Source: Halobacteriales archaeon QH_7_66_36 (GTDB lineage Archaea; Halobacteriota; Halobacteria; Halobacteriales; Haloarculaceae). From it: a stretch of DNA of 64,000 nt. The stretch spans positions 62,001-126,000 of the forward strand of contig PXQV01000014.1 of the NCBI GenBank assembly GCA_003021175.1, read 5' to 3'. Below the pieces are notes generated by a model that did no database searches, was not told the origin of the DNA, and saw only the letters and a program-made list of their open reading frames with translations. Position numbers and translations under genes: made by a program. Numbering within the stretch: the stretch's first letter is position 1; every line of letters begins with the position of its first letter. This document shows positions 1 through 64,000 of this stretch, in pieces.

Positions 1-94
1 TGACGATGCCACCGTGCGCGGTGTCGTAGTTGTTCGTCATGTCCGGCTGTATCTGGTCGCGGTTCTCGATGTAGGTGCAGGTCGGCGTCGGCAT
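1..94 (-). CDS. Acyl-CoA thioesterase, N-terminal fragment cut by window edge
   Basis: Only the first 31 residues are inside the window; the gene runs off the left edge. It starts at the ATG whose complement is at 92-94. The peptide contains TYIENRDQIQPD followed by NNYDTAHGGIV, which matches the N-terminus of haloarchaeal hotdog-fold acyl-CoA thioesterases, where the family has ENR..VQP and a TAHGG segment before the catalytic hotdog helix. Such enzymes hydrolyse acyl-CoA to free acid and CoA in the cytoplasm. The assignment rests on this short stretch by memory of the family, so substrate and length cannot be given. Confidence 0.6.
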   Translation of the reverse strand, partial: MPTPTCTYIENRDQIQPDMTNNYDTAHGGIV

Positions 95-117
95 ACCGTC
101 GCTACGGAGACTGGCCT

Positions 118-849
118 TTAGACCCGCTCGGTTGCCGCGTCACACCGGAGACACAGCACCGTGTCCGCGACGTGATTGATGTCGTTCGCGCCACACTCCG
201 GACACCGATACGAGTCGTTGCCGTACTCCGTCGATCCCCGCGGCGCGTGGAGGTGGCCCTCGCGCTCGCGGGCGTCGAGAAACGCCGGCAACCGCGCCCG
301 AGCGAAGCGGACCCGACGCGTGAGCGCGTTCGACCCGTCGCCGTGGATGTTGTCCCACGCGGCGTCGTCCGGCCGCGACAGCTGCGTCAGCAGATCCGTC
401 CCGGCCTGTAACAGGGGTCGAGTCGTCGCCGTCGCCGGGTCGTCTGGATCGGCGTCCTCGTAGGCGGCCGCGGCGCGGTCGTACGCCTCCTCGGCACCGT
501 CGCTGTCCGCGAGCGTCCGACAGTGGCCCACCCACTCGTGACAGGCCGCGGCGTCGACGCCGTCCACGCGACGGCGGTAGTCGGTCGCGACGAGGACGCC
601 CTGCAGGCCACGGTTGCGCGCGCCGGCGTCGTCGCCGGCCAACCGCGCACAGACGCCCGCGAGCACCAGATAGCGGAGGCCGTCGCCGACGCTCGTCCGG
701 TCGTCGGTCAGCGCGCGCTCGAACCCCTCGTAGCCCGCGAGCGTTCCGTAGGCTCCCATCGTGTACGCGTCGGTCGCCTCGCGCCACCGCTCCGGGCCGA
801 GCAGTCGCACCGCGCGGTCCGCGTGGTCGATATCGTCGGTCACGACCAT
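118..849 (-). CDS. Hypothetical haloarchaeal protein with C-terminal zinc ribbon
   Basis: 243 residues, acidic and soluble, with no signal peptide. The first 200 residues are alpha-helical and alanine-rich, of the kind seen in haloarchaeal tetratricopeptide-like hypotheticals. The last 35 residues hold two cysteine pairs (CPEC near residue 216 and CLRC near 234), a four-cysteine zinc ribbon. It ends 24 nt from the thioesterase start on the same strand, so the two may be co-transcribed with this gene upstream. The function is not recognised; the zinc ribbon could bind nucleic acid or protein. Confidence 0.75.
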   Translation of the reverse strand: MVVTDDIDHADRAVRLLGPERWREATDAYTMGAYGTLAGYEGFERALTDDRTSVGDGLRYLVLAGVCARLAGDDAGARNRGLQGVLVATDYRRRVDGVDAAACHEWVGHCRTLADSDGAEEAYDRAAAAYEDADPDDPATATTRPLLQAGTDLLTQLSRPDDAAWDNIHGDGSNALTRRVRFARARLPAFLDAREREGHLHAPRGSTEYGNDSYRCPECGANDINHVADTVLCLRCDAATERV

Positions 850-1059
850 GTTATGAGACGCCCGGACGGACGGGTTCCGGTCGCGGCCACGCCCGCCGGT
901 TCACTCGCCTCGCAGCGTCGGTCGGCTGTTGCCGTCGCGTACCACCTTCCGGTCGCCTCTTCCAATCGCGGGGTCGACTATCCACCTAAACCGCAAGACA
1001 GCGGCCGATTAACTTAGCGTACCAAACGGCCTTTTCCGGTGTCCCTCGTCTGGGGAGAT

Positions 1060-1302
1060 ATGAGCGCGACGACCGCACGGAGCGCGACGGCCCTGAGTGA
1101 GAAACAGCGGCGCATCCTCGCGTATCTGCGCGAGGCGGGCCGCACGAACACCTACTTCAAGTCCCGCGACATCGGCGAGGAACTCGGCATGTCCGCGAAG
1201 GAGGTCGGCACGAACATGACGGCCATCTACGAGGGCGAGTTCGACATCGATGTCGAGAAGTGGGGCTACTCGTCGGGAACGACGTGGAAGGTCACCGTCT
1301 GA
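1060..1302 (+). CDS. Small winged-helix DNA-binding protein
   Basis: 80 residues from the ATG at 1060; a GTG at 1039 in the same frame would add seven residues. The sequence LSEKQRRILAYLREAG, then FKSRDIGEELGMSAKEVGTNM, reads as a winged helix-turn-helix: a first helix, a two-helix DNA-reading unit and a C-terminal wing with WGYSSGTTWKVT. This short family is widespread in haloarchaea as a stand-alone putative regulator. The target is unknown. A run of T (1031-1035) about 25-30 nt before the ATG could serve as promoter, with little or no leader. Confidence 0.75.
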   Translation: MSATTARSATALSEKQRRILAYLREAGRTNTYFKSRDIGEELGMSAKEVGTNMTAIYEGEFDIDVEKWGYSSGTTWKVTV

Positions 1303-1336
1303 CCGGGGCGACGTGACGCCTCGCACTGTCGGATGA

Positions 1337-1655
1337 CTACACTTCCGTGTCGGCTCTCGAAGTCGAGTCCATCCCCAAGTTGGGAGGGAGTGCGTTGGCG
1401 ACGACAGGTAGCTCAGGTGACAACGACGGGAGCAACGCATGTACCCTCATCGGGTTCGTTACAGTCTCTGGAAGTGTGGGCTGCTGCCTGCAAGTCTCTC
1501 TCCCGAAGAGCACAGCCCTCAACGACGGTATCGAGCTCGGCGACCAGCCCCGCGTTGAGCACAATCCAGTTACGGGCGAGTTCGTCTACGTGCCCGTGGT
1601 AGGCTGTCCGAGAATTCCTTCTTCTGCCCCTACGCGAGTAAGCGACTTCCTCCAC
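1337..1655 (-). pseudogene. Degenerate TnpB (IS200/IS605-type) C-terminal remnant
   Basis: Two overlapping reading frames on this strand look like successive pieces of one decayed protein. The upstream piece (1655 to about 1430) contains ELARNWIVLNAGL, resembling the DxNAARNI segment near the end of IS1341-type TnpB proteins. The downstream piece ends in LGMDSTSRADTEV, like the tails of haloarchaeal TnpB proteins. A frameshift near 1410-1440 separates them, and no N-terminal nuclease part is present. The assignment is from pattern memory and is tentative. It marks the left side of the AT-rich island. Confidence 0.33.
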
Positions 1656-1705
1656 ATCACGGTGATGGTTATTTATTCGGCCCCATTCAGGACGTAGTAT
1701 AATCT

Positions 1706-2731
1706 ATGGCTAAGGAAAAACCGAACACCGAGACACCAAGGAACACATCACCGGGGATACGATTAATACGGGTAATCGACCGGACAATTCACATCTCGTC
1801 TACCGACCGGCAACGAGAGGTAGATTATACTATACAGAATGATACAGATGATTCGACTTTCAACTTCGTACTTTTACCGCTCAGAAAGTTCGAGAGGAAT
1901 CTAAAAGTGTATGACGAGGACGGAACAAGGCTGAACTATTATCCGAATAGTTTCGTGAAAGAATCGCTTGAGAACGGGAGGTCGAACTCAGAACTTGCAG
2001 ATAATGTAGAGGCTATACTTGATAATTTCCAATATCAGATATATATTCAACTTCAGCCGGATAAGACATTGGATCCTGGTGAGCTTCGGACGATACAGCT
2101 CACATTTGAGCAGTCTGAATCCGTAGATTATTATAGGATCTGGGAGCCATCGCTGTTCTCTGGATGGCTGTCAGTCTGGGAGAGGAAGTTCTTCAGAATT
2201 CCATCGTTCATCGCCGATGTTAAACGGTTTCCCGAGATGTCCAATGACCTATTCATAGTAGTAGTCGGGGCTCCCGGATACTCTGCCACCGGCGATGGCG
2301 AGGTTTCTGGAACCGAGCCCTCTGGAACTATTTACGAAAACGGATTGGATGATAATACAAGGGTCGTCTCTACGCGACTGCCAGCTCCGGATAACGACGA
2401 GTACGATTACAAGATGTCCTATAGGCTGATACCTGCTAATGATTCTATGATGTGGTCATTGGCCTTCTTTTGGGGCGCTGCCACCATACTTGGGATCGGG
2501 TCAGTAGGAGCCTATGTACTGGATAATATTTCATCAGTGCCGGAAGCTGTGAGCCTAGGAATATCCACTGCAACTGCGTCTGACATAGGACAATTGCTTT
2601 CAGGAGGGATAATAACCGTAATTCTTGGTCTCGTTTTCGCACTAAATGCCGACTGGACGGACCGATACCGTATTTTGAGTATCGTCCCCCTCCTCATTCA
2701 CTCGATTGCTTGGCTTCTTTGGAGACTGTAA
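1706..2731 (+). CDS. Orphan membrane protein of the AT-rich island
   Basis: 341 residues. Residues 1-240 are soluble, probably beta-rich, and contain no motif I recognise. The C-terminal 100 residues hold about four hydrophobic segments (WSLAFFWGAATILGIGSVG, a second near residue 275, IITVILGLVFAL, and a last one ending LLWRL). A TATA-like TTATTTATT at 1669-1677 sits about 30 nt before the ATG. Codon use is strikingly AT-rich (ata, tta, agg, aga) compared with every other long gene here, which points to horizontal acquisition. It may be anchored with the large domain on one face of the membrane. No function is proposed. Confidence 0.75.
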   Translation: MAKEKPNTETPRNTSPGIRLIRVIDRTIHISSTDRQREVDYTIQNDTDDSTFNFVLLPLRKFERNLKVYDEDGTRLNYYPNSFVKESLENGRSNSELADNVEAILDNFQYQIYIQLQPDKTLDPGELRTIQLTFEQSESVDYYRIWEPSLFSGWLSVWERKFFRIPSFIADVKRFPEMSNDLFIVVVGAPGYSATGDGEVSGTEPSGTIYENGLDDNTRVVSTRLPAPDNDEYDYKMSYRLIPANDSMMWSLAFFWGAATILGIGSVGAYVLDNISSVPEAVSLGISTATASDIGQLLSGGIITVILGLVFALNADWTDRYRILSIVPLLIHSIAWLLWRL

Positions 2732-2792
2732 CATTACCTGTCGTCTCATCCCCAAGTTCTAATGCATAGTGGCTCCACAGAATCTAGTAGGC

Positions 2793-2918
2793 ATGGCAGT
2801 CCAAGAAAAAAAGAATCTAAAAAAAGAAGCTGAAGACCAGCTTCTTCAGGTGGCAATTCCGGGAAGTGGTGTCGTTACGAAGTCCACCACCGAAGAGGAT
2901 GGAGGAGATTCCGAATAG
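2793..2918 (+). CDS. Small hypothetical protein, 41 aa
   Basis: A 41-codon frame from ATG 2793 to TAG 2916-2918 encodes MAVQEKKNLKKEAEDQLL, then VAIPGSGVVTKSTT and an acidic EEDGGDSE tail. It lies 61 nt after the AT-rich membrane protein, on the same strand and with the same codon bias. A lysine-rich start and acidic end suggest a soluble or intrinsically disordered peptide. It may be a real small partner gene or chance; there is no homology evidence. Confidence 0.4.
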   Translation: MAVQEKKNLKKEAEDQLLQVAIPGSGVVTKSTTEEDGGDSE

Positions 2919-3112
2919 ACGATTGTATTGTCACACTTCGAACTGTCCTAACTCTCTGTAGCCGACTTGTTTCACAACCCATTTATTAGACCTACATTTT
3001 CCCCAGCATCGCCACCTGATCGGGTCCGAACCCCGAAAGGACTGGGAGGATTGGACTGTAAATCCGTGCAGGGTTCGCGTTGATGATGCGGGCGATGTGG
3101 CGAAGTGCTGGC

Positions 3113-3427
3113 TCAACCCTCGCCGTCGAGTTCGAGCGCCAGTCGCTTTCTGACCGTCCCTGCGTCGCGGTCGGCGTCGATGCCGACGACGACGTACTGC
3201 GTGTCCGCAACGCGGTGAACGTGTGGGTGGGTCCCGGCGAGCGGATACACGATGAAATCAGCCACCGACAGCGACGCGACGCTAACTGATTCGCTCGACG
3301 TATCCGTCTCGGACGGCGATGAGTCGGTCGACGTGTCCGACGGGCCGGACAGACACCCCGCGAGGCCAGCAAGCGTCGCAACACTCGTCGCGAGCAGCCG
3401 ACGATGTGACGAGTGAGTCGAGCGCAT
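3113..3427 (-). CDS. Lipoprotein, probably truncated at the C-terminus
   Basis: 104 residues. The N-terminus has basic residues, a hydrophobic stretch and a lipobox ending LAGC (Cys about residue 25), followed by a Ser/Thr/Asp-rich linker typical of haloarchaeal lipoproteins. The remaining 50 residues form a small domain (FIVYPLAGTHPHVHRVADTQYVVVGID). The protein stops abruptly at LELDGEG, just where the AT-rich island and a poorly coding stretch begin, so the original 3' part may have been lost. No catalytic motif is visible. It would sit on the outer face of the membrane through a lipid anchor. Confidence 0.6.
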   Translation of the reverse strand: MRSTHSSHRRLLATSVATLAGLAGCLSGPSDTSTDSSPSETDTSSESVSVASLSVADFIVYPLAGTHPHVHRVADTQYVVVGIDADRDAGTVRKRLALELDGEG

Positions 3428-3537
3428 GGCGTATCCAGCGGCGGTACGGAGTAAGTATCTCCCGGAGAGTGAAACGGCTGTTTTCGTCTCTGTAGTGGCC
3501 GTCCACGTGACGAACTCGGATCTGCGTCGTCGTGCGC

Positions 3538-4134
3538 CTACGGGTCGTAACTGACCAACTCCGCCGCGCCGTCTGCCAGCGCCGCCGCCTCGGGACCGAA
3601 CGACTCCGCGTAGCGAACCACGAGCGTCAGCAGTCGTTCCGGCGCGACGAGCGCGTAGCCGTCCTCGCGGCGCAACAGCCCCGCGGCCTCCAGTTCGCCC
3701 GCGTACTTGCTCACCGTCGGCCGCGACACGTCCAGCCGCTCGGCCAGCTCTTTGCCGGTCGCGTCCGGGTCGCGCAACAGCGCGAGCAGCATGCCACGGG
3801 CGGTGTCACGCCGGAGGTAGCCGACCGCCCGCCGCTCGAAGGCCGAGAACTGGCCGCTGGGGAAGTAGCGGCGGTAGTCGCCGTCCTTGTACGACTCGAC
3901 GGCATCTTCCTCCTCCAGCCGACGGAGGTGGTGTTGCGCCTCGCCGGTGCCGAGTCTGAGGTCGTCACGGAGCTTCGAGAAGTGTGCGCCGGGCGTCGTC
4001 GAGAGATACCCGAGGATGGCGTCGCGGGCGTCCGACTCGCCGGAGTCGCCGGCGAGCCGTGCCAGCGGCGACGCCGCGCCGATGGCGGCGAACCGCTTGA
4101 GCGTGGCCCGCTTGCTCTCGTCGACCCCCTCCAT
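3538..4134 (-). CDS. Double winged-helix transcriptional regulator
   Basis: 198 residues with two winged-helix units. The first is near residues 40-85 (LGYLSTTPGAHFSKLRDDLRL, then AQHHLRRLEEE, with a wing containing YKDGDYRRYFP). The second is near 105-160 (GMLLALLRDPDATGKELAERLDVSRPTVSKYAGEL, then LLRRED). This tandem arrangement is common in haloarchaeal MarR/ArsR-like regulators. A helix of about 30 residues precedes the first unit. It is transcribed towards the truncated lipoprotein, and its start at 4134 faces the SPFH gene end (4173). Its targets are unknown. Confidence 0.8.
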   Translation of the reverse strand: MEGVDESKRATLKRFAAIGAASPLARLAGDSGESDARDAILGYLSTTPGAHFSKLRDDLRLGTGEAQHHLRRLEEEDAVESYKDGDYRRYFPSGQFSAFERRAVGYLRRDTARGMLLALLRDPDATGKELAERLDVSRPTVSKYAGELEAAGLLRREDGYALVAPERLLTLVVRYAESFGPEAAALADGAAELVSYDP

Positions 4135-4172
4135 GCGACCCCGTGGGGGACTGCCGGGTAAAACCGCTTCGG

Positions 4173-5327
4173 CTACTCCGACTCCTCCATCGCGTCGCGC
4201 ATCTCCGCCTCCATCTCCTCACCCACCTCGGACTCCATGTCGGAGATGACCTCGTCCGCGCTCTTGATGTCGGCCTCGTCCGCGCCGGACTTGACCGCCT
4301 CCGCCTCTGCCTCCATCTGGTCGAGATTCATCTCCGCCTCCTGGTCGATCTGGCCGAGTATCTCCTCGATGTCGTCGAGGCCGAGCATCTCCCGCGTCTC
4401 GGAGTCGAACTCGAGCGAGTCGAGCACGTCGCCGTTGGACTGCACGTCGGAGCCGGTCATGTGCTTGCCGTAGCGACCGACGAGGCTGGTGAGCTCCTGC
4501 GGGAGCACGAACGTCGTGGACTCGGACTGGCCCATCTCGCCGAGCGTCTCCATTCCCTTGTCGATGACCGCACGCTCGCCCATCGACTCGGCGGATTTCG
4601 CACGGAGCACCGTCGAGATGGCGTCGCCCTGCGCTTCGAGGATCTGGCTCTGCTTTTCACCCTGCGCGCGGATGATGTTCGACTGCTTGTCACCCTCTGC
4701 CGTCTCGACGGCGGAGCGGCGCTCACCCTGCGCTTCGAGGATCATCGCCCGGCGGCGACGCTCGGCGGATGTCTGCTGTTCCATCGCCTGCTGGACATCC
4801 TTCGAGGGGTTCACCTCGCGCACCTCGACGCTCTCGACCCGGACGCCCCACTCGTCGGTCGGTTCGTCGAGTTCCTTGCGGATGCGCGCGTTGATCTCTT
4901 GGCGTTTGTTCAGCGTGTCGTCGAGTTCCATGTCGCCGAGCACCGCCCGTAGCGTCGTCTGCGCGAGGTTCGACACCGCGCGCTTGTAGTCGTCGACTTC
5001 GAGGAACGCCTTCTTGGCGTCCATCACCTTGATGTAGACGACGGCGTCGGCGGTCACCGGCGAGTTGTCGCGGGTGATGGCCTCCTGTCGCGGCACGTCC
5101 AGCGTCTGTGTCCGCATGTCGAACGCGTACGTCTGTGAGACGAACGGGACGACCGGATTGAAGCCCGGCTCCAGCAGTCGTCGGTACTCCCCGAACCGCG
5201 TCAGCGCCTTCTTCTCGTACGCTTGGACGATGACGATGGACCGATACACCACCACGATCGCCAGCGCGAGCAGGACGAGCGCGACGGCGGAAACGCCGAT
5301 TCCACCCAGCTGCAGCGGGAACAACAT
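4173..5327 (-). CDS. SPFH/Band 7 (stomatin-prohibitin) membrane protein
   Basis: 384 residues from the ATG at 5327. One N-terminal membrane helix (about residues 8-30, VSAVALVLLALAIVVVYRS) is followed by a full SPFH domain (AYEKKALTRFGEYRRLLEPGFN, FDMRTQTLDVPRQEAITRD, VKVMDAKKAFLEVDDYK). A coiled-coil region comes next (about 190-270) with the stomatin repeats AQGERRSAVETAEGD and AQGEKQSQILEAQGDA, then an acidic tail. Such proteins oligomerise in the membrane and act with NfeD partners in membrane quality control. The nfeD-like gene lies directly upstream on the same strand, supporting an operon. The acidic tail of about 90 residues is longer than in bacterial stomatins. Confidence 0.9.
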   Translation of the reverse strand: MLFPLQLGGIGVSAVALVLLALAIVVVYRSIVIVQAYEKKALTRFGEYRRLLEPGFNPVVPFVSQTYAFDMRTQTLDVPRQEAITRDNSPVTADAVVYIKVMDAKKAFLEVDDYKRAVSNLAQTTLRAVLGDMELDDTLNKRQEINARIRKELDEPTDEWGVRVESVEVREVNPSKDVQQAMEQQTSAERRRRAMILEAQGERRSAVETAEGDKQSNIIRAQGEKQSQILEAQGDAISTVLRAKSAESMGERAVIDKGMETLGEMGQSESTTFVLPQELTSLVGRYGKHMTGSDVQSNGDVLDSLEFDSETREMLGLDDIEEILGQIDQEAEMNLDQMEAEAEAVKSGADEADIKSADEVISDMESEVGEEMEAEMRDAMEESE

Positions 5328-5391
5328 GCGTGCATTTGGGGGAAACGACGCATAAGGATTCCCCCGTCTGCCGGCTCGGGCCGTCGTGGCG

Positions 5392-5970
5392 TTACGCGAC
5401 CTCGGACTCCCCGTCGCGCTCCGGGTCGCCGCTTGTCTCTCCCGTTCCGCGCGGCTCGCGTGCGCGCTGGAGTTCGCGGTCGATTGCGTCCTCGTCGGCG
5501 TCCGTCGCGGCGACGGTGAGCACGCTTCCACCGCCGGGATCGAGGACGACCACCTCCGAGCCCTCGGAGATCTCGCCGTCCATCGACCGCGCCCGATAGT
5601 AGGGGTTGAAGCCACCGTCTTCGAGTTTCACCTCGCCGCTGTCGGCGGTCACGCGCTCCGTGACGCGGCCGAACTGTCCCTGTAGCGACGACGAGTCGGA
5701 CGAGCGGCTCCCCGACCCGCCCGACCCGACGCCGATCTTCCGGTAGACGCCGAGCGTCGCCCCGCCCGCGACCAGCACGACTGCCGCGAGCAGGAACGGC
5801 GTGAGCGACCCGAGCAACGGACTCGCGACCAGCCCGACCAACCCCGCGGCCGTGAGCGCCGCCCCGACGACGATGAAGTGAGCCCCGGGTGCCAGCGCCT
5901 CCGCGACCATCAGCCCCGCGCCGGCCAGCAGGAGGACCAGCGAGAGCGGCAGCCCGAGTATCCCTTCCAT
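5392..5970 (-). CDS. NfeD-like membrane protein, partner of SPFH protein
   Basis: 192 residues from ATG 5970, chosen because it begins directly before the first membrane helix. Four hydrophobic segments lie in the first 90 residues (ILGLPLSLVLLLAGAGLMVAE and following). A glycine/serine linker and a C-terminal OB-fold segment follow (GQFGRVTERV, DGGFNPYYRARS, ISEGSEVVVLDPGGGSVLTV). This is the short NfeD type without protease domain, which is usually encoded beside a stomatin. It is 64 nt upstream of the SPFH gene. The OB fold is expected to face the SPFH oligomer. It is divergent from the acs-like gene starting at 6130. Confidence 0.85.
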   Translation of the reverse strand: MEGILGLPLSLVLLLAGAGLMVAEALAPGAHFIVVGAALTAAGLVGLVASPLLGSLTPFLLAAVVLVAGGATLGVYRKIGVGSGGSGSRSSDSSSLQGQFGRVTERVTADSGEVKLEDGGFNPYYRARSMDGEISEGSEVVVLDPGGGSVLTVAATDADEDAIDRELQRAREPRGTGETSGDPERDGESEVA

Positions 5971-6129
5971 GCTCCGCTTTGGGCGGCCGGTGTCGTAAGG
6001 GTTCGCCCCGCGCGTCTCGTTGCCGGGGGCCACGAGTGGTCGCAGGCCGCCGACGCGAGAGGGTCGTCCGTCCCTCGGTTTGACAGAACGCTTATTCACG
6101 GGTTTACCCTACGCCACGCCGATCTCCGA

Positions 6130-8043
6130 ATGAGAGGCGATCACGCGCCGGGCCGCGGAGACGATGTGTCGCCGCCCCACTCGTTCACCGACGACGCGAA
6201 CGCGGCCGCCGGCGTCCGCGATGCGTTCGCCGAGGAGGGCCTCGACGCGTGGTCGCGCGCCGCCGACCTCCTCGCGTGGGACCGACCGTACGAGACGGTG
6301 CTCCGCGACGGCGACCGACTCGAATGGTTCGCCGGCGGGCGACTCAACGCGTCGCACAACTGTCTCGACCGGCATCTCGACGAGCGGAAGAACCACGTCG
6401 CGCTCCGCTGGGAGGGGACCGACGGCGAGTCGCGCGTCTACACGTATCTCGACCTCCACCGCGAGGTGAACGAGGCGGCCGCCGCGCTCCGCGACATCGG
6501 CGTCGAGGCGGGTGACGTCGTCACCTGCTACGCGCCGGTCGTCCCGGAACTCGTGGTGACGATGCTCGCCTGTGCGCGACTCGGCGCGCTCCACAACGTC
6601 GTGTTCGCGGGCTTCTCCGCGGACGAACTCGCCACCCGACTCCGCCGCACGGAGTCGTCGTATCTCGTCACCTGCGACGGCTACTACCGGCGGGGCAACG
6701 CCGTCACCCAACTCACGACGGCGGACAACGCGCGGATGGCCGTCGACCACGACGTGGAACCGGTGGTCGTCGAACGGCTCGACGACGACGCGGTGTATCT
6801 CGGCGACGACCACCGCCGCTACGCCGACCTGCTCGACGTACATCGGGGCGAGACGGTCGAGCCAGTCGCGCGCGACGCGACCGACCCCCTGTTCGTCATC
6901 TACACGTCGGGCACGACGGGCGAGCCGTCGCGCGTCACGCACACGACCGGTGGCTATTTATCACACGTCGCGTGGACCGGCCACACGGTGCTCGACATCG
7001 AGCCGTCCGACACCCACTGGTGTGCCGCGGACGCGGCGTGGATCACCGGCCACTCGTACATGGTGTACGCCCCGCTCGCGTTGGGTGCGACGACGCTGCT
7101 GTACGAGGGTGCCCCCGACCAACCCGAGAAGGACCGGCTCTGGGAACTCGTCGAGCGACACCGCGTCGACACCTTCTACACCGCGTCGACGGCCGTGCGG
7201 TCGTTCATGAAGTGGGGCGCGGAGCATCCCGGCTCGCACGACCTCTCCTCGCTGCGCCTGCTGGGGATGGTCGGCGAGCCGACCGACCCGGAGGCGTGGA
7301 ACTGGTACTGGGAACACGTCGGCGGCGAGGAGTGCCCCGTCGTCGACACGTGGTGGCAGACGGAGACGGGCGGCATCCTCGTCTCCACGCTTCCCGGCGT
7401 CGATCCGATGCGACCCGGGAGTGCCGGACCGGCGGTGCCCGGCGTCGACGTGGCCGTCGTCGACCGCGAGGGTGAGCCGGTGGCGGACGGCGACCCCGGC
7501 CACCTCGCGGTGACGACGCCGTGGCCCGGCATGTCCCGATCCCTCGCGCGCGAGGCGGCCGGGACTGGCGACGGCGCGGACGACGGCTGGCTGTACGTCA
7601 CCGGCGACCGCGCCGTCCGCGACGGCGACGGCTACGTCACCTTCCTCGGCCGCGAGGACGACACCGTCACCGTCGGTAACACCGCCTTCGGGCCGGCGAC
7701 GCTGGAGAGCGCTGTCATCGAGGTGGACGCCATCGCGGAGGCGGCGGTCGTCGAGTCGAGCGAGCGGGGCGGTACCGCCGTCGCCTACGTCTGCACGGAA
7801 CGGGACCGGGGCGGCGACGACGACCTGCGCGAGGAGATCGCCGACCACGTGGGCGAACGGCTCGGGCCGACCGCCCGCTTCGGCGAGATCGTCTTCACCC
7901 CGGAACTCCCCAAGACCCACTCCGGGAAGATCATGCGTCGCCTGCTCGGGGCCATCGCCGACAGCGAGGAGTACGGCGACACCTCCGCGCTCCGCAACCC
8001 GGAGATCGTCGGCGAGATCGAAACCGTTGCGAGCGGCGAATGA
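6130..8043 (+). CDS. Divergent acetyl-CoA synthetase-like acyl-CoA synthetase
   Basis: 637 residues, an AMP-forming acyl-adenylate enzyme closely related to the acs product encoded at 10285. It aligns along its full length (LNASHNCLDRHLDERKN, YTSGTTG near residue 258, VDTWWQTETGG near 408, PKTHSGKIMRR with the acylation-site lysine near 600). The WWQTETGG pocket predicts a short-chain acid such as acetate or propionate. Two usually fixed motifs differ: the phosphate loop reads TGEPSRV where the other copy has TGKPKG, and the C-terminal SGHRLGT-type segment is replaced by VGNTAFGP. It may have altered kinetics, another substrate or reduced activity. It lies upstream of the Bat-type regulator. 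Confidence 0.85.
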   Translation: MRGDHAPGRGDDVSPPHSFTDDANAAAGVRDAFAEEGLDAWSRAADLLAWDRPYETVLRDGDRLEWFAGGRLNASHNCLDRHLDERKNHVALRWEGTDGESRVYTYLDLHREVNEAAAALRDIGVEAGDVVTCYAPVVPELVVTMLACARLGALHNVVFAGFSADELATRLRRTESSYLVTCDGYYRRGNAVTQLTTADNARMAVDHDVEPVVVERLDDDAVYLGDDHRRYADLLDVHRGETVEPVARDATDPLFVIYTSGTTGEPSRVTHTTGGYLSHVAWTGHTVLDIEPSDTHWCAADAAWITGHSYMVYAPLALGATTLLYEGAPDQPEKDRLWELVERHRVDTFYTASTAVRSFMKWGAEHPGSHDLSSLRLLGMVGEPTDPEAWNWYWEHVGGEECPVVDTWWQTETGGILVSTLPGVDPMRPGSAGPAVPGVDVAVVDREGEPVADGDPGHLAVTTPWPGMSRSLAREAAGTGDGADDGWLYVTGDRAVRDGDGYVTFLGREDDTVTVGNTAFGPATLESAVIEVDAIAEAAVVESSERGGTAVAYVCTERDRGGDDDLREEIADHVGERLGPTARFGEIVFTPELPKTHSGKIMRRLLGAIADSEEYGDTSALRNPEIVGEIETVASGE

Positions 8044-8144
8044 TTTCGCTATCAACTACTTCAGCGAAACGTCTCGAACGACGCTCAGTCACTGCTGCGT
8101 CTACTTCGCCCGGAGTGTGACAACAATTCGGGTCTTTTCCGTAG

Positions 8145-8150
8145 TTTTAT
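8145..8150 (+). promoter_or_regulatory. TATA-like box of the Bat-type regulator gene
   Basis: TTTTAT at 8145-8150 lies 30 nt before the ATG at 8181, the usual distance for a leaderless haloarchaeal transcript. It is only 6 nt before an alternative ATG at 8157, which argues for 8181 as the real start. Confidence 0.5.
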
Positions 8151-8180
8151 TTCGGAATGACCCAACTGTGCGAAGTAACG

Positions 8181-10208
8181 ATGGAGGCACGGGGGACAGA
8201 AACACTCGACAGGGCGGGGTACGCGCGGCTCCGGCGCGCCGGCGAGACCAACCGACAGCGGCTGCTGGTTCGGCTCTGTGGCGAGGTCGGACTCAGGCCG
8301 GCCGAGATTACCCGCATCCATCTGGAAGATGTCCGCGCGCACGTCCACGACGGCAACGTCCACTACTTCCTTTCTGTCCGGGCCGACGACGGGAGCCACG
8401 CTCGCGACGCGTATCTTCCGCGCGAGGTGAAGCGCGAACTCGACCGCTACGTCGAGAGCGAGGGGATCGACGACGCGGACCCGGTGTTCGACGTGAGTCC
8501 GCGCCGCCTCCAGATGCTCGTCGGCGAAACCGTTGAGCGGGCGGTCGCGGCCGGGGCGGAGTCGCTGCGCGGCGTCTCGACGGCCGACCTGCGCCGCTAC
8601 TGCGCTCGCGCACAACTCCGAGCGGGGGTGCCGCCGGCCGTCGTGATGGCCGTCGGCGGCTGGCCCCGACTGGAAGGATTCGCCGCCGCCCCCGACGAGG
8701 TGGGCGAGGGGACCGCCGCCGCGGCGTTCGCCCGCGTCGACGGCGACAGCGACGGTCGGCTCCGCGCCGCGTTCGACCGACTCGACCACCCCGCGCTCCT
8801 GCTCGACGACGGCGGCGGCGTCGAGCGCGTCAACGAGCGGTTCGCCGCCGCGACCGGTGTCGACTCCGAGACGGTCGTCGGTCGGGAGTTGCGTGACGTC
8901 GCCGCGCCCGTCGACACGCGCGGCTACATGGACGCGTGGGAGACGGCGCTGGCCGGGGAGACGTGGCGCGGCCCGGTCGTCTGTCGCGCCGCCGACGGTG
9001 ACCCCGTGGAAGGGGAACTCGCGCTCGCGGGCATTGGCGACCCGACGCGACCGGACGGGTTCGTGGCCGGGTTCCGGCCGGACGGCACCGACTTGCCGAC
9101 CGACCAGACCCGGTTTCCGGCGGTGCAGTCGCGGGTGCTCGCCGCGGGTGACGCGCTGGCCGGGGGCGCGACGCGTGACGGCATCCTCTCGCGGGCGTGT
9201 GACGCGCTCGTCGACGGTGACGCATACAGCAGGGCGTGGGCGTTCGACGCACCCGTCGAGGGGGCGACTCCGCTCGCCACCGCGGGCGACGCCGACCCAC
9301 CCGACAGCGTTTCCGCGCTCGCCACCGCCGCAATCGCAGACGGGGCTGTCACCAGCGGCGACCCCGAGCGCGACGACGCGCCGCTCGCGGTGCCGCTCTC
9401 GCACGGGGGCACTGACCACGGCGCGCTCGTGCTCGCGCCCACTGATGCGACGGACGCGCGTGAGCGTCGAGCGCTCGCCGGCCTCGGGGGACGGGTCGCC
9501 GGCACGCTCGCGGCTATCGAGTGGAAGCGACTCCTGCTGGCCGACGCCGTGCTCGAACTGGAGCTACAGCTCCGAGCGCCCGACGCCGGGTCGCTGTTCG
9601 CCACCGCCTCGGCCGAGTTGGGCTGTGAACTGACGCTGGAGGGACTCGTCCCGCTCGACGGCGACTCGCTGCTCTACTACGTCTCGGTCGGGGACGTGCC
9701 CGCAGAGGACGCGCTGACCTGCATCGAGCACGTCGCGGAGTCGGTGCGACTCGTCGCCGCAGCCAGCGACGCCTCGCTCTTGGAGGTGACCGCCGCCGGC
9801 GACTCGGTCCCCGGTGAACTCATCGCCCGCGGGGCGAACGTGAGCGAACTGACCGCGGCACAGGGCACAGTCGAGCTCACCTGTGAGACCGCGCCCAACG
9901 CCAACGTGCGGGAACTGGTCGAGGGCGTCCAGCAGAGCTACCCGGAGATACGGCTCGTCGCCAAGCGAGAGGTGGAGCGGTCGGTCCGCACGCCGACGGA
10001 GTTCCAGCAGGCGCTCGCAGAGCGACTCACCGACAAACAGCGCTCCGTGTTGCAGGCGGCGTACCACGCCGGCTACTTCGACTGGCCGCGCGGCTCGACG
10101 GCCGAGGAGTTGGCCGACTCTATCGGCGTCTCCTCCCCGACGCTCCACAACCATCTCCGTCGAGCACAGCGGAAACTGCTGGCCGCCTTCTTCGACGGCG
10201 AGGAGTGA
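8181..10208 (+). CDS. Bat-type regulator (recombinase-like, PAS, GAF, HTH_10)
   Basis: About 675 residues from ATG 8181; an in-frame ATG at 8157 would add eight. Residues 1-170 resemble the catalytic fold of tyrosine recombinases (RLCGEVGLRPAEITRIHLEDV, then TADLRRYCARAQLRAGVPPAVVMAVGGW), but the active-site tyrosine and the usual HxxR are not seen, so a binding role is likely. A PAS-like domain (about 195-300), a GAF-like domain (about 310-450), a bacterio-opsin-activator sensory part and a C-terminal HTH_10 (SVLQAAYHAGYFDWPRGSTAEELADS, then SSPTLHNHLRRAQRK) follow. It sits between two acs-family genes and probably regulates one or both; the signal is unknown. Confidence 0.85.
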   Translation: MEARGTETLDRAGYARLRRAGETNRQRLLVRLCGEVGLRPAEITRIHLEDVRAHVHDGNVHYFLSVRADDGSHARDAYLPREVKRELDRYVESEGIDDADPVFDVSPRRLQMLVGETVERAVAAGAESLRGVSTADLRRYCARAQLRAGVPPAVVMAVGGWPRLEGFAAAPDEVGEGTAAAAFARVDGDSDGRLRAAFDRLDHPALLLDDGGGVERVNERFAAATGVDSETVVGRELRDVAAPVDTRGYMDAWETALAGETWRGPVVCRAADGDPVEGELALAGIGDPTRPDGFVAGFRPDGTDLPTDQTRFPAVQSRVLAAGDALAGGATRDGILSRACDALVDGDAYSRAWAFDAPVEGATPLATAGDADPPDSVSALATAAIADGAVTSGDPERDDAPLAVPLSHGGTDHGALVLAPTDATDARERRALAGLGGRVAGTLAAIEWKRLLLADAVLELELQLRAPDAGSLFATASAELGCELTLEGLVPLDGDSLLYYVSVGDVPAEDALTCIEHVAESVRLVAAASDASLLEVTAAGDSVPGELIARGANVSELTAAQGTVELTCETAPNANVRELVEGVQQSYPEIRLVAKREVERSVRTPTEFQQALAERLTDKQRSVLQAAYHAGYFDWPRGSTAEELADSIGVSSPTLHNHLRRAQRKLLAAFFDGEE

Positions 10209-10251
10209 GCGACGGCGCGGGCGGACTGCTTTGCATAGGTTAGCGGCGGCA

Positions 10252-10257
10252 TTAATA
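10252..10257 (+). promoter_or_regulatory. TATA box of acs
   Basis: ATTAATAT (core 10252-10257) in GC-rich DNA, 28 nt before the ATG at 10285. The position fits a leaderless acs transcript that is independent of the upstream regulator gene. Confidence 0.55.
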
Positions 10258-10284
10258 TGAGGGTCGGGCCGATACCGAGACAGT

Positions 10285-12270
10285 ATGTCGGAGGAAGACA
10301 GCGCGGATGTCCAGCTCGAAGCGCGGCTTCGAGAGCAGGAGTATTTCCGGCCGCCGGCGGAGTTCGTCGGGCAGGCGAACGCCACCGACCCGGCCATCCA
10401 CGACGAGGTGGGGGAGTTTCCGGACGGGTTCGAGCGGTACGCCGAACTGCTCGACTGGGACGAACACTGGGACCAGACGTTCGACGGGTCGAACCCGCCC
10501 TTCTTCGAGTGGTTCGTCGGCGGGAAGCTCAACGCGTCGTACAACTGCGTCGACCGCCACCTCGACGAGCGGAAGAACCAGACCGCCCTGCTGTGGGAGG
10601 GCACCGACGGCGAGCAGGAGAACATCACGTACCAGGGCCTCCACCGGCGCGTCAACGAGATGGCCGCCGCGCTCCGGTCGGTCGGCGTCGAGGAGGACGA
10701 CGTCGTCACGGTCCACCTGCCGATGGTCCCGGCGCTTCCGATCACGATGCTCGCGTGTGCCCGTATCGGCGCGCCACACTCGGTCGTGTTCGCCGGCTTC
10801 TCGGCGCAGGCACTCGCAGAGCGGGTCGACAGCGCCGACTCGGAGTACGTCGTCACCATCGACGGCTACTACCGGCGCGGCGAGTTCCTCGACCACATCG
10901 AGAAGGCCGACGAGGGGGTCGCACAGGCGGACAACGACCCCGAGGTGTTGACGTGGTATCGCCACGACGAGCCGAACGCCGAGGTGAGCGACGACTACGT
11001 TCCGGTCGACGACCTGCTCGACGACCACGAACACGAGACGGTCGAGCCGGTCTCCCGCGACGCGGAGGATCCGCTGTTCCTGATGTACACCTCGGGGACG
11101 ACGGGGAAGCCGAAGGGGTGTCAACACCGCACCGGCGGCTATCTCGCGTACGCCGCCGCCACCTCGAAGAACGTCCTCGACATCGAGCCGGAGGACACCT
11201 ACTGGTGTGCGGCCGACATCGGCTGGATCACGGGCCACTCGTACATCGTCTACGGCCCGCTCGCGCTCGGAACCACGAGCGTCATGTACGAGGACACGCC
11301 GGATTACCCGCACAAGGGTCGCATCTGGGAGATCGCGGAGAGGTACGACGTCGACATCTTCCACACCTCGCCGACCGCGGTGCGGATGTTCATGAAGTGG
11401 GGCGAGGAGTACCCCGAGGGGTACGACTTCGACTTCCGGCACATGACGACGGTCGGCGAACCGATCCAGCCGGAGGCGTGGCTCTGGTACTACAAGCACA
11501 TCGGCGACGAGGACGCCGTCATCGTCGACACGTGGTGGCAGACCGAGACCGGCGGCCACCTCATCACGAACCTCCCGGCGCTCGACGACATGAAGCCCGG
11601 GTCGGCGGGCAAGGCGTGTCCGGGCATCGAGCCGGCGCTCGTCGACGACAGCGGCGAGAAACTGCCGGCGGCCTCCGGGCAGGCGGGGAACCTCATCATC
11701 GAGCAGCCGTGGCCGTCGATGCTCCAGACCGTCTACGGCAACGACGAGCGATTCATCTCCACCTACTGGGAGGACTTCTCCGACACCGACTCCGACGACT
11801 GGCGCGACTGGAACTACAAGGCCGGCGACGGCGCTGTGCAGGCACAGGACGGCTACTGGCGCGTGCTCGGCCGGCTGGACGACGTGATGAACGTCGCCGG
11901 CCACCGGCTCGGCACGATGGAACTCGAATCCGCCGTCGCCGAGGTGGAGTCGGTCGCCGAGGCGGCCGTCGCCGCCCGCGAGGACGCCCAGAAGGGCGAG
12001 GTGCCCGACGTGTACGTCGTCGTCCGCGAGGGCGTCGACACGAGCGACGCGGTGCGCGACGACATCGTCACCGCCGTCGAAGACGAGATCGGCAAGTTCG
12101 CCCGCCCGGCGAACGTCATGTTCGTCGACGACCTGCCGAAGACCCGCTCGGGGAAGATCATGCGGCGCATCCTCGAGAACATCTCCAACGACGAGGCGCT
12201 GGGCAACACCACCACGCTGCGTGACCCCTCCGTGCCGGAGGACATCCGCGAGCAGGTGCAGGCCGACTGA
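10285..12270 (+). CDS. acs: Acetyl-CoA synthetase (AMP-forming)
   Basis: 661 residues, the usual length for Acs. It converts acetate, ATP and CoA into acetyl-CoA, AMP and diphosphate in the cytoplasm. All family motifs are present: YTSGTTGKPKG near residue 268, VDTWWQTETGG near 417 (the tryptophan that restricts the acid pocket to acetate/propionate), AGDGAVQAQDGYWRVLGRLDD with the hinge, NVAGHRLGTMELES, and PKTRSGKIMRR with the adenylation lysine near 624. It has its own TATA box and is followed at 12283-12289 by a T-rich stretch. The Bat-type gene upstream and the liv-type importer downstream suggest carboxylate uptake and activation. Confidence 0.95.
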   Translation: MSEEDSADVQLEARLREQEYFRPPAEFVGQANATDPAIHDEVGEFPDGFERYAELLDWDEHWDQTFDGSNPPFFEWFVGGKLNASYNCVDRHLDERKNQTALLWEGTDGEQENITYQGLHRRVNEMAAALRSVGVEEDDVVTVHLPMVPALPITMLACARIGAPHSVVFAGFSAQALAERVDSADSEYVVTIDGYYRRGEFLDHIEKADEGVAQADNDPEVLTWYRHDEPNAEVSDDYVPVDDLLDDHEHETVEPVSRDAEDPLFLMYTSGTTGKPKGCQHRTGGYLAYAAATSKNVLDIEPEDTYWCAADIGWITGHSYIVYGPLALGTTSVMYEDTPDYPHKGRIWEIAERYDVDIFHTSPTAVRMFMKWGEEYPEGYDFDFRHMTTVGEPIQPEAWLWYYKHIGDEDAVIVDTWWQTETGGHLITNLPALDDMKPGSAGKACPGIEPALVDDSGEKLPAASGQAGNLIIEQPWPSMLQTVYGNDERFISTYWEDFSDTDSDDWRDWNYKAGDGAVQAQDGYWRVLGRLDDVMNVAGHRLGTMELESAVAEVESVAEAAVAAREDAQKGEVPDVYVVVREGVDTSDAVRDDIVTAVEDEIGKFARPANVMFVDDLPKTRSGKIMRRILENISNDEALGNTTTLRDPSVPEDIREQVQAD

Positions 12271-12282
12271 CGGCCGCTCCTC

Positions 12283-12289
12283 GCTTTTT
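12283..12289 (+). terminator. T-rich terminator-like run after acs
   Basis: GCTTTTTGG lies 13-19 nt after the acs stop in otherwise GC-rich DNA. Haloarchaeal transcripts commonly end in such T-rich stretches, so it would separate acs from the importer operon. Confidence 0.4.
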
Positions 12290-12342
12290 GGAGGAACGCG
12301 TTCGCCCGAGTCGCGGCCGAATTAGCATAATTATGGAGGAGG

Positions 12343-12348
12343 TTTATG
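12343..12348 (+). promoter_or_regulatory. TATA box of the liv-type importer operon
   Basis: TTTATG at 12343-12348, 28 nt before the GTG start at 12376. A second AT-rich patch (GCATAATTATGG, about 12325-12336) lies upstream and could be a regulator or TFB site. Confidence 0.5.
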
Positions 12349-12375
12349 TGTCGATGGGATTTGTGAACTACTGTC

Positions 12376-13629
12376 GTGAGCCAGAACATCGACCGGCGTG
12401 ACGTACTCAAAGGCGCCGGCGCGGCGGGGATAGCAGGACTTGCAGGGTGTGTCGGGGGCGAAAGCGGTGGCTCCGAGTATCCCGCACTCGGGAACTACCC
12501 GGTCGAGGGAGACGAGGTGACGCTCGGTTTCAACGTTCCACAGTCCGGGGCCTACGCCTCCGAGGGGAACGACGAACTGAAGGCGTACGACCTCGCGGTG
12601 GAGCATCTCAACAACGGCGGGGGCTGGGTCGACATGTGGGACGACCTCTCGGCAGGCGGCATCCTTGATAAGACGGTCACCTCGGTCGAGGGCGACACCG
12701 CGACTACCCCCGCGACCGCCGAGGAGTCGGCGACCCAGATGATCCGTAACGACGGCGCGATCATGATAACAGGGGGGGTCTCCTCGTCGGTCGCCATCTC
12801 CCAGCAGAAGCTGTGTCAACAGGAGCGGGTGCAGTTCATGTCCTGTCTGACACACTCGAACGCGACCCAGGGGGCTGACTGCGTCTGGTACGGCCAGCGG
12901 GAGATGCACAACGCGTTCATGACGGGGAAGGCGCTCGCCCCTATCTTGGTCGACGAGTTCGGAGAGGACCTGAACTTCTACTCCATGTACGCCGACTACA
13001 CGTGGGGGACCTCGAACCGCAACTCGATGAAGCGGTTCCTCGAGGAGGAGGGCTGGACACAGACCGACGAAGCGCCGACGCCGCTCGGCGAATCCGACTT
13101 CTCGCCGTACATGCAGGACGTTCCCCGCGAGGAGACGGACGTGCTGTTGCTCATTCACTTCGGCGCGGACGCGGCGAACTCCATCCCGGCGGCGTTCGAC
13201 GCCGGTCTCGACGAGGACATGGAGATCGTCGTCCCGCTGTACGACACCATCGCCGCCAACTCCGCCAGTGAGGAGATCGGTGGCGTCTACGGGACGGTCG
13301 ATTGGAACTGGCAGCTGGACGACGAGTACTCGAACGCCTTCACCGAGGCCTTCCGGGAGGCCGAGGAGAAGCCGCCGTCGTACGCGGCGCGGCTGGCATA
13401 CTCCGCGACGATGCGGTACGCCGCCGCCGTCGAGCGGGCCGAGACGTTCTACCCGCCGGAGGTCATCAAACAACTGGAGGACCACGAGTACAGCAACACC
13501 GGCATCGGCGAGGCCGTCTCCCGTGCCTGTGACCACCAGTCCCAACGCGACGTGTTCGTCGTCCAAGGGCGCGAGCCGTCCGAGCAGGAGAACGGTGCCA
13601 CGTCCCTCGGGCATTTACGAAACTATTAG
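12376..13629 (+). CDS. ABC transporter substrate-binding lipoprotein (LivK-type)
   Basis: 417 residues from GTG 12376. A Tat signal (RRDVLKGAGAAGIAGLAG) runs into a lipobox cysteine near residue 25 (LAGC), so the protein is exported folded and lipid-anchored outside. The mature part is a periplasmic-binding-protein type I fold of the branched-chain amino acid/amide family (VTLGFNVPQSGAYASEG, MIRNDGAIMITGGVSSSVA, FYSMYADYTWGTSNRNSMKRF). It opens an operon with two permeases and two ATPases. The ligand is not evident; adjacency to acs makes a carboxylate or short-chain acid as plausible as an amino acid. Confidence 0.9.
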   Translation: MSQNIDRRDVLKGAGAAGIAGLAGCVGGESGGSEYPALGNYPVEGDEVTLGFNVPQSGAYASEGNDELKAYDLAVEHLNNGGGWVDMWDDLSAGGILDKTVTSVEGDTATTPATAEESATQMIRNDGAIMITGGVSSSVAISQQKLCQQERVQFMSCLTHSNATQGADCVWYGQREMHNAFMTGKALAPILVDEFGEDLNFYSMYADYTWGTSNRNSMKRFLEEEGWTQTDEAPTPLGESDFSPYMQDVPREETDVLLLIHFGADAANSIPAAFDAGLDEDMEIVVPLYDTIAANSASEEIGGVYGTVDWNWQLDDEYSNAFTEAFREAEEKPPSYAARLAYSATMRYAAAVERAETFYPPEVIKQLEDHEYSNTGIGEAVSRACDHQSQRDVFVVQGREPSEQENGATSLGHLRNY

Positions 13630-13701
13630 ATACAATAATTACATGCGTATCCACACGAGCCAACTCAGTATGACACGTGCTCACATCGGGGTGTCGGCGT
13701 C

Positions 13702-14652
13702 GTGGTAGACATCGCCGGCATCCTCCTCACCGGCCTCCAGCAAGGGGCGATATTCGCGCTCCTCGGCCTCGGCCTGACTATCATCCTCGGGACGATGGAG
13801 TTCCTCAACCTCGCACACGGTGCCCTGTATCTTATCGGCGCGTACATGGGGCTGTTCATCGTCCGCGAAGTGTCCGTCCAGGAAGGGTTACTCGCTGGTA
13901 TCGCCGCCGACCCGGCGGCGGTCGGCCTCGGGAGTAGCTTCCTCGTCGCGCTGATACTCACCCCGATACTCATGTTCGTCATCGGGGTCGCGATGGAGCG
14001 GTTCGTCGCCCGCCCGCTGTACGACCGCACGGAGGTCGAACAGCTCCTGTTGACCTTCGGGCTGGCGCTCATCATCGAGGAGCTGGCCCGCGAGTTCGTC
14101 GGCTCGCAGCCGTTCTCCAGTTACGCCCCCGACAAACTGCTCGGCTTTACCGTCAGTGGGCAGGCGGACGTCCCGCTCGTGGGACTGTATCCGCGCTGGC
14201 GGTTCGTCGTCATCGGGCTGACGTTCCTGCTCATCGGCCTCTCGTATCTCATCATCGAGCGGACCGACTTCGGGCTCATCGTGAAGGCCGGGACCCGCGA
14301 CTCCGAGATGGTGCGGATGCTCGGCATCGACATCACCCGGTCGTACGCGCTGGTGTTCGGCGTCGGCGCGGCACTGGCGGGGCTGGCGGGGCTTGTCGGC
14401 GGCACGATAATCGATGTCGCGCCCGGCATCGGGACGAACAACGCGCTGGTGCCGGCGTTCCTGACCGTCGTCATCGGCGGGGCCGGTAGCGTCGTCGGTG
14501 CCATCGCCGGCGGTATCATCCTCGGGATGGTCGCCGCCGTGTTCCAGTTCCAGGCCCCACAGTGGTCACAGATCGTCCTGTTCGGCTTCGTCGCCGTCTT
14601 CCTGCTCGTCCGCCCGGGCGGGCTGTTCGGGAGCGTGGAGGTGGGCGAATGA
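13702..14652 (+). CDS. Branched-chain-type ABC transporter permease (LivH-type)
   Basis: 316 residues from GTG 13702 with about eight membrane helices. The N-terminal LQQGAIFALLGLGLTIILGTMEFLNLAHGALY is the hallmark of LivH. The cytoplasmic coupling loop contains TRDSEMVRMLGIDITRSYALVFGVGAALAGLAG, where EAA-type permeases contact the ATPase. It forms one half of the importer channel with LivM, whose ATG overlaps this stop codon (14649-14652). The gap to the binding-protein gene is 72 nt. Confidence 0.92.
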   Translation: MVDIAGILLTGLQQGAIFALLGLGLTIILGTMEFLNLAHGALYLIGAYMGLFIVREVSVQEGLLAGIAADPAAVGLGSSFLVALILTPILMFVIGVAMERFVARPLYDRTEVEQLLLTFGLALIIEELAREFVGSQPFSSYAPDKLLGFTVSGQADVPLVGLYPRWRFVVIGLTFLLIGLSYLIIERTDFGLIVKAGTRDSEMVRMLGIDITRSYALVFGVGAALAGLAGLVGGTIIDVAPGIGTNNALVPAFLTVVIGGAGSVVGAIAGGIILGMVAAVFQFQAPQWSQIVLFGFVAVFLLVRPGGLFGSVEVGE

Positions 14653-15890
14653 GCGACGACACCGAAACCGACGGCGGCACGACCGTCGACGTGACGCCCG
14701 AGGAGGAGAACCTAGTCGACCGGCTCGTCGCGGCGAAGGACGGCGAGCGGTTCGTTGCGGTCGCGGCGTTCGTCGGCGTCTTCGCGATGCCATTCCTCCT
14801 CATCGACGTGCTCGGCGTCTTCGATACGCTGATCGGGCTCAGCCTCGGCGGCTTCGTCGGCCTGCCGACGCTCATCCTCTCGTTCGGTATCGTCGCCGTG
14901 GGCTACAACATCCTGCTCGGCTACACCGGGCTGTTGTCGTTCGGGCACGCGGCGCTGTTCGGCTCCGCGGCGTACGCCGCGGGTATCTTCTCGAACAACG
15001 TGGTCGCGAGCCCGCTGCTCGCGGTGGTCGCCGGCATCGTCGTGGCGACCCTGCTGTCGTGGCCCATCGGCTTCCTCTCCATCCGCCGGTCGGGGGTCTA
15101 CTTCGCCGTGTTGACGCTGACCTTCGGCCAGATGCTGTACTTCTACGCGTTCGGGCCGGGTTCGTGGCTCACCAACGGCGACGACGGCTACACGCCCTTC
15201 GACGTAGCCGGCGGCCCCGACCTGTTCGGGTCGCTGGCGATGGACGCCTCCATCACGACGCTGTTCCGGGACGTTACCGGGCTGACGCTGACCCTGACCG
15301 ACGGGCTCGACATGACCGTCGGCTACATGCTCGCGGCGCTGGTCAGCGTCCTCGCCATCGTCGTCGCCCACCGCATCATCAAATCCCCGTACGGACTGAT
15401 ACTCAAGGCCATCGGCCAGAACGAACAGCGCGTGGCGTTCGTCGGCCTGAACGTGTTCCGGTACAAGCTGATGGCGTTCATCCTGAGCGGCGTGTTCGCG
15501 GGCGCGGGCGGCGCGCTGTACGCCCTCTCGAAGGCAGGCCTCACCGTCCACCCGAACGCGACGCTGTACTGGGTCGTCTCCGGCGACTTCGTCATCATCA
15601 CCGCCGTCGGCGGGGTTGGCTCGCTGGCCGGGCCGCTCATCGGGGCGGTCGTCTTCGAGTACATCAGGCTCGTCGTGCAGGGGATCACCGTCCCCGGGAC
15701 CGAGTTCCAGATCGGGTCGCTGTGGCGACTGCTGCTCGGAGTGGTGTTCGTGGTCGTGGTGACGCTGTTCCCGGACGGCATCTACGGGGGGTTGAGCTCG
15801 CTCGGCGACCGGCTCGTCGAGCGGTTCGGTGCCGCCACCGACGACCGCCGGCCGGTCGAGGAGGTCGAGGAGACCGGGGGTGATGACTGA
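14649..15890 (+). CDS. Branched-chain-type ABC transporter permease (LivM-type)
   Basis: 413 residues. The ATG at 14649 overlaps the livH stop (ATGA). A hydrophilic acidic N-terminus of about 35 residues precedes roughly ten membrane helices. Typical LivM segments are YNILLGYTGLLSFGHAALFG, FLSIRRSGVYFAVLTLTFGQM, the coupling loop LKAIGQNEQRVAFVGLNVFRYKL, and GGVGSLAGPLIGA. It pairs with LivH in the membrane. The insertion between the helix pairs (about residues 165-215, containing TNGDDGYTPFD) is longer than in Escherichia coli LivM. Translation is probably coupled to livH. Confidence 0.92.
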   Translation: MSDDTETDGGTTVDVTPEEENLVDRLVAAKDGERFVAVAAFVGVFAMPFLLIDVLGVFDTLIGLSLGGFVGLPTLILSFGIVAVGYNILLGYTGLLSFGHAALFGSAAYAAGIFSNNVVASPLLAVVAGIVVATLLSWPIGFLSIRRSGVYFAVLTLTFGQMLYFYAFGPGSWLTNGDDGYTPFDVAGGPDLFGSLAMDASITTLFRDVTGLTLTLTDGLDMTVGYMLAALVSVLAIVVAHRIIKSPYGLILKAIGQNEQRVAFVGLNVFRYKLMAFILSGVFAGAGGALYALSKAGLTVHPNATLYWVVSGDFVIITAVGGVGSLAGPLIGAVVFEYIRLVVQGITVPGTEFQIGSLWRLLLGVVFVVVVTLFPDGIYGGLSSLGDRLVERFGAATDDRRPVEEVEETGGDD

Positions 15891-15891
15891 G

Positions 15892-16653
15892 ATGTCGTCC
15901 ATCCTCGAAACCGACGGGCTCACGAAGCGGTTCGGCGGGCTCACCGCCGTCGACGACGTGGACCTGACCGTCGAGAGCGGCGAGACACGCGCCATCATCG
16001 GGCCGAACGGGGCCGGCAAGTCGACGTTCATCAACCTCGTCACCGGGCTGTTGAACCCGACGGAGGGGAGCGTCCGGTTCGACGGGGACGACATCACGAG
16101 ACAGGAGCCCCACGAGATAGTCCAGCAGGGCGTCTCCAAGTCGTTCCAGACCGCCTCCATCTTCCCGGAGATGACGGTCCAAGAGAACGTCCGGATGGCG
16201 GCGCTCGCGGCCGAGCGTGGCTCCTTCCGGTTCGACTTCCTCAGCCGGCGCGACAGGCTCACCGACGTGGCGGACGTGGCCGAGGAGAAGATGCGCGCCG
16301 TCGACCTGTGGAGCGACCGCGCGGTCGACGCGCAGAACCTCCCGTACGGCGACAAACGCCGGCTGGAGATCGCCATCGCGCTCGCCTCCGAGCCGGCCCT
16401 CCTGTTCATGGACGAACCGACCGCGGGGATGTCACCCGAAGAGACGGACGCGACCGTCGACCTCGTCGAACAGGTCCAACGCGAGTTGGGTCTGACTATC
16501 GTGCTCGTGGAACACGACATGGAGATAATCTTCCGTATCGCCGACCGCATCGCCGTGCTCAACCGCGGGAGCGTCATCGCCGACGCGACCCCCGACGAGG
16601 TGCAGGGTGACCCAGACGTGCAGGAGGCGTACCTCGGGGGTGTCGAGCTGTGA
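15892..16653 (+). CDS. ABC transporter ATP-binding protein (LivG-type)
   Basis: About 253 residues from ATG 15892; an ATG at 15883 in frame would add three. GGTGA at 15879-15883 suits the 15892 start. Walker A is GPNGAGKST, the signature is weak (NLPYGDKRRLEIAIAL in place of LSGGQ), Walker B is ALLFMDEP and the switch histidine is VEHDM. The LivG-specific stretch SFQTASIFPEMTVQENVRM is present. It drives import by ATP hydrolysis as a heterodimer with the LivF product that follows. The altered signature PYGDKR is normal for LivG proteins. Confidence 0.92.
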   Translation: MSSILETDGLTKRFGGLTAVDDVDLTVESGETRAIIGPNGAGKSTFINLVTGLLNPTEGSVRFDGDDITRQEPHEIVQQGVSKSFQTASIFPEMTVQENVRMAALAAERGSFRFDFLSRRDRLTDVADVAEEKMRAVDLWSDRAVDAQNLPYGDKRRLEIAIALASEPALLFMDEPTAGMSPEETDATVDLVEQVQRELGLTIVLVEHDMEIIFRIADRIAVLNRGSVIADATPDEVQGDPDVQEAYLGGVEL

Positions 16654-17393
16654 GCCTGCTCGCGGTCGACGGCATCGACGCCTACTACGGGGAGAGCCAC
16701 ATCCTCCGCGGGCTCTCGATGGCCGTCGAGGAAGGCGAGATATGCGCGCTGTTGGGCCGCAACGGCGCGGGCAAGACGACGACACTCCGCTCGGTCGCGG
16801 GCGCGCGTCCGCCGGACGTGCGTGACGGTACCGTCACGTTCCGTGGCGACGACATCACGCAGACGGCCACGGAGGACATCGCCATCCGCGGGGTCGGGCT
16901 CGTCCCCGAGGAGCGGCGGGTCTTCCCCAACCTCACCGTCGAGGAGAACCTCCACCTCTCGGAGGTGTCGCGCAACGCGTCGAACACGGCTGGTCGCGAC
17001 GTCGGGGACCTCCCCGAGACGCGGCCGCTGTCGGAGCTGTACGAGGCGTTCCCCCGGCTCGACGAGCGGCAGAACCAGCTCGCCGGGACGCTCTCGGGCG
17101 GGGAACAGCAGATGCTCGCCATCGCGCGCGCGCTCCGGCAGGCACCGGACCTGCTGATGCTCGACGAGCCGTACGAGGGGCTCGCGCCGCAGATAATCGA
17201 CGACGTCGAGGACGCCATCGAGCGCATCAACGACGAGGGGACGACCATTCTGCTCATCGAGCAGAACGCCGCGGCGGCGATCAGCATCGCCGACCGGTGT
17301 TACATCATCGACCAAGGGCAGGTCGTCTTCGACGGCGGGGCCGAGGAACTCCGCGAGGACGAGGAGACCCGCAAGCGGTATCTGGGTGTCTGA
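16650..17393 (+). CDS. ABC transporter ATP-binding protein (LivF-type)
   Basis: 247 residues; GTG 16650 overlaps the livG stop by four bases. Motifs: INAYYG-like start (IDAYYGESHILRG), Walker A LGRNGAGKTT, Q-loop region VGLVPEERRVFPNLTVEENL, signature LSGGEQQML, Walker B LLMLDEPYEGLAP, switch region LLIEQNAAAA. An acidic insertion of about 15 residues (RNASNTAGRDVGDLPETRP) sits before the signature. It is the second ATPase of the importer. Confidence 0.92.
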   Translation: MSLLAVDGIDAYYGESHILRGLSMAVEEGEICALLGRNGAGKTTTLRSVAGARPPDVRDGTVTFRGDDITQTATEDIAIRGVGLVPEERRVFPNLTVEENLHLSEVSRNASNTAGRDVGDLPETRPLSELYEAFPRLDERQNQLAGTLSGGEQQMLAIARALRQAPDLLMLDEPYEGLAPQIIDDVEDAIERINDEGTTILLIEQNAAAAISIADRCYIIDQGQVVFDGGAEELREDEETRKRYLGV

Positions 17394-17394
17394 G

Positions 17395-18078
17395 ATGGGA
17401 CTCGTGGATTCGGAGGACCGATACGAGCTCCTCGTCGAGGAGGGCGTCTTCGCGGAGACCGAGGACGGCCGCGTCGCCGTCACGGAGGCGTTTGACGCCA
17501 CGAAGCGGGTGTACCACGACAGCTACGCCGATATCGACGACGCGACGTTCCACGGGACGGTCGCCGACCTGTTCGAGCTATCGGTCGCCGACGCGCGCGA
17601 CCGGATCGACTCGCTCGGCATCACACGGTCGCAGCTCGTAGCGTATCTCGCGCTCCGGTCACATCTCGAGGACCGCGACGTGACCGTGGACGGCAGCGAC
17701 CTCGTGAGGATGGCCGGGATGGTCGCGGACGTGACGCCCGTCTCGCCGGTGCCCGACGACACGGTAGAGCTGACCGACGACGACTACGAGCGATTCCTCG
17801 CGGACAACCCGGACGCCGTCGTCTTCGTCTGGAAGCTCCACTGTGCCCCGTGTGAGGCGATGAAAGGGGAGCTCGACGAGGTACGCGGGCTCGTCCCCGA
17901 CGGCGTGGCGGTCGCGGGCGTCGACGGCGAGCGCGTCGACGCCTTCCGCCGCGAGTTCGACGTGTCGGCCGCCCCGGCGACGGTCGTCTTCGCTGACGGC
18001 GACCACCACGGGACGCTGGAGAGCCGCCGCGAGCCGTCCCGGCTCGCAGAGCTGTTCGACGCGGCCTACGACGACTGA
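17395..18078 (+). CDS. Thioredoxin-fold protein at the end of the liv-type operon
   Basis: 227 residues from ATG 17395, two bases after the livF stop. Residues 1-115 are a helical domain of unknown function (DRYELLVEEGVFAETEDGRVAVTEAF, LGITRSQLVAYLALRSHLE). Residues 120-227 are a thioredoxin fold with the redox pair CAPC (FVWKLHCAPCEAMKGELDEV), the cis-proline region SAAPATVVFADG and an acidic C-terminus. The N-terminal domain is haloarchaeal-specific as far as I can tell. Tight coupling to a transporter suggests thiol-redox control or maturation of an importer component. The end overlaps the convergent lipoprotein gene by 13 nt. Confidence 0.85.
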   Translation: MGLVDSEDRYELLVEEGVFAETEDGRVAVTEAFDATKRVYHDSYADIDDATFHGTVADLFELSVADARDRIDSLGITRSQLVAYLALRSHLEDRDVTVDGSDLVRMAGMVADVTPVSPVPDDTVELTDDDYERFLADNPDAVVFVWKLHCAPCEAMKGELDEVRGLVPDGVAVAGVDGERVDAFRREFDVSAAPATVVFADGDHHGTLESRREPSRLAELFDAAYDD

Positions 18079-18902
18079 ACGGCCCGCTCGAACCACCCCG
18101 GCCGCTCGATCGTCGTCGCCGACACGTCGCGGTATCTCACCCGCCACTCGACCCGCACCGGCTCGGCGTCCGCGGTCCCGGTGAAGCGGAGCCGGAGCGA
18201 CCGCACCAGCCCACGCTCGGTCACCGTCGCCCGTAACGAGACGTTCCGCACGTCCGCGAACTCCCCGGTGAACGACGCCTCGCGGAGTCCACTCCCGCGG
18301 AGCCGGTAGACGACCGTGTCGCCGTCCGTGCCGCGCTCGACCGTGTCGACGGCCACGGACCGGAAGACGCCCGTGTAGAAACTCGTTGGGTCGGCCTGCC
18401 CGCCCCCGAAGGGGACCGTCGCCACCCAGTATTTCCATGTACCGGCCCCGCCCTCACGCGGGCGAAATCCGTTGTATATCGTCGAGTCGTCCTTCGTGAG
18501 CCGACGAACGTAGACGGAACCGTTCGACCAGAACACGGCCGACGCCGGGGGAGTGCCGAGAAACACCGGCCCGTCGGGTCCCGCGGTTGCCGCTCGTGCG
18601 TGATATCCCCGATCAGCGGCCAACTCCACCCGGATACGGAGTCCCGACCGGACCGTCCCGTTCTCGTACCGTTCGGTCCGGTTCGCGATAAGCGTGTACG
18701 ACGTGTTCTCGATTGCGGCACGGTGTGCGGCCGCGAGTCGCTCGGGGTCGACGACGCCTGCCTCCGTCACGCCGGGGGCAAGCGTCGAATCCGAAGGAAC
18801 TGGTGCCGCCGTCGCCGTCTCGGCTGGCGTCTCGTTCGCCCCGCCCGTGGGCGCGTTACAGCCCGCGAGCACGAGCAGACAGACGATGACGGCGGTTCGC
18901 AT
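18066..18902 (-). CDS. Haloarchaeal lipoprotein of unknown function
   Basis: 278 residues. A short signal (MRTAVIVCLLVLAGC) has its lipobox cysteine at about residue 15, followed by a Thr/Ala/Pro linker. The exported part has a beta-rich pattern (YTLIANRTERYENGTVRSGLRIRVELA, SVYVRRLTKDDSTIYNG, VSLRATVTERGLVRSLRLRFTG) like the LolA/RsiB-like lipoprotein families common in haloarchaea. No catalytic motif is seen. It converges on, and overlaps, the thioredoxin-fold gene. Confidence 0.8.
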   Translation of the reverse strand: MRTAVIVCLLVLAGCNAPTGGANETPAETATAAPVPSDSTLAPGVTEAGVVDPERLAAAHRAAIENTSYTLIANRTERYENGTVRSGLRIRVELAADRGYHARAATAGPDGPVFLGTPPASAVFWSNGSVYVRRLTKDDSTIYNGFRPREGGAGTWKYWVATVPFGGGQADPTSFYTGVFRSVAVDTVERGTDGDTVVYRLRGSGLREASFTGEFADVRNVSLRATVTERGLVRSLRLRFTGTADAEPVRVEWRVRYRDVSATTIERPGWFERAVQSS

Positions 18903-18939
18903 ACGCGTCGTTCGGCCGCCGGCCGCCTAAATCCTCACA

Positions 18940-19212
18940 CTACGTCTCCGGCTCGGCGTCGTCGTAACGGTTCGCGACGTAGATGACGCCGATCAGGAGC
19001 GCGCCGAGCAGCGAGCCGATCGTCGTTCCGCCGTAGATGGCCATCCCGACCGGTGTCGGCGGGAGTTGCACGACGCCGAACAGTTCTGGGTCGAGCCCCT
19101 GCGGCCCGATGGCACCGATAATGAAGCCGATACTCGCCGTGAGAAGGACGACGATGACGTAGATAGTGATGACGAGCCCCGGGCCGCCGGTTCGGTCCTC
19201 CGTCTCGCTCAC
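18940..19212 (-). CDS. Small cox-cluster membrane protein (two helices)
   Basis: 90 residues from GTG 19212, chosen because the protein then starts with the acidic SETEDRTGGPG directly before the first helix; an upstream start would add basic residues untypical of the genome. Two membrane helices (VITIYVIVVLLTASIGFIIGAIG and GMAIYGGTTIGSLLGALLIGVIYV) flank a short loop with GLDPELFGVVQLPPTP. Proteins of this kind accompany haloarchaeal cytochrome oxidase genes. It is divergent from the 31-aa gene at 19272, sharing a 59-nt promoter region. Confidence 0.75.
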   Translation of the reverse strand: MSETEDRTGGPGLVITIYVIVVLLTASIGFIIGAIGPQGLDPELFGVVQLPPTPVGMAIYGGTTIGSLLGALLIGVIYVANRYDDAEPET

Positions 19213-19271
19213 ACGCGAACTCGAAGCGCTCGGAAGATTAGCCTTTTGACCGCGTGGAGCCAACCGAGCGT

Positions 19272-19367
19272 ATGACCGAGAAGGAGGCGCTGTTCGGGGT
19301 GCTCACCGCTATCGCGTCGCTCATGTTCATCACCGGAATCGTCCTCGTGTTGACGAGTCTGAGCTAA
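19272..19367 (+). CDS. 31-aa single-helix membrane peptide
   Basis: The ATG at 19272 opens a 31-codon frame ending TAA 19365-19367: MTEKEALFGVLTAIAS, then a hydrophobic helix LMFITGIVLVLTSLS. A T-rich CCTTTTGAC lies about 25-30 nt upstream. It stands between two cox-cluster genes and has the look of the small single-helix subunits found in respiratory complexes. It is too short for routine gene callers. Conservation in other haloarchaea would be decisive. Confidence 0.65.
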   Translation: MTEKEALFGVLTAIASLMFITGIVLVLTSLS

Positions 19368-19377
19368 AAAGAGAGGG

Positions 19378-21207
19378 TTACTCGTCGTCGACGCGGCGCA
19401 CGGCGGCTTCGACCTCGCCGCCGTCGGCACGAATCTCATCGTCGCTCTCGCCGCCATCGGTGAGCGCGAGCGAGTCCTCGTCGGCCGTCAGTTCCTCTTC
19501 GAACCACTGGAACTCGCGGGAGTGCTGGCCGGTCTCCTTCAGGTCCCACGGGTCGCCGTCCTGCACGACAGGGCCCTCGATGTACGACTGTGCCATGTTC
19601 CACACCCAGATGATCTGCCCGAACAGGATGATGAACGCGCCGACCGTCGCGACTTGGTGGAGCGTCGTAATCTGGGTCAGGGGCGCGATGGCGCCGCTGA
19701 ACTCGTAGGTGGCGTAGCGGCGCGGCATTCCGAGATAGCCCAGCAGGAGGAACGCGAAGAACGTGATGCTCACGCCGATCTCAGAGAGCCAGAAGTGCCA
19801 CTTGGCGAGCGTCTTCTGGTACATCTTCCCCGTCACGAGCGGGAACCAGTAGTAGATCGCCCCGAAGCCGGCGAAGGCGATCATTCCCATCACGATCCAG
19901 TGGAAGTGACCGACGACGTAGTACGTGTCGTGGAGCACCAGATCGATCGGGATGGCCGCGAGGAAGACGCCGGTAATGCCGCCGATGACGAAGTTGGCGA
20001 CGAAGCCGATACAGAACAGCATCGGCGCGGTGAGCCGGATCTTCCCGTTCCACATCGTCGTGATCCAGTTGAACGTCTTCACCGCCGACGGGATGGCGAT
20101 TGCCAGTGAGACGGCCATGAACGACGCCCGGATACGCGGGTTGATCCCTGTCGAGAACATGTGGTGGGCCCAGACGCCGAAGGAGAGGACGCCGATAGCG
20201 AGCGTCGAGTAGATAACGAACTTGTAGCCGAACAGCTTCCGGCCCGAGAACTTGGGGAGGATCCACGAGACGAGCCCCATCGGCGGCAGCACGAGGATGT
20301 ACACCTCAGGGTGGCCGAAGAACCAGAAGAGGTGTTGCCAGAGGATGGGCGACCCGCCCTCGACTGCGAAGAACGTCGTCGCGAAGTTCCGGTCGAGCAG
20401 CAGCATGATGAGCGCACTGCCAAGCAGCGGGAACGCGAAGAGAATCAGCGCCGACTGGGTGAGGATGGTCCACGAGAAGATGTCAAGATTCGCCCAGTTC
20501 ACCTTGCCCGACCGCTCAGTGAAGATGGTCGCGACGAAGTTGATCGCACCCATCGTCGCGGAGACGCCCGAGAGGTGAAGCCCGAGCAACATTAGGTCGA
20601 CGCCGGCGTTGGCCTGCTCGGCCGAGAGCGGCGTGTACATCGTCCACGAGGTCTGCGCGGCCTCGACTGCGCCGCCGGTGAGCGGCGCGAGGAAGAAGCC
20701 CCCCCAGATGAGGAGCGCGGCCGGCGGGAGCAGCCAGAACGCGATGGCGTTGATGCGCGGGAACGCCATGTCGTCCGCCCCGATGAGAAGCGGGACGAAG
20801 TAGTTCGCGAACGCCGCGATGATCGGCGTCCCGAACAGGAACAGCATGGTGATACCGTGGCTCGTCAACAGCCCGTTGTAGAAGGCGTTGCCGCCGAGAC
20901 CGGCGAGTACGTCCATCGCGGGCGTCGTGAGTTCGAGCCGCATGAGCATGACCGACATGCCACCCCAGACGAACGCGATGGTGGCGTAGACGCCGTAGAG
21001 AATGCCGATGTCCTTGTGGTCGACCGTCGTGAGCCAGCGGATCAGCCCGGCGGGCTTGTGCCCGTGACTCGTCTCGTCGCCGTAGCCGGCACTGCCGCTC
21101 CCCAAGGGGGTGTACGTGCGAAGGTCCTCCATCCGGGAGAGGAGGGCGACGACGCCCACGAGAAAGACACCCATGAGGACGGTCAGCGCGAGCTGTTCTC
21201 CTGCCAT
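19378..21207 (-). CDS. coxA: Cytochrome c oxidase subunit I (aa3-type)
   Basis: 609 residues with about twelve membrane helices, the catalytic subunit that reduces oxygen and pumps protons. Diagnostic segments: LTTVDHKDIGILYG, HGITMLFLFGTPI (heme ligand), WQHLFWFFGHPEVYILVLPPMG (CuB histidine, the cross-linked tyrosine and the A1-type glutamate), VWAHHMF (CuB histidines), and VVGHFHWIVMG (both axial ligands of the hemes). The N-terminus has an extra helix before the conserved start, and the C-terminal 60 residues are acidic and soluble. A TATA-like TTTCTTAT (21231-21238, reverse) precedes it by 24 nt. The other oxidase subunits lie 18-23 kb away. Confidence 0.95.
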   Translation of the reverse strand: MAGEQLALTVLMGVFLVGVVALLSRMEDLRTYTPLGSGSAGYGDETSHGHKPAGLIRWLTTVDHKDIGILYGVYATIAFVWGGMSVMLMRLELTTPAMDVLAGLGGNAFYNGLLTSHGITMLFLFGTPIIAAFANYFVPLLIGADDMAFPRINAIAFWLLPPAALLIWGGFFLAPLTGGAVEAAQTSWTMYTPLSAEQANAGVDLMLLGLHLSGVSATMGAINFVATIFTERSGKVNWANLDIFSWTILTQSALILFAFPLLGSALIMLLLDRNFATTFFAVEGGSPILWQHLFWFFGHPEVYILVLPPMGLVSWILPKFSGRKLFGYKFVIYSTLAIGVLSFGVWAHHMFSTGINPRIRASFMAVSLAIAIPSAVKTFNWITTMWNGKIRLTAPMLFCIGFVANFVIGGITGVFLAAIPIDLVLHDTYYVVGHFHWIVMGMIAFAGFGAIYYWFPLVTGKMYQKTLAKWHFWLSEIGVSITFFAFLLLGYLGMPRRYATYEFSGAIAPLTQITTLHQVATVGAFIILFGQIIWVWNMAQSYIEGPVVQDGDPWDLKETGQHSREFQWFEEELTADEDSLALTDGGESDDEIRADGGEVEAAVRRVDDE

Positions 21208-21279
21208 GCGTCTCTGTCAGAACTGGACGATAAGAAAGGTTGTGTTCCCGGGTGACCGGGAGCAGGCAGGTGATTCCGG

Positions 21280-21639
21280 TTACGCGGACTCCTCGTCGTC
21301 GCCTGCAGACTCCTCGGCGGGCTCGTCGGACGTGATCTCGGCGTAGTCGGCGTCTTCATCGGGGTTCGCCGCGGCCGCCTCCGGCTCGGCGAACTCCTCG
21401 GGGTCCGCTTCCAGTTCCTCCTCGGCGTTCGAGATCGCCTTCCCCGAGAAGTAGGTGAGGACGAACAGGCCACCGAAGGTCAGAATGACGATGCTGAACT
21501 GGATCGCTTGGCTGGCCGGGTCGGATCCGAACGGGTTGAACAGCGCGAAAACGACGACGAAGAAGGCCATCATCGCCAGCGGAATGGCGTTGACGATGAG
21601 ATCGAGGAGCGTCTCCCGGTCGAACGTCCGTGATGACAT
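21280..21639 (-). CDS. Small cox-cluster membrane protein with acidic tail
   Basis: 119 residues. Two membrane helices (LIVNAIPLAMMAFFVVVFALF and FSIVILTFGGLFVLTYFSG) are followed by a strongly acidic, disordered tail of about 50 residues (EEELEADPEEFAEPEAAA and on). It is 72 nt upstream of coxA on the same strand, so it is probably co-transcribed. It belongs to a haloarchaeal group found beside cytochrome oxidase genes; the role in assembly or stability is not known. Confidence 0.78.
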   Translation of the reverse strand: MSSRTFDRETLLDLIVNAIPLAMMAFFVVVFALFNPFGSDPASQAIQFSIVILTFGGLFVLTYFSGKAISNAEEELEADPEEFAEPEAAAANPDEDADYAEITSDEPAEESAGDDEESA

Positions 21640-21692
21640 ACCTGGGGCTTAGGCTACCGCGTCTAAGAGGTTACGGGTTCGTGCCGAGGGGG

Positions 21693-22115
21693 TCAGGCGG
21701 CGAACGGATCGCCGTCGACGACAGTCGCGCCGGCCGCGCTCGCCGCGAGCGCGATGACGCCCGCAGCGGCGATGGAGAATCCTCGCAGGATGATAGTATC
21801 CGATCCCTCGGCGGCACCGAGGACGGCAGCGACGTCCACGCCCGTCTGTGAGGTGACGACCAACGCGCCGATGGCGACGAGGACGACGCCGAGGCTGGCG
21901 AGCAGTCGCCACGGGCGCTCGCTGTACCCCGCCTCCTGCACGATGCCGGCGACGCTCCCGACGAACAGGAGGAGCCCCCCGACCGCCACCGGATACAGTC
22001 CCATGAACACGCCGACCTCGCCGACAGCGAGCCCCAGCGCCACGAACAGCGGCCACGGACTCGCCTTTGAGGCCTCGCTGGCCGGCATGGTCGCGTCCGC
22101 CTCTCCCTCAGACAT
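21693..22115 (-). CDS. Four-helix membrane protein of the cox cluster
   Basis: 140 residues from ATG 22115; an upstream in-frame start at 22160 would add a proline-rich stretch and is less likely. Four hydrophobic segments (PLFVALGLAVGEVGVFMGLYP, AVGGLLLFVGSVAGIV, LLASLGVVLVAIGALVVT, GFSIAAAGVIALAASAAGATV). The N-terminus is acidic. It is the first gene of the apparent three-gene unit ending in coxA, with a gap of 53 nt to the next. No known catalytic motif; a respiratory accessory subunit is the natural guess from context only. Confidence 0.72.
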   Translation of the reverse strand: MSEGEADATMPASEASKASPWPLFVALGLAVGEVGVFMGLYPVAVGGLLLFVGSVAGIVQEAGYSERPWRLLASLGVVLVAIGALVVTSQTGVDVAAVLGAAEGSDTIILRGFSIAAAGVIALAASAAGATVVDGDPFAA

Positions 22116-22170
22116 TACGCCTACTGGGGGCGGTACCCTCAAAGCCTCGTCGGTGTCCAAAACGTCGGCG

Positions 22171-22352
22171 GTGTTCAGACAAGCGGGGCGTCACTCGGCT
22201 GCGTAACCGCGATGGATGAGACTGAAAGGGGCCGTTGACGGCGGCTTCGCCGCCGTCTGCTCGGGAGAGCGTCGCTCTCCCGGTGGGCGAGCGACCGGGG
22301 GCTTTCTACACCGCGTTACCCTCCTCGTATCCGGAGTCGCTCCTATCTAAAC
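22171..22352 (+). repeat. Structured intergenic repeat, copy A
   Basis: 182 bp. It begins GTGTTCAG and ends CTAAAC, with the 5' block reaching ACTGAAAGGGGCC at about 22221 and the 3' block starting GGGGGCTTTCTACACC at about 22297. Between them are two perfect hairpins, GACGGCGG-loop-CCGCCGTC and GGGAGAGC-loop-GCTCTCCC. It shares both blocks with copies at 25167, 30812, 49484 and 54312. It ends 24 bp before the TATA box of the phosphomevalonate decarboxylase gene. Confidence 0.75.
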
Positions 22353-22376
22353 AGTACCGAGACGTCTGTCGCGACC

Positions 22377-22382
22377 TTTATA
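22377..22382 (+). promoter_or_regulatory. TATA box of mvaD
   Basis: TTTATA at 22377-22382, 24 nt before the ATG at 22406. It supports a leaderless transcript and the choice of this start. Confidence 0.55.
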
Positions 22383-22405
22383 CGACCCACGGCCGGCCTA
22401 CGCGC

Positions 22406-23377
22406 ATGAAGGCGACCGCGAAGGCCCACCCGATACAGGGGCTCGTGAAGTACCACGGGATGCGCAATCCGGAGCTACGGCTCCCGTACCACGACTCGAT
22501 CAGCGTCTGTACCGCGCCCTCACACTCGAAGACGACCGCCGAGTTCGACGACGCGCTCGACGACGACGAAATCGTCATCGACGGCGAGACGGTGACGGGT
22601 CGCGGCCGCGAGCGCGTCGAGATGGTGATCGACCACGTCCGCGACCTCGCGGACATCGACGCGCCGGTGCGCTTCCACTCGGCGAACAACTTCCCGACGA
22701 ACATCGGCTTCGGCTCCTCGTCGTCCGGCTTCGCGGCCGCGGCGATGGCACTGGTGGAGGCCGCGGGGCTCGACGTGACCCGACCGGAGGTATCGACGGT
22801 CGCCCGCCGTGGCTCCTCCTCGGCAGCGCGGGCCGTCACCGGCGCATTCTCGCAACTCGACGCCGGGATGAACGACGCGGACTGTCGCTCACACCGCATC
22901 GAGACGGGACTGGAAGACGACCTGCGAATCGTCGCTGCGGAGGTGCCGGCGTTCAAACACACCGAGGAGGCCCACCGAGAGGCGGAGGAGTCGCACATGT
23001 TCGACGCGCGGATGGCGCACATCCACGGGCAGATAGCCGACATGCGTGATGCACTCCGGCGCGAGGCGTTCGACGAGGCGTTCGAGCTGGCCGAACACGA
23101 CTCGCTGTCGCTGGCTGCGACGACGATGACCGGTCCCGCTGGCTGGGTGTACTGGCAGCCGGAGACGCTGGCGGTGTTCGAGACGGTCCGTGACCTGCGC
23201 GAGGAGGAAGGGATCCCCGTCTACTACTCGACGGACACGGGCGCGTCGGTGTACGTGAACACGACCGCCGCCCACGTCGACCGCGTGGAGTCGGCCGTCG
23301 CCGAACACGTCCCGACGCGCGTCTGGGAAGTCGGTGGCCCCGCACAGGTGCTCGACGAGAGCGAGGCCCTGTTCTGA
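22406..23377 (+). CDS. mvaD: Phosphomevalonate decarboxylase
   Basis: 323 residues from ATG 22406, a GHMP-kinase-fold enzyme of the mevalonate pathway. In haloarchaea the homologue decarboxylates mevalonate 5-phosphate to isopentenyl phosphate (established for Haloferax volcanii), which isopentenyl phosphate kinase then activates. Motifs: AKAHPIQGLVKYHGMRNPELRLP at the N-terminus, the glycine/serine loop FPTNIGFGSSSSGFAAAAMAL near residue 100, and the C-terminal YYSTDTGASVYVNT. The product feeds archaeol lipids, made partly by the UbiA enzyme at 31064. Decarboxylase rather than diphosphomevalonate specificity is inferred from the taxon. Confidence 0.87.
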   Translation: MKATAKAHPIQGLVKYHGMRNPELRLPYHDSISVCTAPSHSKTTAEFDDALDDDEIVIDGETVTGRGRERVEMVIDHVRDLADIDAPVRFHSANNFPTNIGFGSSSSGFAAAAMALVEAAGLDVTRPEVSTVARRGSSSAARAVTGAFSQLDAGMNDADCRSHRIETGLEDDLRIVAAEVPAFKHTEEAHREAEESHMFDARMAHIHGQIADMRDALRREAFDEAFELAEHDSLSLAATTMTGPAGWVYWQPETLAVFETVRDLREEEGIPVYYSTDTGASVYVNTTAAHVDRVESAVAEHVPTRVWEVGGPAQVLDESEALF

Positions 23378-23429
23378 TGTGGATCCCTGAACCCGACAGC
23401 GTTTTGACGAGCCTGTTCGAACGTGGTGT

Positions 23430-23915
23430 ATGGTATCAGAAGGGGACCACGCCCCCGATTTCGAGCTTCTCGGCACCGACGGCGAGGAGATAACCGAGTA
23501 CAAGCTCACCGACCACCTCGAGGACGGACCCGTCGTCCTCGCGTTCTACCCGCAGGACTTCTCGCCTGTCTGCACCGAGGAGCTGTGTACCCTCCACGAA
23601 GGGGACTTCTTCGCGTTCGCACCGGGTGTCGACATCTTCGGCATCTCCAACGACGGCATCTACAGCCACAGGGAGTTCATTGACAAACACGGGCTCGGGT
23701 TCCCGCTCCTCTCCGACAGCGAGACGGCGGTCGCCGACGCTTACGGGGCCCGGTATGACGAACCGGTTGTGGAGATGGGCAATTCCATGACGAAACGGTC
23801 GCTGTTCATGATCGACGAGGAACAGACGGTGCGGTACGCGTGGATTACCGACGACGTGCGCGAACAGCCAGACCTGCTCGAAGCGAAGGACCGGCTCGAC
23901 GAGGTCGTCGCATGA
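23430..23915 (+). CDS. Peroxiredoxin (AhpC/TSA family)
   Basis: 161 residues. A thioredoxin fold with VSEGDHAPDFELLGTDGEE, the peroxidatic cysteine in YPQDFSPVCTEELC (about residue 48, TxxC context PVCTEE) and FGISNDGIYSHREFIDKHGLGFPLLSD. The second cysteine five residues on could be resolving, as in some one-domain types. It reduces hydroperoxides in the cytoplasm. A start-stop overlap (ATGA, 23912-23915) couples it to the next gene. Confidence 0.9.
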   Translation: MVSEGDHAPDFELLGTDGEEITEYKLTDHLEDGPVVLAFYPQDFSPVCTEELCTLHEGDFFAFAPGVDIFGISNDGIYSHREFIDKHGLGFPLLSDSETAVADAYGARYDEPVVEMGNSMTKRSLFMIDEEQTVRYAWITDDVREQPDLLEAKDRLDEVVA

Positions 23916-24535
23916 CCGAGGACGGGAACCCGCTCATCAGTCCCGTCGAGGTCGTCGAGGCGGCCCTCGACGGCCAGACGGACCCGGTGCCAGAGGGCTA
24001 CTCTGCGAACGCGCTCGTCCATGCCTCTACCGGGCAGAGCGCCACCTGTGGTCAGCTCCTCTCCGTGTTCGATCCGATAAACGTGCTCGGTGTTGCAATC
24101 CAGCACGATCCAAGCCACTATCTCCGTATCTGTGAGGAATGGTCGACGCTCGATCCCTCGCGGCTCGCCGTGGTCGACGTGAACCCGTCGGGCCGTGACC
24201 CACCGGCGGAGATACGTATCGAAACAGTCCCGGACGCGGAGGACCTCACGGGGATCGGTATCGCGGTGACACAGCTCGTGAAACAGGCTGCGCAGTCGGA
24301 CGTACCCACAGTGGTCTGCTTCGATTCGCTGACTCCGCTGCTCCAGTACTCCGACATCGAGCGGTGTTATCGGTTCCTCGATACAACGACGAACCGGCTG
24401 AACAAGGTCTGTGCGGTGAGCCACGCCCACATCGATCCCGCCGCTCACGACGACCAGACGCTCCAGCAGATCGCCACCGTCTTCGACGCTACCGTCAGAC
24501 GCGACGACGAGGAGTGGCAGGTCTCCCCGAGCTGA
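23912..24535 (+). CDS. RecA-superfamily-like regulator without P-loop
   Basis: 207 residues; ATG 23912 overlaps the peroxiredoxin stop. It resembles the haloarchaeal KaiC/RAD55-related proteins that keep the fold but not the ATPase: no GxxxxGK is present, the Walker B-like strand is TVVCFDSLTPLLQYSDIERCYRFL, and LTGIGIAVTQLV and AHIDPAAHDDQTLQQI follow. A paralogue with the same segments lies at 32006. These proteins often accompany halophilic sensors such as HTR-like proteins, but no partner is seen here except the peroxiredoxin. Function unknown. Confidence 0.72.
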   Translation: MTEDGNPLISPVEVVEAALDGQTDPVPEGYSANALVHASTGQSATCGQLLSVFDPINVLGVAIQHDPSHYLRICEEWSTLDPSRLAVVDVNPSGRDPPAEIRIETVPDAEDLTGIGIAVTQLVKQAAQSDVPTVVCFDSLTPLLQYSDIERCYRFLDTTTNRLNKVCAVSHAHIDPAAHDDQTLQQIATVFDATVRRDDEEWQVSPS

Positions 24536-24597
24536 TCGTCCCAGCGCGTGTCGAAGGTGGATAGCCCCTCGGACTGCTCACCCAAGACCGGACTCCC

Positions 24598-25113
24598 TCA
24601 GAGTTCGTGTCCGCAGTCGGAACAGACGATACGCATCGCGTCCATCTCGGGTATCCGCCCGTCGTCGGCGTCGGGGGCCGCGAGCGAGTGGACCGTCTCC
24701 GCGCCGCAGTCGGGACAATCGACGAGGGCCTCCACGCCGTCCCACGCGTGTCGCTCCGACCCGACGCCGATTGCCAGCCCTGTCACGGGTTCCTCGGTCT
24801 CGTTGCGGCCCTGCTGGAAGACGTCGCCCGCCTCGAAGTGGATCCCACCCATTGGGCCGATCTCGGTCGTCTCGCTCGCCTCGTTCGGACCGGGAGCCGT
24901 CTCGAACGTCGCCGTTCCCTCCAGCGCGACGAACAGTTCCTCCTGATCCGTGTGGGTGTGGAGACCGCCGGAGAATGACTCGCCGGGGTCGAGTTCCAGA
25001 TGCGTCGCGGCGAAGCCCATCGCGTCGATGGCCTGCGACAGCGGCCGTCGGTCCTCGTTTGCCCCCATGAAGTGTGGCACCTGTTCCACGTCGTCGAGGT
25101 CGAGCTGTTGCAT
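24598..25113 (-). CDS. Cupin protein with C-terminal zinc ribbon
   Basis: 171 residues. Residues 30-110 form a cupin barrel with metal-binding HTHTDQEELFVALEGTATFE (cupin motif 1) and a second motif around GGIHFEAGDVFQQGRN. The last 45 residues contain CPDCGAET and CSDCGHEL, a zinc ribbon. Substrate is unknown. It is convergent with the RecA-like gene and reads away from repeat copy B. Confidence 0.82.
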   Translation of the reverse strand: MQQLDLDDVEQVPHFMGANEDRRPLSQAIDAMGFAATHLELDPGESFSGGLHTHTDQEELFVALEGTATFETAPGPNEASETTEIGPMGGIHFEAGDVFQQGRNETEEPVTGLAIGVGSERHAWDGVEALVDCPDCGAETVHSLAAPDADDGRIPEMDAMRIVCSDCGHEL

Positions 25114-25166
25114 GTGACGCGGTCACGTTCCACCCGACAAAAGCCTACGTGTCGGTTGCAGGAGTG

Positions 25167-25470
25167 TCGAATTAGGAGTGAATCCGGAGATCAAGGAGGC
25201 AACGAGGTGTAGAAAGCCCCCAGTCGGTACGGTCGCGCGGCTCGCTGTCGCCGGAAATCGGAGATTTCCGAGATGACGAGCGAGCGTCGCTCTCTCGGAC
25301 CACGCGCCTCGCCCGCCCGTCCGCCTCGCTGCTTACGTCGCCGTGCTTCCCGTACCGACCACCGGGAGAGCAGAGCTCTCCCGAGCAATCGGCGGCGAAG
25401 CCGCCGATAACGGCCCCTTTCAGTTCCACCCGACCGCATGTGCTCAGGCAACCGTCGCGTAGCTGAACAC
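25167..25470 (-). repeat. Structured intergenic repeat, copy B
   Basis: About 304 bp in reverse orientation, filling most of the 475-bp gap 25114-25588. Read on the minus strand it starts GTGTTCAG (25470 downward), passes ACTGAAAGGGGCC, hairpins of CGGCGGCTTCGCCGCCG and GGGAGAG-loop-CTCTCCC type, a block with GACGTAAGCAGCGAGG, a hairpin GGAAATCGGAGATTTCC, and then GGGGGCTTTCTACACCTCG. The outer end near 25167-25175 is less well conserved. The remaining 118 bp up to 25588 shows nothing further. Confidence 0.75.
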
Positions 25471-25588
25471 TACCGTCGCTCGCCGAGGCCGGGATGTCGC
25501 TCTCCAGAAGCCACGCACGGCACGGTTCCGTCGCGTCCGAGCTGGCAGGTTCCGGCAGACCCAAACGGCACGCGCCCGAACATCGCGT

Positions 25589-26710
25589 ATGCACGTCGCC
25601 GTGTTCGGTGCCGGCTACGCTGGCCTGACGGTCGCGCGCCGGCTCGAACGAGCCCTCCCCGCCACGGTCGAGTTGACGCTGGTCGACGAGCACCCGTACC
25701 ACCTCGTCCAGCACGAACTCCACCGCGTCATCCGCCGGCCAGAGGTGGCCGAAACCATCCGCGTCCCGCTGGCGGACACGCTCGACCACACCGACGTGGT
25801 CGTGGACCGCGTCGAGTCAGTCGACACCGGGGCTGGCACCGCCGAACTCGCAGACGGGCGCACCATCGACTACGACTACGCGGCAATCTGCTTCGGCGCG
25901 GAGACGGCCTTCTACGGGCTTCCGGGCGTCGAGGAACACGCCCTGCCGCTCAAGCGGCTCGCGCACGCCGACCGCATCCGGTCGCAGTTCCACGCCGTTG
26001 AGGGCGGCCAGTTCGTCGTCGGCGGGGCGGGCCTCTCCGGGATACAGGTCGCGGGGGAACTCGCCGCGACCGCCGAGGAGAACGACTACGACGCGGAGAT
26101 TCACCTGCTGGAGATGGCGAACGCCGTCGCGCCGGGCTTCGACGCCGAGTTTCAGCGGACGGTCCGTGAGACACTCGACGACAGCGGCATCGACGTTCAC
26201 ACCGGCGCGACAGTCGCAGAGGCGACCGCCGATACGGTCGAACTCGAATCCGGCGAATCCCTCGCGTATAACGGGTTCGTCTGGACGGGCGGCATCCGCG
26301 GGCCGGACGCACTTAGCGGCGAGCGCCGTGAGACGCGGGGCACGCTCCGCGTCGATGACACCACCTTCGTCGCGGGCGACGCGGCTCGCGTGGCCGACAG
26401 CGACGGCGAGCCGGTTCCGGCGAGCGCACAGACCGCGCTCCGCGAGGCGAAGGTCGCGGCCGGCAACATCGCCACGCTCGTCGACTACGACCTGTCCGGC
26501 GGGGGCGGCTTCGAGCCGCGACTCGACCGCTACACCTTCGACTCGCCGGGGTGGGTCGTCACGGTCGGCGACGACGCCGTCGCACAGGTCGGCCCGTCGG
26601 TGCTCCAAGGACAGGCCGCCCGGGCCGCGAAGGCGACCATCGGCGCGGCACATCTCTCTTCCGTCGGCGCTATCACCGACGCCTCGCGACTCGCGTGCGA
26701 GGAGTTGTGA
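25589..26710 (+). CDS. NAD(P)H dehydrogenase-like FAD oxidoreductase (NDH-2 family)
   Basis: 373 residues. FAD-binding motif VAVFGAGYAGLTVARRL at the N-terminus, NAD-binding glycine motif VVGGAGLSGIQVAGELA near residue 145, and the second FAD contact TTFVAGDAARVADSDGEPVPASAQTALRE near 265. The layout fits type II NADH dehydrogenases or sulfide-quinone reductase relatives, which pass electrons from NADH to menaquinone at the membrane face. The redox cysteines of sulfide:quinone reductases are not evident, so NADH oxidation is more likely. No C-terminal amphipathic anchor is obvious. Confidence 0.85.
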   Translation: MHVAVFGAGYAGLTVARRLERALPATVELTLVDEHPYHLVQHELHRVIRRPEVAETIRVPLADTLDHTDVVVDRVESVDTGAGTAELADGRTIDYDYAAICFGAETAFYGLPGVEEHALPLKRLAHADRIRSQFHAVEGGQFVVGGAGLSGIQVAGELAATAEENDYDAEIHLLEMANAVAPGFDAEFQRTVRETLDDSGIDVHTGATVAEATADTVELESGESLAYNGFVWTGGIRGPDALSGERRETRGTLRVDDTTFVAGDAARVADSDGEPVPASAQTALREAKVAAGNIATLVDYDLSGGGGFEPRLDRYTFDSPGWVVTVGDDAVAQVGPSVLQGQAARAAKATIGAAHLSSVGAITDASRLACEEL

Positions 26711-27070
26711 TCAGACGTTCGGGATGCCGACCGCCGACAGCGACGTGAGGCCGAGGGCGCTCAAGACACCGAGCACGACTAGCGCCGCGACCCACGCGAC
26801 GAGCGCGATACCGCCGGCACGGGGCCAGCCGACGCCGTAGCGCCACCTGATGACGAGCAGATACGCCAGCAGCGTGAGTGCGGGCCCGAGCAGCGGGATG
26901 CCACCGACGAGACCGCCGACGACTGTCCAGACGACGGCACCGACGCCGGCCGTGAGGAGGGCATGCGTGTAGTTCCGGGCTGACACGAGGAGGCGAGCGC
27001 CGAGGTGGATGCCGACGCCGCCGACGAGGAGACTCGCTATCAGGACGACGGCGTTGTCGAGTGGAGCCAT
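26711..27070 (-). CDS. Four-helix membrane protein
   Basis: 119 residues with about four hydrophobic segments (AVVLIASLLVGGVGIHLGARL, ALLTAGVGAVVWTVVGGLVG, LGPALTLLAYLLVI, GGIALVAWVAALVVLGVLSAL). It immediately abuts the convergent oxidoreductase (stop codons adjacent at 26710/26711). Small charged loops only; no motif recognised. Haloarchaea carry many such uncharacterised membrane proteins. Confidence 0.75.
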   Translation of the reverse strand: MAPLDNAVVLIASLLVGGVGIHLGARLLVSARNYTHALLTAGVGAVVWTVVGGLVGGIPLLGPALTLLAYLLVIRWRYGVGWPRAGGIALVAWVAALVVLGVLSALGLTSLSAVGIPNV

Positions 27071-27113
27071 CGTCCGGCTATCGGCTCCCCCGGGTTCTCA
27101 TCCTTGTGGCCGC

Positions 27114-27902
27114 TCACTCCGGTCGCGGGCCGTCCGGCAGCGCCGTCGCATCGACGAGCGAGTCGGCCACCGCGTCGTGGTCGGGGAGATGCTCGCCCAG
27201 TCCAGCGGCCGTCGCGACGGTCGTCAGGAAGGTCGCCTCCCGACAGGGGAGGTCGGTGCGCGGGCCGCCGGCGCTCCCGTCGTGGTGTGCCAACACGCCC
27301 TCGATACCGCGGGCGACCGCCGCCAGGTCGCGCACGAGAATGCCCTCAATTGCCTCTGAACGGCCGCCGTACAGCGCCCGCTCCTCGTGTTCCGTCGTCG
27401 CGAAGAAGCCGGCGTTGGCGAGTCGGTTCACGGTCCCGGCGAACCGCTCGCCAGCCCGCTCCATCTCGCCAGCGTCGCCGAGCGCGCCGGCCGCGAGCGC
27501 GAGATAGTAGTCGCGGTGCAGCGCCGCTCGCTCGTCTAACTCCTTGAGGTCGGCTCGGTCGACTGCGCGTTTCAGCCCGCGGGCAAGGCCCGGTACGGCC
27601 TGTTTCGACCCCGCGAGCGTCGCGGCCCGGAGCGCGTAGTACCGCTCGTCGACCGGGTCGGTGCCGGCGTCGGCCGCGCCGGCGTGGAGTTCCATTGCGG
27701 TGTCGAACCAGCGCCGAGCCGTGTCGGGGTCGTCGCGCACCTTCACGAGGCCGGCGGCGGCTTTCTCGGCCAGTGTCGCCGTCGTGGCGCGGTAGTCGCC
27801 GAGTTCGTCGTCGGGGACGGCACCCGTGGCGAGCGCCTCGGTTCGGTCGTCGAGCGTCGCCAACTCGCCGTCGAGCCAGCCGAGCAGATCCGTCGTAGCC
27901 AT
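27114..27902 (-). CDS. Hypothetical helical haloarchaeal protein
   Basis: 262 residues, acidic, alanine-rich and soluble. It is predicted to be all-helical with repeat-like pairs (TTATLAEKAAAGLVKVRDDPDTARRWFDTAME, HRDYYLALAAGALGDAGEMERAGERFAGTV), suggesting a TPR-like scaffold. No signal peptide, cysteines or catalytic motif. It is upstream of the four-helix membrane gene on the same strand with a 43-nt gap. Confidence 0.72.
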   Translation of the reverse strand: MATTDLLGWLDGELATLDDRTEALATGAVPDDELGDYRATTATLAEKAAAGLVKVRDDPDTARRWFDTAMELHAGAADAGTDPVDERYYALRAATLAGSKQAVPGLARGLKRAVDRADLKELDERAALHRDYYLALAAGALGDAGEMERAGERFAGTVNRLANAGFFATTEHEERALYGGRSEAIEGILVRDLAAVARGIEGVLAHHDGSAGGPRTDLPCREATFLTTVATAAGLGEHLPDHDAVADSLVDATALPDGPRPE

Positions 27903-27977
27903 GTGTAACAGTTCGCGCGCATCACGGGTAGCAGTACGCCCGAAGTGGTTCGGCCGACAGATCGCCCCGCCCTGCCC

Positions 27978-28613
27978 TCACGCCTCCACCGCGCCCGCGA
28001 CGGCCTCGTTCAGCCGTCGGGTCGCGGCCGCCGGGTCGTCTGCACGCGTGATCGCCGAGATGACTGCCACGCCGTCGGCACCGGCCGCGACCACTTCCTC
28101 TGCGTTCTCGACGGTGATACCACCGATGCCGACGAACGGCAGGTCGACCGCCTCGCGGATGGCGCGAACGCGGTCGAGGCCCACCTCCGAACTCTCGGGG
28201 TCGGTGTCCTTCGACGAGGTGGCGTACACCGCGCCGACGCCGAGATAATCCGCGCCGGCGGCCGCAGCCGCCTCCGCCCCGGCGACCGTCGAGACGGATC
28301 GGCCGATGACCGCGTCCGGGCCGAGTTGGTCGCGTGCGACCGCGACGGGCAGGTCGTCGTCGCCGAGGTGGACGCCGTCGGCGTCGAGTGCCGCCGCGAG
28401 GTCGACCCGGTCGTTGACGATGAGCGGCACGTCCGCGGCCGCCGTCAGTTCCCGCACCGTCTGGCCGACTTCGTGCCGGTCGCGCGCGCTCGCCGCCTTC
28501 TCGCGGAGTTGGACCACGTCGATGCCGCCGGCGAGCGCCGCTTCGACCACCTCGACGGTCGTCCGCCCCGGCGACAGCGCCGCGCCGGTGACCAGATACG
28601 TCCCGAGATCCAT
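27978..28613 (-). CDS. thiE: Thiamine-phosphate synthase
   Basis: 211 residues, a TIM barrel that joins hydroxymethylpyrimidine diphosphate and the thiazole phosphate to form thiamine phosphate. Family segments are clear: GIDVVQLREKAASA (pyrimidine site), PLIVNDRVDLAAALDADGVHLGDDDLP (phosphate and Mg contact), VIGRSVSTVAGAEAA, DYLGVGAVYATSSK and LPFVGIGGITVENAEEVVAAGADGVAVIS. It stands alone; no other thiamine gene is next to it. Length is normal. Confidence 0.93.
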   Translation of the reverse strand: MDLGTYLVTGAALSPGRTTVEVVEAALAGGIDVVQLREKAASARDRHEVGQTVRELTAAADVPLIVNDRVDLAAALDADGVHLGDDDLPVAVARDQLGPDAVIGRSVSTVAGAEAAAAAGADYLGVGAVYATSSKDTDPESSEVGLDRVRAIREAVDLPFVGIGGITVENAEEVVAAGADGVAVISAITRADDPAAATRRLNEAVAGAVEA

Positions 28614-28796
28614 CGGTGGCGCGTATCGGTGGCTCGCGCAAAAGGGTGGTGTCCGGTGAACTGCGGGCAGTCGTGGTCAGATCGAACGAGCGCACCACAC
28701 GGACCGACGGTCTACAGCGAGAGTTGGTTGTTGTATCATACACCCGCACTCTGAACTGCACGCTCACGGGACCAGCGCAGGCAGACCGCTCTCGAC

Positions 28797-29321
28797 TCAG
28801 AGGCTCGCCGGATCGATCTGTCGGCCGACTAAGACGAGGCTCCCGAGCAACAGCACGGCGGCGATCGGCAACAGGAACTGGAAGAGTGTCACGACGATGC
28901 CGGACGCTTGGAGACCGAAGAGAACCAGCACGACCGAGCCACAGCAGGCCGTTCCCGACAGCATTGCCGGGACGCTCGCGAGGAGGCCGGGCGACGAGGA
29001 GCCGAGTCCGCAGGCGACGGGCTGCCGCCACGCGAGATACGTGAAGCCGACGTTCAGCCCGACCAAGCCGGCGATACCGAGCCCCAACACCGTGTTGAGC
29101 GAGAACAGGTACGTGATCGGGCCGACTGACACACGCGCGACAGGCGTGAATGAAAACGGCCCCAGCTCCGGCCCGAAGAACTTCTCGAAGGCCCCCGCGA
29201 CGACTGTCACGTCGAATCCGCCGATACCCGGCGCGAGATGCCCGAGTGCGTACAGGTAGACTAGGAAGTACGCGAGGGTCTCCCCGCCGACGACGAGCGT
29301 CGCGTCGGGACGGCGGGACAC
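28797..29321 (-). CDS. Multi-helix membrane protein near the DUF3179 pseudogene
   Basis: About 174 residues if translation starts at GTG 29321 (SRRPDATLVVGGETLAYFLVYLY); upstream starts in the same frame overlap the previous gene and give basic, untypical residues. Five or so helices: LAYFLVYLYALGHLAPG, ITYLFSLNTVLGLGIAGLVGLNVGF, a PAMLSGTACCGSVVLVLFGLQ segment with two cysteines, and LLPIAAVLLLGSLVLVG. The layout resembles the membrane protein at 37769, which also has a cysteine motif in the same relative place. Start and function remain uncertain. Confidence 0.6.
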   Translation of the reverse strand: MSRRPDATLVVGGETLAYFLVYLYALGHLAPGIGGFDVTVVAGAFEKFFGPELGPFSFTPVARVSVGPITYLFSLNTVLGLGIAGLVGLNVGFTYLAWRQPVACGLGSSSPGLLASVPAMLSGTACCGSVVLVLFGLQASGIVVTLFQFLLPIAAVLLLGSLVLVGRQIDPASL

Positions 29322-29382
29322 CGCCGTCGCGGCCGCGACAGTCCGGGAGAGCGCGGCTCTGATCCGGGCGAGCGGAACGTTG

Positions 29383-30483
29383 CTACGCGTAGACGTTAGT
29401 ATCGGGGGAGAAGCCGAGCCACGCGAACCACATCGCGTCGAACGTGTGAATCCTCGTGAGCGGCAGGGCGTCCGGGTTGTGCGAGAAGTCGCCGACCGAC
29501 ACCGTCTCACCCTCGACCGTGACCGTCCGCTCGTCGGGATTCAGATAGACGTAGCCCGTGTCCAGCCGCGGGTCGGCGACTGCGACGACCAGTGTCCCGC
29601 CCAGTTCGCCCGGCACGACCCGCTCTTCGAGGAGCCGAGACTTGTCGAAGGCGACCGCGCCGGCGGTGGTCCGGGCACCAATGAAGACGCGCCTCTCGCT
29701 GAATCGGTCGGCCTGTTCGAGCGTGTCGAACAGCGTCCCCTCGTTGTCGTAGTAGCCCGCGCGTGGATTGTACCCCCTCGTACGGGTCTCTGCCGTAGTT
29801 CTCTGCGAACTCTGTCTCCGTCGAGAGCACCTGCGTGTCGGGGTGGAGATCCCGCCACTGCTCCCACGTCGTCCACACGAGCCCGAACTCTCGCAGCGAC
29901 CTCGTGCCGGACCCCGGATTCCACGGCCCCGGTATCGACGTGGCGAGCATCTGGGGCCACCACGCCTCCGTCGCCCCGTCGTACATCACGAGATTGTTGT
30001 TGATCAGTCGGCCGGAGACGCCGAAGGTCGTCTCCCCGCGCTCGAACCCTTGGACGGTCCCGGTGAGCGGACAGTACGTCACCGTGACGGGGAGGTCGCC
30101 GAGGCTGTCGTTGACTATCTCGTGTTGGACGAGAATCTTCCGTGGATACGCCTTGACGGCGCCGTTCAGTGCGACGCCGAACACCGGATCGCCGGGGTCG
30201 AGGAAGTCGACGCCATCGGCCCCGACGAACGCCGGATCGTCGATAGAGGGGATACCGTCTTTCGGTGGGTCCCCCGAGACCGCGAGCGACTCGAAGTCGC
30301 CGGGCTCCCGCGACAGCGACAACACCTCGTCGGTCGTCGGAATCGGCGCGTCGGCGTCTCCGTGGCCGTCGCCGTATCGGTCGCGGTCGGGGTGTCCTCC
30401 GATCCGACGTTTGCGTCGCCCGCACACCCCGCGAGCGCACCGAGTCCGGCCGCCGCGACGAACTGGCGTCGAGTGAGCCGCAT
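29383..30483 (-). pseudogene. DUF3179 lipoprotein gene with two frameshifts
   Basis: The three pieces add up to a 366-residue DUF3179 protein. Piece 1 starts at ATG 30483 with a Tat-like signal and lipobox (RRQFVAAAGLGALAGC). Near 30347-30350, two extra bases (CGCG instead of CG) shift the frame. Piece 2 carries the DUF3179 core (DPAFVGADGVDFL, VSGRLINNNLVMYD, FGLVWTTWEQWRDLHPDT). At 29773-29777 a run of five C (GGGGG on the coding strand, where four restore YNPRAGYYDNEG) shifts it again. Piece 3 runs to the stop at 29383 (GELGGTLVVAVADPRLDTGYVY). The shifts are +2 and +1, so total length is a multiple of three. Either a decayed gene or sequencing errors. Confidence 0.75.
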
Positions 30484-30574
30484 TACCGCATAGGAGGGAG
30501 TACCGGGGATTAACACTTGAGCGAACGTGTGTACTGCTCACACATGCAGTGGAGTTCAGGAGAGGGACAGAGTG

Positions 30575-30597
30575 GCGAGCCCTGAGGGATTTGAACC
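30575..30597 (-). repeat. Partial tRNA-Arg 3' end duplicate, att-like
   Basis: A 23-bp exact copy of the tRNA 3' end (starting GCGAGCCCTGAGGGATTTGA on the plus strand), also found at 30681-30703. It lies 84 bp beyond the 3' end of the tRNA gene. The intervening 83 bp contain a hairpin (GTCAC-x-GTGAC type) and no gene. Such duplications are left by integrases that target tRNA 3' ends. Confidence 0.7.
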
Positions 30598-30681
30598 GGA
30601 GTCACGTCGCTCGCGCTGCTCGCTCGTGACAGGCTTCGATTCCCGTGTGCGTCGCTCCTGCTCACGTGCGTTCGCAGGAAG

Positions 30682-30756
30682 CGAGCCCTGAGGGATTTGA
30701 ACCCCCGACAACGTGGTCCGAAGCCACGCACTCTGTCCAGGCTGAGCTAAGGGCCC
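30682..30756 (-). tRNA. tRNA-Arg (anticodon TCG)
   Basis: 75 nt on the minus strand. The acceptor stem GGGCCCT pairs with AGGGCTC (one G-U), with discriminator G. The D arm contains TTAGCTCAGCCTGGACAG, the anticodon stem CGTGG/CCACG encloses loop CTTCGGA with anticodon TCG, and the T arm is GGGGGTTCAAATCCC. No intron and no encoded CCA. The 3' end is duplicated 84 bp downstream. Confidence 0.93.
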
Positions 30757-30811
30757 GCAACCATCTGTAGCGCGGTGTCCGTCAAAAGCCCTTCTATCGT
30801 CGGTCCCAGCG

Positions 30812-31008
30812 GTGTTCAGACACGCGGGGCGTCGCTTGGCCGAGCAACTGTGCTGGGTGGGGATGAAAGGAGCCGCGTGCTCGCCGAAGCCCGCCGACGT
30901 AAGCAGCGAGGGACCGCCGGTCCCTCGGGCCGCGAGCAGAAGGCGAGCGGGCGGAGGCTTTCTACACCTCGTCGGCCGGCTCGTCTCCGAAGCCACTCTT
31001 AGCTGAAC
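30812..31008 (+). repeat. Structured intergenic repeat, copy C
   Basis: 197 bp within the 307-bp gap between the tRNA and the prenyltransferase gene. It starts GTGTTCAG (30812) and ends CTGAAC (31003-31008), which are inverse complements over six bases. The 5' block carries GATGAAAGGAGCC (about 30863), the core has GACGTAAGCAGCGAGGG and hairpin GGGACC-loop-GGTCCC, and the 3' block begins GGAGGCTTTCTACACCTCG (about 30953). The ends are the best-matched pair of all copies. Confidence 0.75.
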
Positions 31009-31063
31009 GCCGTCTCGGTCTCCGACCGACGCGTTCAAGCCAGCGCCGCCGCACGCGGGGTGC

Positions 31064-31915
31064 ATGGAGCGTCCACGCGGGTTGCTCGAACTCACCCGGC
31101 CCGGCAACGCGGTCGTCGCCGGCATCCTGACCGGGATCGGTGCGTTCGTGGCCGGTGCCGGCGACGTCGCCGCCCTGTTCGTGGACACGTCGCCGACGGT
31201 GCGTGCGGCCGCGGCCGTGCTCGCGACCGTCTTCGCCGTCGGGGCCGGCAACGCCATCAACGACTACTTCGACCGCGAGATCGACCGCGTCAACCGCCCG
31301 GGCAGACCCATCCCGCGGGGGGCCGTCTCGCCGCGTGTCGCGCTCGCGTTCGCGGTCGTGTTGTTCCTCGTCGCGACCGGACTGGCGCTCGTCCTGCCGG
31401 CGCTCGCGGTCGGCATCGCGGCGTTCAACCTCGCGGCACTGGTCGCGTACACGGAGCTGTTCAAGGGGCTTCCCGGCGTCGGAAACGTCGTCGTCGCGTA
31501 TCTCGGCGGGTCGACGTTTCTCTTCGGTGGCGCGGCGGTCGGCGGCGCGCTCGGCCCGGTCGTCGTGCTCGCGGCGCTGGCGGCGCTCGCGACGTTCGCC
31601 CGAGAGGTGGTCAAGGACGTGGAGGACATCGCCGGCGACCGCGAGGAAGGACTCTCGACGCTTCCCATCGCCGTCGGCGAGCAGACCGCGCTCCGGGTGG
31701 CCGCGGGCGCACTCGTCGCCGGCGTGCTCGCCAGTCCGGCCCCGTATCTGCTCGCCGGCTTCGGCCCGGCGTATCTGGTCGCCGTCGCAGTAGCCGACGT
31801 GGTGATGCTGGCGGCCGGCTACCGGAGTTTCGCCGACGCGAGTCGCGGACAGGCGTGGCTGAAGTACGGCCAGCTCCTCGCGGCGGGTGCGTTCGTTCTG
31901 GGCCGAATCGCGTGA
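31064..31915 (+). CDS. Geranylgeranylglycerol-phosphate geranylgeranyltransferase (UbiA family)
   Basis: 283 residues with about eight membrane helices. The two aspartate-rich motifs of UbiA prenyltransferases are present: NAINDYFDREIDRVNRPGRPIPRG near residue 65 and KDVEDIAGDREEGLSTLP near 185. The haloarchaeal single-copy protein of this type adds the second geranylgeranyl chain to geranylgeranylglyceryl phosphate in archaeol lipid synthesis, acting in the membrane. Other UbiA roles (quinone, chlorophyll-like) are less likely given the archaeal context and the N-terminal LLELTRPGNAVVAG. No other lipid gene is adjacent. Confidence 0.85.
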   Translation: MERPRGLLELTRPGNAVVAGILTGIGAFVAGAGDVAALFVDTSPTVRAAAAVLATVFAVGAGNAINDYFDREIDRVNRPGRPIPRGAVSPRVALAFAVVLFLVATGLALVLPALAVGIAAFNLAALVAYTELFKGLPGVGNVVVAYLGGSTFLFGGAAVGGALGPVVVLAALAALATFAREVVKDVEDIAGDREEGLSTLPIAVGEQTALRVAAGALVAGVLASPAPYLLAGFGPAYLVAVAVADVVMLAAGYRSFADASRGQAWLKYGQLLAAGAFVLGRIA

Positions 31916-32005
31916 GTTGAATCCGACGACGAGAGAAAATTCCCAGATGCTGTCCGTACAAACAAAAACGCTGAATGCGAGTCAGGTGGGAGTAAAGCAC
32001 AATGG

Positions 32006-32653
32006 ATGGGCGCGTCCGCCGGCGAGCACCGCGGTCGGAGGGCCGCGATGTATGATCTCGGCGGCCCGCTTAGCGGGACCGAGGTCGACCCGGGGACGAA
32101 TCTGCTGTTGACGGGGATCCCCTTGAGCGGCAAGATTTCTCTGGGGTACGACCTGCTCGAAGCGGGTCTCGACGCCGGTGGAGGCGGCATCGTCGTCTCC
32201 AACGAACACAGTGCCGACCGTATCCGCGCCGAACACGAGGGCCTCTTCGAGTACGGCGCGCCGTTCGGCGTCGTCGACTGCGTCACGAAACATCAGGGAC
32301 AGGGGACGATCTCCGACACCGACCTCGTCCAGTACGCCTCCTCGCCGGAGGACATGACCGGCATCGGGATCGACTTCTCCGAACTGCTCGAGGAGTTTTA
32401 CGTGAACCGCGACCTCACGCGGAACCGCGCGCTGTTCGTCTCCGTCTCGACGCTGTTGATGTACTCCGACCTCCAGACCGTCTTCCGGTTCCTCCACGTG
32501 TTCACGAGTCGAGTCGAGAACGCCGATGCGCTCGGGTTGTACGTCGTGCAGTCGGGCGCTCACGACGAGCAGACGATGAACACGCTGTCACAGCTGTTCG
32601 ACGGCGTCGTCGAGACGGACGCCGACGGCGAGATATCGACGAATCTTCCCTGA
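32006..32653 (+). CDS. KaiC/RAD55-like RecA-superfamily protein
   Basis: 215 residues from ATG 32006; a start at ATG 32048 (MYDLGGPLSG) is equally plausible. A P-loop-like sequence, LLTGIPLSGKISLG, lacks the Ser/Thr that should follow the lysine directly. It then shows GGIVVSNEHSADRI, MTGIGIDFSELL, RALFVSVSTLLMYSDLQTVFRFLHVF (Walker B-like, without the usual acid) and GAHDEQTMNTLSQLFDGVV. These segments also occur in the 23912 protein. Nucleotide binding may survive while hydrolysis is doubtful. Role unknown; homologues are thought to be signalling proteins. Confidence 0.75.
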   Translation: MGASAGEHRGRRAAMYDLGGPLSGTEVDPGTNLLLTGIPLSGKISLGYDLLEAGLDAGGGGIVVSNEHSADRIRAEHEGLFEYGAPFGVVDCVTKHQGQGTISDTDLVQYASSPEDMTGIGIDFSELLEEFYVNRDLTRNRALFVSVSTLLMYSDLQTVFRFLHVFTSRVENADALGLYVVQSGAHDEQTMNTLSQLFDGVVETDADGEISTNLP

Positions 32654-32703
32654 CCGCCGGAGCCGACCGCACGCTTTTCGGCCTGCCGCGTCTTCACTCA
32701 CCC

Positions 32704-33126
32704 GTGTCAGTCAACAGCGACGAGGAACTGCGCGAGATACTCGACGGCGACACCATCGCGGTCGTCGGCTGCTCGACATCGCCCGGCAAGGCCGCCCACG
32801 GGGTGCCGCGGTATCTACAGGAGCACGGCTACGACATCGTCCCGGTGAATCCGACGGCCGACGAGGTGCTCGGCGAACGGGCGTACGACTCACTCTCCGA
32901 CGTCGAGGAATCGGTAGACATCGTGGACGTGTTCCGTCCGAGCGACGAGGTGTCAGGAATCGTCGACGAGGTGCTCGCGCGCGACGACGGCGACACCGTG
33001 TGGCTCCAGCTGAACATCCGTGACGACGAGGCCGGCGAGCGGGTCGAAGCCTCCGGTCGCCGGTTCGTGCAGGACAGCTGTATCAAGATCGAACACGACC
33101 GGTTGGTCGGAGATGGCAGAAATTGA
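32704..33126 (+). CDS. CoA-binding domain protein
   Basis: 140 residues from GTG 32704. A small Rossmann fold of the succinyl-CoA synthetase alpha-like CoA-binding family: TIAVVGCSTSPGKAAHGVPRYLQEHGYDIVPVNP, ADEVLGERAYDSLSDVEESVDIVDVFRPSDEV, and VWLQLNIRDDEAGERVEASGRRFVQDSCIKIEH. Such single-domain proteins bind CoA or nucleotides; the reaction is not established. The stop lies inside a long imperfect inverted repeat (33114-33193), which therefore begins in coding sequence. Confidence 0.88.
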   Translation: MSVNSDEELREILDGDTIAVVGCSTSPGKAAHGVPRYLQEHGYDIVPVNPTADEVLGERAYDSLSDVEESVDIVDVFRPSDEVSGIVDEVLARDDGDTVWLQLNIRDDEAGERVEASGRRFVQDSCIKIEHDRLVGDGRN

Positions 33127-33193
33127 AACCACTCACACATCGACGGGTATCTCGTGTTCCTGTCGAGTGTGTCACTGCGTCCAATTTCTACCA
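33114..33193. repeat. Long imperfect inverted repeat between convergent genes
   Basis: The ends TGGCAGAAATTG (33114-33125) and CAATTTCTACCA (33182-33193) are inverse complements with one mismatch. The inner arms CACACATCGAC and GTCGAGTGTG also pair. The 80 bp span the stop of the CoA-binding gene and reach 4 bp from the meaB stop. It could be a bidirectional terminator or a miniature inverted-repeat element. Confidence 0.6.
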
Positions 33194-33196
33194 TAG

Positions 33197-34252
33197 CTAC
33201 CGCTGCTCTTCGATCCGGTCGCGGATGGGCGCGATCACCTCTTCCGCGACGGCGTACGGGTCGGTCTCCTTCGCGACGACGGCGTCGACGTAGGCGTCGA
33301 GCCCGCCGCGTGTGTCGACCTCCGTCCGTACGAGGTCGGCGGCTTCCTCGCGCAGCAGTCGCCGTATCTCCTCGGCGTACCGTTCGCGCCGGCGCGACTC
33401 CAACTCGCCCGACGACGCCAGCCACTCGCGGTGGTCGTGCAGCGTGCCGAGGAACTCCTCGACCCCGTCGCCGCGCTTCGCGACCGTCTCGACGATGGGG
33501 GGCGTCCACCCGTCGTCCTCGTCGTCGACGCCGCCCGTCGGGTCGTCGTCCGGCCCGGCGTCGGCCCCGTGGTGGCCGGCCGTCCCGGCGAGCGGCGAGG
33601 CGTCCCGCATGTGAACCATCTCCTTCAGTTCCTTCACCGTGCGGTCCGCCCCGTCGAGGTCGGCCTTGTTGACGACGAACACGTCGGCGATTTCGAGGAT
33701 GCCGGCCTTCAGCATCTGCACGTCGTCACCCGAGGAGGGCGGGACGAGCACGGCCACGGTGTCGGCCGTACCGACGATATCCACCTCGTTTTGGCCCGCG
33801 CCGACCGTCTCGATGATGATCCGGTCCTTGCCGAAGGCGTCGAGCGCCTTCACGGCGTCCGTCGTCGCCGTCGAGAGCCCACCGAGCGTACCCCGGGCGG
33901 ACATCGACCGGAAGAACACGTCCATGTCGCCGACGTTCGAGGCCATCCGGATGCGGTCGCCGAGCACCGCCCCACCAGAGAACGGCGAGGAGGGGTCGAT
34001 GGCGATGACGCCGACCGTCTCGCCGCGCTCGCGGTACGTCTCCGCCATCTTGTCCACGAGCGTCGACTTGCCGGCCCCGGGTGAGCCGGTGACGCCGACG
34101 ATGGTCGCGTTACCGGTGTGTTCGTGGAGTTCGCTCACCAACTCGCGGTAGCCGGGCGCGCGGTTCTCGATCTTGGAGATGACGCGGGCGAGCGCCCGGT
34201 GTTTGCCGGCGAGCAGGTCGTCGATGAGGGCTGCCGTCTCCGCCCGACTCAT
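33197..34252 (-). CDS. meaB: MeaB-type GTPase, methylmalonyl-CoA mutase chaperone
   Basis: 351 residues. Motifs of MeaB/ArgK GTPases: Walker A GVTGSPGAGKSTLVD near residue 55, IAIDPSSPFSGGAVLGDRIRM, MSARGTLGGLSTAT, IIIETVGAGQNEVDIVGTADTV and NKADLDGADR. It protects and reloads the B12 cofactor of methylmalonyl-CoA mutase using GTP. An acidic insertion of about 25 residues near 225 (GADAGPDDDPTGG and on) is a halophilic addition. ATG 34252 overlaps the end of the B12-subunit gene, so translation is coupled. Confidence 0.93.
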   Translation of the reverse strand: MSRAETAALIDDLLAGKHRALARVISKIENRAPGYRELVSELHEHTGNATIVGVTGSPGAGKSTLVDKMAETYRERGETVGVIAIDPSSPFSGGAVLGDRIRMASNVGDMDVFFRSMSARGTLGGLSTATTDAVKALDAFGKDRIIIETVGAGQNEVDIVGTADTVAVLVPPSSGDDVQMLKAGILEIADVFVVNKADLDGADRTVKELKEMVHMRDASPLAGTAGHHGADAGPDDDPTGGVDDEDDGWTPPIVETVAKRGDGVEEFLGTLHDHREWLASSGELESRRRERYAEEIRRLLREEAADLVRTEVDTRGGLDAYVDAVVAKETDPYAVAEEVIAPIRDRIEEQR

Positions 34253-34668
34253 CGCTCCGGCGCATTCTCGCGGACGAACTCGATAGTCTCCTCCATCGAC
34301 GCGCCGGGCCCGAAGATGCCGCCGACGCCCATCTCCTTGAGTCCCTCGCGGTCCTCGTCGGGGATGATGCCGCCGAGGAGGATGAGCGTGTCCTCGAACG
34401 CGTCGTACTGCTCCAGTCCCTCGACTATCTTCGGGACGAGCGTGTTGTGCGCTCCCGAGAGAATGGAGATGCCGAGCACGTCCACGTCCTCCTGCACCGC
34501 CGCCTGCACGATCTCGTCGGGCGATTTGTGTAGCCCGGAGTAGATCACCTCGAAGCCGGCGTCACGGAAGGCGCGGGCGATGACGTGAGCGCCGCGGTCG
34601 TGGCCGTCCAACCCGACCTTCGCCACCAGACACCGAACGGTTCGTTCCTCGGGATCCTGCGTGCTCAT
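34249..34668 (-). CDS. Methylmalonyl-CoA mutase, B12-binding subunit
   Basis: 139 residues, a stand-alone cobalamin-binding domain. The B12 signature DxHxxG is DGHDRG in KVGLDGHDRGAHVIARAF, followed by ISILSGAHNTLVPKI and GGIIPDEDREGLKEMGVGGIFGPG. It combines with a separately encoded large subunit to convert methylmalonyl-CoA to succinyl-CoA; that gene is not in the window. It is the first gene of a two-gene unit with meaB. Confidence 0.93.
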   Translation of the reverse strand: MSTQDPEERTVRCLVAKVGLDGHDRGAHVIARAFRDAGFEVIYSGLHKSPDEIVQAAVQEDVDVLGISILSGAHNTLVPKIVEGLEQYDAFEDTLILLGGIIPDEDREGLKEMGVGGIFGPGASMEETIEFVRENAPER

Positions 34669-34726
34669 ACTCCCACGTGCGGACTACCGTGGTTTCACAG
34701 TTACGGAGATTTCGGTGTTCAGTCTA

Positions 34727-34742
34727 CTTGCACCGATGCAAG
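34727..34742. promoter_or_regulatory. Perfect palindrome, possible operator
   Basis: CTTGCA-CCGA-TGCAAG, six-base arms with a four-base spacer, 46-61 nt before the ATG at 34788 in the divergent region between the B12-subunit gene and the DUF420 gene. It could bind a dimeric regulator acting on one or both genes. No cognate regulator is identified. Confidence 0.4.
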
Positions 34743-34787
34743 CGCAGTTTCACTCGACGCCACAGTGGACTGATCCGTGAGGGCCGT

Positions 34788-35432
34788 ATGTCCGAAAGCG
34801 GAACGGCTACCAGTCGTGCCGCCCAACCGACGGGCATGGCAACTGCGGACGCGCCGGGCGTCGCGAAGCGACATCCGCGGGTCGTCGCCGCGGTGCTCAC
34901 CGTCGTCGGCTACGCGCTCGTGCTCGGCACGCTGTATCTGGGGCTACCGGTGTATCCGACCATCTCGGAGGCGACGGTCAATCTGCTTGCCGACGCCATC
35001 GCCGTCGTCAACAGCCTCACCGTCGTCTGTCTGGTCGCCGGCTGGTACTACATCCGTCGGGGCGACGTACGGAAGCACCGCGCGCTGATGCTGTCGGCGT
35101 TCCTGCTCATCCTCGCGTTCCTCGTCATGTACCTGTTCAAGACGGGCGGCGGCGGTCGCAAGGAGTTCGTCGGACCCGACACGGCGGCGCTGCTCTACTT
35201 CGCCATGCTCGCGATCCACATTCTCCTCTCGATGGTCTCCGTCCCGCTCGTCCTGTACAACGTCACAATCGGTCTCACACACGCGAGGGAAGAGGTCGCA
35301 CAGACGGCCCACCGGCGCGTCGGCCGCGTCACGGTCGTCGTCTGGTCGGTGTCGCTCACGCTTGGCGTGCTCGCGTACGTCCTGCTCAACCACGTGTACG
35401 GCTACGAGTTCGTCCGCGTGTCGGGCTTCTAG
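34788..35432 (+). CDS. DUF420 membrane protein, cox-assembly region
   Basis: 214 residues from ATG 34788; ATG 34836 is an alternative. Five to six membrane helices: VVAAVLTVVGYALVLGTLYLG, NLLADAIAVVNSLTVVCLVAG, ALMLSAFLLILAFLVMYLF, LLYFAMLAIHILLSMVSVPLVLYN, and VVVWSVSLTLGVLAYVLLNHVYG. The order of RKHRALMLSAF and conserved histidines matches the DUF420 family, found next to cytochrome oxidase biogenesis genes in many prokaryotes (related to CtaM/YozB). A role in heme-copper oxidase assembly is inferred. Its end overlaps the next convergent gene by 4 nt. Confidence 0.85.
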   Translation: MSESGTATSRAAQPTGMATADAPGVAKRHPRVVAAVLTVVGYALVLGTLYLGLPVYPTISEATVNLLADAIAVVNSLTVVCLVAGWYYIRRGDVRKHRALMLSAFLLILAFLVMYLFKTGGGGRKEFVGPDTAALLYFAMLAIHILLSMVSVPLVLYNVTIGLTHAREEVAQTAHRRVGRVTVVVWSVSLTLGVLAYVLLNHVYGYEFVRVSGF

Positions 35433-35782
35433 CCGAGGTGGTCGGCGAGCGCCGTCGCCCCGTCCGGTTCGGCCCAGCGCTGGTCCGTCGCCTCGACCCA
35501 CTCGCGGAGCGCGTCGCTCGCGGCCTCGACCTGTTCCTGTATCTCGTCGCCGACCGGTTCACTCGATACGCGAACCCACCCGTCGTCGAAGTCGTAGCCG
35601 ACGCCGACGACGCGGCCGTCGTCGCCGGGCGTGACGAGCACCGTCGCCGGGACGAGCTTCGCCTCGCTCCCCTCGAAGTCGAACACGCCGGCCGGGAAGA
35701 CGGCCCGGAACCGCCCGCTCTCGTTTAGCTCGCGGAGCTCTCCGAGTTCGAACGGCCGGTCCGGCAGCGACGAGAGTTGCAT
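35429..35782 (-). CDS. Hypothetical haloarchaeal protein, 117 aa
   Basis: 117 residues, acidic and soluble. It begins MQLSSLPDRPFELGELREL and contains a beta-rich core (RFRAVFPAGVFDFEGSEAKLVPATVLVTP, RVVGVGYDFDDGWVRVSSEP) and a C-terminal helix (EIQEQVEAASDALREWVEAT). No motif is recognised. It lies between the DUF420 gene (convergent overlap) and the ABC-2 permease gene upstream on the same strand. Confidence 0.72.
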   Translation of the reverse strand: MQLSSLPDRPFELGELRELNESGRFRAVFPAGVFDFEGSEAKLVPATVLVTPGDDGRVVGVGYDFDDGWVRVSSEPVGDEIQEQVEAASDALREWVEATDQRWAEPDGATALADHLG

Positions 35783-35815
35783 ACGGGAACTGTGAGACCG
35801 TACCGGGAAAGCGTT

Positions 35816-36595
35816 TCAGTCCGTTCGCGGCAGCGCGGCCGCACCCGCGAGGAAGAAGCCGACCGCGAGCGCCGCGAGTACGAGCAGATTCCCCTCGGCA
35901 GGCGCTACCCCGCCCGGCACCCGCCCGGTCGCGAGCGTCTCGACCGGCCGGTATGTGGCCGCGCGGACGCCCCGCGAGAAGTACGTCAGCGGCGACAGCC
36001 ACAGCGGGAGCCAGTCGGGCAACAGCGACGGCGGCACGAACGTCTCCGAGAGGAACAGCAGCGGGAGCGCGACGCCGTTTGAGGCGGCGACGACGCCGTC
36101 CTGCGAGTCTGCGACCCGACCCAGCACGGCCCCGAGGCCACAGAACAGCGCGACCCCGAAGCCGACGTACGGGACGAGCAGCAGCGACGGAGCGACGGAC
36201 GCACCGGCGACCGCGACAGCGAGCAGGAGGATGCCGGCGGCGGCGACGCCGATGATAGCAACGTTGACGAGCGTCTGTCCGAGCAGCCACTCCCACCGAC
36301 GGAGCGGCGTCGTCGCCAGCTTCTCGAACCGACTGCCGGCGCGGTGGCGGGCCACCTCGCTGCCGACGCGTGACAGCGGCGTGAACAGCACGACGACGGC
36401 CAGATAGCCGGAGACGTAGTAGCCCGGCGGCTCCGTGAACAGCCCCCCCGAGCCACCCGTCGTCTGGATCAGCGCGCCGAAGATGAGGATGATGATGGCG
36501 GGGAAGAAGAACGTGAAGAACACCGCCGTCCGCCGGCGGAGAAACGCCTTTCCCGACGCGACCGCCTCCGACCGGATGCGTCGGAGTCGGCTCAC
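35816..36595 (-). CDS. ABC-2 type transporter permease
   Basis: 259 residues with six membrane helices (AVFFTFFFPAIIILIFGALI, YYVSGYLAVVVLFTPL, LLGQTLVNVAIIGVAAAGILLLAVAVA, LLLVPYVGFGVALFCGLGAVLG, VAASNGVALPLLFLSETFVP, LLVLAALAVGFFLAGAA). The segment ARHRAGSRFEKLATTPLRRWEWLLG is the usual coupling helix of ABC-2 exporters. It pairs with the ATP-binding protein at 36644. In other haloarchaea such a pair lies beside heme-copper oxidase genes, so export of a heme or copper-related substrate is possible but unproven. Confidence 0.87.
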   Translation of the reverse strand: MSRLRRIRSEAVASGKAFLRRRTAVFFTFFFPAIIILIFGALIQTTGGSGGLFTEPPGYYVSGYLAVVVLFTPLSRVGSEVARHRAGSRFEKLATTPLRRWEWLLGQTLVNVAIIGVAAAGILLLAVAVAGASVAPSLLLVPYVGFGVALFCGLGAVLGRVADSQDGVVAASNGVALPLLFLSETFVPPSLLPDWLPLWLSPLTYFSRGVRAATYRPVETLATGRVPGGVAPAEGNLLVLAALAVGFFLAGAAALPRTD

Positions 36596-36643
36596 GGCGA
36601 CCCCCTCCGCGTCGTGGTCGGGAGCCGAGCGCGCCCACTCGTG

Positions 36644-37525
36644 TTATGCATCGCCCACCTCTCGCGGTTCGCCGCTCGCGCCGACCGCCTGCCCGGTCAA
36701 CTGGAGATACACCTCTTCGAGGTCCGGTTGGCGCCACAGCAGCCCCTCGTAGTCGACGCCGGCGTCCGCGAGCGCCGACGCGACCCGTCCCACGTCCTCG
36801 GGCGCGACGTCGTCGACGACGAGACGCCGCTCGTCCGGGACGAACGCGTAGCCCGCTCCCGCGAGCGCGTCACGCGCCGCGGCCTCGTCGTCGGCCCGCA
36901 CTTCGACGCGTGGCGCGCCCCCGTGTGCGGAAACGAGGTCGGCGGGCGGCCCCTCCGCGACGAGTTGCCCGCCGGCGAGCAGTCCCACCCGGTCACAGAG
37001 CCGTTCTGCCTCCTCCATGTAGTGGGTCGTGACGACGACGGTCGCGCCGGCGTCGGCCAGCGCGTCGACGAGTCGCCACACGGCGCGGCGGCCCTGCGGG
37101 TCGATACCGGTCGTCGGCTCGTCGAGAAACAGCACGTCCGGGTCGTTCACGAGCGCGGTGGCGAGACAGGCGCGTCGCTTCTGCCCGCCCGACAGCGCCT
37201 CGTAGACGGTGTCGGCGCTGTCCGCGAGCCCCACATCGTCGAGCACCGACGCAACGCTTCGAGCCGAGTCGTACAGGCCGCCGTAGTAGGCGACGAGTTC
37301 GCGCGCCGTCAGCCGCTCCGGTGGGCCGAACTCCTGTGGCAGCAGACCGACTCGCTGTGGGTCGGCTGCCGCCGGCCGCTCGCCGAGCAGTTCCAGTTCG
37401 CCGTCGGCGTCGGTCGTTCCGGTGAGCGCGCGGACGAGCGTCGTCTTGCCGGCGCCGTTCGGCCCGATGAGGCCGTACCCCTCCCCCGGCCGTACCGACA
37501 GCGACACGCCGTCGAGCGCGACCAC
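36644..37525 (-). CDS. ABC-2 transporter ATP-binding protein, N-terminus clipped
   Basis: 293 residues from the only available start, GTG 37525. Walker A GPNGAGKTT is intact near residue 22, signature LSGGQKRRACLA, Walker B LFLDEPTTGIDP, switch TTHYMEE, then a DUF4162-like C-terminal domain. The protein starts at VALDGVSLSV, so the usual first beta strand and the A-loop tyrosine are missing. Upstream codons still read AYGDV in frame but are preceded by a stop, which indicates a deletion joining this gene to the Rdx gene. Activity may be reduced or lost. It normally pairs with the permease that follows. Confidence 0.78.
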   Translation of the reverse strand: MVALDGVSLSVRPGEGYGLIGPNGAGKTTLVRALTGTTDADGELELLGERPAAADPQRVGLLPQEFGPPERLTARELVAYYGGLYDSARSVASVLDDVGLADSADTVYEALSGGQKRRACLATALVNDPDVLFLDEPTTGIDPQGRRAVWRLVDALADAGATVVVTTHYMEEAERLCDRVGLLAGGQLVAEGPPADLVSAHGGAPRVEVRADDEAAARDALAGAGYAFVPDERRLVVDDVAPEDVGRVASALADAGVDYEGLLWRQPDLEEVYLQLTGQAVGASGEPREVGDA

Positions 37526-37740
37526 GTCGCCGTAGGCACCTCGTCAACGTCGTACTCGTCGTCGGCCTTGTCCCAGACGGGGTCGCCGTCGACACGGACT
37601 CGGAAGACGCCGCCGTCACCGGTCACGAGCGCGGCGCTGTCCACCGACTGCCCGAAGTTCTCCAGTACCCCGCGCTGGAGGTCGAGGGCACGGTCGAGAA
37701 AGCCACACGGGACGCAGTACTCGATTTCGACATCGCTCAT
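37309..37740 (-). CDS. Rdx (SelW/SelT/SelH)-family protein with lost stop codon
   Basis: The genuine part is about 70 residues from ATG 37740: MSDVEIEYCVPCGFLDRALDL, with the CxxC redox motif at residues 9-12, and GGVFRVRVDGDPVWDKADDEYDVDEV. Normal family members end about ten residues later. Here the frame runs on into the ABC gene, giving an arginine/serine-rich tail that is a shadow of the ABC sequence. The original 3' end and the ABC start seem to have been removed together. The fold binds no selenium here; the residue is cysteine. Confidence 0.72.
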   Translation of the reverse strand: MSDVEIEYCVPCGFLDRALDLQRGVLENFGQSVDSAALVTGDGGVFRVRVDGDPVWDKADDEYDVDEVPTATWSRSTACRCRYGRGRGTASSGRTAPARRRSSARSPERPTPTANWNCSASGRRQPTHSESVCCHRSSAHRSG

Positions 37741-37768
37741 GCCCGCTGCTGTGAGCGCCTCCCTCAAC

Positions 37769-38467
37769 CTATCTCCGGTTTAGCGCCGCCCGGAGTCGCG
37801 CGAGGTCACCCACGTCGGGCCGCCACCGCAACAGCGCGACGGTGGCGACGAAGACGACCGTCGAGAGCTCGTATGCCCCCTGTCCGACCGAGGCGGCGAA
37901 CGTCGCGCCGCCGGTGACGCCCGACACGACGGCGGCGATAACCGGGAACGTACACGAGACACACGAGAACAAGCCGACGACGCCCGCCGCGGCGGAGCCA
38001 GCCATGTCGACGGCGGTGAGATACACCAGTCCGGCGAGGGTGAGATAGCCGACCGCCTGATACGGGACGAGGTTCACGACGACGCGCTCGCCGCTGTACA
38101 ACAGGGCGGGGCCGAACCCCGGCGGCACCTGATACGTGACGACACGGAACCCGGTCGCGAGGTCACCGATGCCCGGCGCGACGAGGCCGCCGGCCCACGC
38201 GAGCACGAGGAAGTAGCCGACGGCGACGACCGTGCCCGCGGCGCGGCGTCGGAGCGGTACGTCGGGAAGCGACGAGTTCCGGTACACCCACCACGAGACG
38301 TTGAGCCACACCCACGGGACGGCGACGAGCACGAGGAACTCAAGGGAACTCGGGAAGCCGGTAACGACGCCGAAGTACAGCAGCACGACGAGCAGTTCGG
38401 CGTTCACGACCGCCGCCCAGTAGACGGCGGTTTCGCGGTCAGGGAGACGGGCGTAGCGTATGCTCAT
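37769..38467 (-). CDS. Multi-helix membrane protein of the cox-assembly cluster
   Basis: 232 residues with about seven helices (AAVVNAELLVVLLYFGVVT, LEFLVLVAVPWVWLNVSWWVY, AAGTVVAVGYFLVLAWAGGLV, VPYQAVGYLTLAGLVYLTAVD). One helix has the cysteine pair LFSCVSCTFPVIAAV, a possible metal or redox site. The ATG at 38467 overlaps the stop of ctaB. It is a haloarchaeal family found beside heme synthesis genes for oxidase; copper handling is conceivable but not shown. Confidence 0.75.
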   Translation of the reverse strand: MSIRYARLPDRETAVYWAAVVNAELLVVLLYFGVVTGFPSSLEFLVLVAVPWVWLNVSWWVYRNSSLPDVPLRRRAAGTVVAVGYFLVLAWAGGLVAPGIGDLATGFRVVTYQVPPGFGPALLYSGERVVVNLVPYQAVGYLTLAGLVYLTAVDMAGSAAAGVVGLFSCVSCTFPVIAAVVSGVTGGATFAASVGQGAYELSTVVFVATVALLRWRPDVGDLARLRAALNRR

Positions 38468-39828
38468 ACGGCCAGCGAGTCGACGACGACCGCGAGGAGC
38501 AGTGCGCCGAGGTAGGCGTTCGAGGCGTGGAAGGCGCGGAGCGCGGCCCCTTCCGTCCGCTCGCGGTGGAGGTGGACGACCGCTCCGAGGAAGGCTGCGC
38601 CGAACAGCACCGTCGTCGCGGCGTAGACGACGCCAAGGCCGGTGATAGCGGCGAGGCCGCCCGCGGCCGCGAGCGTCGCGGCCAGATACCAGAGGATGTG
38701 TTTCCGCGTGACGGTTTCACCGCGCACGACGGGGAGCATCGGGAAGCCGCCGCGCGCGTAGTCGTCCCGGTACGCGAGCGCGAGATTGTAGAAGTGCGCC
38801 GGCGTCCACAGGAAGATGACGGCCGCGAGCACGACGCCCGGGAGGCCGACGCGACCGGTGACCGCCGCCCAGCCGATGAGCGCGGGGAGCGCGCCCGCCG
38901 CACCGCCGACGACCGTGTTCTGGACCGTGTTCGGCTTCAGGATGAGCGTGTACACGATGGAGTAGAACACGATGGCGACGAAGCCGAGCGCCGCCGCGAG
39001 CGCGTTCAGCTGTAGGAACGCCACGAGCGACAGCGCCGCGAGGACGAACCCGAACGCGACGGCGTTGCGCACGGGGACGAGCTCGGTCGCCAGCGGCCGG
39101 TCGCTCGTTCGCTTCATCCGGCGGTCGATGTCGCGTTCGAGGACGTGATTGAACGTGCCCGACGCGCCGATGGCGAGCACGCCGCCACCGAGGGTGTACA
39201 CGACCGTCTCGACCGCGAGACCGGAGCCAGCGGCCAGCGCCATCGCCGCGGCCGCGACCAGCGCGAGCAGCCACATCAGCCGCGGCTTCATCAGCCGGAA
39301 GTAGGCGGCGAGCGTCGTCGTCACCCGGTCGAGCGTCGAGTCGAACGTGACGGTCGGCTCCGTCGGCTCGGAGAGGTCGGGCGACGGCCGCTCGACCGGC
39401 CGGTCGTCGGTGCCCGTCTCGGTCTCTAACTGCCACGCGAGCGCGAGCGTCAGCGCACCGAAGATGCCTATCGCAACAGCGAGGTGGAGGCCCGGTGTGA
39501 TGCCGGTCGCACCGAGCGTGGCGACGAGCGCGCCCATCCCGATCTGTACCGGGTAGAGCGCGAGCGCGACGAGGAGGGCGACTCGGACGCGTGTGTTGGC
39601 CGACGACCAGCCGACGAGGGCGGTCGCGACAAGGAGTAGGCCGACGAGAGCCGCGGCCGCGCGGTGGCCGAGCGCGACGACGGCTCCCGGGGAGTCCGGC
39701 GGACACAGCGGCCACGAGGAGCAGGCCGCGGCGGCGTCCGCGATGGCCGCTGTCGCCCCCGCGACGACGAGGAGATAGACGCCGACGACTGCCCCTGCGA
39801 GCAGCGTCGTGAACTTCGGCCGGTCCAT
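38464..39828 (-). CDS. ctaB: CtaA-like/CtaB fusion, heme o synthase (protoheme farnesyltransferase)
   Basis: 454 residues. Residues 1-135 have four helices of the CtaA/Cox15 half (FTTLLAGAVVGVYLLVVAGAT, LCPPDSPGAVVALGHRAAAAL, LHLAVAIGIFGALTLALAW), with conserved histidines and a cysteine pair that is plausible for heme A synthase. An acidic linker follows, then a full UbiA-type heme o synthase (YFRLMKPRLMWLLAL, GTFNHVLERDIDRRMKRTSDRPLA, LKPNTVQNTVVGGAAGALPALIGWAA, FLWTPAHFYNLALAY). It converts heme b to heme o and may also oxidise it to heme a. The stop overlaps the next gene. Confidence 0.88.
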   Translation of the reverse strand: MDRPKFTTLLAGAVVGVYLLVVAGATAAIADAAAACSSWPLCPPDSPGAVVALGHRAAAALVGLLLVATALVGWSSANTRVRVALLVALALYPVQIGMGALVATLGATGITPGLHLAVAIGIFGALTLALAWQLETETGTDDRPVERPSPDLSEPTEPTVTFDSTLDRVTTTLAAYFRLMKPRLMWLLALVAAAAMALAAGSGLAVETVVYTLGGGVLAIGASGTFNHVLERDIDRRMKRTSDRPLATELVPVRNAVAFGFVLAALSLVAFLQLNALAAALGFVAIVFYSIVYTLILKPNTVQNTVVGGAAGALPALIGWAAVTGRVGLPGVVLAAVIFLWTPAHFYNLALAYRDDYARGGFPMLPVVRGETVTRKHILWYLAATLAAAGGLAAITGLGVVYAATTVLFGAAFLGAVVHLHRERTEGAALRAFHASNAYLGALLLAVVVDSLAV

Positions 39829-39904
39829 TGTGTGATGGTTGTCGCGCCCGCACTTAGGCTCCGCGCTTCTCGGGGCCAGCGCACCGACGTACCGGCATCG
39901 CGGG

Positions 39905-39909
39905 GTTAA
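39905..39909 (+). promoter_or_regulatory. TATA-like box of coxB
   Basis: TTAAT at 39905-39909 lies 27 nt before the ATG at 39936 and actually overlaps an upstream in-frame ATG at 39909, so the shorter protein starting at 39936 is favoured. Confidence 0.45.
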
Positions 39910-39935
39910 TGTGGACTCACTCCCAAACGCGGCTC

Positions 39936-40745
39936 ATGAGACGCACGCGGATCACGACTGGCGTCGTCGCCGTGTTGGCGCTGCTCGCGCTGGCCGTCGA
40001 CCCGGTCGCGGCGCAGACCTCGATCAACGACGAACTCATCAGCGAACTCAACCTCGAGTTGCTCTACGTCGCCGTCGTCATCACGGTCATCGTCGAGGCC
40101 GTGCTGATCTACACCGTCGTCCGCTACAAGGGCAGCGACGAGCCGAAACCCACCCAAGAGAACCGCCGACTGGAGATCACGTGGACTGTCACCACAGCCA
40201 TCATCCTGCTGTTCGTCGGCGCGGCCGCCTATCAGGTGCTCGGCGTGCAGGCCATCGGCGGCGTCACCGCCGCGTCCAACCCGAACGGCGTCGACGCCGC
40301 GACGACCCACGACTTCCCCGGCGCTGTCGGGCCGCCACAGGACGAACAGGAGGAGACCGTCGAGGTGGAAGTGATCGCCCAGAAGTACTACTGGACGTAC
40401 AACTATCCGGAGCAGACGGTCGACGGTGAGGTCGTCTCGGCGACGAGCACCGCCGGTGAGCCGCTCGTCATCCCGAAGGACCGGCCGGTGTACTTCCACG
40501 TGGCGTCACTCGACTGGCTCCACGCGTTCCACGCCCCCGACCTCGGCCTGAAGCAGGACGCCTTCCCCGAGAAGTACAACACCATCAAGACGGTCGCCTA
40601 CGAGGAAGGCACCTATCAGCTCTACTGCGCTGAGTACTGTGGCGTCGGACACTCCGGCATGCTCGGGAAGGTGAAGGTCGTCTCCGGCGAGGAGTACGAA
40701 CAGTGGCTCGACGACAAGAAGTCCGAGATGGAGTCCTCGAACTGA
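39936..40745 (+). CDS. coxB: Cytochrome c oxidase subunit II
   Basis: 269 residues from ATG 39936. A signal-type N-terminus (RRTRITTGVVAVLALLALAV) ending VAAQ is followed by two membrane helices (LELLYVAVVITVIVEAVLIYTVV and ITWTVTTAIILLFVGAAAYQV). The C-terminal cupredoxin domain faces outside. CuA ligands are visible: HAFHAPDL supplies the first histidine, and CAEYCGVGHSGM supplies two cysteines, glutamate, histidine and methionine. It accepts electrons from a halocyanin or cytochrome. Insertions rich in Asp/Glu are halophilic. The neighbouring ctaB is divergent; coxC is downstream on the other strand. Confidence 0.94.
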   Translation: MRRTRITTGVVAVLALLALAVDPVAAQTSINDELISELNLELLYVAVVITVIVEAVLIYTVVRYKGSDEPKPTQENRRLEITWTVTTAIILLFVGAAAYQVLGVQAIGGVTAASNPNGVDAATTHDFPGAVGPPQDEQEETVEVEVIAQKYYWTYNYPEQTVDGEVVSATSTAGEPLVIPKDRPVYFHVASLDWLHAFHAPDLGLKQDAFPEKYNTIKTVAYEEGTYQLYCAEYCGVGHSGMLGKVKVVSGEEYEQWLDDKKSEMESSN

Positions 40746-40796
40746 ACGGAGCGCTTCTCGATTTCATAACCAGCGCGCCACAGAGCGTAATCGTGC

Positions 40797-41144
40797 TCAG
40801 GCGATTGGTTCGGCGACGAGGTACTTCTGCGTGAGTCGCGGGCTCTTCGAGCGCCCGTCGGTCTCGTAGGTGACGATTGCGTGCTCCGAGAGCACCCCAA
40901 GATCGCGGCTCACGTGGCCCTTGTCTCGGTTGAGGGCCCGAGCGAGCGCACGAACGGAGTCGTAGTCGTTCTCGCGCAGTTGGTCGATGATCTCACGCCG
41001 CTTCGGTGTGAGGACCTCTTCGGCCTGTTCGAGCGAGATGACTTGGACTTCCTCCATGCCGCCGCGGGCGAGAGCCCGGGCCATTTCGGCACGAAGGGCA
41101 GTACGGTCTCGGCCACTCCCGCTGTCGGTTGATTGAATTGCCAT
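40797..41144 (-). CDS. HTH DNA-binding protein, antitoxin-like
   Basis: 115 residues. The N-terminal helix carries QVISLEQAEEVLTPKRREIIDQL. A winged helix follows (DSVRALARALNRDKGHVSRDLGVLSEHAIVTYETDGRSKSPRLTQKYLV). This is the haloarchaeal HVO_A0114-like DNA-binding family, often paired with TumE-like toxins. It is divergent from the 41324 gene with a 179-bp gap containing TATA-like ATATAAAA (41182-41189, reverse). It probably regulates itself and the neighbour. Confidence 0.77.
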   Translation of the reverse strand: MAIQSTDSGSGRDRTALRAEMARALARGGMEEVQVISLEQAEEVLTPKRREIIDQLRENDYDSVRALARALNRDKGHVSRDLGVLSEHAIVTYETDGRSKSPRLTQKYLVAEPIA

Positions 41145-41291
41145 GCGTACTTCTTCTTACTGTTGCATACTGACCGCAACGATATAAAACTTCCTAAAAC
41201 GGTGAAAAAGAGCACCAACGAGCTTCTAAGCCGTGCTCAGAGTCATAAATCTCGGAAGCAGAACATTTAATCTCGTAGATCTATTATTCAT

Positions 41292-41310
41292 GGCGAGGAG
41301 ATACCTCGCC
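41292..41310. promoter_or_regulatory. Hairpin in the leader of the TumE-like gene
   Basis: GGCGAGG-AGATA-CCTCGCC, seven-base arms with a five-base loop, 14-32 nt before the ATG at 41324 and just after a TATA-like TTTAA (41266-41270). It could be an operator for the divergent HTH protein or an RNA structure in a short leader. Confidence 0.4.
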
Positions 41311-41323
41311 TCTCTCGGTCGAT

Positions 41324-41692
41324 ATGGGTCCGTCGGAATTTGCCTATCAGTATTCAACAGACAAGCGGCGAGGGGTACAGTACAACATCGGCGTGCGGGC
41401 AGACCCAAGCCTCAATGATGTTGAATCATTTGCGACCATCCTGTTCTTTCAACTCGGAGATGGCACCCGAGTCCAGGTGGCGAAGGTGGACGACTCCCCA
41501 CACGAAGGCGAGCAGGACATCCACGTCGACAGGTATTATCGGGCCCCCGATGCCGAGGTGAAGGACTTCGATGTGGATATCGAGGACCCCTTCGAGGCCG
41601 AGAGATATCTCAAGCAGAACTGGAAGCAGTTTGTTGACCGCTACTACGAGAGCCATGGACTTGAACCACGAGAGGACGGAGTGAATATTTGA
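41324..41692 (+). CDS. Small TumE-like protein, candidate toxin
   Basis: 122 residues from ATG 41324. The core VAKVDDSPHEGEQDIHVDRYYR resembles the DNAPHH...HxH segment of TumE-type toxins, and QNWKQFVDRYYESHG follows at the C-terminus. In haloarchaea TumE-type proteins are encoded beside the HVO_A0114-like HTH protein, as here, although usually on one strand. Low-GC, mixed codon use stands out from the flanking cox genes. Toxin activity is an inference. Confidence 0.6.
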   Translation: MGPSEFAYQYSTDKRRGVQYNIGVRADPSLNDVESFATILFFQLGDGTRVQVAKVDDSPHEGEQDIHVDRYYRAPDAEVKDFDVDIEDPFEAERYLKQNWKQFVDRYYESHGLEPREDGVNI

Positions 41693-41853
41693 CGGCGTTG
41701 AGCGAGGGTAGTTAGGCTGGTCAGGGTAATCTGTGTATCTTTCATAACTCCTACACATACGCCAGCCTCGGAGTCCTCACCTTTTGACGCGGAGAAAACT
41801 GAGAGCTTCGAGACGAGCGCAGAGCAATCGAAGTCGAGACGACAGCGCGGCAG

Positions 41854-42711
41854 TCAGACCGAGATGATAGCGCCGACGTACAGCACGACGACGAGGAAGA
41901 TCCACACCACGTCGACGAAGTGCCAGTACATCGAGACGGTCGTGACGGAGGTGTGTTTCTCCGGGGTGTACTGGCCGAACAGCGAGCGAACGAAGACGAT
42001 GCCCAGCAGAACCGCGCCGAGGCTGACGTGGAGGCCGTGGAGGCCGGTCAGGCCGTAGAACGCGGAGCCGTAGGCACCCTCGGCGATGGTGAACCCTTCG
42101 ACGGCGATGAACTCGTAGTACTCCAGCGCCTGCCCGCCGAGGAAGACGACGCCGAGCAGCAGCGTCAGGCCAAGCAGGCCGACGAATCGCCGGCGGTCGT
42201 CGTCGCGGAGCGCGACGTGCGCGTAGTGGAGCGTCACCGACGAGATGATCAGGATGACCGTGTTGACGATGACGAGACTGGAGAAGATGTTCCCGCTCTC
42301 GACGAGATGCGGGAGGTCGGTCCACGCGTCGGCGCGGACGAAGAAGTAGTAGATGAAGCCGGCACCGAACGTCGCGATCTCGGAGCCGAGGAACGCTAAC
42401 ATCCCCATCCGGAGGCCGACGCCAGTCGACTCGCTCGTCCAGTACGCCTTGATGAACGCGTGGTACGTCCAGCCGTAGAGACCGACGAGGAAGAGACCGA
42501 TGCTGGCGACGGCCGTTCCGAGACCGTACGACAGCGGAACCAGCGCGCTATCGCCGGTCGAGAGCACGTACATCGCCGCGCCGAGATAGATACCTGCCGC
42601 GCCGATTGCCGTCACGAACGGCCACCACGACGCCTCACCGAAGCCGCGGGGCCAGTCCTCGACGGCCGGGAGATGGTGGCCGCCGTCCTCTTCTTCGTCT
42701 GCGTGACTCAT
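41854..42711 (-). CDS. coxC: Cytochrome c oxidase subunit III
   Basis: 285 residues with seven membrane helices. It starts with an acidic, histidine-rich segment (SHADEEEDGGHHLP). CoxIII landmarks: WPFVTAIGAAGIYLGA, LGSEIATFGAGFIYYFFVRAD, a second bundle with LHYAHVALRDDDRRRFVGLLGLTLLLGVVFLGGQALEYYEF, GLTGLHGLHVSLGAVLLG and YWHFVDVVWIFLVVVLY. It stabilises the oxidase. The gene is separated from coxB by the HTH/TumE-like pair, and from coxA by about 20 kb. Confidence 0.93.
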   Translation of the reverse strand: MSHADEEEDGGHHLPAVEDWPRGFGEASWWPFVTAIGAAGIYLGAAMYVLSTGDSALVPLSYGLGTAVASIGLFLVGLYGWTYHAFIKAYWTSESTGVGLRMGMLAFLGSEIATFGAGFIYYFFVRADAWTDLPHLVESGNIFSSLVIVNTVILIISSVTLHYAHVALRDDDRRRFVGLLGLTLLLGVVFLGGQALEYYEFIAVEGFTIAEGAYGSAFYGLTGLHGLHVSLGAVLLGIVFVRSLFGQYTPEKHTSVTTVSMYWHFVDVVWIFLVVVLYVGAIISV

Positions 42712-42823
42712 GGCGGGCGGTTACGAGTGGACCGACAAAAGCCCTCCCATACGCGTGGCGCGGCGACCGCGAGAGCCGTGCGGTTCCGACGGGTATAGGA
42801 GCGACCCGGCACAAGCGGTGGCG

Positions 42824-44215
42824 ATGACAGACGCCACGCGCAGAGTCGCACGCGCCGTCGCGGCCCTGCTCGCTGCCGCGCTCGCCGTGAGCGCGCTCGT
42901 GGGACGCGCACTCGCACACGGCGGCAGTATCGGACAGAGCGCCGGCCGGTCGCTCGACGTGCCGACGTGGCTGTTTCTCTCGACCGGCGGGGCCGTCGTC
43001 GGCGCGTCGTTTCTGCTGTCGACGTTCGCCACCGACCGCGCGTTCGTCAGTCGGATCCACGCGTATCGGCGGGCGCTCGCCGCGCCACGGACGGACCTGT
43101 TCGCGACCGCCGGTCGTGCCATCGGATTACTGGGGCTGGCGACCGTCGTCGCCGTGGGCTATCTGGGCCCGTCCGGACCGCTGCAGAACGCGAGCATCCT
43201 CGTCGTGTGGGGCGGCTGGTGGGCCGGCCTCGCCATGTCCGCGTATCTCTTCGGCAACGCGTGGCCCGTCCTCGATCCGTGGCGCACGCTCGCCAGCGCG
43301 CTTCCCACTCGCGACCGTGACCCTGCGGCCGTGCTTCCGGTGTCCGTGCCGTGGCTCTCGACGGTCGGCCTGCTCGGGCTGTTCTGGATCGAAATCGTCA
43401 GCCCGCTCGCGGACGCGCCGCGACTACTCGCGACCGTCGTCGTCGCGTACTCCGTGGTCGCGCTGAGCGGGGCGTTCCTGTTCGGCGACCGCTACTTCGA
43501 GGAAGTGGACCCGATAGCGCGGGTCTTTCGACTCTACGGCGCGGTCGCGCCGCTGACGTACGACGACGGGATTCAGCTCCGGGTTCCGGGCTCCGGGTTA
43601 GAGGCGGACATCCTCGACTCGCGGGGCGAGGTGGCGTTCGTCGTCGCGCTGCTGTGGGGGACGACCTACGACGGGCTCGTCGCCACGCCGCCGTGGGCGA
43701 CGTCCGCCCGCGCGGTCGTCAAGGTCGGCGTCCCCGCGACGCTGCTGTATCCGGTCGCGCTCGTCGTCGGCTTCCTCGCCTTCTACGGCGGATACCTGTT
43801 GTGTGTGCGGTACGGCGCACGGTTCGCGGACACGCGCCGCGACGACGCAGAGTTCGTCCGGCGCTTCGCCCCGTCGCTGCTCGCTATCGCCGCCGGCTAC
43901 CACGTCGCTCACTATCTGGGGTACTTCCTGACGCTCGCGCCGGCGCTCGTGGGCGCGCTCGCCGCGCCGTTCGCTCGCGGCAGTGTGAGCACGCTCGTGC
44001 TCCCGGGCTGGTTCGGCGGTCTCTCGCTCGCGTTCGTGCTCGCGGGGCATCTGCTGGCCGTCTGGGTCGCCCACGGCGTCGGCTACGAGCTGTTCCCCTC
44101 CCGACTCCAAGCGGTCCGGAGCCAGTACGGTCTCACCGCGATCATGATACTCTACACGATGACCTCGCTGTGGATCGTCTCACGACCGTACGTCGCACCA
44201 CCCTTCGTCGGATGA
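42824..44215 (+). CDS. Large haloarchaeal membrane protein (about 12 helices)
   Basis: 463 residues from ATG 42824; upstream in-frame codons give an arginine-rich segment untypical of the genome. About twelve hydrophobic segments (AALLAAALAVSALVGRALAHGG as a signal-like start, WLFLSTGGAVVGASFLLSTF, ILVVWGGWWAGLAMSAYLFGNAWPVLDPW, ARFAD with long loops, YHVAHYLGYFLTLAPALVGALAA). No transporter signature is recognised. Four-base coupling to the following zinc-finger gene suggests a joint role; its position after coxC may hint at respiration. Confidence 0.75.
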   Translation: MTDATRRVARAVAALLAAALAVSALVGRALAHGGSIGQSAGRSLDVPTWLFLSTGGAVVGASFLLSTFATDRAFVSRIHAYRRALAAPRTDLFATAGRAIGLLGLATVVAVGYLGPSGPLQNASILVVWGGWWAGLAMSAYLFGNAWPVLDPWRTLASALPTRDRDPAAVLPVSVPWLSTVGLLGLFWIEIVSPLADAPRLLATVVVAYSVVALSGAFLFGDRYFEEVDPIARVFRLYGAVAPLTYDDGIQLRVPGSGLEADILDSRGEVAFVVALLWGTTYDGLVATPPWATSARAVVKVGVPATLLYPVALVVGFLAFYGGYLLCVRYGARFADTRRDDAEFVRRFAPSLLAIAAGYHVAHYLGYFLTLAPALVGALAAPFARGSVSTLVLPGWFGGLSLAFVLAGHLLAVWVAHGVGYELFPSRLQAVRSQYGLTAIMILYTMTSLWIVSRPYVAPPFVG

Positions 44216-44490
44216 CAGACGCGAGCCCCGACACGGCGGCCGACACCGACGCAGGAACGGGCGAGCGCGACCACGACTGTCCGTACTGCGACCGCGTCTT
44301 CGCTCGTGCCGACTACCGCGACCTCCATCTCGGCTTGGAACACGAGAATCTCACCGACGCGGAGCAGGCAGCGTTCGCGGACGCCCGCGAGGCCGAGGAG
44401 GAGGCGCTCACCATCTTCCGGTACAAGGCGCTGGGGCTGTTGGTCGTCGCGTACTTCCTCTTCCTGATGGCGTACGCCGCCTCACTGTGA
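44212..44490 (+). CDS. C2H2 zinc-finger protein with membrane anchor
   Basis: 92 residues; ATG 44212 overlaps the previous stop (ATGA). Near residue 25, CPYCDRVFARADYRDLHLGLEH fits a C2H2 zinc finger (Cx2C, x12, Hx4H). The C-terminus ends in one membrane helix (FRYKALGLLVVAYFLFLMAYAASL). The finger would face the cytoplasm beside the large membrane protein. Haloarchaea have several small proteins of this layout; no function is known. Confidence 0.78.
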   Translation: MTDASPDTAADTDAGTGERDHDCPYCDRVFARADYRDLHLGLEHENLTDAEQAAFADAREAEEEALTIFRYKALGLLVVAYFLFLMAYAASL

Positions 44491-44550
44491 GGGCAGGCGC
44501 GGCGACGGCGTTTCTACACCCTTTTACCGCCGGCAGACTTCCGTGTAGGT

Positions 44551-45165
44551 ATGAGCGAGGAGCAGGCCGCAGAGCCCGACGACACCGAGGAAGCGGCCGA
44601 CGACGCCCAAGACACGACCGCGCCGGACGAGGAACTCGTCGACCGCATCGCCGACGCCGACCCCGAGGAGACGGCCCGCGAGGTGGCGTCGCTCCGGACT
44701 CGCGTGGAGGAGCTGGAGTCGGACCTGCGCGAGGAGCGCGAGCGCGCCGACGAGCTTGAGTCGAAGCTGAAGCGCAAGCAGGCCGACTTCCAGAACTTCA
44801 AGAAGCGCCAGCAGCAGAAGACCGAGGATGCGCGCCGGCGCGCGACGGAGGACCTCGTCGAACGACTGCTCGACGTGCGCGACAACCTCGTCCGCGCGCT
44901 CGATCAGGAGGAAGGAGCCGACATCCGCGACGGGGTGGAGACGACGCTGCGTGGCTTCGACGACGTGCTCGACGACGAGAACGTCGAGACCATCGAGCCG
45001 GAGCCGGGGACGGAACTCGACCCCGTCCACCACGAGGTGCTGATGCGGGTCGACAGCGACCAGCCGGAGGGAACCGTCGCCGACCTCCACCGCCCCGGCT
45101 ACGAGATGGCGGGGAAGGTGCTCCGCCCGGCGCAGGTGACGGTCGCGGACGACACAGACGAGTGA
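44551..45165 (+). CDS. grpE: GrpE nucleotide-exchange factor
   Basis: 204 residues. An acidic N-terminus of about 45 residues leads into a long coiled coil (VASLRTRVEELESDLREERERADELESKLKRKQADFQNFKKRQQQ), a four-helix bundle (DLVERLLDVRDNLVRALD) and the C-terminal beta wing (PGTELDPVHHEVLMRVDSDQPEGTVADLHRPGYEMAGKVLRPAQVTV). It releases ADP from DnaK. A TATA-like CCTTTTACC (about 44518-44526) lies 26-30 nt upstream. dnaK follows after 149 bp with its own promoter. Confidence 0.94.
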   Translation: MSEEQAAEPDDTEEAADDAQDTTAPDEELVDRIADADPEETAREVASLRTRVEELESDLREERERADELESKLKRKQADFQNFKKRQQQKTEDARRRATEDLVERLLDVRDNLVRALDQEEGADIRDGVETTLRGFDDVLDDENVETIEPEPGTELDPVHHEVLMRVDSDQPEGTVADLHRPGYEMAGKVLRPAQVTVADDTDE

Positions 45166-45281
45166 CGAGAACGGCCAATAGCGGTTCTGTTTATACGTGA
45201 CGGTCGTCGGGGCGTGGTCGCGTCAAAACCACGCGACGGCGGCGAGCCAGTTCGTACCGCTGCTCGGGGCGTCTAGTAACG

Positions 45282-45286
45282 TTTAA
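45282..45286 (+). promoter_or_regulatory. TATA-like box of dnaK
   Basis: GTTTAACC (core 45282-45286) is 29 nt before the ATG at 45315, giving dnaK a promoter separate from grpE. No classical heat-shock element could be identified by eye. Confidence 0.5.
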
Positions 45287-45314
45287 CCGATTCAGCGCGG
45301 TATCTAAGGGTAAG

Positions 45315-47228
45315 ATGACGAGCAACAAGATTCTCGGTATCGATCTCGGCACCACGAACTCCGCGTTCGCGGTGATGGAAGGTGGCGATCCCGAGATCAT
45401 CGTGAACGGTGAGGGCGAGCGGACGACGCCGTCTGTCGTCGCGTTCACCGACGACGGCGAACGACTCGTGGGGAAGCCGGCGAAGAATCAGGCGGTGCAG
45501 AACCCCGGAGACACGATCCAGTCCATCAAGCGGCACATGGGCGAGGAGGAGTACACCGTCGAGGTCGACGGCGAGGAGTACACGCCCGAGCAGATCTCGG
45601 CGATGATCCTCCAGAAGATCAAGCGCGACGCCGGGGAGTATCTCGGCGACGACCTGGCAAAGGCGGTCATCACCGTGCCGGCGTACTTCAACGACCGCCA
45701 GCGGCAGGCGACGAAGGACGCCGGCGAGATCGCCGGCTTCGAGGTGGAGCGTATCGTCAACGAGCCGACCGCCGCGTCGATGGCGTACGGCCTCGACGAC
45801 GAGACCGACCAGACCGTCCTCGTGTACGACCTCGGTGGGGGCACGTTCGACGTCTCGATTCTCGACCTCGGCGGTGGCGTCTACGAGGTCGTGGCGACGA
45901 ACGGCGACAACGACCTCGGCGGGGACGACTGGGACGAGGCGATCATCGACTATCTCGCCGACGAGTTCGAGGCCGAGCACGGCGTCGACCTCCGCGAGGA
46001 CCGGCAGGCGCTCCAGCGGCTCACCGAAGCCGCCGAGGAGGCGAAGATCGAACTGTCGAGTCGGAAGGAGACGACGGTCACCCTGCCGTTCATCGCTGCC
46101 GACGACGCCGGCCCGAAGGATCTGGAGGAGACGCTCACCCGCGCGAAGTTCGAGTCGATCACGTCGGATCTCATCGAGCGGACCGTCGGCCCGACGGAGC
46201 AGGCGCTCTCCGACGCCGGCTACTCCGAGAGCGACATCGACGAGGTGATCCTCGTCGGCGGCTCCACGCGGATGCCGCAGGTCCAAGAGAAGGTCGAGGA
46301 GATGACCGGGCAGGAGCCGAAGAAGAACGTCAACCCGGACGAGGCCGTCGCGCTCGGCGCGGCGATTCAGGGCGGCGTCCTCTCGGGCGACGTGGACGAC
46401 ATCGTCCTGCTCGACGTGACGCCGCTGTCGCTCGGCATCGAGGTGAAGGGCGGGCTGTTCGAGCGGCTCATCGACAAGAACACCACCATCCCGACGGAGG
46501 AGTCGAAGGTGTTCACCACCGCGGCGGACAACCAGACGCAGGTGCAGATCCGCGTCTTCCAAGGCGAACGCGAGATAGCCGACGAGAACGAGCTGCTCGG
46601 CGCGTTCCAGCTGACGGGCATCCCGCCCGCGCCGGCCGGCACGCCCCAGATCGAAGTGACGTTCAACATCGACGAGAACGGCATCGTCAACGTCGAAGCC
46701 GAGGATCAGGGTTCCGGCAACAAGGAAGAGATCACCATCGAGGGCGGCGTCGGTCTCTCCGACGAGGAGATCGAGCAGATGCAGGAAGAGGCCGAACAGC
46801 ACGCCGAGGAGGACGAGAAGCGACGCGAGTTCGTCGAGTCGCGCAACGAGGCCGAGAGTACCATCCAGCGGGCCGAGACGCTGCTGGAGGAGAACGAAGA
46901 GCAGGTCGACGACGAACTCCGGAGCGACATCGACGCCGAGATCGAGCGCGTCGAGGAGGCGCTCGACGAGTACGCCGAGGTCGACGGCGACGAACTGGAC
47001 ACCGCCTCGGAGGCGCTCACCTCGGCCACGGAGAGTCTCGCCGAGGCGCTCCAAGAGATTGGCAAGCAGATGTACCAGCAGGCAGAACAGCAGGCCGCCG
47101 GCGGTGCCGGCATGGGCGGTGCCGGCGCTGGTCCGGGCGCAGGTGCCGGTGCCGGTGCCGAGGGCGACGGCGAGGAGTACGTCGACGCCGACTTCGAGGA
47201 CGTCGACGAGGAAGGCGACGAAGAGTAA
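45315..47228 (+). CDS. dnaK: Hsp70 chaperone DnaK
   Basis: 637 residues. ATPase domain motifs: [19 protein letters not shown] at the N-terminus, [17 protein letters not shown] near residue 175, and [13 protein letters not shown] near 315. The substrate-binding domain ([31 protein letters not shown]) and a helical lid follow, ending in a Gly/Ala-rich stretch ([11 protein letters not shown]) and an acidic tail EEGDEE. It folds proteins with GrpE and a J-protein. The J gene dnaJ, which usually follows, is absent downstream; the next gene is unrelated and reads the opposite way. Confidence 0.96.
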
Positions 47229-47492
47229 CCTCGCGCCGTAGACTGCAATCTCCGTATCGAGACGACAACGAGAGTAAGTCTTCTCGCCGTAACTGCGTGA
47301 CCGCGCTTACAGCATGTCACCGATTGGCAAATAGATCAGCAACGAGAGGGTCCGTTGTACCGCGAACGAAGTGAGCGGTAGCGCGCACGGACTAACGCGA
47401 ACCGACCGAAGGGAGGTTCGCGGCAGGAGTACGCGCGCATATTTTCCCCAAGTTTTTGCCGGGGGCCGGAGGCCCCCGTGCAAAAAGTGGGT
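47229..47492. other. 264-bp hairpin-rich intergenic stretch after dnaK
   Basis: No gene. It contains GCGAACGAAGTGAGCGG, the inverted pair GGGGGCC-GGAGGCCCCCG-like (about 47460-47480), AT-rich CATATTTTCCCC and TTTTTGCC runs. The GGGGGCC/GGCCCCC hairpin next to T-rich DNA may terminate dnaK (left) and the 47493 gene (right). It lacks the blocks of the A-E repeat family. Confidence 0.45.
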
Positions 47493-47759
47493 TCAGACCG
47501 CGAGTTCGCCCTTCGACTCGATGACCTCGACCGCGCCGGCGTCAACGTCTTCGACGTCGAGGTGCATCGGGACGAAGTCACGGCGAGCGAACGTCTTCAG
47601 TTCGTCCTCCGTGCCGACGGTACACCACAGTTGGACCTCGTCGGGGCCGTGCCAGTCGCCGTTGCGCGTGACGGAGAAGCAGTAGAGTTCCTCGCCGTCC
47701 ACCTCGATGACGGCGTCTTTCCGGATCCCGGGGTCACCGTGGATGATGAGCCGCTTCAT
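47493..47759 (-). CDS. Small conserved haloarchaeal protein (HAH_0734 type)
   Basis: 88 residues from ATG 47759. It reads MKRLIIHGDPGIRKDAVIEV, DGEELYCFSVTRNGDWHGPD, VQLWCTVGTEDELKTFARRDFVPMHLDVEDVDAG. It is a compact alpha/beta protein conserved in haloarchaea, without recognised motif or membrane helix. The gene faces away from dnaK. Function unknown. Confidence 0.82.
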   Translation of the reverse strand: MKRLIIHGDPGIRKDAVIEVDGEELYCFSVTRNGDWHGPDEVQLWCTVGTEDELKTFARRDFVPMHLDVEDVDAGAVEVIESKGELAV

Positions 47760-47800
47760 ACCCCGGCGTTGGCGTGAACCCGACGTAAGAGCTTCGAAGG

Positions 47801-48827
47801 TTACGCGCCGTCCGAGCCGTCGGGAGCCGGGGCGTCGGTGGTCCGCCGGTCGTGGAGACGCGCGCCGACGAGCGCGAGCGTGGCACCGACCAGCGGAACC
47901 ACGACCGCTGCGACGAACAACCCGATCCGTCGTACGCCAGCACCCAACCCGATGGGAAGCGCCGTCAGGTCGACGAGCGCCACGACCGCAATCACGAACG
48001 CGACCGGCGGGACGGCCCACCAGCGGCGCGACCCGGCCGCGACAGCCGCGCCGAACGGCAGCAGCGCGGCGAGTGCGAATGTCGAGAACACTGTCCAGAC
48101 CGCGAGCGGCAACGGCTCGACGTAGCCGGACCACGGGAACAGGAAGGCGGCCAGTCCCACGACCGCCGCCACGCCGAGCGCGGCGGCCGTCTGAAGTTCA
48201 GTCGCCGTGGTGTCGTTGGGACCGAAGGCGATGTACGGCGAGCCGTCGAGAGACGGGGCCTCGTACTGCTGGTCGGAGTCGCCGGTCCACGTCACGCGTC
48301 CATTTCCGACGGTTCCACTCTCCGGAGTGTTCGAGACGACGGTACTCGACGGGCCGCGTACCGTGAACCGGTCGGCGTTGACGACGTACCGTGGCTCGCG
48401 ACCCTCGTCGTGGAGCAGGTCGACGACGAGGACGCCGGCGCGGCGCTCGGCCACGTCGGATGTGTGGAACGTAATGACCACCGTCTCACCGTCGAGGCGG
48501 TGCTGCACCCGGCCCGGCTCCTCGGGGAGGCCGAACCCTTCTTCGGTGAGTTGCTGGACCGTCGCGTTGAGCGCGGCGGAATTCTCGCGGAACGGCTTCG
48601 CGCTGTCGAGTTCGTTGCGGACGGTCCACGTCGCGGAGCCGTTTGCGTGGACCTGCGCGTCGACCGTGCTTTCGGTGAGTGTGACGTTCGCGCCGTTGTC
48701 GGCGGCGGCTTCGTCGAACGTGCCACAGTAGCGACACACGGCTGTCGGCTGTGGGCTCTGCAGTCGCGGGGACGACGACGGCGGTTGCGGCGGGGAAGAG
48801 CGCCGCGAGGAGGGCAGGGCGTCGCAT
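47801..48827 (-). CDS. Exported, membrane-anchored protein with a probable frameshift
   Basis: The long frame (47801 up to about 48745) encodes an extracellular beta domain ([55 protein letters not shown]) and about five C-terminal helices. It has no signal peptide of its own. An ATG at 48827 in another frame gives one, [22 protein letters not shown], ending at the same place. A single-base difference near 48730-48760 would join them into a normal 341-residue exported protein. Without it, translation would have to start at a GTG near 48745 and lack export. A real frameshift or a sequencing error are both possible. Confidence 0.62.
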
Positions 48828-48926
48828 GCGCGACGGGTTTCGGACTGACCGGTAAGTGTCTTCTCCCGGCGAACCCGGAACCGTACGCCTTTTACCGGGG
48901 GCTGTGTTACGACCGCACAACAAACT

Positions 48927-49208
48927 ATGCAGATGCCACGTCGGTTCAACACGTACTGTCCGCACTGTCACACCCACCACGAGCACGAGGTAGAGAAGGT
49001 CCGCACCGGCCGCACGTCCGGGATGACCCACGAACAGCGGAAGACCCGCCGCGGTCGCTCCGTCATCGGCAACGCCGGTCGCTTCTCGAAGGTGCCCGGC
49101 GGCGACAAGCCGACGAAGAAGACGGACCTGAAGTACCGCTGCTCCGAGTGTGGCAAGGCCCACCTCCGCGAGGGATGGCGCGCCGGTCGGCTGGAGTTCC
49201 AAGACTGA
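48927..49208 (+). CDS. rpl44e: 50S ribosomal protein eL44 (L44e)
   Basis: 93 residues from ATG 48927. Typical archaeal L44e: [23 protein letters not shown] with the first cysteine pair, [32 protein letters not shown] and a second pair CSECGKAH, giving a zinc site. A T-rich TATA (CCTTTTACC, about 48888-48896) is 31 nt before the start. The stop overlaps the rps27e start. Confidence 0.96.
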
Positions 49209-49399
49209 TGGCGGGGAGCTTCCTTCAAGTCGAGTGTCCGGACTGCGAGAACGAGCAGGTCGTCTTCGAGAAGGTCGCGAACGAGGTCGCCTGCGCGGTC
49301 TGTGGCCACACGCTCGCGCGGCCCACGGGCGGCATCGCCGAACTCGAAGGCGAGGTCGTCGAAGTCGTCGAAGACCGCTCGCAGGACGCGTTAGCGTAA
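49208..49399 (+). CDS. rps27e: 30S ribosomal protein eS27 (S27e)
   Basis: 63 residues; ATG 49208 shares one base with the previous stop (TGATG). The zinc-ribbon cysteines are CPDC and CAVC ([38 protein letters not shown]). It is the standard partner of L44e in archaea. The end lies 85 bp before the minimal repeat copy E, which separates it from aIF2-alpha. Confidence 0.95.
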
Positions 49400-49483
49400 C
49401 GACCGTCGCAGCTTCTCTCTGCTCGTGCAGTCGGCGAGCGACTGCGCTGCACCGCAGTGGCGCGTCGATCCACACGTAGGACA

Positions 49484-49598
49484 GTACTCAGATAGGCGAT
49501 AGCTGCCCGAGGAAGTGCAGGCGGGTGAGACTGGAAGGGGTCGGTGGCTTCCGAGCTGGTTATATTGGCTGTGACGGCTCATTCGGTCTTAGCTGGAC
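49484..49598 (+). repeat. Structured intergenic repeat, minimal copy E
   Basis: 115 bp: GTACTCAG start, GAGACTGGAAGGGG at about 49528, CGGTGGCTTCCGAG at about 49542 and TCTTAGCTGGAC end. The 5' and 3' blocks abut, leaving a ten-base loop between GGAAG (49533-49537) and CTTCC (49548-49552). There are no GC hairpins. Spacing of each block from its outer end (about 49 and 51 nt) matches the longer copies. Confidence 0.65.
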
Positions 49599-49622
49599 AT
49601 ACCACTCCCGGGTCACGAACGG

Positions 49623-49628
49623 TTTATA
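49623..49628 (+). promoter_or_regulatory. TATA box of the aIF2-alpha operon
   Basis: TTTATA in GGTTTATACA, 24 nt before the ATG at 49653. A strong match with leaderless spacing. It lies 25 bp past the end of repeat copy E. Confidence 0.6.
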
Positions 49629-49652
49629 CATACCAGTCCGTTACCGACCGGT

Positions 49653-50453
49653 ATGCAATACTCAGGCTGGCCCGAATCCGGCGAACTCGTCGTCGGCGAG
49701 GTCGACGAGATCGAGGACTTCGGCGTCTTCATCGACCTGCTGGAGTACGAGAACAAGCGCGGTCTCGTCCACGTCTCCGAGGTTGCGAGCGGCTGGATCA
49801 AGAACGTCCGCGACCACGTGAACACGGATCAGGTCATGGTCTGCAAGGTGCTCGATATCGACGAGTCGAGCCAGCAGATCGACCTCTCAATCAAGGATGT
49901 CAACGACCACCAGCGCTCCGAGAAGATTCAAGAGTGGAAGAACGAGCAGAAAGCCGACAAGTGGATGGAACTGGCCTTCGGCGAGGACGTGAGCGACGAG
50001 CAGTTCACGTCGGTCGCCAACGCGCTGGTCGGGGAGTACGGGAGCCTCTACGACGGGTTCGAACAGGCGGCCATCCACGGTCCCGAGGCGCTCGACGGAC
50101 TGGATCTCGGCGACGAGGAACTGGCGGCCGTCGTCGACACCGCCCGCGAGAACGTCTCCGTCCCGTACGTGACCGTCAGCGGCTACGTCGACCTCGAATC
50201 GCCGAACAGCGAGGGTGTCGAGGATGTCCGCGACGCATTACAGGCCGCAGAAGGGAACGGCGAAGTCCCCGAAGAGGCCGATCTGGACGTGACGTACGTC
50301 GGGTCGCCGGAGTACCGCATCCGCGTCCAAGCCCCGAACTACAAGACGGCCGAGTCGGAGTTGGAGGCGAGCGCGGCCCGCGCCAGCGAGGCAATCGAGG
50401 CGGCCGGCGGCACCGCCGACTTCCACCGCGACCGCCGCACCGACGAGGAGTGA
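49653..50453 (+). CDS. Translation initiation factor aIF2 subunit alpha
   Basis: 266 residues. An S1 domain at the N-terminus ([47 protein letters not shown], then [22 protein letters not shown]), a helical middle and a C-terminal alpha-beta domain ([26 protein letters not shown]). With the beta and gamma subunits it brings initiator tRNA to the ribosome. Halophilic acidic surface. The stop overlaps the Nop10 start. Confidence 0.95.
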
Positions 50454-50635
50454 AGTCCGACATCCGCGTCTGTACCGACTGGCAGGCGGCCCACGAGCGA
50501 CCGGTGTACACGCTCGACGACACCTGTCCGGACTGTGGCGCGGACGCGGTCAACAGCGCACCGGCACCGTACGATCCCGAGGACCACTACGGTGAGTACC
50601 GCCGCCGCGCGAAGCGCCGTCGCCGCGACGCCTGA
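50450..50635 (+). CDS. nop10: H/ACA ribonucleoprotein subunit Nop10
   Basis: 61 residues from GTG 50450, overlapping the aIF2-alpha stop by four bases. The archaeal Nop10 zinc ribbon has only the second pair clearly ([30 protein letters not shown]), with a cysteine near residue 8. The aIF2-alpha/nop10 order is typical of archaea. It assists rRNA pseudouridylation with Cbf5, Gar1 and L7Ae. Basic C-terminal tail [11 protein letters not shown] binds RNA. Confidence 0.94.
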
Positions 50636-50720
50636 TCCTGAAACTCTCTTCAGTAACGCCCCCTACAGAAATATCATTCAGATTATCGTTAAGGGGCTTC
50701 CGGCCCACGGTTTAGATGTG

Positions 50721-50996
50721 ATGCGACCCGGTGCGAGCTCGATACTGTACGACGGAACGGACCCGCGGACGGACCGTCGACCGCGACGGACGCTCGCCGG
50801 CGCGGCGGCGTCAGTAGCCGTTTTCCTCGTCGCGATGGTAGCCGCATCCTACCCAGTCGTCGCCGGAAGCGTCGCGCTCGGGGCTGCCCTCGCTCGGAGC
50901 GTGCGATATCTCAGGAGCGTCGTTCAGCGGTGCCGGCGTTCCGACGGCACGAAACGAGGCTGTCTCCCCCTCGTTGGACATCGCAGAGTCACATGA
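50721..50996 (+). CDS. Possible small membrane protein, 91 aa
   Basis: 91 residues from ATG 50721. One or two hydrophobic segments (TLAGAAASVAVFLVAMVAASYPVVAG, VALGAALARSV) suggest a membrane protein. The C-terminal 20 residues are unusually basic (RCRRSDGTKRGCLP), uncommon for haloarchaea, so the frame may be partly spurious. AT-rich ATATCATTCAGATTATCG (about 50670-50687) could promote it. Its stop overlaps the start of the NAT pseudogene. Confidence 0.4.
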   Translation: MRPGASSILYDGTDPRTDRRPRRTLAGAAASVAVFLVAMVAASYPVVAGSVALGAALARSVRYLRSVVQRCRRSDGTKRGCLPLVGHRRVT

Positions 50997-51780
50997 GCCC
51001 GGACGAGTATCTCGCGCGGATCGGCGTCGACCCGGCGCAGGTGACGGCACCCGATTACGACACGCTCGCGCGACTCATCGCCGCGCACGCGACGAGCGTC
51101 CCCTTCGAGACGCTAGCGGTGACCCACACGGCAGCTACGAGGGTGCAGGCGTCTCGTTCGCCGTCGAGGACTGCTTCGAGAAGGTAGTCGGGCGGGAGCG
51201 TGGCGGCTTCTGTTACGAACTGAACGGGCTGTTCGGTTAGCTGCTCGACGCACTGGGCTACGACCCGGACCGCGTGGCCGCGATGGTGTTGAGCGACGAC
51301 GGCGACCCGTCGCCGCCGGCGAACCATCTGACGCACGTCGTCGAACTCGACCGCCGGTACGTCGTCGACGTGGGGTTGGGCTGTCCGCGCCCCCGCGAGC
51401 CGATTCCACTCGACGGCGAGTCGCGGACGGCGGCGTCGGGCGTCGAGTGGCGCGTCGCCGACAGCGACCGTCCGGACGCGACACACCGCGTCCAGCGCCG
51501 CGACCCGGACGGTGGGTGGACCGACCGGTACGTGTTCGCCGACCGCCACCGGCCGCGGTCGTACTTCGCGGCCACCTGCGAGTATCTCGCCACCGCGCCC
51601 GAATCCGGCTTCACCGGCAACCCAGTCGTTGCGCGGAGCACGACAACGGGATATCTGAAACTGCGACCGGACGCGTTCATCGACGTCGACGGCACCGACC
51701 GGACGGAGCGCGAAATCGACCCCGACGAGTGGCGCGACCTGCTCGAAAGCGAGTTCGGAATCGCGTATCCGTCAGCCTGA
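50993..51780 (+). pseudogene. Arylamine N-acetyltransferase, broken by frameshift and stop
   Basis: Reading from ATG 50993 (MSPDEYLARIGVDPAQV, HATSVPFETLAV), the frame must shift near 51115-51120 to continue as GDPHGSYEGAGVSFAVEDCFEK. The catalytic cysteine lies in ERGGFCYELNGLFG, followed by a TAG stop (51238-51240) exactly where a tryptophan codon (TGG) is expected, then LLDALGYDPDRV. Downstream the histidine (THVVELDRRYVVDVG) and aspartate remain, to the stop at 51780. NAT enzymes acetylate arylamines from acetyl-CoA. Two independent lesions indicate a dead gene. Confidence 0.82.
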
Positions 51781-51789
51781 GGTAGACGG

Positions 51790-53037
51790 TCAGGCCACCG
51801 CGTCGGCGGCGATCTTCCCGGACTCCATCGACCCCTGTATCGAACACCAGCGGGTGTAATCGCCCGCGAGGACGACGTTACCCTCGGGCGCGGTCGGGAC
51901 CGGGAGGTCCGCGCGGTAGCCCGGTGGCTGTGGGAACTGCGCGAACGCCACGCGGTCGGTGTGGCGGAGTTCCAGTTCGTCGAACGTCGTCTCGGGGAAC
52001 CAGTCGCCCATCGCCCCGCGCACCTCAGCGGCGAGTTCGGCGTCCGACCGCGCCTGCTGGCCGACGAAGTTGGCGACGAACAACTGCTGACCGTCGGGCG
52101 CGTAGGCTGGCTGTGCGTCCGAGGTCGGTGAAACGGTGTTCGGGCGGTCGTCCGCGCTGTTGAGGACGATGCGCCGACCGGTGCGCAGGTCGCGGCGTTC
52201 GGGGAGCGCGAAGTGCTGGGTGACGCACGACTTCGCGCCGTCCGGCGTCGAGACGCCGGTCAACGCCTCGGCCGTCTGTGGGTCGGTCGCGACGACTGCC
52301 GCGTCCGCGGTCAGCGTCTCGCCGCCCGCTTCGACCGTCACCCCGTCATCGTCCGAGTCGAGTGCGGTGACGCCGCGCTCACACTCGATAGTCGCGCCGG
52401 CGGCGCGTGCTCGGTCCGCGAGTTGGGCCGGGATCGCCCCTATCCCCTCAGCCGGGAGTCCGATTGCCCCCTCCGAGAGCGCCTTGTACGTGTACTCGAA
52501 GACGTTCGCCGCCGTCGACAGCGAGCGGTCGAGGGTGATACCGCCGTAGAACGGCGCGACGAACCGCTTGACGTACTCGCGAGAGAAGCCTCGCGCGTCG
52601 AGATACGATTCGATTTCCTTCCCGTCCCGGTCGAGGAGCGACTCGAACGAGCGGCTCGCGAGTTCCCGCTGAAGGCGAAACGTGTTGAGTTTGTCTCGCA
52701 GCGTCACGTCGCGGTTGAGCACCGTGTCGACGAGCGTGCTGGGGGCACGCAGCGGGTCCGCGAGCGTCGAGCGGTGGTTCGGGCGGGCGAGCGTCGCCCC
52801 GGGCACGAACCGGCCGATGTCCAGCGCGTCGAGGTCGAGTTCCCGTTGGACGGCCGGATATCCCGTGAACAGCACCTGATAGCCGCGGTCGAAGGTGAAG
52901 CCGTCCTCGTGGGTCGAGCGGACGCGACCCCCCGCCTCCGGGCGCTCCTCGAAGACGGTGACCTCGTGGCCGGCCTCGGCGAGTCGGGCGGCCGCGACGA
53001 GCCCGGACAGCCCCGCGCCGGCGACGATAGCGTGCAT
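51790..53037 (-). CDS. FAD-dependent amine oxidase/phytoene desaturase-like oxidoreductase
   Basis: 415 residues. FAD-binding motif MHAIVAGAGLSGLVAAARLAEAGHEVTVFEERPEAGGRVRS, conserved middle (DRGYQVLFTGYPAVQREL) and C-terminal FAD contact VVLAGDYTRWCSIQGSMESGKIAADAVA. The protein belongs to the NAD(P)/FAD oxidoreductase family including carotenoid desaturases and amine oxidases. The substrate is not evident; carotenoid or quinone modification is possible. It is convergent with the NAT pseudogene and divergent from threonine synthase. Confidence 0.87.
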   Translation of the reverse strand: MHAIVAGAGLSGLVAAARLAEAGHEVTVFEERPEAGGRVRSTHEDGFTFDRGYQVLFTGYPAVQRELDLDALDIGRFVPGATLARPNHRSTLADPLRAPSTLVDTVLNRDVTLRDKLNTFRLQRELASRSFESLLDRDGKEIESYLDARGFSREYVKRFVAPFYGGITLDRSLSTAANVFEYTYKALSEGAIGLPAEGIGAIPAQLADRARAAGATIECERGVTALDSDDDGVTVEAGGETLTADAAVVATDPQTAEALTGVSTPDGAKSCVTQHFALPERRDLRTGRRIVLNSADDRPNTVSPTSDAQPAYAPDGQQLFVANFVGQQARSDAELAAEVRGAMGDWFPETTFDELELRHTDRVAFAQFPQPPGYRADLPVPTAPEGNVVLAGDYTRWCSIQGSMESGKIAADAVA

Positions 53038-53123
53038 ATCGACTGTTCGACCGGCGGGGGGAAAAGCGCGCCCGTTCGGCCGCGATGGACAGAGGTTAGT
53101 CCGGGCCGCCCGGTACGGCGAGT

Positions 53124-54305
53124 ATGGAGACGACCGCGGCGTTCGCCGGGCTCACGTGTACAGACTGCGGCGAGACGTTCGCCGCCGAGGCTGCGCCGGG
53201 CCGGTGTCCGGACTGCGACGGCATCCTCGACCCCGACTACGACTACGACGCGCTGGATCTGACGCGAGAGACGTTCAGCGGCGACGGCGACGGTCTGTGG
53301 CGCTACGAGTCGCTGCTCCCGTTCCCGGAGTCGGTCGCGGTGAGCATCGACGAGGGGTCGACGCCGCTCGTCGCGGCCCCAAGCCTCGCGGAAGAGATGG
53401 GCGTCGGCGAGGTGTACATCAAGGACGAGGGCCGCAATCCGACGGGGACGTTCAAGGACCGAGGGCAGGCGCTCGCCGTGACGGCGGCCGCACTCCACGG
53501 CGCGAGCGACGTAGCGCTGGCGACGGCGGGAAACGCGGGACAGGCCGCGAGCGCCTACGCCGCCCGCGCCGGTCTCGACTCACACGTGTTCGTCCCCTCG
53601 CGGGCGTCGTTCATCAACAAGGCGATGATAAACGTCCACGGCGGCGACATGACCGTCGTGGAAGGACGCATCGACGACGCCGGCGCGGCCTACGAGGACG
53701 CCATGCGCGAGGGGTGGCACTCCGTCAAGACGTTCGTCACCCCATACCGTCACGAGGGGAAGAAGACGATGCTGTACGAGATGGTGGAGGCGTTAGACTG
53801 GACGGTGCCGGACCACGTCGTCTATCCGACCGGCGGCGGCGTCGGTCTCGTGGGGATGCACAAGGCCGCCGTGGAACTCCGCGAACTCGGCCTCACCGAC
53901 GAACTCCCGTCGATGTGGGCCGCCCAGTCCGAGGGGTGTGCGCCAATCGTGGAGGCGTTCGAGGCGGACCGCGACCGGCACGAGCCGTGGGACGTGCCCG
54001 ACACCATCTGCGGCGGCATCGAGATACCAGACCCCGGCGCGTCGCCGCTCATCCTCGACGCCCTGCGCGAGTCCGACGGCGGCGCGGTCGCCACGACCGA
54101 CGAGGAAATCCTCGACGCGGCCGTCACCGTCGCACAGGAGACGGGCGTCGAGATGGGCGTCACCTGCTCGGCGGCCGCCTCGGGCGCGTTCGAGGTGGCC
54201 GACGACGCCTTTGGCCCGGACGACACCGTCGTCCTGCTCAACACCGGCGCGGGGAGCAAGGACGCGGACGTGGTCCGGAGCCACCTGATGAGCAAGGGAA
54301 TATAG
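53124..54305 (+). CDS. thrC: Threonine synthase
   Basis: 393 residues. An N-terminal zinc ribbon (LTCTDCGETF, CPDCDG) precedes the PLP-dependent fold. The PLP lysine is in IKDEGRNPTGTFKDRGQALAV (about residue 115), the phosphate loop is YPTGGGVGLVGMHKA, and the C-terminus contains GVEMGVTCSAAASGAFEVA. It converts O-phosphohomoserine to threonine. Length and ribbon match archaeal members. It is divergent from the FAD gene with 86 bp between. Confidence 0.92.
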   Translation: METTAAFAGLTCTDCGETFAAEAAPGRCPDCDGILDPDYDYDALDLTRETFSGDGDGLWRYESLLPFPESVAVSIDEGSTPLVAAPSLAEEMGVGEVYIKDEGRNPTGTFKDRGQALAVTAAALHGASDVALATAGNAGQAASAYAARAGLDSHVFVPSRASFINKAMINVHGGDMTVVEGRIDDAGAAYEDAMREGWHSVKTFVTPYRHEGKKTMLYEMVEALDWTVPDHVVYPTGGGVGLVGMHKAAVELRELGLTDELPSMWAAQSEGCAPIVEAFEADRDRHEPWDVPDTICGGIEIPDPGASPLILDALRESDGGAVATTDEEILDAAVTVAQETGVEMGVTCSAAASGAFEVADDAFGPDDTVVLLNTGAGSKDADVVRSHLMSKGI

Positions 54306-54311
54306 CCGGTC

Positions 54312-54698
54312 GTGTTTAGTTGAGCGATTGCTGGCTAAAGAATCGCTCGGGGTGGGACTGGAAGGGGCCGTGCGTGCGCGGCGGCTGCGCCGCCGCGACC
54401 ATTCGAGGCCGGCGAAGCCGGCCTCGCGCTCGACGACGACGGGCGATGTAAGCGGCGAGGTGGCGCGAGGAGACCACAGGAGAGAGCGACGCGACCGACG
54501 AGGACCGTGGTTCGAAAGACGGCGTGCCGTCTTTCGTCATCTCGAGGAAGCGGAGCTTCCTCGGAGCTCGCGGAGCAGCGCTCCGCTCACTCCCAGAAAT
54601 CGGAGATTTCTGGAGACAGCGAGCCCATCGAGTCGAGCACGCAGGGGCTTCCGAAGGCTTCATTGTTCCTCTCACGGTAACCCCACGACTCCACTAAC
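54312..54698 (+). repeat. Structured intergenic repeat, expanded copy D
   Basis: 387 bp in the 447-bp gap 54306-54752. It starts GTGTTTAG and ends near CTAACC. The 5' block ends GACTGGAAGGGGCC (about 54357) and the 3' block starts GGGGCTTCCGAAGG (about 54645). The core stacks hairpins: CGGCGGC-x-GCCGCCG, GAGGCCGGC-GAA-GCCGGCCTC, AAAGACGGC-GTGCCGTCTTT, GAGGAAGC-GGAGCTTCCTC and CAGAAATC-GGAGATTTCTG. A GATGTAAGCGGCGAGG block is shared with copies B and C. The largest copy. Confidence 0.75.
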
Positions 54699-54752
54699 CA
54701 GCACAACCTAGCCGCCCGGAACGCTTAGGAGTCGGTCACACGAGATACGGGC

Positions 54753-55277
54753 GTGGACGCAGTCGAACTCACGACGGTCGTGTACGTCCCGCGCGAGGAG
54801 GTGTTCGAGTTCCTCCTCGACTTTCCGGGGTACGCCCGCTACTCGGAGTATCTCGAAACCGTCGAGGAGTTCGGTGCGGGTGGCGAGGGCACCGAGTACG
54901 AACTCACCTTCGCGTGGTGGAAGCTCTCCTACACCGCTCGCTCGCGGGTGACCGACGTGACGGAACCGACCCGTATCGAGTGGCGACTGACGAAGGATCT
55001 GGACGCCGGCGGCTTCTGGGAAGTGACGGACGCCGACGCGCCGGAGGGCCACGAGGACGCCTCCCGGGTGCGGTTCCGTGCCGAGTTTCACCCCGACTCC
55101 GCCAACGAGGACGCCATCAGCCTCCCGCGATTCGTCTCGTGGGACTGGCTGCTCGACAAGGTGAAACCGAAGATACAGTCGGAGGCCGAACGCGTCGTCC
55201 GCCGGGCCGTCAGAGACTTGGAGGGGACAACCCGACCGGTCGACCTCGAAATCACCACCAGCCCCGACTCGGTTTAG
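54753..55277 (+). CDS. SRPBCC/coenzyme Q-binding (START-like) domain protein
   Basis: 174 residues from GTG 54753. One SRPBCC domain (ELTTVVYVPREEVFEFLLDFPGYARYSEYLETVEEFGAG, ELTFAWWKLSYTARSRVTDVTEPTRIEWRL, RVRFRAEFHPDS) resembling the COQ10/RatA group that carries hydrophobic ligands such as quinones. It may bind menaquinone, which would suit the respiratory genes around it, but that is inferred. It converges with the halocyanin gene; stops overlap by four bases. Confidence 0.83.
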   Translation: MDAVELTTVVYVPREEVFEFLLDFPGYARYSEYLETVEEFGAGGEGTEYELTFAWWKLSYTARSRVTDVTEPTRIEWRLTKDLDAGGFWEVTDADAPEGHEDASRVRFRAEFHPDSANEDAISLPRFVSWDWLLDKVKPKIQSEAERVVRRAVRDLEGTTRPVDLEITTSPDSV

Positions 55278-55849
55278 TCGTCGTAGTCGCCGCCGAAGCG
55301 CATCAGGAAGTACGCCAAGCCGAGCGTCGACCCCATCCCGATGGTCGCGGCGATGCCGAGCGTCTTCGCGGAGTCCGGAATCTCCGGCGGTCCAGACGCG
55401 GGCGCGGGCGTGCTGATTTCCTCGACCACCTCGATGTTGCCGACCATCCCAGCGCCCTTGTGTGGCGCACAGAAGTACTCGTACGTGCCCAGCGTCTCGA
55501 AGGTGTGGCTGTACTCGTGGCCCTCGTCGTACAGGTCGCCGGCACCGCCTTCGGTCCCTTCCCAGTTTGCACCCTCCGGCTGTGACTCGACGACGATGTT
55601 GTGCCCGTTCGAGTCCCAGACGAAGTCCACCGTCGTCCCCTGCAGAATCTGGAGATTCTCCGCTTCGAACACGAGACTGCCACCCGGCCCGACGACGACC
55701 TCTTCGGTCTGTCCGGAGCCCGGATAGTCGTCGCCCGACTCCGTCTCCTCCTGTGCGGTCGCCGTGCCGACGGCTCCGGTCGCCGCCGTCGCGCCGACGG
55801 CCGCACACAGGAACCCGCGACGACCTATCCCGCTCTCGTCACTGCTCAT
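55274..55849 (-). CDS. Halocyanin-type blue copper protein
   Basis: 191 residues. A Tat-type signal (GRRGFLCAAVGATAATGAVG) leads into a plastocyanin-like domain. Copper ligands: histidine in DSNGHNIVVE near residue 80, and cysteine, histidine and methionine in YFCAPHKGAGMVG near 125. A linker (STPAPASGPPEIP) and a C-terminal membrane helix (TLGIAATIGMGSTLGLAYFLM) anchor it outside. It carries electrons, most likely from the bc complex to cytochrome oxidase. A second halocyanin lies at 63755. Confidence 0.92.
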   Translation of the reverse strand: MSSDESGIGRRGFLCAAVGATAATGAVGTATAQEETESGDDYPGSGQTEEVVVGPGGSLVFEAENLQILQGTTVDFVWDSNGHNIVVESQPEGANWEGTEGGAGDLYDEGHEYSHTFETLGTYEYFCAPHKGAGMVGNIEVVEEISTPAPASGPPEIPDSAKTLGIAATIGMGSTLGLAYFLMRFGGDYDD

Positions 55850-55892
55850 GGGTGCTGGTTGGAAGTAGCCACCCCTGAAGCTTCCGCTTCCG

Positions 55893-56957
55893 TCACGGGG
55901 TGTAGTCAGCGCTCCCGTCCTCCGCTTCGAGCACGGCGACCAGCAGGTCGATGGCCGCCGCGAGGTCGTCCGCGTGGACGCTCTCCGTCACGGTGTGGAG
56001 ATACCGCGTCGGGAAGGAGATGGCTCCCGCCGGCGTCGCCCCGCCGGCGAACTGGAGACCGGCGGTGTCGGTGCCGCCCGCGGGCAACACCTCCATCTGG
56101 TACGGGATGTCCCGCTCCTCGGCGAGCCGGCGGATGCGGCGGTGGACCGTCGGGTTGGCGATGGCCGAGGAGTCCTTCAGTTTGATACCCGCGCCGTCAC
56201 CGAGTCGAGTGACGTAGTCGGCGGCGTCGTCGAATGCCGGCACGTCGTTCGCGACCGTCGTGTCGAGACCGAGCGCGAGGTCCGCGTCGATGTCGACGCC
56301 GAGCGCCTTCGCGCCCCGAAGCCCGACCTCCTCTTGGACCGTCGCGGCGAGGTGGATCGTCGCGTCCGGCTCCTCGATGCGGCGCGCGGCCTCGATTAGC
56401 GCGAACACCGACACCCGGTTGTCGAGCGCCTTCCCAGTGACGTGGTCGCCGACGAGTTCGAGCGACTGGCTGGTCGTCACGAGGTCGCCGACCGACACCC
56501 GCTCCGCAACGGTCTCGGCGTCCAACCCGAGGTCGACGTACACGTCCTCTACCTCGTCGTCCTCCTCCAGATCCGCCTCGTCCATCGTGTGGGGCGGCGG
56601 ACTCCCGATGAGACCGTCGATGTCGCCGTCTTCCATGTGGACGGTGACGCGCTGTGCCTTCAGAACGCGCGCGTCCCAGCCGCCCAGCGCGTCGAGTTGG
56701 AGGAACCCCTCGTCCGTGACGTGGCGCACCATGAAGCCGATCTCGTCCATGTGGCCCGCGACGACGACGGAGCTGTCACCGGAGCCCTCGATGGTGCCGA
56801 CGACGTTGCCCATACCGTCGGTGCGGAGTCGGTCGACCTCCGGGTCTAGCTCGCGGCGCACGATGTCTCCGATTCGGCTCTCGTAGCCCGGCACGCCGCT
56901 CGTCTCGGTCAGTTCGGCGAGCAGATCGACGTCGAACGGCAAGTTCGTCTTATCCAT
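55893..56957 (-). CDS. M42-family aminopeptidase
   Basis: 354 residues from ATG 56957. Zinc ligands and catalysis: VVAGHMDEIGFMV near residue 68, TGKALDNRVSVFAL near 178 (second metal), VQEEVGLRGA near 215 (catalytic glutamate), LGLDTT and RYLHTVTESVHADDL near 325. It is a tetrahedral-type metal aminopeptidase that removes N-terminal residues of peptides. The acidic insertion near 130 (DEADLEEDDEVEDVYVD) is halophilic. It is divergent from the M28 gene at 57040. Confidence 0.93.
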   Translation of the reverse strand: MDKTNLPFDVDLLAELTETSGVPGYESRIGDIVRRELDPEVDRLRTDGMGNVVGTIEGSGDSSVVVAGHMDEIGFMVRHVTDEGFLQLDALGGWDARVLKAQRVTVHMEDGDIDGLIGSPPPHTMDEADLEEDDEVEDVYVDLGLDAETVAERVSVGDLVTTSQSLELVGDHVTGKALDNRVSVFALIEAARRIEEPDATIHLAATVQEEVGLRGAKALGVDIDADLALGLDTTVANDVPAFDDAADYVTRLGDGAGIKLKDSSAIANPTVHRRIRRLAEERDIPYQMEVLPAGGTDTAGLQFAGGATPAGAISFPTRYLHTVTESVHADDLAAAIDLLVAVLEAEDGSADYTP

Positions 56958-57039
56958 ACCGGCCCTCCGACAGGCATCGTCTAAGCCGTACCGGTTCACC
57001 GATGGAAACGGCTATGTCGAACCGCCCGCGACTCCGGGT

Positions 57040-58353
57040 ATGACGGAGTGGATCGGCGACACCTTCGTTTCGGACACCGGCTGGAACCACCTCGAAACGC
57101 TCGTCGAAATCGGCGACCGGATGGCCGCCTCCGACGGTGAGTCGGCGGCCGCCCGCGCGACCCGTGACGCGCTCGCGGAGCACGCCCGGAACGCGCGACT
57201 GGAAGAGTTCACCGTGCAGGGGTGGGAGCGCGGCTCTGCGGGGATTCAGGCCGGCGACGAGACGCTCGACTGTATCGCCCTGCCCCGCTCGCCCGGCGAG
57301 ACGGTCACGGGCCAACTGGTCGACCTCGGCTACGGGCTGCCGGACGACTTCGAAGAGACCGACATCGAGGGGAAGGTCGTCATGTGTGCGTCGAACGTCC
57401 CGTCGTGGTACGACCGGTTCATCCACCGACGCGAGAAGTACTACTACGCCGTCGAGGGGGGTGCAGCCGCGTTCGTGTTCAAGAACCACGTCGAGGGGTG
57501 TCTCGCCCCGACGGGAAGCATCGGCACCGAGGACCGACCGATCGGTGACGTGCCGGCCGTCGGCGTCTCGAAGGAGGTCGGCGCGAAGCTGACCCGCGAG
57601 CACGGCGAGCGCGACGTGACCGTCGATGTCGACCTCGCGGCCGCCCCCGCGGACGCGACGAGTCAGAACGTCCACGCCGAACTCGGTCCCGATACGGACG
57701 AGACGGTGCTCGTGACGAGCCACGTCGACGCCCACGACATCGCAGAGGGAGCGATGGACAACGGCGCGGGGACGGCGATGGTCGTCGAGGTGGCACGCGC
57801 GCTCGCCGCTCGCGAGGCGGAGCTGGACACCCGCGTCGAGTTCGTCGCCTTCGGCTCGGAGGAGGTCGGCCTCGTCGGGTCGAGCTATCTCGCCGACGAA
57901 CGCGACCCCGAGACGGTGAAGGCGGTCGTCAACTTCGACGGCGTCGTCCGCGGCCGCGACCTCGCGGCGTACACCCACGGCTTCGACGGACTCGACGCGG
58001 CAATCGACCGCGTCGCCGACCGACTCGACCACCCGTTCACCACCAATCCCCACCACGGTCCGCACAGCGACCACTGGCCGTTCGTGGAACACGGCGTCCC
58101 CGGCTACCACGCCTACACCGAGACGGGCGACGAGGGGCGCGGCTGGGGCCACACCCGAGCGGACACGCTCGACAAGCTGGCGAAGCGCGACCTCCGCGAG
58201 CAGGCGGTCGTCCTCACCGAACTCGTCGTGGACGTGGCCGACGAGACGGTCGACATCGCGCACCGCGACCCGGCCGCTATCGCCGCCGAACTGGAAGAAC
58301 AGGACCTCGCCGAAGGGATGAAGGTGATCGGCGACTGGCCGTTCGACGCCTGA
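57040..58353 (+). CDS. M28-family zinc peptidase
   Basis: 437 residues. Zn-binding motif TSHVDAHDIAEGAMDNGAGTAMVVEVARAL near residue 230, catalytic glutamate in FVAFGSEEVGLVGSSYL near 275, and the third histidine in HSDHWPFVEHGVPGYHAY near 345. A PA insert domain precedes it (residues 90-190, GAAAFVFKNHVEGCL). No signal peptide, so cytoplasmic. It probably acts on peptides or amides with the divergent M42 enzyme in protein turnover. Confidence 0.92.
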   Translation: MTEWIGDTFVSDTGWNHLETLVEIGDRMAASDGESAAARATRDALAEHARNARLEEFTVQGWERGSAGIQAGDETLDCIALPRSPGETVTGQLVDLGYGLPDDFEETDIEGKVVMCASNVPSWYDRFIHRREKYYYAVEGGAAAFVFKNHVEGCLAPTGSIGTEDRPIGDVPAVGVSKEVGAKLTREHGERDVTVDVDLAAAPADATSQNVHAELGPDTDETVLVTSHVDAHDIAEGAMDNGAGTAMVVEVARALAAREAELDTRVEFVAFGSEEVGLVGSSYLADERDPETVKAVVNFDGVVRGRDLAAYTHGFDGLDAAIDRVADRLDHPFTTNPHHGPHSDHWPFVEHGVPGYHAYTETGDEGRGWGHTRADTLDKLAKRDLREQAVVLTELVVDVADETVDIAHRDPAAIAAELEEQDLAEGMKVIGDWPFDA

Positions 58354-58395
58354 GCGCCGCACAACTGTTATACTGCCAACCGCCGAGGGTGGGCC

Positions 58396-58956
58396 ATGAG
58401 CGACACAGCGCATCCGCTCCCCGACGACCTGCCCGAACCGACCGACGACGGCGAGGCAGACCACCTGCCGGACGCGACGGTTCCGTCCGTCGCGCTGTCC
58501 GCGACGGACGGCGAGTCCGTCGACCTCTCGACGCGCGACGGGCGGACGGTCGTCTACTGCTATCCGATGACCGGCCGCCCGGACGAGGATGTCGTGCCCG
58601 ACGGCTGGGCGGAGATACCCGGCGCACGCGGCTGCACGCCGGAGTCGTGTGGCTTCCGCGACCACCACGACGGGCTCCGCGAGCGCGGCGTCGACGCGGT
58701 GTTCGGCCTCTCCGTCCAGACGACGCCGTACCAGCGGGAGGCGCGCGACCGGCTCGAACTCCTCAGCGACGCCGACTTCGAGTTCACAACGGCGCTCGAC
58801 CTGCCGACGTTCACCGTCGACGGCGACCGCTATCTCGAACGGATCACGCTCGTCGTCGACGACGGCGTGGTCGAACACGTCTTTTACCCTGTCTTCCCGC
58901 CGGACGAACACGCCGACGAGGTTGCAGACTGGCTGGCGGAGAACGTCGAGACCTAA
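58396..58956 (+). CDS. Peroxiredoxin (BCP/PrxQ type)
   Basis: 186 residues. The PrxQ active-site loop is PGARGCTPESCGFRDHHDG, near residue 75 (peroxidatic and resolving cysteines five apart). Core residues VVYCYPMTGRPDED, DAVFGLSVQTTPYQREARDRLELLSDADFEFTTALDLPTF and the C-terminal VFYPVFPPDEH follow. It is longer than typical PrxQ by an acidic N-terminal extension of about 25 residues. It reduces peroxides with an external thiol donor. Confidence 0.9.
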   Translation: MSDTAHPLPDDLPEPTDDGEADHLPDATVPSVALSATDGESVDLSTRDGRTVVYCYPMTGRPDEDVVPDGWAEIPGARGCTPESCGFRDHHDGLRERGVDAVFGLSVQTTPYQREARDRLELLSDADFEFTTALDLPTFTVDGDRYLERITLVVDDGVVEHVFYPVFPPDEHADEVADWLAENVET

Positions 58957-58968
58957 GAGAGGGGCCGC

Positions 58969-59424
58969 TCAGACGATCTGATTCCAGAGCGGCGCGACGA
59001 CGAAGAACAGCGTCTGATACAGGATGTACAGCAGCGCGACGAGCGAGGCCGTGATGGCTCCTTTCGGCGTATCGAGTTCGCGGTCGTTGCGCGCTTCCAC
59101 CTGCCGTGACTCGAACTCGAACAGGTCGGTGATGAAGACGCCGAGGACGAGCGTCGAGAACACCAGTCCGCCGTGGTGGTGGATCGTCATGTAGTAGAAG
59201 GAGCCGACGACGAGCAGGAAACTGGTGCCGACGCGGAGCGGGTGGCGGCTGATCGCCTCCCAGCCATCCTCTGCCTGTGATTCGTGCTGCTTGTACTCGA
59301 CGATCCGGCCGACCATGTTGACGAGGAGTAACCCGAGGAGCAGGTAGGCGATCACCGGCGCTGCGAGCACCTCGCGCGCGAGGATCGCGTCCACAGGGCC
59401 GAACAGGGACACGAAATGTTCCAT
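58969..59424 (-). CDS. Membrane protein at the end of the bc cluster
   Basis: 151 residues with four helices (VIAYLLLGLLLVNMVGRIV, LRVGTSFLLVVGSFYYM, GLVFSTLVLGVFITDLF, ITASLVALLYILYQTLFFV) and a histidine run TIHHHGGL. It is the last gene of the minus-strand set that includes cytochrome b. Homologues of this kind accompany haloarchaeal bc genes. Function unknown; accessory subunit or assembly factor is inferred. Confidence 0.78.
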   Translation of the reverse strand: MEHFVSLFGPVDAILAREVLAAPVIAYLLLGLLLVNMVGRIVEYKQHESQAEDGWEAISRHPLRVGTSFLLVVGSFYYMTIHHHGGLVFSTLVLGVFITDLFEFESRQVEARNDRELDTPKGAITASLVALLYILYQTLFFVVAPLWNQIV

Positions 59425-59474
59425 AGAAGCTACTCCTATCTGCCGGCGTTAATAGCTTTCCAATCGCCGAGCGG

Positions 59475-60203
59475 CTATCCGATCCGTCGTCTGCTCGCGT
59501 CGACGACGGCAACCGACAGCGTCCCGTCGCGACCGACACGGACCGACTCGCCGGGGACGACCGATCCGGCCGTGCGGTCGTCCGCCAACAGTTCGACCGG
59601 CGTCTCGTCGCGTTCGATCCGCAGTTCCAACTCCGAGGCCGGCAGTATCCACGTGTCCTCGTCCGTCGAGAACGGGGCGACCGGGACGACCGCGAGCACG
59701 TCCAACTCCGGGGCGAGGACGGGCCCGCCGGCGCGTCGCGTGTAGCCCCGAGAGCCGGCCGGCGTCGCGACGACCACCCCGTCGGCCCGGAAGGTCGCCA
59801 CGGACTCGCCGCCGCGACAGACCGCGTACTCGGAGATACGCGCCGGTTCGGCGGTCACGAGCATGACGTCCATCAGCGCCCGCGTCTCGCCCAACGGCGA
59901 CCGGGCGGAGATGACCGGCCGGGTCGCCGTCTCGTGGCGACCGGCGAGGAAGGCATCGAGCGCGGTATCGAGCGAATCGCGGGGGACCGACGGGACGCGC
60001 TCTCGCGCCGCGACAGGCAACACCGGCCCGTCGACGCCGGCCGCGACCGCATCGAGGAGACCGCGCTCGCCGACGGTGACGATCAACTCCGGCGTCGCTG
60101 CCGCGACTTCGGCCGGTGCGCCGACGACCGGATCACCGCCGGACGCGGTTACTGCGTCCCGCGCCGTCTCGTCGCCGATGACACCGACCGTCGGCCTGCT
60201 CAT
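59475..60203 (-). CDS. NAD kinase-like protein lacking the GGDG motif
   Basis: 242 residues from ATG 60203. The C-terminal half matches the NAD kinase fold (ATFRADGVVVATPAGSRGYTRRAGGPVLAPEL, VVPVAPFS). The N-terminal ATP-binding GGDGT motif is absent; the equivalent strand reads LIVTVGERGLLDA. It may be an inactive or altered relative. Placement within the bc cluster, between two sets of respiratory membrane genes, hints at NAD(P)-linked regulation, but this is speculation. Confidence 0.72.
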   Translation of the reverse strand: MSRPTVGVIGDETARDAVTASGGDPVVGAPAEVAAATPELIVTVGERGLLDAVAAGVDGPVLPVAARERVPSVPRDSLDTALDAFLAGRHETATRPVISARSPLGETRALMDVMLVTAEPARISEYAVCRGGESVATFRADGVVVATPAGSRGYTRRAGGPVLAPELDVLAVVPVAPFSTDEDTWILPASELELRIERDETPVELLADDRTAGSVVPGESVRVGRDGTLSVAVVDASRRRIG

Positions 60204-60245
60204 ACTCACGCGTCACCCGGCAGGAGAAAAAGCGTGGGGATCGCG

Positions 60246-60524
60246 TTACTCCGGCACTTCCGGCGTGCCCTCGTAGGCCTCGCGCAGCTTCCGGATCGCC
60301 GGGATGACGACCACGAAGGTGACGAAGCCGAGGATGGCGAACCAGAACAGTGCGTCCTTCAACACGAGCGCCACCTGATCGTACACCGTCAGCCCGGAGG
60401 TGGGGTCCGCGCCCGTGAGCTGTTGGCCCTCGAACGACGGCGTGTTGTACCAGCCGGCGAGCGTGAGCCACGCGAGCCCCGCGGTGACGAGAATCGTGAA
60501 CCCTTTGGCGAATTCGTCGGCCAT
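60246..60524 (-). CDS. Two-helix bc-cluster membrane protein
   Basis: 92 residues. Helices GFTILVTAGLAWLTLAGWYN and DALFWFAILGFVTFVVVIP flank a loop (TPSFEGQQLTGADPTSGLTVYDQVALVL). It is part of the tight minus-strand gene series after cytochrome b. Probably a small subunit of the complex; no motif is recognised. Confidence 0.76.
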   Translation of the reverse strand: MADEFAKGFTILVTAGLAWLTLAGWYNTPSFEGQQLTGADPTSGLTVYDQVALVLKDALFWFAILGFVTFVVVIPAIRKLREAYEGTPEVPE

Positions 60525-60533
60525 TATCGGGTC

Positions 60534-60878
60534 TTAGTCAGCCTCATCTTTATGGTTTCCCATTCCCGCGGCCCGAAAGCGGGTCGAGAACGCGTACGTC
60601 CCCGCGCCGGCCGCGATAGCGAGCAAGCCAGCCACCGCGAGCGCGACGTTCACCTCCTCGGGCGCGGCCGTTGCGCGCTGTGTCGCCTCGTCCAGCAACA
60701 CGAATCCGACCACGACCGCGACGATGGCGAACAGCGTCGAGAAGACGGTCACCGCTTTGTACACGTGCATCGGCACCGCAACGTCCCGACCGCCAGCGGT
60801 CTCCTCGGTACCGCCGTCGGTCGTCGCCTCGTCGTCGGGCGGCGCGGTCGAGTCACTCGCGTCGCTAGCGTCGGTCAT
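60534..60878 (-). CDS. bc-cluster membrane protein with acidic N-terminus
   Basis: 114 residues. An acidic, Thr-rich first 35 residues leads to two or three helices (AVTVFSTLFAIVAVVVGFVLLDE and VNVALAVAGLLAIAAGAGTYAF). Gap of 9 nt to the previous gene and 27 nt to cytochrome b (C-terminal piece). An accessory component by context. Confidence 0.75.
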   Translation of the reverse strand: MTDASDASDSTAPPDDEATTDGGTEETAGGRDVAVPMHVYKAVTVFSTLFAIVAVVVGFVLLDEATQRATAAPEEVNVALAVAGLLAIAAGAGTYAFSTRFRAAGMGNHKDEAD

Positions 60879-60905
60879 TAGCCGAAAGAAGGGACCGCGA
60901 CGACT

Positions 60906-61685
60906 TTACTTGGGCGGTCGCAGCCGGTAGTACCGCCGGTTGAGCTCGAACATGTACCCCTCCCGCATCGACTTGAAGACGGCGTAGCTGATACACGCGC
61001 CGACGATGGGGAGCAGGAACGTCAGGTCGAAGAGTAGATGCGAGTCCATCGGGAGGAGGTTCTTCACCGACAGCGCCGAGATGGTTATCGCGTAGACGAC
61101 GCCGCTGACGCCGACGGCGGCCCAGAACGGCTGCTCGACCGGCCGGCGGGCCGCGCCCTTGTTGAGGAACGGCACGATGGAGATGAACCCGACGACGACG
61201 AGGTTCGCGAGGACGCCGTACGTCCGGTCGGCCATCAGCTTCTGACCGCCAAGCAGCGCCAGATCCGGATTGAGCGGGCCGAGCTTCAGCAGGCCGAACG
61301 ACCAGTACAGATACCAGTCGGGCAGAATGACCGCCGGCGTGTTCGACGGATTCGCCGGCGCGCCGATGTGCATCGGCATCGCCGCCGCGAGGAACACCGT
61401 CATCCCGACGAAGAAGCTGGTCAGAGCGAGGTTGCGCACCATCTCGTGGGGCCACGCCGGGAACGCGAGCACGTCGCGCTCGACGTAGTCCGACTCGACG
61501 CGCAGGTCTTGGTCCTCGCGGCGCGCCCGCTCGAAGTACTCGTATGTCAGCCGGGAGAGCCCCTGTGAGCGTTCCTTCCGCTCGCTCCACGTCGGGGTCT
61601 CGTCGTCCGGCGCGACGATGCCGCTGCCGTCCGCCGTCGGGCCGTCGCCCTCGTCGATGTCGGTGTTGTTGTCGTTGTCGCTCAT
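60906..61685 (-). CDS. Cytochrome bc complex, cytochrome b C-terminal subunit
   Basis: 259 residues. A hydrophilic acidic N-terminus is followed by four helices. The quinol-site motif PEWY is PDWY here (AVILPDWYLYWSFGLLKLGPLNPD). Segment FPAWPHEMVRNLALTSFFVGM corresponds to the first helix. It is the petD-like second half of cytochrome b. It pairs with the N-terminal piece encoded immediately before it (1-bp gap). Confidence 0.88.
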   Translation of the reverse strand: MSDNDNNTDIDEGDGPTADGSGIVAPDDETPTWSERKERSQGLSRLTYEYFERARREDQDLRVESDYVERDVLAFPAWPHEMVRNLALTSFFVGMTVFLAAAMPMHIGAPANPSNTPAVILPDWYLYWSFGLLKLGPLNPDLALLGGQKLMADRTYGVLANLVVVGFISIVPFLNKGAARRPVEQPFWAAVGVSGVVYAITISALSVKNLLPMDSHLLFDLTFLLPIVGACISYAVFKSMREGYMFELNRRYYRLRPPK

Positions 61686-61686
61686 A

Positions 61687-62481
61687 TTAGTGTGGCTCCG
61701 CGATCCCCTGCATCCAGACGATGCCGATGTGGATCGCGATGACGGTCGTTGCGATGAACGGCAGGAAGAACACGTGCAGGATGTACATCCGTTGCAGCGT
61801 GGCCTGACTCAGCGTGAACCCGCCGAACAGTAGCTGTGCGACCCACTCGCCCGCGACTGGTATCGAGAGGCTCATCTCGACGCCGATCTGGCCCGCCCAG
61901 AAGGCGAGCTGGTCCCACGGGAGCAGGTAACCCGTGTAGCCGAACACCATCGTCAGCGAGATGAGGACGATGCCGATGATCCAGTTGAGTTCGCGCGGCT
62001 CCTTGTACGCGCCCGTGAAGTAGACGCGCAGCATGTGGAGGAACACCGCCGCGACCATCACCTGTGCCGACCAGCGGTGGAGGCTTCGGAGGAAGAAGCC
62101 GAACCGGAGGTCGGTCATGATGAACGTGATGGAGTTGTACGCCGTGCTCGGGTCACCGGTGGTCGCCGGGCTGTAGTAGAAGCCCAACAGCGCCCCGGAG
62201 ATGGCGGCGACGATGTACGCGATGGTACTGAAGCTCCCCAGCGCGTACAGGGGGTACCAGTACCAGAACTTGTTGTCGAGGTTGTACTGTTCGGTGTGGC
62301 TCTTCGGCATCTGCATGTTGACCTTGTAGTACAGGTTCTCGAGGATCTCGAGGTAGTCAACGATGCGCAGCCGCTTGTCGAGCCACAGCAACACCGTGAG
62401 GTAGGTGGTCTCGATGGGCGTGAGATCGCGCTCCTTCATCCACCCTTCGTGGTCGTGTTCGTCCTTGCGTTCTAAGCTCAT
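61687..62481 (-). CDS. Cytochrome bc complex, cytochrome b N-terminal subunit
   Basis: 264 residues with four helices. Heme b histidines: FLRSLHRWSAQVMVAAVFLHMLRVYFTGAY in the second helix and FFLPFIATTVIAIHIGIVWM in the fourth. GYTGYLLPWDQLAFWAGQIG is the Qo-region loop. The petB-like part transfers electrons from menaquinol across the membrane. It reads from 62481 (MSLERKDEHDHEGWM) and precedes the C-terminal piece. Confidence 0.9.
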   Translation of the reverse strand: MSLERKDEHDHEGWMKERDLTPIETTYLTVLLWLDKRLRIVDYLEILENLYYKVNMQMPKSHTEQYNLDNKFWYWYPLYALGSFSTIAYIVAAISGALLGFYYSPATTGDPSTAYNSITFIMTDLRFGFFLRSLHRWSAQVMVAAVFLHMLRVYFTGAYKEPRELNWIIGIVLISLTMVFGYTGYLLPWDQLAFWAGQIGVEMSLSIPVAGEWVAQLLFGGFTLSQATLQRMYILHVFFLPFIATTVIAIHIGIVWMQGIAEPH

Positions 62482-62529
62482 CTGTCGACCCTCCGTCCGC
62501 CGCTGTTCGTACTCTCGTGCTCCATCCTC

Positions 62530-63372
62530 TTATTCCTCCGGTCGCGGCAGGGCGACGAACGACTTCTCCACCGGCTGGAAGGGGTTGTACACCGACTGGT
62601 GACACTGACAGTACACCCGGTCCTCGCCGCCGAACTTCGCCGACCCCTCGTACGCCTTGAAGCCGGGGACACAGCAGAAGTGGGTACACTTGTCGAGCCA
62701 CGCCATGAAGCCGTCCTCGGTGGCGGCGGCCATGAACTCATTTTCCGCCGCCAGCTCTTCGATCTTCGTGGAGCGGAGCACCTGCACCGGCATCGTGGAC
62801 TGCGGCTCGACGTCCTTCGAGCGCCACGTCGCCATCGCGGGCTTGCCCAGCCCGCTCTTGCCGATGCCGTTGCCCCACTCCTCGTAATCGTCGAACATGT
62901 CGACGGTGAGCTTGTCACCGGCGTCGATGTCGGACATCCAGCCGTAGGTGTCGCCCGAGGAGGCCCGCAGGAAGTTGTCCTGTTCCTCGCCGGGGCGGAC
63001 GCCCGGATACGTCTGGACGCCACAGTACTGGAACCACTGCGAGGAGTAGGTAACGCCGCCGATTTCGGTCTCGGCGACCTGCACCGTCTTCCCGCCTTCG
63101 GTCGTCTCCTTCACCTCTGGCCAGACGCCCTTCAGTTCGTCACCCTCGATGGTGAGCGGAACGATGGGCATCCCGCGCGGCGCGGGGCCGTCGATGTTCT
63201 CGATGGCCACGTACTGGGTGATACCACCGCCTGCACCGCTCGACGAGGTCGCTGTGCCGAGCGCGGCCGCCGCGCCCGTCCCGACGCTCGCGAGCGTCGC
63301 GGAGCCGACGACGCCCTTCACGAAGCGACGGCGTCCCGATTCGGTCGGATACTTGTCTTCGTCTGCTGGCAT
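62530..63372 (-). CDS. Rieske iron-sulfur protein of the bc complex
   Basis: 280 residues from ATG 63372, overlapping the next gene's stop by one base. A Tat signal (RRRFVKGVVGSATLASVG) anchors it. The [2Fe-2S] ligands are in CTHFCC near residue 227 and CQCHQS near 252, with the usual C-x-H and C-x2-H pattern; the second cysteine of CTHFCC is the disulfide partner. A long insertion domain between signal and cluster is typical of haloarchaeal Rieske proteins. It accepts electrons from menaquinol and passes them to a halocyanin. Confidence 0.92.
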   Translation of the reverse strand: MPADEDKYPTESGRRRFVKGVVGSATLASVGTGAAAALGTATSSSGAGGGITQYVAIENIDGPAPRGMPIVPLTIEGDELKGVWPEVKETTEGGKTVQVAETEIGGVTYSSQWFQYCGVQTYPGVRPGEEQDNFLRASSGDTYGWMSDIDAGDKLTVDMFDDYEEWGNGIGKSGLGKPAMATWRSKDVEPQSTMPVQVLRSTKIEELAAENEFMAAATEDGFMAWLDKCTHFCCVPGFKAYEGSAKFGGEDRVYCQCHQSVYNPFQPVEKSFVALPRPEE

Positions 63373-63758
63373 TATTTCTTGTAGTAGGGGTAGACCGCTC
63401 GTTTCACTGTCTCCCAGGCGTCGTCGCCCAACTGCGTGCCGTCCATGTCCTCTTCGCGGATGTACAGGTCCTCCCACTTCCGACGGCGCTTCTTCACGAT
63501 CATCACGTCCGGGAGGAACTCCTTCCGATAGAGAAGCATAATAAAAGCGAGGTCGATGAGAATCGCCGCGAGCAGCGCGCCGAGGAACATGTTCCCGAAC
63601 TCGGAGAACCCCCAGCCGGCGACCAGTCCGTAGGTGAACAGCCCGATGAAGATCACTTCAAGCACCGTCAGCAGGACGATGCCGATGGCCGCGGCGGTCG
63701 ATTCGCGGGCCGGCTCGTACCGATGGATGTCGCCGTAGGTGTTGTTACCGGAGCTCAT
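63372..63758 (-). CDS. Membrane protein between halocyanin and Rieske genes
   Basis: 128 residues. Two helices (AAAIGIVLLTVLEVIFIGLFTYGLV and GNMFLGALLAAILIDLAFIMLLY) and a charged C-terminal half (RKEFLPDVMIVKKRRRKWEDLYIREEDMD). Overlaps both neighbours by 1-4 bases, so translation is coupled. A haloarchaeal accessory subunit of the bc complex by context. Confidence 0.8.
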   Translation of the reverse strand: MSSGNNTYGDIHRYEPARESTAAAIGIVLLTVLEVIFIGLFTYGLVAGWGFSEFGNMFLGALLAAILIDLAFIMLLYRKEFLPDVMIVKKRRRKWEDLYIREEDMDGTQLGDDAWETVKRAVYPYYKK

Positions 63759-64000
63759 CTGTTTCCTCCACTCGCGTGCGATGATTCACCGTACTTCAGC
63801 AGGAAGAACGTGAACATCAGCGACACCAAGATGGCGAGGATCGTCGCGATGCCGACGAAGTGCGCCTGAATCGGCACGCCCATGTGCTCGGGGTCGAGTT
63901 CGCCGCCGCCGCCCGAGGACGGAGCCTGCCCCGACTCGTTCACGACGACCGTGCCGACCATCCCAGCGCCCTTGTGCGGGGCACAGAAGTACTGGTACTC
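63755..64000 (-). CDS. Halocyanin-like protein, C-terminal part, cut by window edge
   Basis: 81 codons of the C-terminus are inside the window; the N-terminus lies to the right. Copper ligands are visible at the start of the fragment: YFCAPHKGAGMVG (cysteine, histidine, methionine). A Gly-rich linker and one C-terminal membrane helix (HFVGIATILAILVSLMFTFFLL) follow. It is the first visible gene of the bc operon and probably the electron carrier of the complex. The same copper motif occurs in the 55274 protein. Confidence 0.85.
   Translation of the reverse strand, partial: EYQYFCAPHKGAGMVGTVVVNESGQAPSSGGGGELDPEHMGVPIQAHFVGIATILAILVSLMFTFFLLKYGESSHASGGNR

Follow-up and report, generated by a model that had tools for sequence, protein, structure and literature searches.

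A tRNA gene that is followed at a short distance by a second copy of its own 3′ end raises the question of how the copy came to be there, and of what the DNA between the two copies is. We examined such a case in a 64,000-nucleotide stretch (the window; 67% G+C) located on contig C9 of a 2.6-Mb haloarchaeal draft genome, G000; in the window ARAGORN finds a sole tRNA gene, tRNA-Arg(TCG). The 23-mer GCGAGCCCTGAGGGATTTGAACC occurs exactly at both T1 and T2 (Table 1), 106 bp apart from start to start with an interval of 83 bp, and a 24-mer overlapping the repeat (30677–30700) matches no place in the window but these two when up to five substitutions are allowed on both strands. A sequence-only reading of the window had seen in this the typical trace of a tRNA-targeting integrase, and in the interval either the scar of a lost element or one att site of a larger one. 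Its description of the site is borne out: the exact copy lies downstream of the tRNA gene, the recurrence of own-tail copies behind tRNA genes is far above chance in the genome-wide controls given below, and the open reading frames across the interval are mechanical listings, none of which bears any mark of a gene.

Table 1. Parts of the repeat-bordered unit behind tRNA-Arg(TCG), with positions in the window.
Feature	Position	Strand	Basis
tRNA-Arg(TCG) gene, host of the unit	30682–30756 (Rfam), 30681–30756 (ARAGORN)	−	Rfam tRNA, 57.9 bits
T1, the copied sequence (own T-loop half, acceptor 3′ strand and one base)	30681–30703	−	repeat search
hp5, first hairpin (TTCCTGC..GCAGGAG), abutting the tRNA	30655–30680	−	predicted fold
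antiT, the T-loop half copied imperfectly in inverted orientation (GGGAATCGAAGCC)	30632–30644	−	predicted fold
hp2, capping hairpin with a perfect outer stem (GTCACG/CGTGAC)	30601–30630	−	predicted fold and family covariation
TCC separating hp2 from the tail copy	30598–30600	−	sequence
T2, exact 23-bp copy of T1	30575–30597	−	pairs with antiT in the predicted fold

Along the tRNA strand the parts follow in the order T1, hp5, antiT, hp2 and T2, and in the predicted fold antiT and T2 pair while hp2 forms the cap. Hairpins resembling hp5 also occur downstream of other unit-bearing tRNAs. The window unit folds no better than shuffled sequence (z = −0.38), so that our case rests on comparison between units, and single-sequence folding is not counted as evidence.

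The arrangement recurs throughout the genome. In G000, 13 of 43 tRNA genes (Arg-CCG, Lys-CTT, Val-TAC, Ala-CGC, Arg-CCT, Ser-GGA, Glu-CTC, Asp, Pro-TGG, Arg-TCG, Ser-CGA, Leu-CAA and Leu-TAG) are followed within 300 bp by an exact copy (15–34 nt) of their own 3′ end. With a looser rule, which accepts up to 4 mismatches of 21 in the 500 bp behind the gene and leaves out copies inside another predicted tRNA, near-copies stand behind 78 of 223 tRNAs of five haloarchaeal genomes taken together, namely 12/43 in G000, 7/42 in G005 of the same genus, 21/43 in G094, 19/52 in Haloferax prahovense (G417) and 19/43 in Haloarcula rara (G418). Leaving out tail copies inside the second gene of a tandem is what makes this count 78 rather than 81, and it drops 15 of 332 units, keeping 317. 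A control in the 300 bp upstream of each tRNA, by the looser rule with tandem tRNAs included, gave 0, 0, 1, 4 and 0 copies in G000, G005, G094, G417 and G418; in the cross-tRNA control the tail of a different tRNA stood downstream in 0.4–1% of pairs over the five genomes, and in G000 in 10 of 1,676 (0.6%).

The median distance from the tRNA to the start of the first tail copy is 104.5 bp, two or three copies follow 25 of the tRNAs in arrays of up to three units, and 90% of the 317 units have an interior of 74–183 bp (median 103; spans above 400 bp were not counted as units). The copied part is the last 20–22 bp of the host, at near-constant positions of the tRNA, and there is a short form in which only the last 14–15 nt are copied, behind a different hairpin. 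At 100 haloarchaeal loci followed for up to 8 kb, 124 free tail copies lie at most 500 bp away and 4 farther out, those located in other tRNA genes being left out; with distant copies this rare, gene-bearing cassettes are not seen.

Both the direct and the inverted copy follow the host. An antiT scoring at least 8 of 12 is present in 291 of the 317 units. At the variable T-loop base, which could be tracked in 256 of the 317, T1 equals T2 in 248 units and antiT is Watson–Crick complementary to T2 in 240. Beyond the universal part of the T-loop, antiT–T2 complementarity averages 2.93 of 6 against 2.72 in shuffled pairings (sd 0.05), a slight excess computed on the unit set that includes copies in tandem tRNA genes. 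The interiors, by comparison, are shared between hosts: among pairs of units with at least 80% identity over at least 55 nt, 378 join different anticodons (343 of them different amino acids) and 124 the same one, although weak pairs among the 378 may be inflated by GA-rich hairpins. In G094, the entire 75-nt interior of the Lys-TTT unit matches the Arg-CCG unit at 93% identity, whereas the tail copies and antiT extensions of the two units differ, each matching its own host; in the same genome Leu-TAG and Leu-GAG have another unit in common (95% over 103 nt), and Val-GAC carries a related one. Thus the direct and inverted copies are shown to track the host tRNA, and hp5 and hp2 to belong to families common to different tRNA genes.

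Comparison with the closest relative, G001 (67% complete), showed both shared and variable sites. The Pro-TGG, Val-TAC and Leu-CAA units are common to the two genomes and look vertically inherited. At Arg-CCG, G001 has a clean empty site, with one tail followed by the flank that follows the short-form copy in G000; at Ser-CGA, two full units of G000 are missing and a short tail copy is left; and G001 lacks any copy behind Leu-TAG, where G000 has some. Conversely, G001 carries one extra unit adjoining tRNA-Lys(CTT) and an extra distal short-form unit at Arg-TCG. The units are therefore inherited, yet at the variable sites also either gained or lost. The sequence-only reading had treated an arrangement fixed in all relatives, with no element at the site, as decisive against it; instead, a tail copy is present at 10 of 28 tRNA-Arg(TCG) loci of relatives, and beyond these ten one locus (L051) carries decayed tail copies. 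Within arrays we detected no preferred side of insertion, the proximal copy being closer to T1 in 12 arrays and the distal one in 6, with 7 ties (p = 0.24).

An antiT/T2 pattern (GATTYGAACC-N20-50-GGTTCRAATC) allowed a wider survey. Matches came from 58 of 81 genomes of Halobacteriales and from 0 of 311 genomes elsewhere in the phylum (genome numbers from a manual count of rows), and since the pattern requires a perfect antiT/T2 core it undercounts units; a reversed control pattern had no match in the same genome search. A same-strand tRNA lies within 500 bp upstream at 29 of 30 pattern loci and a matching tail is present at 25 of them, and 40 further places gave 37 and 34, respectively. Among the matches listed for named genomes, 119 genome-contig loci could be sorted by name into 100 haloarchaeal and 19 other loci: 92 of the former have an upstream tRNA and 81 a matching tail, against 3 and 2 of the latter. 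In the named collections, too, records with the same architecture are mostly haloarchaeal among the matches listed. Eight haloarchaeal loci had no detected tRNA: two are at contig ends (L127, L143) and one at the end of the stretch (L138), one has a tRNA-Ser missed by the program (L199), one has no trace of a tRNA (L195), and three carry tRNA 3′ fragments instead of a whole tRNA (L205, L231 and, as a short piece, L232).

As separate observations, L205 and L231, and also L232 and L100, combine tRNA 3′ halves or shorter pieces with a unit and have no tRNA body; such pieces might mark the distal edge of an element that integrated into a unit-bearing tRNA. Two non-haloarchaeal loci, one of Woesearchaeota SURF_65 (L155, tRNA-Ser) and one of a Lachnospiraceae MAG (L124, tRNA-Ala), have the parts in the same succession, the tRNA being followed by an antiT-type hairpin and a matching tail copy.

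The capping hairpin bears on which molecule folds. Among 35 aligned 67-mers, hand-chosen from 51 by leaving out antisense ones, near duplicates and others, covariation in hp2 is strong, a result that holds for the chosen subset: the paired fraction of cells is 93.5% (80.5% in shuffles), and both sides have changed in 100 cells (34 in shuffles). Pair types, taken from 232 of 273 spacers, comprise 29 GT/TG and 22 AC/CA pairs, whereas the distinct tRNA acceptor stems of the same genomes have 28 and 1 (Fisher p = 8e-5). In 179 of the 232 spacers the helix has a one-base offset on its 3′ side, and mismatches are common (T-T 120, G-A 116), those of the T-T type being concentrated at a single position. 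GNA triloops closed by GC or AC pairs are present on the sense strand in 167 of 273 spacers and on the antisense strand in 7; tandem GA is found 140 times on the sense strand and twice on the antisense strand, and UUCG tips in 0 of 240. GNA triloops are especially stable in DNA. Because hp2 lacks the G-U wobble of tRNA stems and its GNA loops lie almost wholly on one strand, the sequence pattern suggests that the unit folds as one DNA strand.

Our preferred reading, to which we give slightly less than even confidence, is that these are gene-less hairpin-type units of Halobacteria that may move to tRNA 3′ ends and duplicate them. A unit would be recognised as a folded single DNA strand in the tRNA sense, as attC sites or IS200/IS605 ends are, and the conserved T-loop GGTTCRAATCC would be the docking site. 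Insertion would copy or duplicate the last 20–22 bp of the host (14–15 bp in the short form), and because the host tail is copied in this model, the tRNA would stay intact; units might be lost via their tail repeats, and the enzyme would be supplied in trans. Weighing against this reading, no transposase or recombinase could be linked to the units, some units look vertically inherited, the antiT–T2 helix has a sense-strand wobble excess over its whole length, the window unit folds no better than shuffled sequence, insertion polarity in arrays is not significant, and two non-haloarchaeal loci have the same build. IS200/IS605-type enzymes, moreover, are not known to make a 20–22 bp duplication. 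Speculatively, one possible route to host tails on both arms would be for the palindrome's 3′ ends, both GGTTCAAATCC, to prime on the T-arm and then copy the host tail. The most far-reaching version, which we advance only tentatively and consider rather doubtful, is that of a lineage-wide system in Halobacteria with no described relative, in which an as-yet undescribed enzyme would insert a folded single strand behind tRNAs and write the tail in both orientations, giving a gene-less, tRNA-anchored array able to grow beside the tRNA.

If the preferred reading holds, between 7 of 42 and 21 of 43 tRNA genes per surveyed haloarchaeal genome, a Haloferax and a Haloarcula included, precede a structured, apparently mobile unit. 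Such units would offer a tractable system for folded single-stranded DNA insertion and for bidirectional copying of host sequence at a junction, and with many natural insertions and empty sites for comparison they would bear on why tRNA genes attract mobile DNA.

Several of the observations above would also be expected of a cellular RNA element, in which the transcript of the tRNA runs on through the unit and the hairpin that sequesters the tail copy has a role in 3′ processing of the tRNA, in turnover or in regulation. The units lie on the tRNA-sense strand behind the gene, the strong covariation and the conserved T-T mismatch of hp2 fit a folded RNA, A>G substitutions in antiT exceed T>C (38 against 12), and certain units are kept between species. 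In a test of ten units as RNA some folded well (z = −5.5, −4.5 and −3.3), with four below −1.5 and six above. Over the whole antiT–T2 helix, wobble changes that fit the sense strand outnumber the others by 75 to 37, leaving room for pairing as RNA; in the helix core (positions 2–8, counted manually) they number 19 against 18 and show no excess. Against such an element, hp2 has no G-U wobble excess, unlike the tRNA stems of the same genomes, its tips are mostly one-strand GNA triloops and never UUCG, most tRNAs have no unit, and units turn over within a genus. Nor did any unit searched match an Rfam family: searching window positions 30300–31100 with Rfam 15 at a relaxed threshold returned the tRNA and one sub-threshold match on that same tRNA, and seven other loci at the gathering threshold returned tRNAs with, elsewhere, one SRP RNA and one L4 leader, with no match on a unit in either search. 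On balance we regard an RNA function as unlikely.

We consider it similarly improbable that the units are products of replication alone, arising where forks stalled at tRNAs switch template twice and so leave direct, inverted and direct tail copies with no dedicated enzyme; hairpins would aid the switch, and gene conversion and palindrome correction would keep tails and arms alike. That direct and inverted copies both track the host tRNA agrees with such a process, as do the nearly strict Watson–Crick arms of hp2, which templated correction predicts, and loss via short direct repeats has been reported in a haloarchaeon (PMC3119063). The hairpins themselves speak against it: hp5 and hp2 form families across tRNAs and species rather than reflecting local sequence, T-T and G-A mismatches recur at set places although palindrome correction should erase them, and the copied part keeps to near-constant tRNA positions.

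The integrase scar proposed by the sequence-only reading is a far weaker candidate than either. Archaeal integrases often target tRNA genes (PMC8371274), partial copies of the tRNA remain after integration (PMC9897764), and a direct repeat of the tRNA 3′ end is present here. However, no integrase match lies within 20 kb of tRNA-Arg, and neither an integrase nor a remnant of one lies in the 83-bp interval. The nearest PF00589 match is 22 kb away (window 8250–8672); it is weak (30.2 bits, cut-off 27.1) and sits inside an open frame of 687 aa. Over the five genomes we obtained 33 PF00589 integrase rows, 31 of them over the cut-off; a few are close to tRNA genes, and one (G094:C1:1220286) lies roughly 0.5 kb away from a unit. 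Neither the plasmid nor the phage collection contained a blastn match to the window unit (121 bases), and of 12 pattern matches on viral contigs 2 have a tRNA within 500 bp and 0 a tail copy. An ordinary att repeat of a tyrosine-integrase element also sits poorly with tail copies concentrated within 500 bp and with the recurrence of one architecture behind tRNAs of many kinds; the interval is a structured unit in its own right, and the scar or single att site of something larger is unsupported. What stands of the integrase interpretation is that the tRNA 3′ end is duplicated, that the site varies in relatives and that something mobile-like is at work, and the search it suggested for the same repeat across the genome and relatives found tail copies widespread behind tRNAs; the att scar of an integrase element, and an integrase beside this tRNA, do not. 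Displacement of terminators was rejected, as T4/T5 runs behind unit-bearing and unit-less tRNAs were inconsistent, and so was a guide-RNA or T-box-like role, which was weighed by eye and has no Rfam match on a unit.

Elsewhere in G000 there is perhaps a more conventional integrase site: an integrase match (C15:253085–253564) lies about 0.8 kb from a tRNA-Thr(GGT) that lacks a tail copy.

The preferred reading of a mobile hairpin unit invites comparison with known systems, and none of the described families that we tested (att scar, integron/attC, PATE, SMR, Rfam RNAs) fits the units; in open PubMed Central text, judged by titles and the starts of abstracts among the matches listed, no such units are described. 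Integron attC sites are imperfect palindromes of variable sequence and conserved structure, with one preferred strand and unpaired spacer bases. The units likewise have a hairpin of variable sequence, conserved structure and one strand. Unlike integron cassettes, which carry genes, they are seen gene-less, are anchored on tRNA genes and take their direct repeat of 14–23 bp from the host tRNA. Their core, GGTTC..GAACC, appears to differ from the canonical attC core, and the PF00589 matches form a mixed set in which any IntI-type enzymes are pooled with the rest. Casposons target the 3′ ends of tRNA genes and duplicate about 14–15 bp there, the size of the short form; however, they are kilobase elements coding Cas1, and the units are too short to encode it. 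Arrays with units separated by direct repeats are a further likeness to integrons, as described for archaeal integrons in PMC9668308, whose main text has no word beginning with 'halobact' or 'haloarch'.

Two further families are described from Haloquadratum. PMC3119063 describes PATEs as palindrome-associated transposable elements related to IS605; they resemble the units in being haloarchaeal, in being too short for a transposase gene and in having palindromes near both ends, as hp5 and hp2 are, but lack the target duplication, whereas each unit lies at a tRNA gene and is bordered by 14–23 bp copied from the end of its host tRNA. The small mobile repeats (SMRs) of the same source are likewise about 80–110 bp long and gene-less, with unexplained mobilisation; they have terminal inverted repeats, and they differ in mostly targeting PATEs and IS605 elements and in the lack of a target duplication, a trait that the units do not share. 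Partial tRNA copies near a complete tRNA gene are also known from integrated elements, where, according to PMC9897764, some 9–23 kb of integrated DNA takes the place of the structured unit of about 100 bp seen here.

Three minor observations accompany these results. The copy behind tRNA-Leu(CAA) (G000:C8:78045–78128, L037) is a special case, a longer remnant that has no usual antiT and consists of an anticodon-arm copy, hairpins replacing the variable arm, an exact copy of the T-arm and acceptor and then a repeated trailer; it is present in G000, G005 (L407), G001 and G418 (L424), is built differently in G094 (L415) and is absent from the Haloferax genome G417. Near-perfect palindromes of a tRNA-like stretch (CCAGAGG..GGTTCAAATC), with no upstream tRNA, occur on viral contigs of IMG/VR (L111, L112, L114, L116, L118, L119) and in Bifidobacterium (L140, L141), and may be att-type palindromes of another system. 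Finally, TAGAAAGCCNCCG is enriched in the window, with 11 matches at up to 2 mismatches against 3.4 expected, including copies at 22296–22308(−), 25210–25222(+), 27755–27767(−) and 30952–30964(−); one copy lies just upstream of tRNA-Arg, similar stretches lie behind tRNA-Lys(TTT) in G000 and G001, and the sequence is perhaps a separate repeat.
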